64,000 nt of DNA from contig NW_004457713.1 in NCBI RefSeq assembly GCF_000203815.1, positions 62,001 to 126,000 of the forward strand, given 5' to 3'. The translations under genes were made by a program, and so were the position numbers. This document shows, piece after piece, positions 1-64,000 of the stretch. Below the pieces are notes generated by a model that searched no databases, was not told the DNA's origin, and was given only the letters and a program-made list of their open reading frames with translations. Within the stretch, counting starts at the first letter, position 1; every line of letters starts with the position of its first letter. Source of the stretch: Cavenderia fasciculata (taxonomy: Eukaryota; Evosea; Eumycetozoa; Acytosteliales; Cavenderiaceae).

Positions 1-315
1 AGAGATCAAGTTAAAAAGGACAATAGACAAAAGATGATCGAACGGTCAAAGGCAATCAAAGAAAAGAACAAAGAAAAAGAAACCAAATCAAAAGAGAAAT
101 TGGATCAAATGAAAAAGGAAAATACAAGAGCACCACTCTCTTTTTTGCCATCGACTGACAATAGTAGCACTCTTTATGACAAGGACGATGAAGATGACGA
201 TAAGTTTTCATACGAACAAGGTTCTGCCGATCATGATGGTGGATCAAAACAAAAGAAACCAAAATTAAAACCAAATGTTAAAAAACCAAACAACAATAAG
301 AACTTTCATAGATAG
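1..315 (+). CDS. 3' end of a lysine/glutamate-rich protein (partial)
   Basis: The reading frame is open from base 1 to the stop at 313-315, so this is the C-terminal ~104 residues of a gene that begins before the window. The segment is highly charged: a Lys/Glu-rich helix-forming stretch (KEKNKEKETKSKEK), an acidic run (KDDEDDDK), then a basic tail (KQKKPKLKPNVKK) ending in Asn and Arg. This composition is common in nucleolar or RNA-processing proteins, but no diagnostic motif is visible and I do not recognise the family. A short GATA/CAGA microsatellite starts at the stop codon. Confidence 0.6.
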   Translation, partial: RDQVKKDNRQKMIERSKAIKEKNKEKETKSKEKLDQMKKENTRAPLSFLPSTDNSSTLYDKDDEDDDKFSYEQGSADHDGGSKQKKPKLKPNVKKPNNNKNFHR

Positions 316-316
316 A

Positions 317-350
<34 letters not shown>

Positions 351-885
351 ATCCAATCAACCATAAAATAAATATATTTATAATAATAAATTAAAGATGA
401 ATATTCATTATAATAATCTATTATTTTTATTATTATTATTATTTTGGGCAGAGTTGTGTGTTGTATTTTTAGGTTGGTTAACCAATAAATCGCATTTCAA
501 TTGATTTTGTGTAATTGTTCTGAGAGAGTTGTGTTTTCGAAACAGGATTGGTGTGGGTTTCAATTTTTTGTGTTACCATCTATCACAAGAAAACCAAATT
601 GTGTGTGTTGGTTTCCTCCTTTTTTTTTTATAAAGATTGCTCGTGAATGTTTGTGTGTATCTGTGTGTGACTAGAGTTGTGTAATTCTCTTTAGGTATTT
701 GGATAATAATAATAATAATAATAATATTTTTAATTTAATAAATAATTATTATTCCTAAAAAAGACGATTTCATTTTTTAAAAATTTTCAAAGATTCTGAC
801 AAAGAAGGTTTTTCCCTCGTAGTTAGTTTGCACCTTACCTCATAGACAGATAGATAGATATATAAAACTATATAACTAAAATATA
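316..885. other. intergenic region before the calcipressin gene
   Basis: It opens with (GATA)n passing into (CAGA)n at 311-350. It then holds TG-rich DNA and poly-T (611-630), an AAT run at 703-724, and AT-rich DNA up to the start codon at 886. I see no ORF or RNA gene. It should contain the terminator of the gene to the left and the promoter of the gene to the right. Confidence 0.5.
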
Positions 886-1649
886 ATGCAATCTTTAAAT
901 GATCAATTAGAACAACTAATAATAGAAAATAATGATATAGAGAATCAACCACCAGAACAACAAAATAAAGACACAAATAGTACTGCAGTAGGAACGACTA
1001 CTACTACTAGTGCAAAAGAGATGAATCATATAATAAGACAAAAAAAGATACAACTATTGTTAAAAAGAGAACCTACCAATGTATTGATTCTCGAGAATAT
1101 AGATCAACAAACAGGTTTCAATGTACAAACATTGATAGAAGAATACCTCGAACAATCTTGTTTGACTCCGCTTGTGTTGGCTCGTTACATTTCAATACTC
1201 AATTCTCTCATATTTGTATTTGCACATAGAAACGATGCTCATCTATCAAAGTTATTAATAGAAAGACAACCAATCATTAAAAAATCATTTAACTTGTATT
1301 TTGGAAAAGTATGTACAAACAAAAAGAAGAAAGAAAAGGTTATAGTTTTATTAATTCTTTTTTTTTTTTTTTTAATCTATAGGAATTGTCAGAATCAATC
1401 ATTCGAAAACATCAACTATTACCACCTTTTGCAACAAGACAATTTTTAATATCACCTCCTCTTTCACCACCAGAGGAATGGGAAACACCTGGAGATGGAC
1501 TCGAGGAGGGACCAGAAGATGGTATCGAAAATCATCCATCTTCTTTTTCTGGATTCGATCCACAACAACTTAATAGTCGATTACAACTTGTTTATCAAGA
1601 CCAAACAAACAATAACTTTCCATCTATTAGTGTTGAATTCTGTACATAA
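886..1649 (+). CDS. calcipressin / regulator of calcineurin (RCAN) family
   Basis: Two exons, 886-1308 and 1383-1649 (donor GTATGT, acceptor CTATAG, phase 0), give 229 residues. The diagnostic feature is QFLISPPLSPPEEW at about residues 161-174. It matches the conserved calcipressin signature (in animals LISPPASPP), whose serines are GSK3/MAPK-type phosphosites and which docks on calcineurin. The C-terminus ends in PSISVE, the position and form of the RCAN PxIxIT-like calcineurin-binding motif. Residues 60-145 (NVLILENI..) occupy the place of the RRM-like fold but are poorly conserved. Expected role: cytosolic binding and feedback regulation of the Ca2+/calmodulin phosphatase calcineurin. The N-terminal ~45 residues are Gln/Asn/Thr-rich linker. 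The start is the first ATG, preceded by an AT-rich leader. Confidence 0.85.
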
Positions 1650-1856
1650 ATAATAATAATAATAATAATAAATCAATAATAATTGTAATAATAAATAATT
1701 AATAACTCTCTGAGCTCAAATCTCTGACCTGCCCCACTCTTCTCTCCTGTGTAATTTTAAAAATATTTTTGTTTTATTATCAAAGCACAACTCTTATGTC
1801 GTTTGATGGAAATATATTGATTGGTTATATACATGAATATTATATTATATATATAT

Positions 1857-3848
1857 CTATTTTTTAATAGTTGACACTCTAGAAATTCTTGTTGGTAATC
1901 TTAACATTGAACTACCAGTAGTGGTGGTGGTGGTGGAAGATGGAGCACTGGTTGTTGGATCAGATACTGGCTTACTTGAAGTGCTTGATGACAATGATGA
2001 TGATGATGACGAAAGAGTACTTGGTGTGGCATTGGATCCCACTACTGGTTTTTTCATGGATGAAGAGAGAGTACTTGATGTAAGAGTACTGGTTGGACGA
2101 CTAGTCAATGTAGGTGGGAGCTTTGGTGGTAATCCGCTGGTAGTGGTCGTAGTGGCAGAGGCCAATCTACTCTTCATCTCTTTGAGATCGGCCAATTTCT
2201 TTTTCTTTTCCTCAAGATTAAAGGTACTAGCATTGCTGGTCAATGTGGTCTTTGGAATCTATCATAGATAATAATAATTATTATTAGTATTAGCAAAAGA
2301 AAAGTTGGTAATATAAAAATATAGATTTTGTTCAACAATATTTACCTTGGGTACTTCGGTATTTTCTACAGCAGTCGTTGGGGCTGTTGATTGAGAATCG
2401 GTAATGGTTCTCTTTTTGAGTTCACTACTAGCAGTTGGCATTACCAATCTTGAAAGTGGCTTGCTATTTGATGATATGGTCGGCTTTGTCAAAGTACTAG
2501 TGGTAGCAGTAGTCTGAGGAGTGGTAGTAGTAGTGGTGGTGGTGGTAGCGGTAGTAGTGGCACATTTGGACTTTAAATTGGCAATTCTTGTCTTCCATAA
2601 ATTGTCTACAGACGATGCAGTTGCAGCTGGCTTGGAGGTCTCTTGAGATTCCGATTCTTCAACAAGCACTTTGGGTGTTTCAACCAACAATTGTTCAACT
2701 GTTATTTCTTTAGGTTCCTCTTGTTTAATACGTTCTTCTTGTTCCAATTGGTCAAGTCTAATCTTTTCAGCTCTTTCTCTTTCCAAACGGTCTTGTTCCA
2801 TACGTTCTTCTTGTTCCAATTGGTCAAGTCTAATCTTTTCTAATCTTTCTTGTTGTTCCATACGTTCTTGTTCTAATCTTTCTTGTTCAACTCTTTCTTG
2901 TTCCAATTGGTCAAGTCTAATCTTTTCTAATCTTTCTTGTTCCAATCTTTCTTGTTCCAATTGGTGGAGTCTAATCTTTTCCAATCTTTCTTGTTCCATT
3001 CTTTCTTGTTCCAATCTTTCTTGTTCAATTCTTCCTTGCTCCAAACGCTCTTGTTCAATACGTTCTTGTTCCAATTGATAAACTCTAATCTTTTCCAATC
3101 TTTCTTGTTCCAATTGGTCGAGTCTAACCTTTTCTAATCTTTCTTGTTCCAATTGGTCAAGTCTAATCTTTTCCAATCTTTCTTGTTCCAATTGGTCAAG
3201 TCTAATCTTTTCTAATCTTTCTTGTTCCAAACGTTCTTGCTCCAATCTTTCTTGTTCAGCTCTTTCTTTTTCAATAAGTTCTTGTTGTCTTTGTTTTTCT
3301 TGAATCAATAATACTTTGAAAGATTTCTTTTGGGCAAACATTCTCCAAAGTGATTGAATCTTTATGGCAGAGTTTTTGAGCTTGAGGAAATCAGATCTTT
3401 GACGATGTGCTCTAAAGGCAGACTGGATCGTGATGGCAGATGATTTCTTTTTAAGATAGTTTAATCTGATGGCACGTGATCTAACAGCATTTGTGATAAT
3501 GGTGGCAGCGTTATCGTTGATTTGATCGGTTTTGACAATTTGAGCTTGACTAGTATCTTTGAGGAATACTGTCTTTCTTCTCTTTCCCAATTTGTTTGAT
3601 ACTGCAATCTCTTCTTTGGTCACTACACCAAAGAATACTTCATTGTCTACAATATTATTTTGTTGTTGTTTTTTAATAATGTTATTATTATTTTGATTAT
3701 TGATATTATTAATATTGTTGTTATCTCTAAGTATGTTGATATTAAGTTGTTTTTGAACATATGATTTCATTGATTCCTTTGAAACCATGGTATTAGGTTC
3801 ACTATTCTCTTTGTCTTGTTCTAAAAATTTAACTGTTTTACTTGTCAT
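1857..3848 (-). CDS. IQ-motif and coiled-coil protein with a KEN-box-like N-terminus
   Basis: Exons 3848-2346 and 2258-1857 (intron 2345-2259, donor GTAAAT, phase 0) give ~634 residues. I chose the ATG at 3848; an in-frame ATG at 3968 would add 40 residues that look like untranslated leader. In order: QDKENSEPN (KEN-box-like, residues 11-19), an Asn-rich linker, two IQ motifs ([14 protein letters not shown] ~138-151, [14 protein letters not shown] ~161-174) for calmodulin or light-chain binding, and a ~200-residue helix built from repeats of [14 protein letters not shown] Thr-rich tail follows, and then a basic, Ser/Pro-rich C-terminus with [11 protein letters not shown]. No motor or enzyme domain is visible. 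The mix resembles cytoskeletal or spindle-associated scaffolds such as ASPM-like proteins, but that is only an analogy. Confidence 0.75.
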
Positions 3849-4101
3849 TTTTTTAGTTATCTCTTTTCTCTTCTCTTCTCTTCTCTTACTTTTTTGATTA
3901 AAGAAATAACACACCTCTCGACATAGCATAACATTATTATGTGATGAGACTTCATTTTTGTTTTTCATTCAACGGTAAAAAGCGCCAAAAAATATTTCAA
4001 ATTTTTAAATTATTTAATTTTTCATGAACTTCAGAATCAATGGTTCTATTATTATTATTATTGTTCATTTAAAAGTCATGTGATAGATTATAACAATAAT
4101 A

Positions 4102-4367
4102 ATGAATAATAATAATAACAACAATAACAACAATAATCTAGATACAAATAGTAATTCATCTTTTTTACTTCAAATCAACAACAACAACAACAACAACAAC
4201 CAAATTTACAATGCCCAAGATGTCATTTAACGCTAGTAGGATATCATTTAAACTTTAAAGAGAAATTATATTGTTGTACACAATGCAGTTTCCCCATTGA
4301 TGATCAATGCATGCAAGACTATATATTTCAACAACAAAATAACAACAACAAAAAGGAAAAGAAATAA
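4102..4367 (+). pseudogene. small Asn/Gln-rich CxxC-CxxC zinc-ribbon ORF, frame broken
   Basis: A start codon at 4102 opens an Asn-rich frame that reaches SNSSFLLQINNN and then terminates. Shifting by one base near 4161-4200 continues into polyGln and then a clear zinc-ribbon: CPRC (4212-4223), about 16 residues, then YCCTQC (4269-4286), ending at the stop 4365-4367 after an Asn/Lys tail. The zinc-ribbon frame has no ATG of its own and an in-frame stop at 4152. No GT..AG intron can join the two frames, because there is no AG between 4152 and 4211. So it is either a one-base sequence error in a T-run or triplet repeat, or a recent pseudogene. The ribbon family is not recognised. Confidence 0.5.
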
Positions 4368-4990
4368 TAATTTTAATAGTAATATTAATAGAATAATAAT
4401 AAAACGCAAGCTCCTATGCACAACAACATTCATCGGTGCACACACTTTACAACAAAATGTTTACAATGAAATTTAATTAAAGAAACTTCATTTGAAGTTT
4501 ATCATAAGATTATTCTTTTGACCTTTGTTTTCCGATCAGGATTGACATGTCCGTGTTGTTTTGTACCATGGTCAGATTGGGGGTCACATGTCGCCCCTGA
4601 CACCAAGATATCTTTATATTTTCTGTTTAATAGCACCCATACTCTCAACAAACAGGAGGTTTATGGGGTAGGGATCTATTGATAGGATATTTATTTATGA
4701 AATTTACGATAAAACAAGAAACCCCTATCAACAGAAAACGGAAAGGAAAAATGACAACGGAGAAAAAAAAAATAAGATTGAGGGCTTTTCTGACAGTTGT
4801 TAAAAATCGATTCGGAAGTTGTAAAAAAAACGTCATCACCTGACGACCTGATACCCGCAGTGTCAAGAACCCCTACTTTTTTTTTCAACAAGATCTTTGT
4901 TGGTTTTTTAGTGATTTTTTTTAATTTTTTTTTAAAAACGAGGAAACGTAAACTGCTCTTTCCTCCTCCTACGGTGTCCACGATCGCTCT

Positions 4991-4998
4991 TTATAAAA
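4991..4998 (+). promoter_or_regulatory. TATA box of the cysteine proteinase gene
   Basis: TTATAAAA lies 64 bp upstream of the ATG at 5062, in a short stretch of mixed composition between T-rich tracts. This is a usual spacing for dictyostelid promoters. Confidence 0.5.
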
Positions 4999-5055
4999 CA
5001 AAACTTGTCAACAACTCTTTCACAGTACAGTTATATATATATACAATAGATATAA

Positions 5056-6900
<1,845 letters not shown>

Positions 6901-8100
6901 ATTAATTAATAAATAATTAAATAATTGTCAAAATTAATGTACCTGTACCGATCTTGTTTTTTGTGGACAGATAATTAAAGTCAGCTATTTGTAGCCACAT
7001 AAGAAAAAGATCAACTCACAACAGAAACAACTGCTTCGTCAAATATATTTGAATGGATCATTACCTCTGAATCAATGCCTTGTCCTTTGTAAAACCAATT
7101 TATAATATTTGTTCTTTTTCGGGCTGTTGTGGATAAGGTATTTGTTTAGAGATGGTCGGGTACAAGAAAAATCTGTGGCAGATTAGGATACCTTTGGGAT
7201 TTTGGTTTGGCCCATTTTTCTTTTTATTTTTTGAATTTTTTCAAAGCATCTCTATACTCGAAATAAAGGTTTGGGTGATCAATTGCAAATTGGTTCTTCA
7301 TCGTTCTATGTAAATAGAATGAATATACGAGTCACACAATATATTGCATGGTTACAACAGACAGTAGATGCCCACTGGTGTGGCATTCTTTGGAGAAATA
7401 TGATATGGATTAATAGTTTTTCAAGGGAATGATGCACTACCTTTTTTTTGCTTCATATTATTCAAGTGATCAATGGATTGACTGATGGATAGATAACCAG
7501 TGTAAAAAAACAACATTTCAAATTTTGAACTATGATTCTATGGCAACATTCAAGTGGGAATCTCAAAATACCATATCTCCACACACTACAAATTAAATTG
7601 CAATAATAATCATCAAACCATCATCGGACCAGTCTCGTTTTGGTTTGTCTCGCAAATTTCACCACACGTGTTTTATGGAAATATTAGATAAAAACCATTG
7701 GAACTGATGATGGTTGAACATCACTATCGTCAGATTAATCATCATCTTTTAGTCATACAATCAAGTATACTTTAGGTTATCTATCTATTTATTTATCTAT
7801 CCACTTTACTTTTACAAGGAAGAGAGAGAGACTATTGATATTTAGTTTAAGAGAACATTTACACTTTTATAGGTTTATATAAATTCTGACTATCACATTC
7901 ACATTGGGTACTACTTGTACCACAATCTTATCTTATTAATATACATTAGTGTACATTCAAAACCAACCTTTGCACTTATCTTTATCACTTGATAAAGAGA
8001 AAGAGAAGGGGAAAGAGAGAGATTATAGTAATATTTATATAAATTCTAGCTATCATATTCACATTGGGTACTACTTGTACTTATCCTATTTCAACCTTTA

Positions 8101-8131
<31 letters not shown>

Positions 8132-8462
8132 ACATTATCTTTATCGCTGAATTGTAACAATATTGAGAGAGAGGAAGAGAAAGAGAAAGAAAAGAAAGAG
8201 AGATTATGGTTATATAAAAATATATAATATATATTCACATTCACAAGTTGGCCAATATATCAACTACAAGAGGTAATTATCAATCAAACAACAAATATCA
8301 AATATGATCAACGTCACTAACTTATTTTGTTCAGTACTTTCTTATACTGTTTAGGGCTTGTCATAGCTAAATTATATATTTTTTTTTCCAACAATGTAAA
8401 TATTTATTTTATTTAAAAAGAGGTTTTTTTTATTTTTTTTATTAATTTTATTTTTATTTTAG
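6901..8462. other. 1.5-kb gene-poor interval with a 160-bp direct repeat
   Basis: No convincing coding sequence is visible. It contains the 3' flank of the proteinase gene, mixed-composition DNA (7000-7760), and a degenerate 160-bp direct repeat at 7874-8230 rich in GAGA runs. The last part (8300-8462) probably holds an upstream exon or leader of the next gene: a possible donor GAG/GTAATT at 8272 and an acceptor TTTTAG ending at 8462. I could not settle a unique first exon. Confidence 0.5.
7874..8080 (+). repeat. degenerate 160-bp tandem repeat
   Basis: The ~47-bp block 7874-7920 (TTTATATAAATTCT..ACATTGGGTACTACTTGTAC) recurs at 8034-8080 with few changes, offset by exactly 160 bp. Each copy is flanked by GAGA-rich runs and by TTATCTTTATC motifs, and a third partial copy is seen around 8195-8250. 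This looks like a small tandem duplication. Confidence 0.75.
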
Positions 8463-8586
8463 GGTTGGTTATTCAAAACAACATCCGGGAATTCTTTTGA
8501 TTTACCGCATCCTTATCAGAAAATGGACTATCGGCGCCACCTGGGACAAATTAATATCAAATTGCCCAGCCAGGCACCAAAGTAGC

Positions 8587-9597
8587 ATGACTGCCAATGT
8601 CGACATTGCCAATTTCACAGAGGATGACAAGTTTATCAAAATTGGATATATTGGATCGACTGGCGGTCCTTTTGCCAGATTCAGGGCTCATGCCAGTCCA
8701 AATTCAGGTTGTCCCAAAGTATGCGCCGCGATCCAAACGGCCAGATCGTTTATTATTGAAGTTGTAGATTTTGGACCAAGAGGCCCCAAAGGGATGCTAC
8801 TGGAGATCAAGCACATCAGAGAAACTGGAATCAGCCAGTCTCTGAATGCAACAACGTGGATGCCAGAGTTCAAGCCAAAGATGTTTTCGTTTGTATTTTC
8901 CGATCGTTCCAATGAAAAAATCCCCGCCCATGGATGTACTGAATATGTGTTGATTCGTTTTCTTGGCACCCGTATCAAATCTTGTTCATTCCCACAATTC
9001 CAAAATCAACTCAATTACCTTTACCAACACATAATGGAGTCATTCCTAAAAAAACAATCAATATCATTCATGTTTTTCAGGAGCACAAAACATATAACAC
9101 TGATAACATTACATCCACATTTCTTCCTCGAGATGTATGGACTTGGGAAAGCAGAGGAAATTGTGGTCAACATCCAACCTATTATCCAATTCTCTGTATT
9201 CAATACAAAGTTTGGTAATAACTCCTTCACAATGTTCCTTGGTCGAGATGGAAACTTTTATAGAGTGCCAAAGCCAAATATGTTTCACGCTCGTCCCAAT
9301 ATCACTTTGGATGGCCCACTCAGGGATTCAATCACAAACAACAATTTCATCGTGGTTAGAGGGACACCCGCCATGGAAGGTAGACCCAAGTTAGCAATAG
9401 AGTGCATCTTTAACAAGGTGACGTTTATGCCAAACCTCACCAAAGAGCAAACCATCTCTTATCTGAACCAACTCTCGTCAGAGGAAGTCAAAACAGACTC
9501 GTCTCTCCCTGGACTCCACAAGGTGCCACTCCGTTTAAACGGATTCACTTTCTGGAAAGATGTTTCTGGGTCCAAGACAATCAATTGTTGCCTATAA
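8587..9597 (+). CDS. GIY-YIG-like domain protein, N-terminal part (frame-disrupted gene, part 1)
   Basis: The frame is open from the acceptor at 8461-8462. The first in-frame ATG is 8587 (MTANVDIANF), giving 336 residues; an upstream exon may add ~40. Residues ~18-85 read like a GIY-YIG nuclease core: IGYIGST with a following Arg (ARFRAH), then GCPKVCAAI, then IIEVVDFG, then a helix with LLEIKHIRETG and SLNATTW. The YIG strand, the catalytic-type Arg and the helix Glu are all present, but no clear GIY strand is seen upstream. The rest (MFLGRDGNFYRV, IVVRGTPAMEG) is unrecognised. The frame stops at 9597 just as the next frame (from 9585) takes over with similar composition, so this is probably one gene with a frameshift. 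I do not know its function. Confidence 0.6.
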   Translation: MTANVDIANFTEDDKFIKIGYIGSTGGPFARFRAHASPNSGCPKVCAAIQTARSFIIEVVDFGPRGPKGMLLEIKHIRETGISQSLNATTWMPEFKPKMFSFVFSDRSNEKIPAHGCTEYVLIRFLGTRIKSCSFPQFQNQLNYLYQHIMESFLKKQSISFMFFRSTKHITLITLHPHFFLEMYGLGKAEEIVVNIQPIIQFSVFNTKFGNNSFTMFLGRDGNFYRVPKPNMFHARPNITLDGPLRDSITNNNFIVVRGTPAMEGRPKLAIECIFNKVTFMPNLTKEQTISYLNQLSSEEVKTDSSLPGLHKVPLRLNGFTFWKDVSGSKTINCCL

Positions 9598-10778
9598 AGT
9601 CAACACTAAGATCAAGTGACGATACTTTTAGAGTTTATATTGGAACAAATCTAGATGAACAAAACATTCTTTTTCGATCAAAGACTTATGACGACGATAA
9701 ACTTCACCAATGTTCAAAAGAGTGCCCTCTCAATGGAATGCCAATCGATTCCACTTATTCTCAAATCGGTCAATGTTTACTGTTACATTATTTCAAATTA
9801 GAAAACAAAGTGACCCGCTCCGAACCCATCACAAAGGTATCCAACGAGGACTGGACCAAATTCCTCCCTAAATATGCAGTTTGTATGGATTCATTTAAGC
9901 ATCCCCACGACCACCAGAAAGCCAGTACCAAAGCCCCCACCGAGACCAACGGTTATATAGACATTCGCAAGGCAAAGAACATTACTGGAGCTATCAAAAC
10001 AATTACAGCCCACAACAAATTCGATCTCTCCTTGGATCCCGAAACCCAACAGTTATACTCTCAATCAAATGTCAATATCTTATGGAAAAGATCAGAGGAT
10101 ACTGATGCTAAAAGATCAGATGTAGCATGCCAGGCAGCCATTTCTTATTCCAACCCGATCATTCTATTGTTCCACGGGAAAACTCCACCAACTCTTGAGA
10201 TCTTTAAGAAAAAGATCAAGTACTCTGAGCACTCGCTTGACTTTTTCAACAAACTCCAAGACACGCTTAAGATCACATATGATGATGCCATCAAGGTTAG
10301 AACCTTCCCCGAGGAATGGGGTACCCCCCTTGAATATGGCCTCGAAAGTCTCAACATCCCTCGAGACAACCCAATATACCAAACCAAATTAGAGGTTAAC
10401 CTCGATGACCTCGAGGAAGATGATCCAAATGACGCGTCTACCCAGAGATTAAAGGTATTTCATGATGCATTCTTTGCCTTACAACCACAACAGCCCCAAC
10501 AAGTACGATACGTTATCGAAAAGACAATGTCCAATCACAATCTTATTGATCCAAATCAAAATTGTAAGTTTATTCATTTTTTAAAACATTATTATTTGTG
10601 TTTTTATTAATTTGTCTAATCTATTTTTATAGTGATGATTGAGAATCTTCATTCAAAGTTTACCAATAATGGAGTCAACCAAGAAGAAATCAAGAAAAAT
10701 CTTGCTAATAATATGGATCGTCTTGAGGCCCATATGCTCTCAGCAAATAGAAAACAATGTTTAGTTGTGACAATCTAG
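9585..10778 (+). CDS. continuation of the GIY-YIG-like gene (part 2)
   Basis: This frame overlaps the end of part 1 and has no ATG where it begins; the first is at 9738. The obviously coding sequence LRSSDDTFRVYIGTNLDEQN precedes that ATG, which argues that it continues part 1 after a one-base frameshift near 9585. Exon 9585-10563, donor GTAAGT, and exon 10633-10778 (phase 1 junction) run into TAG at 10776-10778. No domain is recognised. Visible features are a Cys pair (CSKECPLNG), charged helices and a QQPQQPQQ run. Adding one base in the A-run near 10752 would carry the frame into part 3 (ANRK then MFSCDNLELG), suggesting a second frameshift. Confidence 0.5.
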
Positions 10779-10977
10779 AATTGGGTTTGGACAAGCCACC
10801 AGTCGATCATACCAAAACCGTCGACCAACGCCTTGGTGACATATTTGTTGATGAAGACGAAGAAATTGGAGTAGACATGGATGATGGTAACTTAGAAAAT
10901 GACTATGGTCAATATACAACATATAATAACAGTAATAGTATTAATAATAATCAGAATAATACTACGAATATTAATAC

Positions 10978-11021
<44 letters not shown>

Positions 11022-11764
11022 GTAATAGTAATAATAATAATATGAGCAATAATAATTTTTACCAATACTTTGATTATAAAGAAGAAGAAATTAAATCCAC
11101 CAAGGTGGTCCATAAAGATACCAAAAGACCTCGTCGTCAATCCAATACTGGTCAGCCCAAGAAAAAATCAAAACCCTCTTCTACTACCACCAACAAGAAA
11201 CAAGAGGCATTTGGCACCAACAAGAAACAAAAGACCTCCTCCAAGATTGTCGATGTTTCAGATGAATATGACCAAGAGAATAATAGAAAAGAATACGATG
11301 ATGATGATGATGATGATGATGAAGACATCTTTGGAGAAGATTATATTAATCAAGTCAAATATTTGGAAGAACGCAAAGAGGAAGAATATGAACATTTGGA
11401 TCGCCAACAGCAGCAAATTAATGAAGAGACAATTACTACCACCACCACAACAACCACTACTACCACAACTACACAACAACCATTGATGATTTCCAGCACC
11501 GACACAGATATGGTATATTCTGATACAGGTTCCGAATGGAGAGACTCTGAATATGGTGATGACCCACCACCCATGTCTCCTGCCGCTCTATTGGCAATCA
11601 CCCCTGTTCGTAATATTGAACAGTTTGAATACGAGTACAATGAAGAAGAAGAAAAGTGTACTGGAATTTTCTTGGCTGGAAGGGCGGACAATATGATTCC
11701 CCAAGATGATGGCTCTTCCGATAATTCTCAGAATATATTCTTTAAATGGTTTTATTTCCCTTGA
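10757..11764 (+). CDS. acidic, Asn-rich C-terminal part of the same locus (part 3)
   Basis: ATG 10757 starts a 335-residue frame overlapping the end of part 2 by 22 bases. It may be a separate gene, but MFSCDNLELGLDKPP directly continues part 2 if one base is missing in the A-run before it. Contents in order: an acidic stretch (FVDEDEEIGVDMDDG), polyAsn (~75-100), a basic Lys/Pro-rich, NLS-like region (KRPRRQ, KKKSKP, NKKQKTSSK), an acidic Asp run, polyThr, and a tyrosine/acid-rich end (FEYEYNEEEEK). This composition suits a nuclear protein. No enzymatic domain is visible. Confidence 0.5.
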
Positions 11765-12629
11765 TGATTTCAAAACAATTTTTGATTTAAAAACTGAGTA
11801 TCTTTCATTACATTATTTATCACCCCATCAAAAATGAATAAATAAATTATTGTAGACAAAAAGATGATGACCGCTGATTACTTTTGATTTATTTGATTGA
11901 TCATTATTGAAATTCAAATTATTTATGTTGTTTTTGAGTGTTGATTTGTTTTTTAATTTTTAAAAAATAAAGAAAAAAAAACTTATTATAAGAATATATA
12001 GTTTTCAAATATAATAAATAAATAATAGAATTAATATGTATAGTTTAATAGTATAAGACCAATAAACAAAATGAGTTTGATAAACACACTTGGTTTGGAT
12101 CTAACTTGAATGGTCTGTCTCTCTTTCTATTCTTAAATTATCTAATTACTAATTCTATTTCTTTACTTTTTTTTTCCCAAATTATAGGTTACATTTACAT
12201 GTCCAAGAACAGTAATTTATAAATCTAGATCATCTCAATTGGATCCCCTTTTTTCTTTAAAATATAACACTTCCAAGAAAATTTCTGTCCATATGTATTT
12301 CAATCGACACATGGAACACCTTCACTTTTAAATTGTTATTGATCCAAGTATATTTTAATCACGAATTGGGATCAAATAAAAAAGATGGGGTGTCCAACCA
12401 ATCTCCTACCGTGGTACAGGAGATATTTTTAACACATCGGTATTGACCACATTTTTTACCCCAATGATTGGGCAGGTTTATACTCGGCCAAAAGGGGTTA
12501 CCAATGTTGCCTCGATAAACACAATGGTGTGTTAAGACCATTGCAACCATCACCATTAATGAATAAATACTAATACCACAGATAGAGAAAAGAGAGATAA
12601 TGATTAAAATAGATTAATTATCAAAAAAC
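11765..12629. other. intergenic region holding a stray proteinase fragment
   Basis: AT-rich 3' flank, then a copy of intron 3 and flanks of the cysteine proteinase gene (12103-12212, listed separately), then the promoter region of the RhoGAP gene. A minus-strand frame at 12556-12359 is Cys/Trp-containing but unsupported. Confidence 0.5.
12103..12212 (+). pseudogene. fragment of the cysteine proteinase gene (intron 3 plus exon edges)
   Basis: This ~110-bp segment repeats 6737-6852 in the same orientation with a few small indels. It runs from the AACTTGAATG end of exon 3, through the whole intron with its GTCTGT donor and TTATAG acceptor, to GTCCAAGAACAG in exon 4. The flanks are unrelated to the proteinase, so it is a gene scrap. 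Because it still contains the intron, it came by DNA duplication and not from mRNA. Confidence 0.85.
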
Positions 12630-14565
12630 ATGAAACCATCATCCCACCATCATCATCTAGCCAATCGTCGATTCTTTCTTCTATTACTACTCTTACTACT
12701 ATGGATGATTAACCAAGTGTCATCAGACTTTGTCATTTTAAAAGAAACATTAAACAAAGATATAGATAATGACTCTATTGCACAAACTCAAATATCAAAT
12801 CAGTGTGACCACCAATCAGCTGATACAAATCATTGTCTCATTGCACATATCATAAATGATGATGGTATGTAAATAACTCCAACCTCTTTTACAACAGTTG
12901 TTGATCATTACAGAGATTTATTAATCAATCAAATCAATTTGTATAGATTATATTGGTTTCTCTTATCGATCCAATCATCAACAACAACAGACACCATTTA
13001 ATTCAACCGACAACAGATATATAGAGTTTAAGTTAATGGTTACTCCTCCCCCTACTACTACTACTACAGCTACGACACCTATTCTATCAGTATCAATAGA
13101 CACTGATGGAATAGTAGTATTAAACAATAATACATTATATGTAGAGGAGAGCAGCAGCAACAGAGACGGAGGAGAAACCAATTTTTTTACACAATACCGA
13201 TTGATACGAATCTATCTAGGTAGATTAAACATTAAAGACAACTCCCAATTCAAATCGATTCGTATTCAATGTTCATTAAAACAATCAATCATTTATCTAT
13301 CTTCTGTATCTTTATTATTAAATCGTATGTATATATATATATGGAAATATACAAACTCTATTGCTATTTATTAATATTTTTTGGGTTTGATTGATCAATA
13401 GCCACATCTTTAAATCCTTCAGGTGGATTTAATACAAACAACAACAATGATAGTAACGATAGAGGAAGAAGAGGTAAAATAGCAGCAGGTGTAGTAGTAC
13501 CATTGGTAGTTTTAATCATCATTGCTCTGATTATTATTGTATATAAAAGAAAAAAACAAAGTGATAAGAAATTTATATCAAATCTTTATGATAATCAATC
13601 TATTGGTTCAAGATATGGTGGTGGTGGTGGTGCTGGTGGTCAAAGTTTTAATGGTCAAAGTTTTAATGATCAAAGTAACGGTGGTGATCCAAACGCAATT
13701 GAGATGACTGTATTTTCTTCAACTCCAACACCTCCTATGACAATAACCAATCAAATGTCAATCATTGTAGAGAAACCAATAACAACGCCTACCTCATTAT
13801 CTCCTCCGCCATCACCTCCTCCTCCACCACCAATTCCATCACCAATATTTCCACCAAAAATCAAATCAAATAGAGCCTATTATTCTACACCAAATCCTCT
13901 AAAATCAATTAATTTCTCACCTCCTCTTCCTCCTCCTCCTCCTCCTAATCCTACTCCTACTTCACCCCCTCCACATCCAGCTAAAATATTTGGACAACCT
14001 ATTAAAGGAGATAAAGTACCATATATAGTTCTAAGTACCATTGAACATTTAACAAGGTATGGATTAAAAGAACAAGGAATACTTAGAGTTGCAGGTAGTA
14101 AAGTGCAAGTTGATAAATTAGTTCAACTATATGATAGTGGCCTATCAGTAAATCTAATAGAATCTACCAACGATATACATGCTGTCGGTGATGTACTTAA
14201 AAAATATTTACGCGAATTACCTCAATCATTGTTGACTGAAAATGTTGACCATATCATATTTATGCAAGACAAACAACAACAAATAGAGTGTTTAAAAAAG
14301 TTGATAGATTCTATGCAAGAGTTTGAAAGATCTACCATTGAAGTATTATTTAAATTCCTTTCTCTTGTATCTCTTCATTCTGATGAAAACAAAATGAATA
14401 ATTCTAATATCTCTTTAATATTTTCTCCAACTTTAAATGTATGTAAAAATATAGAAAGAAATCAAAAAGGATTATTATTAATCAATCCTTACTTTTACTT
14501 TTATTAAATAGTTTGTTCCAGATTTAATTGATTTATTTATTAAACATTGTGAAATAATATTTTAA
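12630..14565 (+). CDS. single-pass transmembrane protein with cytosolic RhoGAP domain
   Basis: Exons 12630-12864, 12947-13324, 13402-14438 and 14512-14565 (all GT..AG, phases consistent) give 567 residues. A signal peptide (leucine run, ~13-30) is followed by an extracellular domain of ~200 residues with N-glycosylation sites (NST, NNT) and no recognised fold. One membrane span (~231-252) and a basic stop-transfer KRKK come next, then a proline-rich linker with polyPro tracts (possible SH3/profilin ligands). A RhoGAP domain runs from ~399 to 567. The arginine finger is Arg433 in GILRVAGS; the helix DVLKKYLRELPQSL and MNNSNISLIFSPTLN are typical. Expected action: speeding GTP hydrolysis on Rac/Rho proteins at the plasma or endosomal membrane. 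Such a receptor-like RhoGAP is an unusual combination. Confidence 0.85.
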
Positions 14566-14764
14566 AAATAAATAAATAAAAAATAATTAAAAAAAAAAAT
14601 AGTTCGGATTTATGAACTTTCAACAAAACTAAAACCTCTGTGTTCAAATTGATTCTTATTCTTTTCAACTTATCTTTTATTTAAACAATGGGAGGTTTGT
14701 ATTTATTATTCATTCATTCAAGCACATTGATCATTTATTAATCTTCTTCTTATTTCTCTACTAC

Positions 14765-14826
<62 letters not shown>
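14765..14826. repeat. (ATT)n microsatellite upstream of sf3b1
   Basis: About 20 ATT units end just before the start codon of the SF3B1 gene at 14837. Confidence 0.9.
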
Positions 14827-14829
<3 letters not shown>

Positions 14830-14836
14830 TTACACA

Positions 14837-17800
14837 ATGAAAGATAAAACTACTACAACATCAGAATGGGATGAAACACCATCAACCAAAACTACAGCAG
14901 CAGTAGCAGCAACACCAAGAAGAAATAGATGGGATGAAACACCACAAAAGTTAGCAACATCAACTATAGAACAGACACCAAAGAGAAGATCTAGATGGGA
15001 TGAAACACCTGTAACGATTAGTGGTGGTATGGGAGGATCTGCAACACCTCAAATAATGAGTGGTGGTATTGGTGCGACACCAAGATTCGATGTATCATCT
15101 ACACCAAACGTATTGATGCATGCTGGTATGATGACTCCCGATGTACATCAATTACGTGCAGAAAAGGAATTGGACGAACGAAACAAACCATGGACAGATG
15201 AAGATCTCAATGCAGCATTGCCATCGGAAGGCTACGAAATATTAATGCCACCTAGTAACTATCAACCCATCATGACACCTGCCAGAAAGTTAATGGCTAC
15301 ACCTGCTGCAGGTGTTGGTGGTGGATTTTTTATGCAAGAGGAAAATAGATCACAAGACTATGGTGTTTCAGAGACAATGACTCAGGGTGGTCTACCAATC
15401 AAACCAGAGGATAAACAATATTTTGACAAGTTGCTCAAAGTAAGCGACGAGGATGAAGAGATGCTCTCACCAGAGGAGCTAAAGGAAAGAAAAATTATGA
15501 AATTATTATTGCGTATCAAGAATGGAACACCACCAATGAGAAAGGCTGCTCTTCGTCAACTAACAGACAAGGCAAAGGAATTTGGTCCTGCCGCTCTGTT
15601 TAATCAAATCTTACCACTCTTTACATCACAATCGTTGGAAGATCAAGAACGTCATCTTTTGGTCAAGGTCATCGATCGTATTCTCTACAAGTTGGATGAT
15701 TTGGTTCGTCCCTTTGTCAGAAAGATTCTTTCAGTCATTGAACCATACCTCATCGATCAAAACTATTATGCTCGTGTAGAAGCTCGTGAAATCATTTCCA
15801 ATCTTTCAAAGGCTGCCGGTCTTGCCAGTATGACTGCAACAATGCGTCCAGATATCGACAGTCCAGAAGAGGATATTAGAAATACGACTGCTCGTGCATT
15901 TGCAGTTGTCGCATCTGCCTTGGGTATTCCTGCACTCCTTCCATTCCTTACTGCCGTTTGTCGTAGTAAAAAATCATGGCAAGCAAGACACACTGGTATC
16001 AAGATTGTCCAACAGATTGCTATTCTAATGGGATGTGCCATTTTGCCACATCTAAAGGGCCTCGTAGAGATTGTTGAACACGGTCTCACAGACGAACAAC
16101 CCAAGGTTCGTACCATTACCGCTTTGGCTATTGCAGCCCTCGCCGAAGCAGCCACTCCCTATGGTATCGAATCATTTGACAGTGTTCTCAAACCACTCTG
16201 GTACGGTATTCAACACTATCGTGAAAAGGGATTGGCCGCCTTTTTCAAGGCCATTGGTTATATCATCCCACTTATGGATGCAAGTTATGCCAGCTACTAT
16301 ACCAAAGAAGTGATGGGTATTCTCATCAGAGAATTCAAAACCAACGAAGATGAAATGAAAAAGATTGTGTTAAAGGTTGTCAAGCAGTGCGTTGGAACAG
16401 AGGGTGTAGAGGCTCAATACATTAGAGACGAAGTGTTGCCAGAGTTTTTCAAATGTTTTTGGATCAGAAGAATGGCTCTCGACAGAAGAAATCACAAACA
16501 ATTGGTAGATACCACCGTAGAGTTGGCCAACAAGGTTGGCGGTGCAGAGATTATCTCTCGTATTGTAGATGACCTAAAGGACGAGTCAGAGGCTTACAGA
16601 AAAATGGTTATGGAAGCTATTGAAAAGATCATCTCTACACTTGGCGCTTCCGATATCAACCCTCGTCTTGAAGAACAGTTGATCGATGGCATTTTGTATG
16701 CCTTTCAAGAACAAACCACCGACGAAACTGCCATTATGCTTCAAGGTTTTGGTACAATCGTCTTGGCACTTGGTGTGCGAGTCAAGCCCTATCTCACCCA
16801 AATCGCAGGTACCATCAAGTGGCGTCTCAACAACAAGGCGGCCAAGGTACGTCAACAAGCTGCCGATCTCATCTCTCGTATTGCAGTGGTCGTCCAAATG
16901 TGTGAAGAGGAGCAACTCTTGGGTCATCTTGGTCAAATCCTCTATGAATACCTCGGTGAAGAGTATCCAGAGGTATTGGGTTCGATTTTGGGTGCACTAA
17001 AGGCCATTGTCAATGTTATTGGTATGACCAAAATGACACCACCCATCAAAGATCTCCTTCCACGTCTTACACCCATTCTCAAGAATCGTCACGAAAAGGT
17101 ACAAGAGAATTGCATCGATTTGGTAGGTCGTATTGCCGATCGTGGTGCCGATTTTGTTTTGGAACGTGAATGGATGCGTATTTGTTTTGAGTTGCTCGAC
17201 CTTTTAAAGGCACACAAAAAGGGGATCAGAAGAGCCGCAGTCAATACTTTTGGTTACATTGCAAAGGCAATAGGTCCACAAGATGTATTGACAACACTCC
17301 TCAACAATCTCAAGGTGCAAGATCGTCAGAATCGTGTTTGTACTACAATTGCCATTGCCATTGTCGCAGAAACATCTGCCCCCTATACTGTCCTTCCAGG
17401 CCTCATGAATGAATATCGTATCCCAGAGCTCAACGTTCAAAATGGTGTCTTGAAATCGCTCTCTTTTCTCTTTGAATACATTGGCGAAATGGGTAAAGAC
17501 TATATATACGCTGTTACTCCTCTACTAGAGGACGCTCTCATGGATCGTGATCCAGTTCATCGTCAAACTGCATGCTCTGCCGTCAAACACATGTCTCTTG
17601 GAGTACAAGGTCTAGGTTGCGAGGATGCACTCGTTCATCTACTCAATCTTGTGTGGCCAAATATTTTAGAAACCTCTCCCCATGTTATCAATGCATTTTT
17701 AGAGGCAGTAGAGGGTTTACGTATCGCTTTGGGGCCTGCTGTCATTCTTCAATATACTTTACAAGGACTCTTCCATCCAGCTCGTCGTGTTCGTGACATT

Positions 17801-17923
17801 TATTGGAAGGTTTTCAACATGCTCTACGTTTCCTCTCAAGATTCAATGATTCCTGCCTATCCAAAAACAATAGACGATGGATTAAATACTTATCAACGTT
17901 ATGAATTGGAATATATATTGTAA
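14837..17923 (+). CDS. sf3b1: splicing factor 3B subunit 1 (SF3b155)
   Basis: One uninterrupted exon encodes 1028 residues. The N-terminal ~130 residues are Thr/Pro-rich with at least three RWDETP or EWDETP motifs. In the family these are cyclin/CDK phosphosites and U2AF-ligand (ULM) tryptophans that bind UHM proteins and SF3b14. The sequence [19 protein letters not shown] is a family hallmark. From ~residue 215 to the end it is the HEAT-repeat superhelix ([43 protein letters not shown]) that holds the branch-point adenosine as part of U2 snRNP SF3b. The C-terminus ([21 protein letters not shown]) is intact. It is shorter than the human protein (1304 aa) mainly in the N-terminal linker. It has no introns, unlike almost all its neighbours. 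Confidence 0.97.
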
Positions 17924-17948
17924 TAAATAAAAAAAGAAAGACTATAGT

Positions 17949-19907
17949 TTATTTAAACTTTGGAGTACTACTATCTTTGGTTTTAGTCTTTTTCAATGAA
18001 CCAGATTTGAAACTTTCAATTGATGATAATAAATTCTTTCTACCTCCTCCCGATCCTGATGGGGTTGATGATGGTGGAGGTGGTGGTGGTGGTGGACCTC
18101 CAGCTGGTGGTGGTGGTGGAGGAGGAGGAGGTGGTGGTGGGCCTCCAGATGGTGGTGGTGGGGCTGGTGGACCTCCAGCAGAGGAACTAGTTGGCTTTGA
18201 AGGAGTATTGAAAAGAGTGGTGGTTGAAATAGTAGAAGCAGTAGTAGTAGTAGTAGTTGGGGTAGTAGAGGTTGTTGAAAATGAAGAAGATAGAGATGGC
18301 ATGGAATTTGAGAAATGACTACCAGTATAGGAAGAGGAAGTTGAAAATGGTTGGGGATTTGAAGAAGAGACATTGAGATTTGTTTGAGAAAGATTAATCT
18401 CAACTGGTACAAATGTCAATTGTTTTCTCTTTTTTTGTTTCTTAAATTCCTTCATTGATGGTACACTCTCTGCTTTTTGAGAAGAGATAAAAGATTTGTT
18501 CAATTTGTTGGCTGCCTCTATCATTTCCTTTTCTCTCGAAGAGTGGGTAATACGTTGAATAGGTAGATTTTTAAATTTATGATAAGAAAAGAAATCCAAT
18601 TTTGATAATTCTTCCAATGATGGTGGATTTCCATACCATGGTTTAAAAATTGATTCTAAAATCTAAAAGAGAGAGAATGATTAATAAAACTAAACAAAAA
18701 ACATTTCTTTTTCTCTTTTGTTTTACTTTTTTAACTTCTTGATGACAATGAGATGGAATACCAACTTCAATTGATTGTTTTGATTCTAGTTCATAACCAC
18801 ATCCCATTTCATATAAAATAGTTCCAAAACATAATACCTCTGGATCCAAATCTGATGAATAAGATGAAAGAATATTTGATAATCTTGGTTTTAATCCTAA
18901 AAATGCATTTTCATAATCACTTATTCTAAAAAAAGAAAAAAAGTTAGATATATTATATTATTCTAATTTTAATTTACATACAAAATATTTTGTTCATCTA
19001 AAAGAATATTTGAAGCATTTAAATGGAAATAGGGGAAATTATGATGTTTCATAAACATTAAAGCTTCTAGTATTTGTCTACCAAACTTTGAGATGAGCTT
19101 TTCGTTGAGTTGGAATGTTTCACGATGTTTGTCTTTGTAATTCATCTTTGGTTTTGCTTGATGAATAAAATCTCTCAATGAACCCTTTGCATAAAAAGGT
19201 CTAATTGAAACTGCACATCTTTTATCTGGTAAATAATCTACCAATAATGGTACACTAATAAATGGATGAATCTAATAAAAAGAAAGAATGTTAAAAAAAA
19301 AGAATTCTTTTCTTTTTTCTCCATCTTTTTTCTCTTACTTCTAAAGATTTGACAAGTGTACGATAGGTATTTCTACCAACCTCTGTAGATAATGGAATTG
19401 GCCATTGATTTGATACTGGAACCATAGACATTATTCTTTCATTGTCTAATCTATTTGTAGGATTGGTGCCAACAACTGAAAAGTAGTTTTTGTCTGTTCT
19501 AGAACCAATCGATGGCAATTGTCTATCAAGACTATAAATAGTAGATCTAAGATAAAATCTTGCATTCATTATGATTGTATCCTCTTTTAGAAAGAAAAAA
19601 TGGTAAGATATTTGTTTTTCTATTCTATGAATTAATCACATGATTATATATTACCTTTGATCTGTTGAGAATTATCTCTTTCATAAACAAAAACATTTCC
19701 TTTTTCTAATGGTGTATACTTTTTACGACTATAAAATAAAATACATATCTAATTAGTAAAAAGAAGGATATTTAAAGATCTCCTCTTGTTTATTATTTCT
19801 GATTCTTCATACTCTTTACTGATGAAATAATATGCAATGAATACAATGATCACAATGATCAATATACCACCTCCACAGGCTATAGCTATAATCTCTGCTG
19901 TATTCAT
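17949..19907 (-). CDS. SLOB-family inactive protein kinase with TM segment and WH2 motif
   Basis: Six exons: 19907-19813, 19728-19655, 19583-19339, 19271-18982, 18925-18727, 18662-17949 (phases 2,1,0,2,0), 538 residues. The N-terminus has a membrane span (IACGGGILIIVIIVFIAYYF) followed by KKYTPLEKGNVFV. Residues ~110-300 are a protein-kinase fold that looks catalytically dead. The HRD loop is replaced by FHLNASNILL and DFG by SDYE, and no clear VAIK lysine is seen. The C-terminal half has Ser/Thr-rich linkers, polyPro blocks (P11 and similar) and a WH2-like motif, KNLLSSIESFKSG (~511-523), for actin monomer binding. This matches PXK/SLOB proteins, which scaffold membrane trafficking and actin. 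PolyPro plus WH2 suggests profilin-actin delivery at a membrane. No PX domain is present. Confidence 0.85.
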
Positions 19908-20074
19908 TCTATAGTTGTACAACTTTGATCAAAAATAATATATTGAAATGATGTGTAGATTATTTCGGAATGCGGCACTTATCAAACGATGTTTTGTTGC
20001 GCAAAAATTAAAGAAAAAAAAAAAGGATTCTTTCTACGCCTTTTCAAACAAGTAATTTATTTAAAAATGGGCAC

Positions 20075-20100
20075 CACTTCAGAATGATCATTCTGAAGTG
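20075..20100. promoter_or_regulatory. 26-bp perfect palindrome upstream of purN
   Basis: The half-site CACTTCAGAATGA is followed at once by its reverse complement, centred on GATC. It lies 27 bp before the purN ATG at 20127, so it is either in the promoter, as a dimeric transcription-factor site, or in the 5' leader as a hairpin. Confidence 0.6.
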
Positions 20101-20126
20101 AATTCTCGCTGGAAATATTATATATT

Positions 20127-20744
20127 ATGTTTAATATAGTTGTATTAATATCAGGTAATGGAAGCAATTTGCAAGCCATCATAGATGCAATTGAAAACAA
20201 GACACTGGAAGGAGTATCTATTAGTGCTGTCATCTCAAACAAGTCAGAAGCATTTGGTCTAAAGAGAGCAGAGAAACACAATATAGCCACAAGAGTATTC
20301 TCTTTACAAAAGTACTTGAAAGATGATGCATCTAGAAATCGTAATGACTATGGTATAGAGTTGGCAAAGATCATAAGAGAATACAATCCAAAGTTGATTG
20401 TTTTGGCTGGTTGGATGATCATCTTGCCAGCAAGCTTTTTAGTAGAGTTTGAAAAGAATCAACCCATCATTGACGTTATCAATCTTCATCCCGCTTTGCC
20501 TGGGCAGTTTGCTGGTGCACACGCCATTGAACGTGCCTATGAATCCTTTCAAAAGGGTGAAATTGATCACACTGGTCTAATGGTTCACAAAGTAATCGAA
20601 GAGATTGATGCAGGTCAAGTAATACTCACTGCAAATGTAGACATTAAAAAAGAGGATACTCTAAGTGATTTAGAAGAAAGAATGCACTCTGTTGAACATA
20701 CTACTTTGGTCAATGCAATTAAATTATTATCTACTCAACAATAA
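20127..20744 (+). CDS. purN: phosphoribosylglycinamide formyltransferase (GAR transformylase)
   Basis: A single exon encodes 205 residues. It transfers the formyl group of 10-formyl-tetrahydrofolate to GAR, step 3 of de novo purine synthesis, in the cytosol. Visible marks: the phosphate-binding loop SGNGSNLQAII (~9-19), the catalytic triad region with Asn and His in INLHPALPGQFAGAHA, and Asp in VIEEIDAGQVI (family DxGxxI). The HTGLMVHKV strand is standard. In animals this enzyme is the C-terminal part of a trifunctional protein; here it is a free-standing, bacterial-size enzyme. The start at 20127 gives MFNIVVLISGNG, aligning with bacterial PurN starts. It shares folate one-carbon units with the SHMT gene in this window. 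Confidence 0.95.
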   Translation: MFNIVVLISGNGSNLQAIIDAIENKTLEGVSISAVISNKSEAFGLKRAEKHNIATRVFSLQKYLKDDASRNRNDYGIELAKIIREYNPKLIVLAGWMIILPASFLVEFEKNQPIIDVINLHPALPGQFAGAHAIERAYESFQKGEIDHTGLMVHKVIEEIDAGQVILTANVDIKKEDTLSDLEERMHSVEHTTLVNAIKLLSTQQ

Positions 20745-20838
20745 ATTAACATATATCAATAAATATATTTCTTCTCTATTTTTTTGGTATTATACAATTC
20801 TATTTTATTTTTTAATATATTACTAATATTAGAGAGTT

Positions 20839-23800
20839 TTAGGTACCTATATAAAGATTTAATAAATGTTGTGAAAGAGAAATTAAAGTTGATTGATCGG
20901 TGGTGGTAGCCATATCACTTGGAACTGATGAAACAATTGTAGATAGACCTGTTGTAGTGGTTGGAGCGGCTGTTGTAGTGGCAGTAGCTGTTGTAGTGTC
21001 TACTCCAGTTGTTGTATCAGTGGCGGTGGTTGTAGGGGTGGTTGTGGTTGCGCCATGAGTGGTCGCACTGGCTGTATTGGTGGTTGTTGAGTTGGTTGTG
21101 GCCGTAGTATTACAGAGAGCAGAGTCACAACTTGAATCGGTATTGAGGAAACCACCTGTCGATGGGATATTAACATCTCCAATGCCAGACTTGAGGGTAC
21201 CCAATATAGCAGATAGGGCAACCAATGAAAGGATTAAAAAGACAGTGATAATACCGACAGTGATAAAGATCTTTTTACGTTTTCGGTTCTTTTCAATCTC
21301 TCGTATTGTTTGTTGTTCCAACTCTCCTACCTTGTTTCCAAGTACCTCGATCTTTTTCTTGTCTAGAATATCGAGTTCAATACAAACATTGTCCACCTTT
21401 TTAGACAATTCCTGGGTGGCACCAACGTTTTCCATAAAGATGGCATCCTTGTTGACCATTAAAAAGTCTTTGAGAACTGTTCCGTCTGAGAGTTCTCTGT
21501 CACCAGTTTCCTTGACTGCATTGGGTATAACCTCACGAAGTTCTTGGGCCAAAACACCACGTTCCTTCTTTTCAGTGATACCAGTATCTTTGGCCCATTG
21601 GTCGGTGAGTTGGTAGTCATAGAGTTGAAGCTTCTTGATCTTTTCCAATTGCTCCTTGGTATTGACTGGCTTAATGTCTTTCTTTACTCTTCTATCTGAT
21701 GGATTGTATGTGGTTCCAGTAACTGCAATGTTGCCATGAACCGATAGGGCTTCATTTGGCTCTGCATTGTTAATACCAACATTACCATATCGATAGATAC
21801 CCCCTCTATGATTTTGATCCCATTGTCCGTTGACTTCAATATTATTATTATTATTTGTTGTTGTTGTTGAGGTTGTACCTATAGTAGGTGGTGAATCATT
21901 TTCTACATCTGTTGTTGAACTTGATGGTGTATTATTTTGTTGTTGAATGATTTGTTGTTGTAATGGGTGATAGTTTGTAGTATTAAATTGTTGTTGTTGT
22001 AAAATGATTTGTTGTTGTTGTTGTTGTTGTAATTGTTGGTTATATTGATCTTGATCAGGTGAGTTGTGTGATGATGATGGTGGAGAATGATAAATGTTTT
22101 GAATAATGGTTTGTTGTTGTTGAGCCGATGTTGCAGTTGAAGAGGTAGAAGATACATTGGCAGTTGTCATTGATTCTTCTTGATGATTCTTTAACATTGT
22201 CAATGGAGATGATGGTGATGTCATTGTGGATGTGGTGACATTATTATGATTATTATTATTATTATTTGTGCCAAGACTAAATAGTGGCAATTGTTGAGAT
22301 GGTGGAGGAGGAATTTGGTTACTCGAAGCATTGAGTGGTGATCGTGTTACAATAAGTGGTGAATGATGATGTTGGGAATGAGTGAAAATGGGTGTGTTGT
22401 TTGTAGTAGTAGGTGTAAGTTGTAATGTTCTTGGTGACGAGTGTGTTGCAAGTGGCGAAAATTGTGGTTGTTGTTGCAACACAAGTGGCGACGACAGTCC
22501 TTCCTCTGGTGTTGGTATACCACTTGGTGTACCACTTGTTGAATTAGTATTATTATTAGTAGTAGAAGTAGTGTTATTATTAGAGTTACTATTATTATTA
22601 TTGTTATCCTTTGAGCTAATTTTGGTTGTTGATGATAAAGAACCAAAAGTTAAAGTTGGATGACCGGTACGAACAATCAATGGATCGGAGATAAGAGACA
22701 TGACGCAGTAATCTCTTTGATGATAACGAGCACTAACAGTGATAACCAATCTGAAAAATTCTTGTTGTGGGTTTGGAAGCTTGTGTTTACGAGCATTGTT
22801 TGAAGTTGCCTTTCTGAAATGAAGACGAGGAATGGCTACTGTATTGCAGTTGGTGATTGGCATAAGAGGTGGTTGTTTCTCTTCATTCTTTTCACGTTTT
22901 GAATTGGTTTGGTACAATTCAACCTCTACTTCCTCTGCAGGATTGCCAATATCGGTACTTTTTACACCACGGATTCCAATATTCAATGATTCTATTGGAT
23001 AAGTGACAGAATTGATTTCAACCAATGGCCGGCTATTGTCATCAATGGTAAAATGATGTTGTATAGATACTCCGAGTTGGAAATGGTTTCTACGATAATA
23101 AACCCATGATGAATCAACCTCACTATATGAAAATCCTTTTTCTGCTAAAATAATCAAAGTTGGTGGGAGTCTTTGAGAAAGAGAGGGAAAAAGAAAAAGA
23201 ATGAAATGTTGGTTATTAATGAGTCAAAAGGAGTACTTGTTCTTTTTGGATAATTACAATTCAGTTCCAAAAGGTGATACTATTCTATGCCAATAGTTTG
23301 AGCAATAAGGAGTCCAATGAAAGATATGATTTTGGTCAATAATATATCTTCTCTTTTTAATATGAATTCCACCACCACCACCACCACCATTGGTAGAGAT
23401 TGTTGAAGTTGCTTCACTTAATGATGATGTTGATGATGACAGGTCTATTCTTTTCACTCCAACAAGTTTATCATTTGATGATGGTTGTTCAACATTCATT
23501 TCATTATCACTATCGTTATTATCATCATTATTATTATTGTTATTATTATTATTATTATTTGTTAATGATACTTGTTGTTGTTGTTGTTGTTGTTGTTGTG
23601 GGGGTGGTGGTGGTATTGGAGTATTAATAGTTGGTATTATGATTGGTGTTGCTTTAACCAATTGTTCAGACATATTTTCATTTATAGCCAATAGATTAGA
23701 ATGATTGCTACCGCTGTTATTCATTATGATTGGTTGTGATGAGTTTAGATTGGAAAACATCGTCAAACCACTGAATAAAGAGTTGCCAGAGTTTGATAAC

Positions 23801-23935
23801 ATTTCCATGTGTGTTGGAATGTTGCTTTGTGGTGAAAATATATTTTGTTGTAAATCTTGAAGAAAACATCTAAATATTTATAGATAACGAGTAAATCAAG
23901 ATTGTATGCCGATGGTTTATGAGATTTTTATGGTG

Positions 23936-23966
<31 letters not shown>

Positions 23967-24359
23967 AAGGAAAAGAGTGAGTTAATTTTTTTTTTGTCCT
24001 TGTGATCGATCAGCTTCGCTCCATCGAGAGAGACAATAAAACAAGAAAGATACGTACAATTCTGATGATCCTGTAATATTACTTGATGGTTGTGAAAGTG
24101 GTAGAGGTGATGGTATTAATGATGATGATGTATTGTTACCATGTTGATTAAATTGTTGTTGTTGATGATGATGAAGGTGACTTGCTTCGTTATCCATTTT
24201 TATAAACATGTTATTGTGATGTTGTTGTTGTTGTTGATTAAACTGTTGTTGTTGAATATAGTTTTGTTGTTGTTGTTGCTGCTGCTGCTGTGGCATTGAC
24301 CCCAAGAATTGATTGCCATTATGATTATTATTATTATTATTATTATTATTACTAAACAT
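20839..24359 (-). CDS. mrfA: myelin-regulatory-factor-like transcription factor, membrane-bound and self-cleaving
   Basis: Exons 24359-24058, 23869-23258 and 23170-20839 (both junctions phase 2) encode 1081 residues. The N-terminus is polyAsn/polyGln. An Ndt80/PhoG-type DNA-binding domain spans ~285-490 (YIIDQNHIFHWTPYC, GVKSTDIGNPAEEV, FFRLVITVSARY). Long Gln/Thr-rich linkers lead to an intramolecular-chaperone (peptidase S74) domain starting ~790: YNPSDRRVKKDIKP has the Ser796 and Lys801/802 expected for the self-cleavage dyad. A coiled coil (KKIEVLGNKVGELEQQ), one membrane span (~938-961) and a Thr-rich luminal tail follow. In the family, trimerisation through S74 causes autoproteolysis and frees the DNA-binding half from the ER; in Dictyostelium MrfA drives prestalk gene expression. 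Intron 1 contains a 29-A tract (23936-23964). Confidence 0.92.
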
Positions 24360-25376
24360 TTTTATGATGATACTTTCGTAATCCGAAATCTATTTATAAA
24401 AGATATATGTTTGTTGTGTAACAAGAAGAAAAGGGATGAATAGTTGTGAATCCACTATCTATGATCGATATTTAGTTGATGTTGTGATTGTGACCTACCA
24501 ACATTATAAAAAATGAGGGTAGGATGCGATGATGTTGATGATATTCGTTACTACTATGTTTTGTTGTTTCTACTCTCTATCTATCTATCGATATCTTAAC
24601 GTCTGCTGGCTGTTGCTGTTGTTATATGTGTGTGTCTCTCCGAGATAGGCCCTTTTGAATCGATAGTGATTGTTGGTTATAAAAATATTAATATAATAAT
24701 ATTATTATTATTGTTGTTTGGGTTACTATTAGCTAACAAATTTTGGTTATGATCTTTTTTGATGGTGGATGTGTCCTCAACACAAAACCTCTGTTTTTCG
24801 CTCACCCCTTTTCTGATTTTTTTGTTTTTTGGTGCACCAAAATTTTTTTTTTTTTTTTTTTTTTGATTGCTCGAGGTGATTATTTATTTTTATTTAATAT
24901 TATTTATTTTCCTCCTCCTTTTTAGATTAAACTGTTGTTCATTTCTTTGCAAAAATAAACTATAGGAAAAAAACATATTTGGTTTATTCTTTCAATCAAC
25001 CTTCTCTCTCTCTCTCTCTCTCTCACAATTATTTTGATGCAACGTTTTTCGTGCACAGTGTGGTTGGTTGGTTTAACCAGAGATCTCACACGTCTTGCAT
25101 TTCTGGGTGTCGATGATAAAACAAACATAATGAAAATGTTGGTAGAGAGGTGGTGCAATTCACCTGTGTAGGTATAAAAAAAAAAGCTTGTAAAATACAA
25201 TACAAAACATCCATCGATCAAACCATCAATCTCATCTCGATGTTGCCTGTTTCCTACCACACAACAACAACAACAACAATGACGACTACTATTTTGTTTA
25301 ATATATTTAAGAAGAGAGGTGTTGACTTGTTTTAAAAAATATTTTATATAGTTAGTGTAACACTAAAAGTTGTTGA
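24360..25376. other. intergenic region between mrfA and an SDR gene
   Basis: The left part is the mrfA promoter/leader, with GAT/GTT repeats. The middle has a T-tract (24842-24863), a (CT)n run around 25003-25023, and mixed-composition DNA at 25030-25180. The right part is the 3' flank of the SDR gene. I see no supported gene; a 112-codon minus-strand frame at 25260-24922 is low complexity. Confidence 0.45.
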
Positions 25377-26434
25377 TTAAAGTTTAGCTTTTGGGATTTC
25401 TTCATCCAAGAAGAAATCAGTGATAAGAGAGGCACCTGGAGTATAGGAGTATTGATCCAAATCGGTAATACCCAATTCCTTGGTAATGATATCATCGTCG
25501 ATGGCAAAATTACCGGTATAGGTGATTGGTTGTGTAAGAAGCCAATGGGCAGCGTCAGACATGATGGCTGGTTTTCTACATTGGTCTTTGACTTCACCAC
25601 CACCTCCAATCATTTCCATGGCTGCCGTATATACAGCGGTTCTTGGCCACAAAGCATTGACAGCAACACGACCTTTGAATTCCTCGGCCATACCCAACAC
25701 ACACATTGACATACCATACTTTGCCATTGTGTAGGCAACATGACCTTTGAACCATTTCTTGTCCATGTTTAATGGTGGTGAGATATTTAATACATGTGGA
25801 TTCTTTGATTTCAATAGATATGGTAAACATTTTTGTGTTGTCAAGAATGTTCCTCTTGCATTGATTCCATTCTATAGAAATTAAATAATAAAAACATAGA
25901 GAGTATAGTGTTAGAGGAGATCTAATGATAGCTGATTAGTTCATATTAATTAGTTACCATTAGATCATATTTCTTTGAAGGGGTTTCCAATGTACCAGTT
26001 AAAGAGATTGCACTAGCATTATTGATTAAAATATCGATACCACCAAATGTTTCTACAGCCTTTTGAACAGCAGCCTCTATCTGTTCTTCATTTCTAATAT
26101 CACAAATACATGCTAAACATTTACCACCTGCATCTTCAATCTCCTTTTTTGCAGTATAAATTGTACCTGGTAACTTTGGATGTGCTTCTGCTGTCTTTGC
26201 TGCAATAATGATATTTGCTCCATCTTTTGCAGCTCTAAATATAATATAAGAGGTAGAGTAGAGAGAGAGAGAGAAAGGGATAGATAAAAAAGAAGGTTAG
26301 CTTAACCTATTATTACCAAATACATTGATCAGATGATTATTTGTTTATTAGATCTATCCTTACCTAAGAGCTATTTCTTTGCCAATACCACGACTTGCAC
26401 CTGTAATAAAAATGGTTTTACCTTTGAGTGACAT
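25377..26434 (-). CDS. short-chain dehydrogenase/reductase, HSDL2-like
   Basis: Exons 26434-26364, 26234-25958 and 25871-25377 (phases 2 and 0) encode 280 residues. It is a classical Rossmann SDR. The cofactor loop is TGASRGIG (11-18), followed by NIIIAAKTAEAHPKLPGTI, the long variable segment typical of HSDL2, and the structural motif NNASA. Ser147 lies in NISPPL, and YTMAK has catalytic Tyr163 and Lys167. WPRTAVYTAAMEMIGG and CRKPAIMSDAAHWLL are also HSDL2-like. Human HSDL2 has an additional C-terminal SCP2 sterol-carrier domain; this protein stops before it, ending FFLDEEIPKAKL, as in plant and fungal relatives. The C-terminal AKL does not fit the PTS1 consensus perfectly (SKL/AKL variants exist), so peroxisomal targeting is plausible but unproven. 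Confidence 0.9.
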
Positions 26435-26636
26435 CTTATCTATCTCTTTGTTGTTGTTGTTTATAATGTTATAAAGTATAATAACTAAATTTTATTACAC
26501 AAATACTAGTTGTTGGGTTGTTTGAAAAAAAAAATCAAATTAATTGTAATTCGATAATAATTTCCTTTTTTGTCAATGGCGATTGAAATTTCCTCTTTTT
26601 TTTGATTTGTACTTTAATATTTATGATTTTATAACT

Positions 26637-29600
26637 TTATTCGGCATAATAAATAGTATCTTTTTGAGAGGTATCAATTAAAATATGAGGATGTTTTTCT
26701 TGTAGTTGTACTGGGTTGATGTTGAGACATTGTCGTACATGGATCTTGACCAATTCAAAGGATTCCGATGCAATGAGATTGGCACCAGCAGTAGTCATCA
26801 GACAACCACCGATAGATATCTTGCGGAGGTTTTGGAAACGGAGAATGTGGTGAGCAGAGACATCGCTAATCTTTCTGCATCCAACCAAAGAGAGAACTTC
26901 CAAAGTCGAATAGATGGCACCTTCAGACAGTGCTTTGATACCTTCGTCAGTGATATTGACGACTGCATCAATCTTTAGTTTCTTGAGACTGGTGAGTGAT
27001 GATGCAATACGTTCGATTGAAGTGTCGGTAAGGTTCTTGCAAAATGCAATGTTGAGAGAGGTAAGTTGTTTACAGGAATGTGTGATCGAGTGTATGGTTT
27101 GAAATTCAATGTTTCCATAACTCCAATCGAGTTGGGTGAGTTTGGGCATTGAATGAATTTCACCATCCTCTGACAACATGGTAACGTCTTGGAGACCATA
27201 ACAACGACGTAAACGGAAATTAGTAAGCTTGGTACATCCTTTGGTGATACATCCCAAGTCTGACGATATCTTGTGGCAGCCAGAGATATCGAGTTCGACC
27301 AACTCTTGACAACCGCGACCGATTGGCTTGAGCGAGGTGACGTTGTTGAGATTAGCCATTCTAAAGATTCTCAATTTCGAGCAATGTTGTGCGATATAGG
27401 CAATACCAACATCGCTGATTGAACTACAGTAGGAAATGTCAAGTTCCAAGAGCGAGTTTGTAAACTTGGTCATTGCAGTGATACCTTGGTCCGATATGAT
27501 TGGATTGTGTGTAAAGTTGGCGTACTGTAGGTCGGGACAATACTTGCCAATGAGACGGAGTGTATTGTCAGAGGCAGAGGCAATAGATTGTGCAAGACTG
27601 ATGAGTCTAATGTCGTGGAGGTTTCTAAAGAGCTTGTCAATGGCCGACGATGTAACGTTGCGACATTTGTTCATTGACAACTCTTTGAGCAAGAGACAGT
27701 TGTTGGCGATGGCGTGGACAGTGGCATCACCGATTTGGTGACAGCCCGAAAAATCAATGATAGCCAACTTGGGCGATTGTTGAATGAGTGCGACTGCTGA
27801 ATGGTCGGATATATTACATTTCTTGAGATATACATTGACGAGTGGCAACTGCATGTTGGCAATGGCAATGATCTTGTCGTCGGTGATAGATTTACATTTT
27901 GTGAGGTTGAGTGTGTGCAAATGAGTGAGTGGTTTGTTTGTGGGTGGTGATTGTGGAGTGAGCGTAGTGGACAAGAGAAGAATGTTGTTGAGTGATGATA
28001 CCAATGTGCCAGAGGCAACTACTGGATTGTTGACGTGGCTGTTGGCTCTTCCCAATGCCTTGTCAATAAAGCAATGCTTGATGGTGTGATGTGGAGAGAT
28101 GGGACCACTGTCGCTGTTGGACAGTTGCTTCTCAATCGATCCAGGTGCAGACGAAGAATGGAGTGGGTGGTGGTCTTTGGTGAGGAGATTGGTTGGAATG
28201 ATGGTACTGACATTTGTACAAGAGACAAGACTGAGTGTCTCGAGATGTAGAAGCTTTCGGACGATCAGTTCGACAGTGCTGTCTGTGATTTGCTTGCATC
28301 CATCCAACACCAACATCTTTACACGTGGACTGTATTCAATGATACCTTCGATAAACTCGATTGGCAAATGACTGCAGTCCTTGAGTGACATGTGTGCAAT
28401 TCTCAAGAGACGATCCTCGACAAAGTCCAAAATCGATGGACATCCAATAGCAGATTGGTAAAATTCGACAAACTGTGACGACGATGTAAACTTTTTAATG
28501 TGGTTGATAATAATGTCACGGTTGTATGGGTCGAGGTCGATACCCTTTTGAAAGAGACTTCCAGCCTTTTTGAGTAATTTGATAGAGGCCATTTTGGTGT
28601 GTGGTCTCTTTGAACACATGATACCATAGACATGTGATAGATATCCATAACGAATATAGGCACATCCCATTTCAATACGAATGATTGACATTGGATCAGA
28701 GTCTAGAAGCTTTTGTATTTCGTTTTCGTCTTTTTTCTTTGATACAAAGCTCTTGTGTGATACATTGTCATAGACTGAACGATGAATAAGATCTGGTGAC
28801 TCTGATGCTTCCTTTTCTTGCATGAGCAACTCAAAGGGTGAGAGATTTTGAGTGATTGCTTCGGCAATTTCGCGGTGGTGTGATTCTGGTAACTTTTCAA
28901 ACGACTGAATCAAACAGTTGAGTACTGTCGATGCACCGGCATAATAGGCAGCCGACTCTTTGAAACTTTGAGAAGTATGGAATCCCTTTTCAATAAATTG
29001 TGATTTTTGGAGTACAACTGGGAATTTGGAGGGATTAATCTTGATGGCTTCGATGATCTTTTTACTTGCTCGAGAGAATACTTTGCTACGCAATCCATTT
29101 GCTTCGTTCATATCCAATTCAATATTGTTGTGTGTACCATTGATGCAAAGAAATTCGGCATACTCGAGTAAAACATTGTCGAGTGTAATCTTGGGACGTC
29201 CACCATCACAAACACTAGCACGTAACTTGTCTTCGGCAGCGTCATAATGAAGATCAGCCATATCCGGACTACATAGACGAGACATTCTTGCACGTTCGAC
29301 CAACATGAGTGCCCAATTGGCAGATACCTCACCACTGTGAGGAGATACAGAGAGAGCACTTCTAAAATGATCATCGGCCAAACTCATCAAACGTTCGGCG
29401 ATTCTTGAAGTGTCAACATCGGTTGGACAATGACATTGTTGAGTGTCCTTTTCACGTGTTTGTTCTTGTTTGGCTTCATCCCACAGTACCATACCTTCGG
29501 CAAACTCGACAAGATGATGAGCCTTTACCTTGGCCTTCATACGTTTAACATCGGATTGTACCAAACGAATACCATCGTTTTTCATCAATTCCGAAGATGC

Positions 29601-32600
29601 TCTTTTAGTCAAAGCTACACCCGTAAGTTGACTAAATCTCTTCATTACCCATTGAATATCGACGAGGTCAACAAAAAATTCTTCTTCCTCTTTGATATCT
29701 ACACCTCTAATGTACTTTTTCAACATATCTTCATCAAATTTCTTATTGTGAATTTGTTCAAATGTAATAATCTCTCTTGATTTTGGAATAATTTGAAAAG
29801 TTCCAACAAATTTCTTTCTAATCGATTCCCTAATGATATATATAAAATAAATGAAAATAAATTGAAAAAAATAAAAAAGATTAATTAATAAATGGGTTCC
29901 ATTTTTGTTTTGTTTCTACGACGTCTTTGACATACTTTATAGAATCAGGCCAGATTTTTCCTTTTGGAGTTTGTTCATATGTAAAAATAGTATTAAAGTA
30001 ATGAACAACCACCTCTTTAAATGGTTCTTCAGAAGGAGTATCTGCTGTTTTCATTTTGCCTCTAAATAGTGACATGATTTCACTACGCATTGTTCTTGCT
30101 AAAATTTCACCCAAAATGATCTTTCGAAGTGAATTACATGTAAACAATCTTCTAGCAAGTCCCAAATATCTACAATTAATTCCCATTCTATGTAATTCTT
30201 GTGTAAGATGTAATTCTCTTTTTTCCATTGAATCCATGTGATCTAAATGATAAACAAATTTTGGTATAACTTGTAAAAATAATCTATATGATGCTTCTTT
30301 TACTTCATCTAAAAAAATAAAAAGAATAAGAAAATAATTAAGGAGATTTTTTTTTTCTATAATTTTTTTTTTACTTACAATTATGTTCTGTAGAATTTGG
30401 ATCAAATTTACCCCAACCGGTTAACGCATCTGATGATAATGGATTTTTATTTGATTTTACTAATTCAGGCTATAAAAGAAAAAGAAAAGTGTTTGGTTTA
30501 GTTTTGATTTTTTAGATTTTTTTTAGATTTTTGTTTCCATCCAACATACTCTAATTAATTCATATAAATGAGAAGGAGGAGTATTATCATTAATTTTAAC
30601 AATTGGAGGATAAACTCTTGCAAAATCTAAAAGATAATGTAAACCATCTGAACCAATATGACCTTCAATATCACCACAAGAATGTAATAATCTTGGAGAA
30701 TCTTTTCCAACAAGATGACCTTTAAGATTGAGAGCTTGTGCTGATTGTTTCATTTTTTCGTTGAATCCAGGATCTTCGCTGTGAACTGTTATACCACCAT
30801 CACTGCTACCATAGACAATAGTCTCTGAATTGATTGGTAACAATGACATGGCAACCAAACGATAACCTCTATAGTCGATCAATGCCATCAATGGATGATG
30901 TAAATCCTCTACTCTAGCATTGTAATAACTCATCAATCCCTTTAATTCATGACCTGCTGCTTTCATTGCATTCTTATCACCTGCATATAATCCTTGTGAA
31001 TCTAATGCCAACTAAAATAGATAATAAAAAAAAAAAAAAAAAAAAGTTAATAAAGAGAAACATTTATATTATATTTTTTCTTCTTTTTTCTTTTTCTTTT
31101 TTCACTTACTTTAAATAAGATACCACAAGAAATATATTTATGACCACCGGCAACACCACCAATATTGATTGGTTTAATAGTTTTGAGGTGAAGAGGTAGA
31201 GTAAGTTCAGAGATGATAACCTTTCCATAGATTTTGGCAGTGTATACAAAATCGTGTGCCAATTTACTAATCTCTCTGTATCCTTCCATTTTGTTGTTAT
31301 TGACCAATGTTTGAAACTCTGCATTCCAATCTTTGGCGGTGGACAGTACCTTTTGTACTGGTTTTAGGATGGCAGCCTTTTCATCGTATTCGTCTGCCAT
31401 GTAGCCGGCACCTACTCTTGGGTAGGGTGGTGTTGTTGACGATGCTTGAGCATCGACATAGGATGATTTGACAGCCGACAAGTAGGACTGTGGTAGATGA
31501 TTTCTATCGGGTGGTTCCAAAGCTCTTACTTTGTTCATTTCGCCAGTCTCTATCGATGGCAGCGTATAAGGTGTAATGGTATGAGGAAATGCCAATACAG
31601 GTGTTTTATGTGGTGCTGGTTGTGGTGTAGATGGACCAACCACATCATCTATTGTTGAAGGTGCAGTCATTGATATAATTGGTTGTGATTGTGTTATAAA
31701 TGGTGGTTTATGATTATTATTATTATTATTATTACTATCTTTATTTGTTGGTACTCCATAGAAATAATTATTACTTGATGAAGTTGATGAATCGAGTTGA
31801 GGAGAATTGGTTGGTGATGATATATTTGCGGTTGGTATATGTTTGATGTTATCAAGTGATGATGCAGATGTTAACGATTCCATTGAAGGTGATTGTTGTT
31901 GTTCAAGTAATGATGGATAAGATGTTTGATGTTGTGCTGGAGGTACTTGTTGACTTTGTTGACTTTGTTGTTTCAAAGAAGAAGAAGAAGAAGAAGAAGT
32001 TCTTGGTCTTTGACGAGATTTATAAAAAGAAGCATCAGATGATGATGAAGTCTCGTCAAGAGACTCTACATTTGAATCGTGAGCATAGGAATAACCCATG
32101 TCATCGTGATCGTGATGTCCTTTGTAGCCATACAATTCAGAGATGTGTTGTTTCTGTTCGTCGGTTGGATGTTGATAGACATACAATGAAAATCTTCTTG
32201 CTTTTTTCTCTGTACTACTCATACTACCACCACTACTATTACTACCCATACTCTGACTTAACATATTACCTGATTTACTTATAGTAGGACTACCATTACT
32301 ATGTTGAATGGTATTGTTTCCATTACCGTTACTATTACTATTACTATTACTATTTTTTATATGATTATTATTATTATTACTATGATGAATATTGTCTGTT
32401 GTTATATTTGATACGTCATTACTACTTTGAATAGGTGATCCACCCATACCCATAAAAGGTATTTCATACTTTGGTGGATGATTGATATCAGTGTTCAAGT
32501 TTAGACTAGCTAACTTTTGTTTAATCAATCGTTCCTTTTCCTCTAGACTATCAATCTTTGATATCATATCTTCATCTTTTCGATTACCATTACTAGTACC

Positions 32601-32678
32601 GTTATTCTCTAAATAAACCTCTCCACCATAATGCATATTATTATCATTATTGTTATTATTATTATTATTGTTACTCAT
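26637..32678 (-). CDS. CLU-domain protein fused to AMN1/FBXL-type leucine-rich repeats
   Basis: Five exons: 32678-31110, 31011-30550, 30469-30379, 30308-29936, 29829-26637 (phases 0,0,1,2), 1895 residues. The first ~400 residues are Asn/Ser/His-rich, disordered sequence. Residues ~400-830 form a CLU domain (clustered-mitochondria family): KAAGHELKGLMSYY, the hallmark LHSCGDIEGHIGSDGLHYLL then DFARVYPP, and ELHRMGINCRYLG. ESIRKKFVGTF follows across the last junction. Residues ~870-1300 are helical, with TPR-like spacing (HFRSALSVSPHSGEVSANWAL). From ~1300 to the end there are about 20 leucine-rich repeats of the cysteine-containing FBXL/AMN1 type (LTHLHTLNLTKCKSITDDKI). True CluA proteins have no LRRs. 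No F-box is visible. Function unknown; a mitochondrial or mRNA-related scaffold is a guess from CLU. Confidence 0.88.
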
Positions 32679-33299
32679 TTTCGTAATATATATATATATA
32701 TATAGTTGAGAGAGAAGAGAAAAGTAAGTTAGCTCTTAAGCTACAGCAACACAAAAAAGAGAGGATAGAGGATTTAAAATTGATGTGTACTCTTGTTGTT
32801 GTTGTTGTTGCTTGTTGTCTACTACTACTATCTATCTAGTTTTAAATATTATATATATATAATGTTATAAATTACACTAATGTTATAAATCTATATGTTG
32901 TAATGTTATTATTCTAAATTAATTTTAATACACTTTTTAAACAAGAAGAGGTGTTTGTTTAATAATTCTATAGTTTTAATCGATTTTGTGACAACATAGA
33001 GAAAAATTCGAGTTTTGAGGGGGAGAACCGTCTTCCAAAAAAGGAATTTAAAAACGAAGGTGATTTAGGGCATTCCAAAATGTTGTAGTGTAAGTTTACG
33101 CTCTAGAGTCCTTTTTAATAATATTATTGGTTTTAAAAAAAAAGACAGGATAATTAAATTTATTTATTAATTATTTTAAATATGTTGTTTTTACACAAGC
33201 GTATATATATAACACATATGATGAGATGGCTGGTTACTTGTTTTGAAAAAAAAGAATGATACTTCTTTTTAATTATTATTATTGTTAGGTTTGTTTGGT
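32679..33299. other. intergenic region between CLU-LRR promoter and shmt1 3' end
   Basis: Contains (TA)n next to the CLU-LRR start codon, a GTT microsatellite (~32793-32812), AT-rich DNA, and a slightly GC-richer stretch at 33000-33115. I see no ORF or RNA gene. Confidence 0.4.
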
Positions 33300-34839
33300 T
33301 TAAATACCTGGTAATGGGAATTGTTTAGAGAATGATTCAACTTGAGATTTAATTTCTTTGATTTCTTGGTTGCTTTCGAGGGCAGCAGTGAAATCGACCA
33401 ACTTTGGACCAACCTTGGTTTGAATGTCAATGCAAATCTTGAGGATACGATCGAGGAATTCGACGACCTTTACAAAATCTTGTTCCTTGAAACCACGAGA
33501 GGTGAGGGCTGGAGCACCGATACGGACACCACCTGGGGAGAGAGCACTGGCATCACCGTGGACAGCATTTTTGTTGACAGTGATGTTGGCAGCATCACAA
33601 GCCTTTTCAAACTTGTTGCCAGTGATTCCTTGTGGACGGAGATCCCACAAGACGAGATGGTTGTCAGTGCCACCAGTCACCAACTTGTAACCCTTGGCAA
33701 TGAGATTCTCGCCAATGGTACGAGCATTCTTTTGGACTTGAGCAGCGTATTCGTGGAAAGCAGGTTGAGAGGCTTCGAGGAGGGCAACGGCAACACCAGC
33801 AATGACATTTTCGTGTGGACCACCTTGGAGCATTGGAAAGACGGCAAAGTTGATCTTGTTTTCAATTTCGGGGATTGACTTTTTGAAAAAGATGATACCG
33901 GAACGTGGACCTCTGAGAGTCTTGTGAGTGGTGGTGGTAACGACATCACAGTACTTGAATGGCGAGTCGAGGAGGTTGGCAGCAACCAAACCAGAATAGT
34001 GAGCCATATCACACATCAAATAGGCACCGACACTATCAGCAATCTCACGGAACTTGGCATAGTTCCATTCACGTGGATATGCAGAGCCACCACAAATGAT
34101 GAGCTTTGGCTTAAAGAGGTGTACATTCTCTTGGAGACGTTGGTGGTCGATCAAACCATCGGCACCGATTTGGTATGGCATCGATTCAAAGTAGACAGAA
34201 CTGGCTGAAATCTTCTTTTTAGCGGTTTGGTAACCGTGTGTCAAATGACCTCCAGATGGGAGATCAAGTCCCATGATACGGTCGTGTGGTTGGAGAAGAG
34301 CAGTATATACTTCAAAGTTGGCTGGTGATCCACTGTATGGTTGAACGTTGGCTCCCCATTCCTTTTCGTCGAGATGGAAACATTTCAAAGCTCTTGCGAT
34401 ACACAATCTTTCCAATTCATCGACAACTTCAGCACCACCATAATATCTAGCACCTGGATATCCTTCAGCATATTTATTGGTAAAATGTGATCCAATAGCT
34501 TCCATAACTGCTTTTGATGTAAAGTTCTAGAAATAAATAAATAAATATATATATTAGTATATAGATCTATATTATATAAACAACAAAGAAAGAGTAAAAC
34601 ACAAAAACACTACATACTTCTGAAGCAATTAATTCCAAACCATCAGTTTGTCTTTTCTTTTCTCTACCAATCAAGTTGAATACATCTTTATCTACAGTCT
34701 CTAATGATCTGCATCCAATAAATTCTTCTGTTGACTAATAATAATAGTAATAGTAATAATAGGTAGAATGAATGAAGAGTTAGTATTAAATACGTTGTAT
34801 GTGAACTTCAGTTGCTACACTACACATCTCTCTTACCAT
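33300..34839 (-). CDS. shmt1: serine hydroxymethyltransferase (cytosolic type)
   Basis: Exons 34839-34837 (the ATG alone), 34734-34618 and 34526-33300, all phase 0, encode 448 residues. It is a PLP enzyme that converts serine + THF to glycine + 5,10-methylene-THF. Seen: [59 protein letters not shown], and the Schiff-base lysine in [16 protein letters not shown] (Lys242). [13 protein letters not shown] and [14 protein letters not shown] are also seen. With no N-terminal extension before the enzyme core, it should be cytosolic. The start rests on an unusual split: the ATG is followed at once by GTAAGA, and the acceptor at 34736-34735 leads into [12 protein letters not shown]. No other in-frame ATG precedes the conserved ELIASEN block. 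Confidence 0.95.
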
Positions 34840-35412
34840 GGTTGGTTATAATATATAAGTAGTACTTGAGTGTATAAAGAAAAATAAATAAAAATGATTA
34901 ATAAGAGATGGTTGGTATACCTTTTACTAGTGATAAAAATAAAACTATTAATTAAATTAAATGTTTATGATGATTCATCCGTTTGCAAGAACAACAAAAA
35001 AGAATAAGATCAGTTTTGAGTTCGCACAAATTTTTTGGGTGGTCAGAGCAATTTACCGAACCACGGGCGTACCTCTGCATCGTGATGCTCGTTTGTTAGA
35101 CTCGGTCGTTGCAGATCAGCAGTCGGCTGATGAGTCACTCAAGATACCATTTCCCAATCTATCTACCGCCTTCGTGGATATTATCCCGACCGAAAAGAGA
35201 TGATCACCACATTTTATTGTAAAGTAAAAAAAAACTACTATTTATTTATTTTTTAAAAAGATGTTAAAAGTAGTATTTATACATGGAATTGGGGAAAAAA
35301 TACAAAATATTAATAATATTACTATTGTTGTTGTTGTTGTTATTGTTATTGGTTGTAATTTGTGTGGAAAGGGGGGGGGGGGGGGGGTTAAGTTGTTGTT
35401 ATTGTTATAAGA
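34840..35412. other. intergenic region with a GC-richer island and a 17-G tract
   Basis: 34840-34960 is the SHMT promoter/leader. 35010-35200 is clearly less AT-rich than its surroundings and can be read as an 80-codon frame (34961-35203), but it matches no family I know. It also has a small hairpin, ATCAGC/GCTGAT (35117-35133). 35371-35387 is a run of 17 G on the plus strand, 25 bp past the end of the RasGEF gene. Confidence 0.45.
35371..35387 (+). repeat. 17-G homopolymer
   Basis: Seventeen consecutive G in an AT-rich background, at the 3' end of the RasGEF gene. Confidence 0.95.
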
Positions 35413-38189
35413 TTACAAGATTTCATTTCTTTCTTTGTTTCTTGCTTCAAATTTAAGAGATCTACGATAGAGATCCTCTTCATCGAAACGAGGTTTAAGA
35501 TTTTTCAAGAGTTTAGATATTTGGTATACTGGTTGAAGGTTGTAACGAGACAATTGAGATCCGAGTACAGTAGAGATTACATTATAGACCAATCTTCTCT
35601 TGCTAAAGTTAATCAAATTACCAATGAAATCGGGATTACCATCTTCGATAAAGGTGAGATCGGTAAGACAAACACCGAGATAGGGCAGGAGTGGTGGATT
35701 GGCTTTGGCCAAAAGTTCACGATATACTTTGTAGGAAAAGGCATTGGATAGTTGAGCTTGTAGATCGGTATATGATTGTTGAACGGCCTTTGGCATTTCT
35801 TCACGTGTAAACTTTAATCTATGAATAGCAGATTGATTTAATCCTGATAAAATTGCCATTGCTGTATTATAATTATTTAATTGTTTTAATAAAAACTAAA
35901 TGAAAAAAAGGATTAATTAGTATCTATTATCTAATCACGATATCTATTTATAATTTAACATACTTCACCAATTTTAACAAATTTAGCCATAACTCTTGCT
36001 CTATCTTTAACCTTGTCATGATTCAAAATCATTGAAGCAGTCCAAGAAGAGATTTCATTAAAACGAGAGATGAGAGCCAAAACATTGGGAGAACGGTGAC
36101 GAAGTTTTGGTTTGTTCCACGATTGATTGAGAAGTTCACTTGGTTTGATGGCAGCAAACATTTCAAAATCGATAAGTGTAAGTTGACGAGCAATTTCTTC
36201 ATCATCAACGTCTAGAATATCGAGTGATTGAGACCAAATATTCTTTGGTACCTTTGGTTCTGGTGCCGGTGTAGTAAAGACGACCTTGTTCTTTTTGTCG
36301 TCTTCATCCTCTTCAGAACCACCCTTGATCTTGGAGTTTAGCGTTGTCATGATACGAACAGAGTGTGAATGGTTACCTTCGTGACGGAGGTTTTCGCAAA
36401 ATGCCTTGATGGTTTGAATCATCTTGTCGTTGAGGTCAGAGAAACTCTCCTTGACCCAGTTTTTGAGTACATTGACAACACGAAGTTGAATGTAGATGGC
36501 AATCTTTTTCCATTCTTCCTCTGTTTGTCCGGCTAGTTGTGGTACATTGTAACGTTGAATGAGCTTTTGTAAAAGCTTCTCGGGTGTGGTAAACGATTGA
36601 TAGGTCAAGAGGAAGATCTTTGTATATTCGAGATCGTGGTTCTTTTCTGGTGCCAAAAGGATAACCAATTTGTTGAGTGAAGCTGCCTTGATTGCTTTGA
36701 TATTGTTACTTGGATCGTTGTTGTTGTTGTTGTTGTTCATATTCATGTGGTTGATACTACTGCTGCTTGATAAGAGACTGGCGCTACTAAGATTGTTTGG
36801 TAATGGAATACCTCCTGATTGTGTAAGAATTGATGGTGATGGATGGCTTGGTGGTGTGGTTGGATTGGATGGTGTACCAGTCATCGATGCTCCCAATCCT
36901 CCACTCAACGATGTCGATTGTGTAATACCTGCTGGTGGTGATGTACCATTTTGTGCAGCTGCCATTGCTTGTTGTTGTTCCTTTTCTTTATCCTTTTCTT
37001 CAACATACAAAATATTGGAATCTGGTTCATCATAAATATTTGCATCTTCCATTTCAACAGGTTCTATAAAAAAGAGAGAAATAAAACAAAAATCAATAAA
37101 TGATTCATAACATACAAATATATTTCCTTCTTTTCTCTCCCTCTCTTACCTTCATATAATAAACCCAAAAAAGCAAGATGTTCTTCTAATGATTGTTGAG
37201 CATCCTTTTGTCTTTCATCCAAAGTTAGTCCAAAAATCTTTTCAGAATCTTTCAAAGCTGTTCTAATTAAAGTTACTAATCTACTTTCATTAAATGCATA
37301 GTCTGGATCTAAATAAAAATAAAACAAGGAGTTTAGAATGATTAGTTGGTGTTATTATTATTATTATTATTTGTTTCTTTTTGTCTTTTCCTTTACATAC
37401 ATTTTACATTTGCTTCTTCTTCTAAAGACTTTCTAGAATTTAATAAACCTTCATATTGTAAATGTTGAAGAATCAATTGAATCATTGAATCACCACCGAT
37501 AAGCGGATCATTTGCAAGTGTCTCTTCGTAGGCATAACACTGACCCAAAGCTATACATCTATTGATTGGTTTGATTCTATCGTAGAGATCAGCAATCTCT
37601 GGGTGTTCTTTGAGTGCTCTAACAGTCCACAATGATTTATCAATCTTTTCACCATTGTCATTTGCAGCACCAGCCGATGAATGTGAAAGGGGTATATCTG
37701 GTGATTGTCCAGAGCCAACCTCATCGACACCAGTGGATTGATGCAGATTACTGCTGCTTTGTGGTGGAGTACTTGGATAGAAACTATTTGGTTTGGGCAT
37801 GAATCCACTGCTACCAAAACTACCACTACTACTTGTACGATTCAAATTTTGTAAGATATTCTTTGCTGCTTTATGATGTGATTTTCTATTTGCTAAATCA
37901 ATACCTAATAATTATAATATATACATATAATAATAAATATAATAGATTGAAATGTTAACGAAATACAGATATATATATATATATATATATTATTTGCTAT
38001 GAATACTATATGTCATACTTGATCTTGCAGGTGATGTTCCTGAACGAGGAGATGAATATAACATTGAATCTCCATTTGGTGATCCCTATGATAGAACAAA
38101 TAGAATATTATTAGTTTAAATTCTAACTACATGATGATGATGAATGATAATATATCTAAATCTATATTTACAGAATTGGGTAGTGACAT
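35413..38189 (-). CDS. Ras guanine-nucleotide exchange factor with LisH motif
   Basis: Six exons: 38189-38172, 38085-38019, 37904-37401, 37308-37150, 37063-35964, 35895-35413 (phases 0,1,1,1,0), 776 residues. The Ser/Pro-rich N-terminus (GSPNGDSMLYSSPRSGTSPA) precedes a LisH-like dimerisation motif, IQLILQHLQYEGLLNSRKSLEEE in two helices at ~155-178. A RasGEF-N domain (LVILLAPEKNHDLEYTKIFL, TTPEKLLQKLIQRYNV) comes next. The catalytic CDC25-type domain covers the last ~260 residues: LIDFEMFAAIKPSELLNQSW, ALISRFNEISSWTASMIL, PLLPYLGVCLTDLTFIEDGN, INFSKRRLVYNVI. It should load GTP onto a Ras or Rap protein. The first two coding exons are tiny; the start MSLPNS is supported by a good GTAAAT donor. 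Confidence 0.93.
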
Positions 38190-38642
38190 GATGACGATGA
38201 TGATATGCTATAAGAATAGTTTTACAGATTTTATGTTTGTTGTTCGACTACTACTTTCTGCTCTGCTCCTGCCTACTACTACTACTATTTGTTATGTTTA
38301 TCCTTTTATATATATTGTTGAGTAGAGTATCTATCTGCTGTCTATTATAATGGTGTCATACAAACAAGCAAGTTATAGGGTGAGTTGATTCTTTTTTTTT
38401 TTTTTTTTTCAGTACAATTTTTTTGACCAGATCTTTATCTTACTTTGGTTCAAGTTGACTTTATATATCTATTATCTTTTCAACTTTTCTCTCATAAATC
38501 TATACGACAGGACAGATTTACTCCCTAATGATATGAATAGTACTATTCAAAGATGTACAGCTCATCATCATTGCCACCGATCAACTAGATGATACAACTA
38601 CGCTCACAAGATAATGGTTAGAGATTATATTCTCACACAATC

Positions 38643-38848
38643 ATGTTTATTTATGAAGCTGATTGGCCAAAGTTTGTCGGGGAGAACAGTGTAATATGTA
38701 AGTGTAGTTTAATGATGATACAGTTTAATCATTAACGTGGTGGTTTTGTCTTTTTAATATAGATTTTGGAGCTGGCAAGTTTAGCCACAACGGCAGTAGA
38801 GGTTGTCCAACCGTCTTCAAGGCATCTACCGTGGCTGATCACTTTTAA
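38643..38848 (+). pseudogene. tiny spliced ORF resembling the GIY-YIG-like gene
   Basis: ATG 38643 opens 18 codons (MFIYEADWPKFVGENSVI). It is followed by a perfect donor GTAAGT at 38698 and an acceptor ATATAG ending at 38762. The second exon reads YFGAGKFSHNGSRGCPTVFK and stops at 38846-38848, for a total of 46 residues. The second exon lines up with the core of the 8587 gene: YFGAG with YIGST, KFSHN with RFRAH, and GCPTVFKAS with GCPKVCAAI. The catalytic Glu helix is absent, so this is probably a truncated relic or a minimal relative. Confidence 0.4.
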
Positions 38849-38849
38849 T

Positions 38850-39024
38850 CAGTCGACTGCAATGTTATAATGATCAACGAGTTCAATACCTCAAATTGAA
38901 TTCGATTGTTGGTCTATGTTCAATTCTCTTTTGCCAAGCATTTTGATGATGGTTGTTCACCTTTGACGTGTGGCGCAGAGGTGAGGTATTAAACTCGTTT
39001 ATCATTATAACATTGTAGTCGACT
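38850..39024. repeat. imperfect ~43-bp inverted repeat with 88-bp loop
   Basis: 38850-38893 and the reverse complement of 38982-39024 agree at about 40 of 44 positions. The shared core is CAATGTTATAATGAT and AATACCTCA with AGTCGACT nearby. It starts two bases after the stop of the tiny ORF. It may be a small foldback (MITE-like) element or part of an RNA hairpin. Confidence 0.7.
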
Positions 39025-39209
39025 ACTGCTGCTGCTGCTCAACTGTCAATCGGCAAATGACTATGGTCACGCTCATTGCTGCCAACTCAAACAAGGCAGC
39101 TTGGCTTAAGTCGACTTATTGTATTCCAAAACATTAATAATAATAAAATAATAATTATTTTTATGTTATTTTAAACATACATATTTAATGATCATCTTTC
39201 GCGATCAAA

Positions 39210-39225
39210 GGGGGGGGGGGGGGGG
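39210..39225 (+). repeat. 16-G homopolymer
   Basis: Sixteen consecutive G directly after TTTCGCGATCAAA. It is the second long G run in the window. Confidence 0.95.
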
Positions 39226-39494
39226 TTCTACATCCAATTCCTTTGTATCTTATTGGTCTGTATACATCTTTCCAGAGAATCAACTATAGATACCAAGAAG
39301 GAGGATGTTGAGGGAGGCATTTTTTTATCTCTGTTTAACCTTGTACAACAGGTTAACTGAACAGGACAACTCGATCTGTTCTACTAATTCAACAGATTTT
39401 TAAGAAATGGTTGATATATTTATTTATTTATTAAATTTAATTTATTAATTAATTAATTTATTTATTTCATATTATTTTTGTACAATGTGTGTAT

Positions 39495-42400
39495 TTATAT
39501 TTCCAATAAATGAACAAAAGTACTACGAGAAAGGCATTGATAGATTGGAGAATGAGAATTGGTTGATGGGTAACTGTAGATTTGTGATAGTTGATGGAGT
39601 AGCTTTTCTGCTTGATTCGATTTGTCCTTTAGAAGAATCAAAAAGAGCATTACTAATTGACCAAGTATTCTTTCTTCACCACCTTGTTTGACGATAAAAC
39701 TATCAGATTCAGAGATACCAATCAATGGAAGTATAACATTCTTTTTCCATCTGATTCCATTAGACAATAGACTATCTACTACTTGGATGAGTGTCTCTAC
39801 TGTACCACCACTAACTGTTTCTGAACCACAATGAGTGATGGTTGTGTCCTTACCACGAGATGATTTTCTCTTTGCTGACGCACTTGCAGAACCTCCTCTT
39901 CCACCTTTACTTGAGAATGAGTCCCTAAAGGCTGAAGTACCAGTACTTAAAAGTTCGGATTTGGGTGGGGCCATATCTTGTGCTTTCTTTTCTCTAGAGT
40001 CAAACATTGAAAGGAACGATGGTAGAGTTCTAGACATCTCAATATTATTGTTCACGTTTGTGTTCTTGTACATGTTGTTATTGTTATTGTTGCCATTGAT
40101 TTGTTCTAGTAGTTCAAGTTGTGAATGTTGTTGTAGTTGTTGTTGATAATGTTGTACTTGTTGTTGTTGTAGAGCTGATAGTTGTTGTGGTTGTGGAGAT
40201 GGTGCCTGTTGTGGTTGTGCTTGTTGATAATAAAATTGCTTTTGTAGTTTTTGTGGTTGTTGTTGTTGTCCTTGTAGTTGTTGTTGTAGTACTAGTTGTT
40301 GTCCTTGTAGTTGTTGTTGTTGTGGAATCATTCTCATCATTCCACTTGGTTTGGGAGCTGGCATTGATTTGTCAGCAGCAGCAGCAGATGATCCAAAAGT
40401 ACTCGAGAGAAGCGAACTAATAGATGAAGCACCTGAAGGAATATCAAAAGATCGGTTAGAGATAGGAGCCAAAGTAACTGAATTAGGACGAGAGGTAGGA
40501 GCAGGAGGGGCTCTACTAACAGGTGGGGCAGGGGCAGGAGAAGGAGCAGGAGCAGGAGCAGGAGTTGGAGCTTCATAATCGAATAGACCGAATCCCATTG
40601 CTCCATCGTCTTCTTCTTCTTCTTCTTCATATCTCACCACAGATTTCTTAGCATATGATGATGATGATGATGAGGAGCTAGCAATGGCAGCAGCAGCACT
40701 GGCAACTGGAGTTGATGAGAAAAAGTCAAACATGTCACCATCTGCGAAACCCATGTCTTGTTCCTCTTCTTCTTGCACTACTTGTTTGGCCAACATCTTT
40801 TTTCCAGCCATTGGTAAAGTAGAGGTGGTTGCAAAAGAAGAAGAGGTAGTAGTAGCTGCTGGTTTGTTGACAACAATAGGTTCAGCTGGATAATCGCCAA
40901 ATAGATCGAATCCCATGTCGCCCTCTGAAGAATCATCATCATCAGCAGCATAAGGTGTTGATATGATGGTCTTTCGGTCGTATGATCTTTCTTTTTCTTC
41001 GGCTACAGGTTCAGGGTAATCTGTCATATATGCCAAACCAGAATCATCATCCCATTCTTCATCGTCGTCTTGATCTGCATTATTTTCCTCTTCAATGAGT
41101 GCCGACGAAAGTCTTCTTCTCGATAGAGCACTTGCAAGAGTATACATCATATCAGACTTTGCTTCCTCTTTCATTATCTCCTTTTTGACTTGTTCAGATG
41201 TCTTTTTCAATGCGAATCCACTTTTAATAGCACCAAGTAGAGACGATTGCTTTTCTGATTCATTAACAGCAGCAACAGAGAGAGAAGAAGCAGCACGTGG
41301 TGCATTGCCTGGTACTGGTGGAGGTGGAGCAGCTAGAGGGGCACTTGGTGGTCTAGGAGCACTTGGTAGTGGTGGAGGTGGTGGTGCACCAAAAGCAGAA
41401 GCACCACGTGGTGCATTGCCTGGTGGTGGTGGTGGAGGTGGAGCAGACTTGGTGATGGGGGCTAGAGTTGGTCTTGGAGGGGCACTTGTTGTTGGTGGTG
41501 GTGGTGGTGGTCCTCCAACCAAAGCTTTACCACGTGGTAGGTGTATCATACCGTTGCCACCAAATGATCTGGCAGCTGGTTGGACAAACATTCCTCCCAA
41601 TGGTACTGATGTAGCTCCAAACAATGTTGTAGGTACACCTGCTGACATTGAACTTGAAAATGATGAACTACTTGCAGAGTATGATAGATTACCTGCAGCT
41701 GAGTAACTTGGAGAAGTTGGTGAATAACTTGGTGAAGTTGGGGAGTAACTTGGAGAAGTTGGGGAGTAACTTGGTGAAGTTGGTTCATAACTTGGAGAAC
41801 TTGGTTCATAACTTGGTTCATAACTTGAATAAGTTGGTAAATAAGTTGGGGCATCATCACGTGGAGCATATGAACCGAAACTTTGAGCATAGTCATGTGA
41901 AACAATACGAGATTCTCTTGATCTGACTGCCCCACCTCTATCTTCTTTCAAAGATGGCTTCGACTCCTTTTTACACTTTTTCTTTTCGAGTACTTCTTTG
42001 AATTTTGCTTTAGGAGCTAATAATTCACCACCACCACCCCAAGAATTATCATATGGAGCAGCTTCACCGCCTTCGCCATATCTCATGTCATGTTCATCTT
42101 CTTCATCCATAATGTCAGACCAACTTTGTTTTGGTTTCTCTGGTGTAACAAGATAACTGTCCAATGTAGCACCACCAACAATTGACCATTGATTGATTTT
42201 AGATGGTGTTGGTTGATCGAGATCAATCTCTGTTGAAGACTGTTGTGGTTTCTTTTTAGATGGTGTTAGATTGATCAATGTTGTTGGTCCATTTTCCTCT
42301 TGTGTCCAATCTGTTAGATCATCACGAATAGTTTGCAAGATGAGTGTCGATTCTGAATAACTATCCTCTGAAAGTGTATCCAATTCACTGATTGCATCGT

Positions 42401-45400
42401 CAAATGACTTTTTAGCCAATTGAATGGCTGTTTCCGGTTTTCCAATCTTTTTATAAAAGGTGGCTACCTTTTTAACAAGACGTAGATGGACTGTGGAATT
42501 GGGAGGTAGACATTGTTGAGACTTGCCAAGGGCACGATCGAAAATCTCTTTTGTCTTTTCAATGACCGACTTTCTGGAAATGTCATTACTCTCGACATTG
42601 GACAATGCATCCATGATTTCAGCATTCTTTTCCAACAAAACAATTGCATGTTCTTGAATGGTACACTTGGTCAATGATGAATCAATCAATCTTAGAATAG
42701 ATTGAGATTGATAGTTTAACTCGTCGATTGCCTTTTGCTTTTCTCTCTTTAACTTGTTGAGAGCCAATGGGGTGGCTGGTTTGGATGACGGGGTGGTGGG
42801 TTGTGGCACTTGTTTGTTAATCTTTGATTGAGTCACGGTGAGGAATGAATCAATTGATTCGGCCAATAGATTGATTTCTCTATTATTGAAATCACCAAAA
42901 GTATCTGCTATTTGATGGAAAATACGGAGTGTTTGGTTATTGTCTTTACTCTCCTCGATGAGATTCTCAAGTTGTTGACGTTTGGTGAGCATGGTTGGAT
43001 CGGATTCATTGTCGACACCATTGCCGGCATCATGCTCATCTTGGAAGGGGATGTATGGTAGTGCGTCAACCTTGTATTGATCGACAATCTCTTTGAGTGG
43101 TGGTGCATTCTTGAGTGGTTGTTCATTCTTTTCACGTTTCTCTACGGCTACAAACGAAGTGAATTGAGTGACGATCGAGTAACGAATCGATAGATCAATG
43201 ACATCACTCTTTTTGGCAAGTTTAATCTTTTCGTGTTGTATTTTGTTTTCACTGTACGATCCGTCATTGTACTCTCTGATCATGGATCGAGCTGCCAACT
43301 TGTGAATCAAACTGCCACGAATAAATCCAATCTCTGGTGTGTGGACAGTGTTGGTGAGCAGACCACCGCCAGGTGCTTGACAGGTGAGTGTGGCACGTGT
43401 ACAAATACCCGAGAATGCATAGATCACTTGACGTTGTTGACGGAAAATGGATGTGATCACTGATGGCGACTGTTCAATCTTGTCGGTAGAGTCAAACTTG
43501 ACGCAGACATTGCTCATTGCCGGTTGGACACAACGTTGCAGTTGGTCGATAATCTTTTTGGCCGATGGACGTTTGTTTGGTGTGATAAACTCTGATTGAC
43601 CTGCACCCAAACGAGCAATCGATTTGATAAAGTGACGAGATACATTCTCACCAATACCAAAACAAAAGATACGACAAAATGATGATGCACGCTTGACCAA
43701 TTGTTGGATTGTCGATTCGTTAGAGACATTACCGTCGGACAAGAGTATAATATTGTTTGGACGAGTGGGTGTGGCATTGGAAGAGAGAAGGATGAGTGAC
43801 TCTAGTGGCAGTAAAAGTTGTGTACCACCATAGCTTGGTTGCAACTTGGTGTTGATATGGTTCCATGCAATCTGGAGATTGGCATCGGTCGGTGCAACAT
43901 TTTCAGCAAAGAGCCAATCGTAAATATCACCAAACTGAACGATATTGAAACGTACATTCATACCACGGAGGTTTTGTACTGCCATACGAAGTGTTCTCAA
44001 CATGTCTTGGAATGGGTCACCACGCATCGAAGCACTCAAATCGACGAGGAAGGTGATGTCGGTTGGTGGAGTTGAATCTGCATCAGCAATACCAGTATCC
44101 AAATCCAACTTTGGATAGAAAGCCAACATGGAAGCATGATGTCCTTTACTGTCAACCTCTACCCACATACGTGGAGAATATACATCCTCCAGACCAATCA
44201 ACAATTGGAAGTTTTTACCAAGTGATAGAGTGTCGGTTGCCTTACTGTCTCTTGTTAGTTCTACCGTTGCTTTGGTATGTGTCTTTTTGAATCGAATGGG
44301 ATGTGATGGTGACACAATCTTTACAATGTTGTATGGCATTTCAAGACCTACTTGAACCGATAGATTGGCTTGTGAATCATCGGATACTTGGACGGTAGAA
44401 GTGGTGGCTTGGGTGAATTGAGCACCCGATAGTTGTCTCTGAGCAGGTGCAATACTGGCAGGTAGAACAAATGAAATGTCGAGACCGTCGACACTCAGCT
44501 CAGTGACATAGGTTATCTTGATGAGTACCTCTGCATTGGCTGGCAAGTTACCAACGCTGACTGTAAACACATCTGGTTTCTCTTCGTCCATTAGATAAGC
44601 TCCATGACCTTCGGCAATAGCTTGGCGATATTCCTTGTGAGCCTTTTCCTTTTCCTTTACCTCTCCAATAATATGTTTACCATTGATGTATGCTTCAAAA
44701 CCACATACAGCTCCCATTTCATCCAATGGGAATACATACTTGGCTTCTATTGGTTTGGATGAGGTATTCTTGTAGTGTTGGTAGATGGTAACCTCTCCAA
44801 TGAGATCCAATAACTTGGCTCTTACATGAACAGCCTTTAGTGGAATCTGAACACCTCCACCAATCAAACCAGACTCTTTTGCCTCTTCTTGTTCCTCTTC
44901 TTGTTTTGATTTTGGTGGAACAGTAGATGAAACAACATCACTATCAATAACAGATGGGATGACAGGCTTTTCTTCAATCTTTAGAGTTGATTGAGGTATT
45001 GGCTTTAAAGATTTGTCTTGTGGTTCAAATTCGATTAGATATTGCAATGTTTGTTGCTTTGGATCGAAAATGACCATTTCATCGTCTGAAAATTGAGAGT
45101 TGTTATTGTCATTCTTGGCGACACCTTGGACACTGTTGAAACCACGTGGTGGTTCGACAAGCTGTGTTTGATGACTTGTATATTTCTTTGTGCTTCCCAA
45201 TGCGACACGACACATCAACATGAATCTATTTGGTGATGCAATGACAGGAGTATCACAATATTGATAACTAGTATTTGCATTGGTTCCAAAATAAATACCA
45301 GCACCCAAATAACCTGCATCACGTCTCTTTGCACCTGCTACCGATCCCGACAACTTTGGTGTCAACAAACCACGAGACAAAATACCTAAAATATTACTTG

Positions 45401-47222
45401 TTCTACTACCATGATACAATGTCTTTACATTTTGAACTTTAAATGTTAAATTCTCTTCATCTCTTCTTTCAATTTTAAATATATTTTTAATATTCATTTT
45501 CTAAAAAAGAAATAATAAAATAAAAGATAGAATTAATATTAAAAGGAAAATAAATATTATTATTATTATACTTGTTAATTATTATTTTTTTACATACATG
45601 ATTTGGATTTAAATTAACTTGGGATGATAACTTTTTAAAATCTTTTGAAGTAGAGTCAATACGAGAGATATTACATCTCATGGCACGGTATCTAGTATCG
45701 ATTGGATTTGAGGTGGCATTAGAGACACCTAGTGATTCACCAACATTTAAAAGATCTTTCATCAATTGTACCATATCTTGAATGTCACCAAGAGATGATT
45801 CAGGTGATGATCGAGCTTGTGGAATATGACCATACAACTCTTGATAGAGTTTGGTTACAACTGGGTCAGAGGTAGGTGTTCCTGATTCAAGTGCAGTGGC
45901 AATTTGGGTGAGTACCAACTCTGCCTTTTCAACTTGTGGCAATGACACTGTTCCCAGTGGCGTTTGAAGTGAACCCTCTGGAGTGAGTGATAGTTTACCC
46001 TTTGATTTGGCATCCATCTTGTCTTCCAAACTTGCAATAGCTTCATTATACAATGTACCAACCAATTGTTGTATCTCTGGTTGAAGTAGTGATGTCGACG
46101 ATTGTTGCAATGGATTCTGTGCAGTTAGTTTATCAGAACCTACAGACAATGTCATCATTGTTTGTTTTTGGTATCCTGGTTTAGTGACCGAATATTGAAC
46201 GACTAAATAGTTGTAGATAGAGAGTGCGTCGGCAATCGAACTGGCACTGATCCACTCCTTTTTAGAAGTACCAACAATATCAGTAGTACGACCTTGGTGG
46301 AGGAATACACGGTAATACGACTGATCATTCGTATCTCTTTCATTAGATACGACAGTATTGACATCACCAATTTGTATGAGTGACAATGTTCCACCGGCAG
46401 CATGCACTTCAATGCAAGCAAATTCCTTTGTACCTCCATTGGTCAACAAACTGTATTTAACAACATGATACTTGTCTTCTGGAAAGGTTGGTGTATCTCC
46501 AGCAATTGACTTGTATACATGTCTCTTTAATTGTGAGAATTTATCTCCAGCCGTAGCACCACCAGCAGCAGTTGCACCATTGCCGTCGTCCAAAAGATTT
46601 CCAAAATCCAATGATTGAAAGTGATGTTCATTAATGTTGTACAGTGATGCCAATGCATATTCATCAGGTGATAGTAAAGATCCAAATTGAGCAGAATCCT
46701 CTACATATTGTTTAGTGACCACTGGTATATTAAACTTTAATGCCTTTCTAATATTGAATGATAAATCATCCAAAAACATATTCTTTTTCTTTCTTGGTGT
46801 CTTTTCCAATTGATTACCATCTTCATCTACATCTAATAATTCATTACCATCATCATTCTCTTCTTCTCCTTCTTGTTGGTTATCATTATTATTATTATTA
46901 TCTTTTGATAATCTATTTAAATCATTGATACAACAAATATAGTAATTTACCTAGATAGATAGATGGAGAGTAATAGTTTAGTTAATATCTATTTCAAACA
47001 CTTATACTTTCTCTCTCTTTATAAATACAATACTTTTTGATTTAATAAAGTAGTGATGGAACCACCATATTTAATGATTAACTCTTGAACTACTTTTTTA
47101 TCTTTTAATGTTACACCTCCACCATCTACATAACATAACTTTGATTCTAAAATCTTGTTTACAACACCACCGGTAGAGTTGATGTTATTGCTGCTGTTAC
47201 CACCACTAGTTCTAATTGTCAT
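39495..47222 (-). CDS. vault-type poly(ADP-ribose) polymerase (PARP4-like) with CTD-like heptads
   Basis: Exons 47222-47034, 46950-45598 and 45500-39495 (all phase 0) encode 2515 residues. The order is that of human PARP4. A BRCT-like N-terminus ([31 protein letters not shown]) comes first, then a helical PARP regulatory domain (~270-510). The ART catalytic domain has the full H-Y-E triad: His544 (LYHGSRTSN), Tyr584 (GAGIYFG), Glu655 (DDEMVIFD). A VIT domain ([14 protein letters not shown]) and a vWA domain with MIDAS DLSAS ([15 protein letters not shown]) follow. The C-terminal ~1000 residues are low complexity: YSPTSPS heptads (~1731-1783), polyPro blocks, acidic and Gln-rich stretches. They end in a conserved tail ([20 protein letters not shown]) like those of VIT/vWA proteins. 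Expected role: ADP-ribosylation associated with vault particles, which dictyostelids possess. Confidence 0.93.
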
Positions 47223-47591
47223 TTATCTCTGTGTGTGTTGCAAAGTTGCTTATGTTATCTCTGTCTCTATCTATTTATATATATATATTTACAATAAATG
47301 TTTATTATATCTTCTTTTTTATATTTTTAAATTAATTCACAATCTTCTTTAACTTGAGTTATTTAATGTATATACAAATAGTTAACTATGTACAGTAGTA
47401 GTAGTTTAGTTGTGTGTCTAGTTGTTCACAACTTTCTATGTCTCTGAAGAAAAATCAAGAGTAATAACATTTCTTTCTCATTTTCTCACTTGTTACCTTA
47501 AAAGATTCATCGAAATGGATATTTTCAAGGTCGTGGCCACTCGATTGTTGTAATACATCGAATGTAAGCACACAGTATTATAACAAAAGGT

Positions 47592-47627
<36 letters not shown>

Positions 47628-47672
47628 AGTTTGTTTAGGTTATTTTAAATTATCTATATTATATTATGTTGT
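47223..47672. other. intergenic region between PARP4-like promoter and small gene 3' end
   Basis: AT-rich with a TA run around 47598-47623 and a short mixed-composition patch (47500-47560). No ORF or RNA gene is seen. Confidence 0.4.
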
Positions 47673-48151
47673 TTAAGCGTTCTTTCTTAATTTATGAGTA
47701 AAAGTAGATCCAGCTTCTGGATGGTGTTGAGTTGCTTCTCTCTGTATGAATTGATAATATGATTAATATAAACATTATTTGACAATTATATTATATGTCA
47801 TCTGACACCTCTCTCTCTCTCTATCCTATCCTATCCTAGTAGTAATACTAACCTCTAATCTAGTAGAAATGTAAAAGGTACCTGCAAGTACACCAACAAG
47901 ACCTACAACAAACTTATTACGGAAAGCAGCATATCCTTTTGGGAAGTCATTCCACCAACCTGTATTAAAATAGTTTGAAAAAGAAATATATATAAGTATT
48001 CATTATTGCTATTATTATTATGATTACTGTTCAATCAACTATTATTATCATCATCAATGCATGCTGAGCTGTAGAGTAATGTGTTGTTTTTAACTAATAT
48101 TATCTTGATTATTGATGAATGATATATGTTGTTATTGTTGTTGTTGTTGTT

Positions 48152-48190
<39 letters not shown>

Positions 48191-48370
48191 GAATCCCTAT
48201 GATTGTCATACCTCCTGAAAATGCCCAAACGGCTAGATATAAAAGAAAGATATATTAGAATTAGATCATGTTACTACTACTCCTCTTGATGATAAGAACT
48301 CTATCATCATCATCATCATCATCATCTGATACATACACTTTGGATAAGGATATCTTTGAACTGCACCCAT
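47673..48370 (-). CDS. 76-residue mitochondrial-type membrane protein, four exons
   Basis: Each exon is too short to stand out alone: 48370-48337, 48232-48212, 47959-47853, 47741-47673 (phases 1,1,0). Exon 2 is a 21-bp microexon. Joined, they read MGAVQRYPYPKSVWAFSGGW, then WNDFPKGYAAFRNKFVVGLV, then GVLAGTFYISTRLEREATQH, then HPEAGSTFTHKLRKNA and a stop. There is one probable membrane span (VVGLVGVLAGTFYIST) after a Trp/Arg-rich matrix-side segment. The pattern GGWW..P......RN..., a single span, then a charged His-containing tail is like small accessory subunits of respiratory complex I (NDUFB3/B12 type), but identity is too low to be certain. The last donor is GTTAGT; other sites are standard. 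Confidence 0.75.
48128..48191. repeat. (GTT)n microsatellite in an intron
   Basis: About 20 GTT units with two ATT interruptions, lying in intron 2 of the 76-residue gene. Confidence 0.9.
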
Positions 48371-48473
48371 TCTCTCTTTCTTTCTTTCTTTACAAAACGT
48401 TTAATCTAAAAGAACAAAAGATCATTCACTTTTGATTCAGCTTTGCAAATTTTCGATTCTCTCACAAACAATA

Positions 48474-50555
48474 ATGAATAATAATAATAATAATAATAAT
48501 AATAGTGCAGTAGTAGTAGAAACATGTTATTTAATTTATAAATTACCAAATACAGTATTATTGAATATAGTCAACAATGTAACAGATAATGTAGATCTGA
48601 TATGTTTATTGTTGACTTGTAAAAAGTTGTATCTTCACATTAGACAACATTATAGTGCATCGTTACAATTCAACAAACCTCTAGAGTACATCACATCGTT
48701 TGGAGATCATTATGATGACCACTTTATCAATACTCTAAAGCAATTTAGTCTAGTATCTTTTAGATCGCTCTTTGACAACTCGTTATCAAATCAAATTGTA
48801 ATATCTAAAGATGATGGTGATTCACCTGTCTCTATCAATAACCATCGCATCAAAGAAACAACTAGTAGTAGTAGTAGTCGTATCAATGATCATCAACGAC
48901 GTGAAACAAGTATACTTGTAAAAGACATGTCAAAGATTGGTGGAGAATCTCTTTTTGTCATTCCTCCCAATACAACATCAATCTATTTAATGGAACCAAT
49001 CAAATCACCAACATCGCTACCATTCTTATCTCATCTTTATCATTCGACCGATATTAAAAAGATGACTGTGGGACGTTATAGATCTACTGAAGAACTTTTC
49101 AAGTTGCCAGAGAGTCTTCAAAGCTTGCACTTGACATTTAACCGTCCAAGTTGTTTAAAAAGAGGGGATGTATTTCCTCGACACCTCGAAACACTTGAAC
49201 TCAATGAAGGTACCATTGACCTTTCAGACATTCGTCTAGACAAACTTCAATCACTCAAAGATTTGGTGTTGTTCCCAGTTATTCATACATTGCCCGGTTT
49301 CCTTCCGGTTTCATTGACAAGTCTTTCCATTGAGTTTACTAAAGAACCACCATCCAACATTTTCCAATCATTGGTTTCACTGTCTAAACTCACTCTGTAC
49401 GTTACTCTTGATGACGCTCTACGCCAACACAGTTATGCAATAGATCTCACCAACCTTGGCTCACTAAAGTCGTTCCACTTCTACCCAGGCGAGTCGGTCG
49501 CTAATAGTTCCATTTTAAGGCTTCCTCTATCGTCGTCTCTTGAAACCTTGATCATTTTCAACCAATGTACATTGACCAACCTCTCTACACTATTCTTCCC
49601 AACAACACTTACTAGTCTTGATATATCGGTCAAGTTGATGTTGGACATGGAGAGAGTATGTTTACCAACAACACTCAAGAAACTAACTCTTGCAAAGTGT
49701 AATGTAACCATACCTGTAGGATTCATTCCTGCCAATGTCAACACCCTCACCATCAAATCAGATGAAGATGTTGGTTTGTTGGAAGGGTCAATACCTAGTT
49801 TGGTTGAAAGATTAACATTGTTTGGATACAATGGGCCAATTAACTCTAGATATCTTCCCAATTCAATTAAATTCTTGTCTTGGAATAGAATAAAGGATGA
49901 TCATTGGTTGCCAGAAAGATTGGATAAATTAGCCTGGATGGATTTTGATTCTACTAGACCTCAAATTATTTCATCGTATCCTTCAACTATTCGTTCCCTC
50001 GATTATTCAAATTTATTTGGAGAATTTCAAATCATAGTTCCTCCATCTCTAAATAGTCTTTATTGTTCCCTCAGATCAACTTTATCAATTGACAATGTAC
50101 CAATTTATTCATTGACAAGATCAAATTTAAAAATGCCAAAAAATGACATTGACTATGACTATGACTATGACAACTACAATGGACAAACCTTTTTACTACC
50201 AAGTAATTTAAAGAAATTAAAGATTAAACTATTCCATCCCAGTCGAGATGAAACACTAAGTTTTCGATTGGATGATATCATTAACCAAACAAATATAGAT
50301 CAACTCTCAATTTATATTCATGGTAGATTATTATTCAAAACAACAATTAAAAGACTAGATCATCAATCAGTAATGTTGGTAAACTCTAAAACATTATTTG
50401 GTGGTATTATTAATCAAAAACAAAAAATAGAAATTAATAATAATAATCAAAATAATAATAATAATAATAATAATAATAATTATTTACCATTTTATCTTCA
50501 TTCTCTAAAAGGAAAAGTACCATTTTGGAGTTATGAAAATATTAAAAAAAATTAA
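48474..50555 (+). CDS. F-box/FNIP-repeat protein, copy 1
   Basis: A single exon from ATG 48474 gives 693 residues; the frame is open upstream but without an ATG. After an Asn run comes an F-box-like segment, KLPNTVLLNIVNNV then DNVDLICLLLTCKKLY. The rest is made of ~22-residue leucine-rich FNIP-type units (PESLQSLHLTF, GSIPSLVERLTLFGYNGPIN, LPNSIKFLSWN). It ends with a shared C-terminal module (IKRLDHQSVMLVNSKTLFGG) and an Asn-rich tail. This is a large dictyostelid family, presumably SCF ubiquitin-ligase adaptors; the substrate is unknown. It is a close paralogue of the gene at 52599, with the same F-box wording and C-terminal module. Confidence 0.88.
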   Translation: MNNNNNNNNNSAVVVETCYLIYKLPNTVLLNIVNNVTDNVDLICLLLTCKKLYLHIRQHYSASLQFNKPLEYITSFGDHYDDHFINTLKQFSLVSFRSLFDNSLSNQIVISKDDGDSPVSINNHRIKETTSSSSSRINDHQRRETSILVKDMSKIGGESLFVIPPNTTSIYLMEPIKSPTSLPFLSHLYHSTDIKKMTVGRYRSTEELFKLPESLQSLHLTFNRPSCLKRGDVFPRHLETLELNEGTIDLSDIRLDKLQSLKDLVLFPVIHTLPGFLPVSLTSLSIEFTKEPPSNIFQSLVSLSKLTLYVTLDDALRQHSYAIDLTNLGSLKSFHFYPGESVANSSILRLPLSSSLETLIIFNQCTLTNLSTLFFPTTLTSLDISVKLMLDMERVCLPTTLKKLTLAKCNVTIPVGFIPANVNTLTIKSDEDVGLLEGSIPSLVERLTLFGYNGPINSRYLPNSIKFLSWNRIKDDHWLPERLDKLAWMDFDSTRPQIISSYPSTIRSLDYSNLFGEFQIIVPPSLNSLYCSLRSTLSIDNVPIYSLTRSNLKMPKNDIDYDYDYDNYNGQTFLLPSNLKKLKIKLFHPSRDETLSFRLDDIINQTNIDQLSIYIHGRLLFKTTIKRLDHQSVMLVNSKTLFGGIINQKQKIEINNNNQNNNNNNNNNNYLPFYLHSLKGKVPFWSYENIKKN

Positions 50556-50648
50556 TTAATTAATAAATTTAATGAATCCCCAAAAAAATATTTATTATGA
50601 TTCTTTGGTAATGATATCAATTACCATGAATGAAACGTTTTGTTTTAT

Positions 50649-52440
50649 TTATTCATCTTCTTGAAGAATGAATGAAGAACCCTTAAGAGCAATGATGACT
50701 GAAGGTATGTTGGTATTGGATGAAGGAGTCACTGGAATTACAGATGCATCGATTACATTAATATTCTTTGATCCTTTTAATTTTAATCTTGGTGAAAGTG
50801 GTGATGTAACATCTGATCCCATTCTAACACTAAATAAAAAAATAAAATAAATAAATAAATTAGTTTGTATGTATATATTTGTTATTTTTCTTTTCTTTTT
50901 TGTTTTGTTACCTTCCATGTGGATGATAATCAGTTAGAGAAGTAGCACGAATATGTTTTTCAAGATCTTCCAAAGATTGAACAGCAAAACCAGGTAAGAA
51001 TTCATCACCTTGAAGATACCCTCTTTCTAAAAGTTTAGATTCAATCATTCTACAAGCTTTTAGACCATCTTGAATGACATTGATATCTTGTTGTGATGAA
51101 AGATAGTTTTTGTCGACCAATGGAACTGTGAAACTGGTGGTTGTTGCATTTTCAATTTGAATGGAACCAGAAGATTGTGGATAAACCAATTCAACAAAAC
51201 AAATGAATCTATTACCACCCATGAAAGGTCTAATATCTGGATTAAGAATCCATTTAATCTTTTGACTACCATTATTGTCTTCTGGTTTTGGACCATAGAT
51301 AACGTAGCCGTCGGCAGCTACATCATGTAGAAAGGCTGATGGAGGTATATGACTATATTGGTCGCTAACAGATGCTCCTAGAATATAGGAGAACATATGG
51401 TCATACAGATTCTTACCAACATATGGTGAATGGAGTACTGGTTTGATGCCAGCTCTACGGAGTGATTCCCAATCACCGATACCAGAGAATTGAAGGAACA
51501 GTGGAGAATCGTATGCACCCATACTAATTACGATTTGTTTTCTAACTTTGGCATAAATGATACGATGTGTTGTTTTGTCCAAGAGATAGACACCTTTGGC
51601 TTCAACCATTGCCTTTTTCTTGTCAACTTCTACGTCCAACTTTAGTGCCTTTGTACCTTCATAGACATCAAGATTGGAACGATCGGCAATGATATTATCT
51701 ACAAACTGACCATACGATGTTTGTCTCTTCCAATGACCGGTTCGATTGTCAAAAGATTGTGCAAACCTTCTATCCAAGAATAAACCAATTCTGGTGTCAA
51801 TCTCTTCACCATAGGTATATCCAACGTCTTGGAGTACTTGTTTCATCTCTGGTAGGAATACACGGTCCTTGTCATTAACACGTACATTGAATGCCTTGTT
51901 GAACAATTCACTATCGACCAATGGTTTAATGGATGTGTCAAAGTCCCATTCCATGTCACCACCACAATGTTCTACCCAAAGGTCATAGTCTTCCTTTACA
52001 CCAACTTGAAAGATCATAGCATTGATCATACCACAACCACCCAAACCAACACCTCTTCTCAACTCTATCGATCTATTATGAGTATTTGATCGAGGAGTTG
52101 AGAAGAAAGACTTTGCATAGTCTGGCTGATAATTAAAGATCCAGTTGTCAGACCATCCATTTGGTTCCCAGATGAGTGGATGTTGAGGATATTTACCTTC
52201 CTCTACCAATAAAACACGGTTAAGTTTGTTTGCCGATAGCTTATTGGCAACTACAGATCCCGATGTTCCTGCTCCTAATATAATATAATCATATTCTACT
52301 GTTTTACTAATCTTTCCAAATATTGATTCATCCTTTTTTGATTGTTGTTGATCTGATGCTGCAGATGATGATGATGATGGTATACTATCAGATTGAATAT
52401 ATCCAAAATATAAAAATATAAATAATAATAATAATTTCAT
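50649..52440 (-). CDS. secreted GMC oxidoreductase (choline-dehydrogenase-like)
   Basis: Exons 52440-50912 and 50829-50649 (phase 2 junction) encode 569 residues. A signal peptide (1-17) and a Ser/Gln linker precede the FAD-binding motif IILGAGTSGSVVA (~53-65) and the GMC signature region RRGVGLGGCGMINAM. The catalytic end is split by the intron: DYHPHGS then VRMGSD, with the active-site His, then SNTNIPSVIIA with the second conserved Asn of the NTN motif. So the enzyme looks intact. It should oxidise an alcohol or sugar outside the cell or in the secretory pathway; the substrate cannot be told from sequence. It ends tail-to-tail (93 bp) with one FNIP gene and starts head-to-head (158 bp) with the other. 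Confidence 0.93.
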
Positions 52441-52598
52441 TCTAATTTCTTTCTATTTTTAACGCTTAACACAAATCAAAATGTTATTCAGGATAGGCGG
52501 TTGCGACGGTTCAAAAAAAATATATAAAAAATTGTTGTTATTAAAAGAGAGATTTGAAGTTCAAGCATTTTTTGTGTAGTTTGCAATTTACAGGAACG

Positions 52599-54743
52599 AT
52601 GGAGATAGATACACCTTGTTATCTTATCAATATAATACCAAACATTATTTTATATAAAATAATAGAGTACATTAAAGATAATGTAGATCTTATATGTTTA
52701 TTGTTGACTTGTAAAAGGTTATACTTTGATATTCTCAGACAACAACCACAACGTCATCTTGCATTCAAAGGTATTGGCTTTTATAAATGGAGGATTGATG
52801 GTATACATGAAGTTTTAAACTTTAATCTATTATCATCTTTGACTAGATTTCACCTAGGTGCATTCAAATCATTATTTGATAATGCTCTAGCTAATCAATT
52901 GGTCTTGTTGCACAATGAAACTAATCTAGATAGTGATCGTCGTCTCAATGATGATTATAGTGCATTAATACAACATACAACAAATCAAATAGATAATAAT
53001 AATAATAATAATAATAATAGTTATCCAATAACCAATGTAACAATTAGACCATTCCAAATTGATGATGAAGATACACCACAACATCAACTATTACAATTAC
53101 AAGAAGGAATATTTACAGATATTCCATCAACAACTAAAACATTGGTATTACGTGGCTTGGAAACTAATCATCTAGATAAAGTGTTGGCTACAGTCGTCTC
53201 CAATAATAATAATAATAATATCAATAACAGTCAATTGGAATCATTAGAGATTGTATCAACAGAATTTAATGAATCAACTGCCATCTTGGTTGAAAGGTTG
53301 ATTGGATTGAAAAATATATTCCTTCACTATTGTCCTCATATTTATATCCCATCAACAACTGAATCACTTGTCATCTCCTCTAATATGGATCGTCATCAAC
53401 CTTTAAATTTAAAGACCCTTTTTAGAAATTTATCCTCTTCCTCTTCATCCCCATCCTCTTCAAATCTTACAACACTAGATATCTCTAGTATCGATATATT
53501 GGATGATATTAATCAACCCAATTTATTACCACCAACATTAAAGACTTTACACATTAAACTATCACAACCACCACCAATCTCATTATTTCCACAATCACTA
53601 CGTAATCTCTTTATTAAATATTCACCACTAGTGAAAAATGTAGAAGAGGAAGAGGAAGAGGAGACACCCTTTGCAATTATACTTGACCATTTGAAAGGGC
53701 TTAAAAAGCTTTCATTAGATTTTAGTTCAAGAGGATGTAATCACATTAGTCTACCTTTAAACCTATCAGTATTAAAGTTTCAAATGTGGACGACAAACCT
53801 CAATAACATCCTTCCATCTGGTTTAACCAAACTAGAAACAGATTTAGACTCACTTTTGTTGTTTGGTGACCACCTACCTCTACATCTCAAGAAACTTATA
53901 ATCCCTAGTGCAGAGAGACCTATACCTGTAGGTCTTTTACCATCGGGATTGCTTTATCTAGAGATATTCTTTACTGGAATAGATGACAACATTCTCGCCG
54001 GATCGTTACCACAAGGATTAGAGTATCTCCACCTTTTATCCTACATAGGTCCAATCAACTCGGACATTATTCCAAAGTCTCTCAAAACACTAAAGTTGGA
54101 ATTCTGCCAACCCGATTTCGACGATGATGATTTGTCAACATTCCTACCACACTTGGAGAGACTAGAAATTGTTGGCTCAACCAAACCACTTCCCACTATT
54201 TATCCTTCTTCTCTTAAATACTTTGATGCTCAATTTGAGGAAAGATATTATATTCCAACCTCTGTTGAACATCTAATTTGTGTAGCCAATAGCACAAAAT
54301 TGAAGGATGATATCCATTCTTCCTCTTATTCACTAGATCCATTTAAAAATATCGATTTTATAAACAACAACAATAACAACGACAGTGATACAAGATCAAA
54401 ATTAAAAATACTTGAATATAGAGTTGACATTCCCAATGGTAATCATTTTAGTTTAAAGTTGAATGAACTTGTACTTAGAAAGGATGTAGAGGAGTTATTT
54501 ATTTTCAATTACAGTGATAGTTCAACATACGATTATCAAATCAAAAGAATCGATCATAATTATGTATTGATGGTAAACAAAAATACACTATATGGTGGAT
54601 TGATCAACATTACAGACAGGTTCTACTTGGACAATGATAGAACCCAAGAAAGAGATTTATATCTTCATTTTATATCACAACCAGATAGTTTTGTTATTAT
54701 TCAACAAATAAGTAATAATAAAGATCCAACAACAAATAAATAA
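52599..54743 (+). CDS. F-box/FNIP-repeat protein, copy 2
   Basis: A single exon from ATG 52599 gives 714 residues. The F-box-like start (IIPNIILYKIIEYIKDNVDL, CLLLTCKRLYFDILRQ) is nearly the same as in copy 1. Then come Asn-rich linkers and leucine-rich FNIP units (LPSGLTKLETDL, GSLPQGLEYLHLLSYIGPIN, IPKSLKTLKLE). The same C-terminal module follows (IKRIDHNYVLMVNKNTLYGG). The shared segments imply a tandem duplication, with the GMC gene now lying between the copies on the opposite strand. The divergent 158-bp gap (52441-52598) must serve as promoter for both this gene and the oxidoreductase. Confidence 0.88.
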   Translation: MEIDTPCYLINIIPNIILYKIIEYIKDNVDLICLLLTCKRLYFDILRQQPQRHLAFKGIGFYKWRIDGIHEVLNFNLLSSLTRFHLGAFKSLFDNALANQLVLLHNETNLDSDRRLNDDYSALIQHTTNQIDNNNNNNNNSYPITNVTIRPFQIDDEDTPQHQLLQLQEGIFTDIPSTTKTLVLRGLETNHLDKVLATVVSNNNNNNINNSQLESLEIVSTEFNESTAILVERLIGLKNIFLHYCPHIYIPSTTESLVISSNMDRHQPLNLKTLFRNLSSSSSSPSSSNLTTLDISSIDILDDINQPNLLPPTLKTLHIKLSQPPPISLFPQSLRNLFIKYSPLVKNVEEEEEEETPFAIILDHLKGLKKLSLDFSSRGCNHISLPLNLSVLKFQMWTTNLNNILPSGLTKLETDLDSLLLFGDHLPLHLKKLIIPSAERPIPVGLLPSGLLYLEIFFTGIDDNILAGSLPQGLEYLHLLSYIGPINSDIIPKSLKTLKLEFCQPDFDDDDLSTFLPHLERLEIVGSTKPLPTIYPSSLKYFDAQFEERYYIPTSVEHLICVANSTKLKDDIHSSSYSLDPFKNIDFINNNNNNDSDTRSKLKILEYRVDIPNGNHFSLKLNELVLRKDVEELFIFNYSDSSTYDYQIKRIDHNYVLMVNKNTLYGGLINITDRFYLDNDRTQERDLYLHFISQPDSFVIIQQISNNKDPTTNK

Positions 54744-55087
54744 ATAAATAAATAAATAATCCAAAAATATATTATTATTAAATATTATATTTTTATCGAT
54801 GTATGTGGAGGATTACGACTTTTACACAGAGTAGGAGTCCGAAAAAGAGGAAGAACTTCTTCTTTGGTCGACCGATTTCGGTTGGAAAAAAAAAAAAAAA
54901 AAAAGAAAAAAAAGATCTTTGTTGTGAACCAACTTTTAAGGTTTGAGGGGTTATTGTATTCTAATAATAATAATTAGAATAGTTTTATCTCTTTCTTTCT
55001 ATCTCTTTCTCTGTTTTTAACAATACAACAAATCTAATTGATATACCTAATACATACTCATACAAATAAGAAGAAGTAGAAAGAAAG
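54744..55087. other. intergenic region before the Stealth gene
   Basis: AAAT repeats after the FNIP stop, a mixed-composition patch (54795-54880), A-tracts at 54884-54914, then AT-rich leader to the ATG at 55088. No gene is seen. Confidence 0.4.
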
Positions 55088-56443
55088 ATGAATAAACTAA
55101 CGTTTATATTTTTACTCATATCGTTGGTATGGTTGGCATCGATATTGGTATACCTAACTAGAAATCAAGGTGGTGAAGGTGCAACAGGTGGAGGTCCGAC
55201 TACTTCCCCAGCTACTCTTCCTACCAAAGAGGTATTCCATTGCGAACATATAGATGCTGTTTACACTTGGGTAAATGGTAGTGACCCAATTCACATTGAA
55301 AAGAGAACTCAAAGATCTGGGTATGTAGTAGATTATGGAGATAATACTATAGAGAGTGCAACTTATTAACTTGCTCTCATTTATTTATTTATATATTACA
55401 GTAATAGCAGATATTCACAACCAGGTAACAATAGATTCAGAGATTTGATGGGTTTGAAATACAGTTTAAGAAGTTTGAAAAAGTATGCTCCATGGATTAG
55501 AAGGGTACATGTTGTTGCCGACGACCAATATCCTTCATGGTTTGATACAAATAACGATGAGATTAACTTTATCTTTCACAGAGATTATTTCCCAAATGTG
55601 TAAGAATGAAAGAAAAAAGAAAAGAGAAAAGAGTTATTGTGATGATGACTCATCATCAAATATTTGATATTTACTGACTATATATATTTCTAATATATTT
55701 TTATAGTGAAGATGTACCAACATTTAATTCTAATGGTATTGAAGCCAACTTTTTCAATCTACCAGATGATCAGGTAGCTGATTGTTTTATTTATTTTAAT
55801 GATGATATTTTTGTTGGATCACCAAGTATGTTGCGATAATAATCATGATCATTCTTATGATACATTGAGAGCTAACAATTATTTATTTTTAAACACTTTA
55901 GTTGAACCAAAAGATTTTTGGGATCCAGTATATGGTCAAGCAATTTATAAATCATCATGGACAGCACCACAATCAAAAGAGAAACAACAAAATATTTGGC
56001 ATGCATCGGTAGCCTATACCAACGAACTTTTAAATAGAGAATGGGAGGTTGACAATTCAAACAGACACTATGCTTCACATGGTGCCAACTTTTTCAACAA
56101 AAAGATTTTCAAAGACATGCAACAATTGTTGCCAGAGGAATTCAAGGCTACTGCCCGTCATCCATTCCGTACTGCACAAGATGTCCAAGTTCCATTCCTC
56201 TACCTTCAAATGGTTCAACGTTACTATGCCACGTTTACACCACGTGCCATTAATCACTATGCTCTCATTCAAGACGATCTTTCAAAGATGAAGGTCGAAT
56301 ATAAAAAGATTCTCGATCGTCGTCCAAAGACTGTTTGCCTCAACGATGGTCTCTCTGTCGACAATCCAAATCAAGAAGTTATCGATGAATTATATATAAT
56401 GTTTGAAACTTTCTTCCCAGAGAAACCTTCATGGGAATTGTAA
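55088..56443 (+). CDS. Stealth-family sugar-1-phosphate transferase
   Basis: Exons 55088-55320, 55402-55599, 55707-55825 and 55902-56443 (phases 2,2,1) encode 363 residues. It is a type II membrane protein: Met, a short basic end, then a span (~5-25). The four conserved Stealth blocks are visible: AVYTWVNGSDP (CR1, ~56-66), YFNDDIFVGSP (CR2), an RHYASHGANFFNKK region (CR3) and KTVCLNDG (CR4). The RSLKKYAPWIRRVHVVADDQ stretch is also typical. The family includes bacterial capsule hexose-1-phosphate transferases and the GNPTAB GlcNAc-1-phosphotransferase of lysosomal enzymes. Expected location: Golgi, active site luminal. It is much shorter than GNPTAB and lacks its Notch/DMAP inserts. Confidence 0.92.
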
Positions 56444-57007
56444 AACATTAACTAAACACTAAAAGTTACACTCCTCTTGGTTTATTAATCGATAACCGCC
56501 ACCACCACCACCACCATTATTTATACATATTTCGCAGCCAGCCATAATCATGATTACTTTTTAAATGTTATTTTTGGTAATCATAACTTTTTTAAAACAA
56601 ATCAATTTAACTGGTACTTGTTTAAATTAATAATAAATAACTAAACTATTTAATAATAATAACAAATTCGGAACAGCATGGATAGACAACTTTTAAGGAT
56701 TGAATTGATTTAAAAAAAATGAATAAGATTTATTATTTTAAAACATTGAATATTTGTTGCGACGAGATAGTAGCGAGTAGGGGCCATGGATCAAGTACAC
56801 CTCAGGGTACTTAAAGATCCACTGCAGACGTCGACTGGTTGTTATATTTATTTATATCTGCGTCAGTCTCCATGACGGAGAGATAATGAACTTTCTCTTT
56901 TTACAATAGTATATACACAAATTAATTGGTGTTGTTTTATCCACCTTTAATCATAATTTCAGAATATGACTTTGATTTACTAATCCATGACTATATAAAA
57001 GGATAAA
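56444..57007. other. intergenic region with a GC-rich hairpin island
   Basis: CAC/CCA repeat at ~56494-56516, AT-rich DNA, then a distinct GC-richer island at 56755-56885. The island has an 11-bp stem: GGATC-AAGTAC (56788-56798) pairs with GTACTT...GATCC (56807-56820, 3-nt bulge). It could be a non-coding RNA gene or an old insertion; no coding frame is seen. Confidence 0.45.
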
Positions 57008-58683
57008 TTAAATGTTAATAACCAAAAAGTAATCAATAGCTAATCCGATCAACTTTACTATTTCTAAAATATCAACATGAACCGATCCGTTTGAACCACC
57101 AATAAAATATATTTTGTTACCCAATGTACATAAACCTGCACAGTTCTTATTTGATGGAGAGTTGATTCCTTTTAATGGATGCCATATATTGGTGATTGTG
57201 TCAAGGTAGTATTTGGAATCTGTCAAAAAACTATTATAACATCCACCAAACAATAAAAATATATGATGTCCAACGGCGAAAAATGAAGAAAAGGTTGTCA
57301 TTGTTGGGGATTTGTAACATTTAATTTCTTTCCATTCTAAAATACAACAACTGTCATGACCAACATGGTCGTCAATCTCTAATTTAAAGAGTTGACTATT
57401 TCTATTGACCCAACTTTTAATTCGATCCCATACACCTCCACCATAGATATAAATAGTTTTTCCAACAGATATCATTGAATGGCCTGATCTCGGTGAAGGT
57501 GGTGATAAACATTCAATCTTTTCCCAAACCATAGTATCTATAAAATTAAAATAATAAGTTAAAAAAAATATAGAGAGAGATAGAGTTGCCTTTTTCTTCT
57601 TACCTGTATGAAAAACATATAAATCATTTAAAGGTTTAATTGATTCATCTGATCCACCAAAAATATATATATCCTTTCCAATGACAGTTGAAGTATGATC
57701 AGAACGAGAAGATGGAATAGTTCCAGTAGTTTTTAATGGTTTCCAAATAATGCGATCCACACCATCATCTTTGTTGGATTGATAAATCATTAGATCCATA
57801 GAGTTTGATTTAATGGTATGACGAGGAAGAGATAAAAACACACAAGAATTTTTAGAAATGGTACGTAATCCACCAAATACAAATACACCAACCCCAGGTA
57901 TATAATCGGCTGTATGTCTACAAATGCCAATGTCCAACTCTGCCATTTCTACAAAACAATGATCCGATACCTCTTTTTTAATGATTGGTTGATTCATTTT
58001 AAATGTTGGTTCCAAAGGATCAACAATGATAATATCCGACTTTGCAACAGCAGTATCACAATCACTACCACCAATCACCATAAACTTTGTTTTACCTTTT
58101 TCCTCAGAGGAGATTATCGTTGTCGATGTATGACAATATCTTTGCAATGTTTTAGTTGTTGGTGTTCTTTTAGACCACATCATTGAATCTAAATATTTTA
58201 AAATGTTAATAAAAAGACACAGACAGACAGACAGACAGTAATTATAATTATGATTCCAAACATACCGTTTTGATTTAATGATACATTTTCTACAAAATAA
58301 TTTAACCAATTGATATCTGGTTGGTATTGTTTTGATAGTTGATCAAACAATGATGATGATGACGACGATGAATTACCAGTATTGGAATAGTTTGGTATGG
58401 GGATTCTATTCATTTGATCAGGGATCATATGATTCAATGCAATCATCTTCCACAATGAATTATTTCTACTACATCTATAGAGTAACCTAGATACTCTTGA
58501 TATTGAATTGATAATATCAAATGGATTACACATTGATATGATATAAAGTATTAATTCAATGGGTTGATTTGTTAAAAGATCTTCATTATCATCATTGTCC
58601 ACAAGTTGTTGTATATCATTATTGAGTATGTTGTTATTACTATTACTACTACTATTATTACAGAGTACAGATTTTATTTCCAT
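57008..58683 (-). CDS. F-box and kelch-repeat protein
   Basis: Exons 58683-58266, 58188-57604 and 57537-57008 (phase 1 twice) encode 510 residues. An Asn/Asp-rich start precedes an F-box (~35-85: QPIELILYIISMCNPFDII, SISRVSRLLYRCSRNNSLWK). After a Ser-rich linker come five to six kelch repeats: KFMVIGGSDCD, GVFVFGGLRTI, SDHTSTVIGKDIYIFGGSDE, RSGHSMISVGKTIYIYGGGVW, HHIFLLFGGCYN and NKIYFIGGSNGS. Each has the paired glycines of a beta-propeller blade. It should act as a substrate receptor of an SCF ubiquitin ligase. Intron 1 contains a (CAGA)n run. Confidence 0.88.
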
Positions 58684-59468
58684 TTTCTCTCTTTCTCTCT
58701 CTCAATGTCTATCTATGATTTAAAATAAATAACATTATTACTACTACTTCTTATTATTAGTTTTATGTTAATATTTATTGTTTGTTATCGCTTTTATAGT
58801 GCAAATCAACTGATTTTTAAACCCTCACCCAACCCAACCCAACCGTTCATTTATTTTGTTTTAATATTAAAAACAGGTAGGTAGGTAGGTTGCTAGCAGC
58901 TGTAAGGAAGAAGGATTCACCTGTTGATTGATGATGTCTTGTGGACAAGTATGCTTTAATTTACCAGGCCAGGTCAACAGGGTTGCAATGCCAAAAAGAT
59001 CAGCTGATGATTAAATAAATATAAAAGTCTACTATATCATGCTTTTGCATCCAGTCTTCTTAAAATGATTAAATGAATCAAATCATACACCAGCAGAAAA
59101 GAAATAAATAATCTCATCCTGTGTGTTAAGATTAACACTGTAGTTTCGGCACCTTGAATTTTCGTGTGAAAAAATACGCTCAAAACAATTCATTTTTTTC
59201 TTTAAAAGCAAGCAATGATCAAGGAATGAATGAAAACCCATACTTTAAATATCCTAATCGCTGCTCCCTCTGTCTGTCTGTCTGTCCGTAGTTACAACAA
59301 TTGTATAACTAAAGTTTAACATACATCATAAAGTTAACATCAACAAACTACTACTACTACCACAACAACAACAACAACAATAAGATTCGAATAGACACTT
59401 TTTAAAAGAAGAAGAATAGATTTTGTGGTGGAAAGAAAAGTAGAGTAGAGAGCAGAGTAAAGAATAGA
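58684..59468. other. divergent intergenic region, F-box/kelch and exchanger promoters
   Basis: Contains a C-rich tract of CCCAA repeats (58826-58844), a (TAGG)n run (58877-58890), a mixed-composition stretch 58890-59015 that can be read as a 27-codon ORF, and (CTGT)n at ~59270-59286. No gene is supported. Confidence 0.4.
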
Positions 59469-62073
59469 ATGTCAGATATACCTTTAGGTTCTTTAAAGAA
59501 TAGTGGAGGTTTCTATTATGAAACTCCAGGTAATGATAGCACTGATGAAAATCAACAACAACAACAACAACCAATATTATCACAATCAACACCAGCACAG
59601 TCAACATCAACATCTGGGCAATATCAAACCTATCAAATAGTAAACTCTAATTCACCTGGTGCAATATTATCAACATCAGTTGATATACCAAATAGTAGTA
59701 ATAATAATAACAATAACAATAATAATAATAATAATAATAATAATGGACCAAGAAAGAGATTACATCATTCACTTGATCCAAATGCATTGGATGGAGATGA
59801 AGGGTCACAATTATCATTATCTAGAACAATGGCAACACCAGATACACCATTGACATACAAAGACTATGGTATTACCGATGATACTAGTGCATTAGAGGCA
59901 AGAAGAACCATTCAAAATCATATGTTTGGTTTCAGACCTTTCAAATCGAAAATCACAAAAAAGAATATCGATGATCATTCACCAGAGGTTAGACAATTGT
60001 ATTTGGATGGTGGTCCAACAAGTTCATACAGAGGTATCAATACTATTGGCAATTATGTTTATTCTATCTTTTTTGGTTCCCTTTTATATTTAATATTTGT
60101 TTTATTATCCTTTATTTTAACGTATGTAAACAGAAATATTGAATATTAAATCAACAACTATTTATTAATCTCTCTTTTTTAATTTCTTTTATTTTTTAGA
60201 ATAACATATTTTGGATTCCCATTTGCAAAGATATTATGGGATATGAAAGGATTTGTGTTATGGCCTTTTGGTAAATACTTGCAATTGGCATTGAATCAAT
60301 ATGCATCGTTGGGTGGTTCAGATATGGATGGTGAAAAACAACCGTTGAGAGGTACCAGTAGAACTTCATATGCTTCCTTGAGTAATCCAATCAAGGATAG
60401 ATCGAGTCTATCAATCAATATTGGTCGTGTCCTTTACTATCTATTGGCAGCTCCCATTCTCATTTTATTCCATGGTATCATAATGGCATTTACTTGGTTG
60501 ATCGTTGTTATGATTCCAACCTCTAAAATGCAATCTAAAATTCTTTGGAATCTTTTGGCAAATCCACTTTTGGTTAGACAATCCATTTCACCTCGTTCTG
60601 ATTGTCAAATCATTAATTTCCCTGTTGAAGCTATCAATCGTATTTATTATAAATATACTTTAAATGGAATGAATATTTGTTTGGTTAGTATGTATATAGA
60701 AAAAAATACAAAAAATATAATTAATTATTATTATTACTTGTTTCATTCATTATATTAATCTAATTTTTTTTTTTTTTTTTTTTTTAGATTTATTACCATT
60801 TGTAATTTTATCATTAATATTTGGATACTTTTTAGAACATGTTATTCATCCAGTTGTTATATTCCTTTGTTGTATATTATCGACCATTCCATTGTCCTAT
60901 TATAATGGTATGGCGATTGCTAGTTTATCGGCACAGACTAGTTTTGCTGTCGGTGCTTTGATCAACGCTAGTTTTGGATCAATCATTGAGTTGATTCTCT
61001 ACATTGTCACCATCAATGGCCAACAAGAAGAGGTTGCTCGTTCAGCCCTGACCGGTGCACTTTTGGGTGCCATGTTGTTGATTCCAGGTCTGTCGATGGT
61101 GATTGGTGGCATCAAACACAAGGAACAAAAGTTTAACCCAACCGTCATGGGTGTCAGCACTGCCTTGTTGACGGTGGCTGTTATCGGTGCGTTTGCACCA
61201 ACCATCTTTTACAAGATCTATGGCAACTACTCGCTCTCGTGCACTGGTTGTACCGATGTGACTGGAGCTATGAGTTGCACGAATTGTGCCTATGTTCAAA
61301 GTGACTTGGATGACGATCCCGTCTACACTGGTAAGGCTCGTACTCTTATGTACATCATCTCTGGTACATTGCCCGTAGCCTATCTCGTCGGTCTCTTGTT
61401 TACACTAAAGACACACACTCACATCCTCCATCCAATCGAAGACAAAAAGGAAAAGGGTCATGGTCACAATAGCAACGGCGAAGCATCTGTTGAAAGTGAA
61501 TGGAGCAAGAAACAATGTATCATTGTCCTTTGTATATGTACCACCATGTTTGCTTTGGTCTCTGAGAAACTCGTCGAATCGATCGATCCAGTTGTTCAAC
61601 TACTCGGTCTCACCCACGAATTCCTTGGTGTCACCATTCTAGGTATCATCCCATCCGCCGCCGAATACCTAAATGCCATCCAATTTGCACTCAACAATAA
61701 CATGCCACTCGCACTTGAAATTGGTGCATCAGCTGCCGTCCAAATCACTCTTTTCCAAATGCCAGTATTAGTATTTATTTCTGCCATTTTAAATCATTTG
61801 TAAGTCAAAACAAAAAAATATAAATAATAATAATAATTATAATAATCATAATTTCATCGATATTAATTATTCAATTCTTTTAATATTTATAGGAGTAGTA
61901 ATGGATCATTTACATTGATTTTCCCATTAATTGATTTCTTTGCGGTATTCTTTGGAGTGATTGTAATGAATGTTATTTTCAGTAATGGTAAAACCAATTA
62001 TTTCATTGGTTCAACTCTTTGTATTGTTTATTTAATCATTGTATTTGCTTTCTTCTTTACTCCCGATTCTTAA
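59469..62073 (+). CDS. VNX1-like cation/H+ exchanger (CaCA superfamily)
   Basis: Exons 59469-60121, 60200-60687, 60788-61799 and 61893-62073 (phases 2,1,2) encode 777 residues. The long cytosolic N-terminus (polyGln, polyAsn, then KDYGITDDTSALEARRTIQN) and the first spans resemble the low-affinity vacuolar exchangers of the yeast Vnx1 type. The first ion-binding repeat contains NASFGSIIELILYI, the CAX acidic helix with its Glu. The second repeat contains HEFLGVTILGIIPSAAEYLN, with the matching Glu. About 11 spans are visible. A luminal loop between the repeats carries CTGC..CTNC. Expected role: swapping Na+, K+ or Ca2+ for H+ across the vacuole membrane. Exon 2 uses the downstream GTATGT donor at 60688, which is needed to keep phase. 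Confidence 0.9.
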
Positions 62074-62589
62074 CATTTATCAAAAAAAAAAAATAAAACT
62101 TTAAAATACATACATACATATTTATATTATAATAAATAATCATACACAAAAGAGTGATCATTATAAAATTAAATTTCATTCAATTCCACACATTAATATG
62201 TGCACATATTGATGACCTGTTGTTTTTGTAGAGGAAGCGTCTTCTGAAGGTACCTTTTGTATTGTTTTCGCGGTGTGAGTCAAAAATATCAAAAGAAGCT
62301 CATCTGGCTCTTCTCTTTGTATTTTTAGGGGGTTTTTTACAACCTTTGGGAGAAGCAAGTTCCCGGGCTGATAGTCAATCGAGAATCAACCTGTTCAAGA
62401 TATTCTTCTCTGATGATTCAATTTAAAAATGAAATTCCAAAGAAAATTGGTGATTACACAAAGCAATAGAAAAACATAAATAGTTGGTCAATAGACTCTT
62501 TTTAAATCATTCAATTAAATCAACAACCAAGCAATCAATCAAATATAAATAATTAACTTATTTGTTTTATAACTCATATATATTCTAAA
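62074..62589. other. intergenic region between exchanger and GST genes
   Basis: A-tract and CATA repeats after the stop, then a 16-bp perfect palindrome (62195-62210, half-site AATATGTG). A mixed-composition patch up to 62400 follows, then AT-rich promoter DNA. No supported gene. Confidence 0.4.
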
Positions 62590-63357
62590 ATGTCACAACC
62601 AACTTTTTATTATGTATGTTGCGAACTATAGATGAAGTAGTTAGACCAAACTCATATTCTTTTACTAACCAATCAATCTTTTTAATTTTTAGTTTAACGG
62701 AAGAGGAAAGGGAGAAGTAGTACGTCTCTTGTTAACCTTTGCAGGTGTCTCATTCAAGGATGTTAGAGTAGAGAATATTGATGATGCCCTTAGAGCTCGT
62801 CTCCCATTTGGTCAAATTCCATTCTTTGAAGACAATGAAATCGAATTGGCTCAATCCGGATCAATCATTAGATACGTCGCTCAAAAGTACAAGATTGCTG
62901 GTGACAATAATGTAGATATTGCCCATGGTGATGCCATCATTGAATCAATCTGGGATGTCTTGACTCCATACTGGCAAACAAAGGACAACGAAGAAAAGTT
63001 CAACAAGTACAAGACTGAAACTATTCCAAAGTTTTTAACCAGATGGGAAGAATTACTCTTGAAAAATGGTGGTAAACAATTTGTGTATGTATAACAAACA
63101 TTTAATCATCAAATAATAATAATGGTATTTTATCATTATACTAATCCATATCAATTTATTAATACTATTATAGTGGAAAATCATTAACATCAGCTGATAT
63201 TGCAGTCTTCCATGCCATTGATCATTTGAATTTCTTAAAGGTATACCAACTTGAAACCACCAAGTACCCAACTCTTTCTGCTCTCTATACTACTGTTTCT
63301 GAAGTACCAGCTTTGAAGACTTATTTGGCTGCCAGAGCTACTGATTCAAAGTTTTAA
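62590..63357 (+). CDS. glutathione S-transferase (alpha/sigma type)
   Basis: Exons 62590-62613, 62693-63084 and 63174-63357 (phases 0,2) encode 199 residues. The tiny first exon gives MSQPTFYY; Tyr7 or Tyr8 is at the position of the catalytic tyrosine of alpha/mu/pi/sigma GSTs. FNGRGKGEVVRLLLTFAGV follows, as in sigma-class proteins (YFxxRGRAExxRLL). The glutathione-binding block is LPFGQIPFFEDNEIELAQSG with SIIRYVAQ. The C-terminal helical domain includes LTSADIAVFHAIDHL, whose Asp is the N-capping residue. It is a cytosolic dimer that conjugates glutathione to electrophiles. The length is normal for the class. Confidence 0.95.
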
Positions 63358-63722
63358 ATCAACAATCATAGTAGAGTGTATAAAAAAAATTAATTTAAAT
63401 AAATATAAAATATATATATATTGTCAATACTAAAGTAATGTGTATCAATATATCCTGGGTATGATGATGACCAGGATACTTTTCAATACCACTTTTAAAT
63501 ATTTAATTGTCTCCGAATAAGATACTAATTTAGGGACTTGTTGGGAAAAATAAATATCTTTTTCCAAAGGGGATTTAAAAATTTATTTTTCGGTTCAATC
63601 AATGTTGCATTGTTCGAATCTCATCACCTCTTCCCTCCTCCTATCGGACTATAGATGCATTGTAATACATTGTGTAATAATAGTCGTATATATATATAGG
63701 TAGAAGAGGGTGAAGGAGAGGA
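63358..63722. other. intergenic region with a 3' hairpin
   Basis: After the GST stop there is AT-rich DNA and a hairpin at about 63451-63480 (ATCCTGGGT / ACCAGGAT arms, loop ATGATGATG). Promoter DNA of the next gene follows, with TATATATATA at ~63691. No gene is seen. Confidence 0.45.
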
Positions 63723-63922
63723 ATGAGCATAGAAAATATTAGTCACAATCATACAGAGAAATCACCTCTTTTAAATGAGCAACAACATGTATCTTTACCA
63801 ATCAATAATGATGACAGTACTGCGACAATAACAAAGACACCATCAGCTACACCTACAACAACCCAAAGAAAAAGAGTACTTTCATTAGACACTGTTAGAG
63901 GATTAACTATATTTGGAATGAT
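63723..63922 (+). CDS. first exon of HGSNAT-like acetyltransferase (partial)
   Basis: ATG 63723 opens 66 codons and ends at the donor GTATGT (63923), phase 2; the rest lies beyond the window. The acidic, Thr-rich cytosolic start contains a dileucine-type lysosomal sorting signal, EKSPLLNEQ (~12-20). It leads to RVLSLDTVRGLTIFGMM, the hallmark first transmembrane segment of the heparan-alpha-glucosaminide N-acetyltransferase (HGSNAT/YeiB-like) family. That enzyme moves acetyl from cytosolic acetyl-CoA to sugars inside the lysosome. Confidence 0.8.
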
Positions 63923-64000
63923 GTATGTAGTGTAGTAAACATTGATAGTATACTGTCATGTGTCTCTCTCTCTCTAACTTTTGTATTTAAATATATATAT

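Follow-up and report, generated by a model that had tools for sequence, protein, structure and literature searches.

PARP4-like proteins that carry VIT, vWA and 14-3-3 domains are known from D. fasciculatum, D. purpureum, P. pallidum, A. castellanii, some animals and Capsaspora (Perina et al. 2014, PMC4245714, main text), and those of Salpingoeca, Capsaspora and Acanthamoeba are said in the same text to contain actin or actin-binding domains. The VIT-vWA-14-3-3 type of PARP4 is already published for the group, whereas a literature search over titles and abstract openings returned no report of either heptads or a VCA module in any PARP4. The words 'WH2' and 'heptad' have no occurrence in the main text of PMC4245714.

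The VCA module of WASP-family proteins activates Arp2/3. According to the main text of a survey of this family (PMC3298513), in which the word PARP does not occur, a proline-rich stretch precedes the VCA in WASP proteins. The order of proline-rich stretch, WH2, C helix and acidic motif with Trp is found in WASP, WAVE, WASH, WHAMM, WAWH and WAML. In the same text the C helix follows a pattern of three large hydrophobic residues spaced by three residues and then Arg/Lys, and the acidic regions mostly contain a Trp. The WH2 motif of such factors has a hydrophobic helix and LKKT. The Pol II CTD is a run of tandem YSPTSPS heptads at the end of Rpb1.

The locus described here lies in a 64-kb window, the term we use for the whole stretch of DNA analysed (64,000 nucleotides). 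A minus-strand open reading frame of 2000 aa (39495-45497) and two upstream exons together encode a protein of 2515 residues. The introns are GT-AG and the gene model, which is built from sequence alone, has no internal stop. The gene, its domains and its C-terminal region are as follows:

47222-39495, minus strand: three-exon gene encoding 2515 aa (exons 47222-47034, 46950-45598 and 45500-39495; spliced model)
46693-47156, minus strand: BRCT domain, spanning intron 1 (PF00533, 22.6 bits, cut-off 21.3)
45069-45494, minus strand: PARP catalytic domain, main part (PF00644, E 9.5e-23)
44508-44840, minus strand: VIT domain (PF08487, E 1.2e-36)
43587-44060, minus strand: vWA domain (PF13768, E 1.6e-19)
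42303-42962, minus strand: 14-3-3 domain (PF00244, E 9.1e-27, 94.5 bits)
39498-39920, minus strand: C-terminal region of 141 residues, with no convincing match

The order is that of clade 5 vault PARPs, with the BRCT domain upstream of the PARP catalytic domain and the VIT and vWA domains downstream; the PARP regulatory domain PF02877 scores below its Pfam cut-off. As far as the main text of Perina et al. 2014 describes it, their PARP4-like protein has the same domain set, and the gene is probably the D. fasciculatum PARP4-like gene of that paper (PMC4245714).

Human PARP4 (PDB 11jf, 9bw6) has the ART-VIT-vWA block and the BRCT domain in common with the vault PARP. The block aligns to human PARP4 chain 11jf_P over query residues 3-823 (E 2.3e-161), and in this alignment the catalytic His, Tyr and Glu are kept at what we take to be the H-Y-E triad positions of the human enzyme. 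Beyond the vWA region the good alignment gives out; a further stretch, which covers the heptads, scores -22.7 bits. The 141 C-terminal residues matched no PARP4 chain. No convincing sequence match to an MVP-binding C-terminal domain was obtained there, the best rows being an antibody (E 0.81), MxiC_C (E 0.064) and C7 (E 0.57). By eye the last ~120 residues (39498-39850) look folded, and our guess is that this region may be a diverged vault-binding domain. The genome does code for MVP repeats, all 12 scored matches lying above the cut-off.

Downstream of the 14-3-3 domain runs a long low-complexity tail that also contains polyQ, polyN and polyP. The heptads lie inside this tail, before a putative VCA module. 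In order of translation, the features of this part are:

41769-41831, minus strand: imperfect heptad units (21 aa) just before the perfect heptads (codon listing)
41706-41768, minus strand: three perfect YSPTSPS heptads (codon listing and genome-wide pattern search)
41289-41516, minus strand: proline-rich stretch (from the sequence)
41199-41246, minus strand: candidate WH2 motif, 16 aa (pattern fit; Pfam WH2 17.6 bits, below the cut-off of 23.1)
41097-41156, minus strand: C helix with ALSRRR, 20 aa (pattern fit; 16.7 bits with a profile of the organism's own C-A segments)
41043-41093, minus strand: acidic motif with Trp, 17 aa (from the sequence and end-to-end matches to the organism's own WASP-family C-termini)

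The heptad-region peptide (48 aa) has its coding sequence on the minus strand, inside 41688-41831. One of the imperfect units beside the perfect heptads reads YEPTSPS, and Tandem Repeats Finder detects a 21-bp period at 41700-41816 (5.6 copies, 87% matches, score 150). The earlier note had described, in a vault-type PARP, several perfect heptads of the Pol II CTD consensus encoded by 21-bp tandem repeats. The PARP4-like domain set bears out the vault type, the heptads are present and match the consensus exactly, 'several' proves to be exactly three in the whole tail, and the period found by Tandem Repeats Finder confirms the repeats.

Searching the 31.0-Mb genome with a pattern for every codon choice of YSPTSPS gave 31 matches: 22 in Rpb1, three in the vault PARP gene and six that do not translate to YSPTSPS. 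The exact heptad therefore occurs in this genome only in these two genes. A tblastn query of seven heptads returned, among the best-scored candidates, four rows for Rpb1 and one for the vault PARP, and the 24 pattern matches in viral contigs included no relative. The repeat unit is the same in both proteins, but the Rpb1 copies stand in tandem at the protein's end whereas those of the vault PARP are mid-protein, and the YEP units of the vault PARP are absent from the organism's own Rpb1 tail. At the codon level, the perfect copies are identical to Rpb1 heptads at a mean of 17.4-17.8 of 21 nucleotides, against 15.0 for independent draws (P 0.005-0.03 per copy). Without position 7 the likeness weakens to P 0.02-0.13, and the copies are not mutually independent. 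Rpb1 is thus a possible source of the heptad DNA, for which the codon likeness is suggestive but not decisive.

The codon listing also contains a graded series of units (25 aa), which favours local growth of the array. Growth of this kind could have been neutral or near-neutral, slippage having extended local YEPS units into an array whose CTD likeness carries no function beyond spacing. The window offers parallels, with six tandem arrays or clusters (heptads included) that have units of at least 12 bp and scores of at least 80, and the homopolymer runs of the tail are of a piece with such a history. The exactness of the heptads is harder to accommodate: a seven-residue unit drawn at random would coincide with the CTD heptad, in any of its rotations, with a probability of ~4e-5 if drawn from the composition of the 60 residues that surround the perfect heptads, and of ~4e-7 if drawn from that of the tail, both figures being post hoc. 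In addition, the perfect copies differ from one another at three nucleotide columns, and all three differences are synonymous (P ~0.023, given that 51 of the 179 possible non-stop changes are synonymous). We consider slippage without function conceivable, though rather unlikely.

The sequence that follows the heptads has what look like the parts of a WASP-family VCA, in the family's order. Its C helix presents M1965, L1969 and L1973 followed by R1975-R1977, and its acidic motif, DDDEEWDDD, occupies residues 1992-2000 and includes the Trp. The WH2 motif fits the pattern given in the main text of PMC3298513 except for a Gly at position 3; its Pfam score, below the cut-off, places it last of the 12 rows in a WH2 scan of the genome. 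When the 68-residue stretch was compared with the organism's own genome by tblastn, five rows including itself were returned. Own WASP-family VCAs were matched end to end, each marginally: L056 (35%, E 0.025), L058 (42%, E 0.028) and L057 (37%, E 0.035). A fourth own VCA, L059, is absent from these rows. A profile was built from the four own VCAs, which had been picked from the 12 WH2 loci for their visible C and acidic parts. The vault PARP stretch scores 22.1 bits with it, whereas the highest of 3000 shuffles of that stretch reaches 14.0 and the highest of 638 pieces of the window 6.2, and with the C-A part alone it keeps its lead (best 11.2 in 3000 shuffles and 4.8 in 638 window pieces). 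A PDB search with the VCA-like stretch gave nothing significant: the top row was the unrelated SSZ1 (E 0.048), and four of the six rows were WAVE1 or N-WASP (E 0.71-1.5).

Unlike WASP-family VCAs, which are C-terminal, this module is internal, with 515 residues following it. It is attached to a PARP, and no WASP-family N-terminal domain was found. Because it does not end the protein, we class it as VCA-like and not as a member of the WASP family. We consider this identity quite probable; the predicted ability to activate Arp2/3 is less likely than the identity itself.

Other VCA-like and WH2-bearing sequences were seen alongside. The fifth tblastn row, C10:61338-61529, lies just left of the window and is weakly VCA-like (30%, E 1.69), possibly by chance. 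Two of the organism's own VCAs (L058 and L059) are WASH-like, and the main text of PMC3298513 lists two WASH genes as an exception of D. fasciculatum, Acytostelium subglobosum and Bigelowiella natans. Within the window, a 191-aa open reading frame (17949-18524, minus strand) combines a long polyproline stretch with a WH2 motif that scores 33.8 bits, above the Pfam cut-off (C10:79964-80050), and is perhaps verprolin-like.

The heptads might instead be a true mimic of the Pol II CTD that CTD kinases would phosphorylate and that CTD-binding proteins, or condensates of Pol II, would bind, linking ADP-ribosylation to transcription. Since a CTD reader makes contact with two to three repeats, the three perfect heptads together with YEPTSPS would be long enough to engage one. 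The confinement of exact heptads to this gene and Rpb1, and the codon likeness between the two, speak for mimicry, which still carries some weight given that the heptads match exactly and vary only at synonymous sites. Two basic patches, KKKCKK upstream and KRKSSRGK near the end of the protein, are by eye possible nuclear signals. The codon likeness is tempered by its dependence on position 7 and by the non-independence of the copies, and the adjoining module looks actin-directed; we judge such mimicry unlikely. What stands of the proposal in the earlier note is a vault PARP with exact CTD repeats, seen in its domains and in the restriction of the heptad to this gene and Rpb1. The suggested connection to transcription, Pol II and phase separation is not supported by any result here. 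The sequence downstream matches a WASP-family VCA and points to Arp2/3 and actin. With an exact Pol II heptad outside Rpb1, it can be examined whether CTD kinases and readers also work on proteins other than Rpb1.

The protein could also be both things at once, a CTD mimic with heptads derived from Rpb1 and an Arp2/3 activator, gathering CTD-binding factors and branched nuclear actin. We regard this combination as very improbable; if true, vaults, ADP-ribosylation and transcription-linked actin would meet in one chain.

Our favoured proposal, held tentatively and with slightly less than even confidence, is that the vault PARP doubles as a WASP-like nucleation-promoting factor, its heptads being part of a proline-, serine- and tyrosine-rich low-complexity linker. 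The putative branched-actin switch directly after the heptads makes a tie between vaults and the cytoskeleton likelier than one between vaults and transcription. The folded front half (BRCT-ART-VIT-vWA-14-3-3) would be located at or near vaults and would ADP-ribosylate targets there. In the tail, WH2 would deliver actin while the C helix and the acidic Trp motif engage Arp2/3. The heptads and polyproline would form a flexible arm, phosphorylated at SP, TP and Tyr sites. SH3, WW, EVH1 or profilin partners may read this phosphorylated arm and in this way tune the VCA. Similarity to the Pol II CTD would in that case have arisen by convergence, or else as a patch borrowed into a new context. The sequence itself gives the domain order, the exact heptads and the likeness to a VCA; Arp2/3 activity, a location at vaults, phosphorylation and the binding of partners are predictions.

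Outside support for the nucleation-promoting-factor proposal is thin but independent. It comprises the actin domains of other PARP4-like proteins, the presence of ArpC3 in the organism's own genome, and a pull-down with the VASP EVH1 domain from mouse dendritic cells, whose inhibitor-sensitive hits included Parp4 in both cell states and Mvp in one of them (PMC9581539). The authors left these hits unverified, and the same list has histones, Arpc3 and a ribosomal protein (PMC9581539). A VCA in PARP4 would suggest a reason for the recovery of mouse Parp4 and Mvp in this experiment. A PARP4 with a WASP-like VCA would also offer a measurable output, Arp2/3-driven actin assembly. This output would be coupled to ADP-ribosylation, and maybe also to vaults, in amoebae that are amenable to culture and genetic manipulation.

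A partner for the phosphorylated heptads might be sought within the protein itself, the 14-3-3 domain standing upstream of them in the same chain and acting as an internal switch. The domain clearly belongs to the 14-3-3 fold family by its Pfam score. We compared its groove with 14-3-3 zeta, in an alignment read by eye, and with the 14-3-3 protein of the organism's own genome, with which it shares 67 of 230 aligned positions. The groove residues K49, R56, R127, Y128, N173 and N224, presumably numbered as in zeta, are all replaced in both alignments, by D, Q, D or E, A or I, K and D. The alignments disagree at R127/Y128, giving D and A in one and E and I in the other. W228 is kept in the alignment to the own 14-3-3 protein, which itself retains all six tested residues. 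These replacements make a canonical phosphopeptide-binding role unlikely, and the domain is probably a pseudo-14-3-3 with a scaffold role, which disfavours its holding phosphorylated heptads. We rejected it as the heptad reader, and such a switch appears extremely unlikely.

Closer to the C-terminus, the tail contains three acidic P-stalk-like motifs (40572-40604, 40728-40763 and 40890-40925, minus strand), among them MGFGLFD and MGFADGDMF. The region matches Pfam Ribosomal_60s with E-values of 4.7e-6 to 1.4e-5, just below the cut-off in protein searches and above it when the genome was scanned. MGF[GDE]LF[GDE], searched for as a degenerate DNA pattern, turns up at two places in the genome, both in the vault PARP gene. 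We record the P-stalk likeness of MGFGLFD as an observation and do not argue for mimicry, since this motif lies inside the protein and three P-protein tails of the organism's own end in MGMGLFD.

Elsewhere in the window, a plus-strand open reading frame of 1028 aa (14837-17923) shows HEAT repeats and DETP motifs by eye, and we take it to resemble the splicing factor SF3B1.
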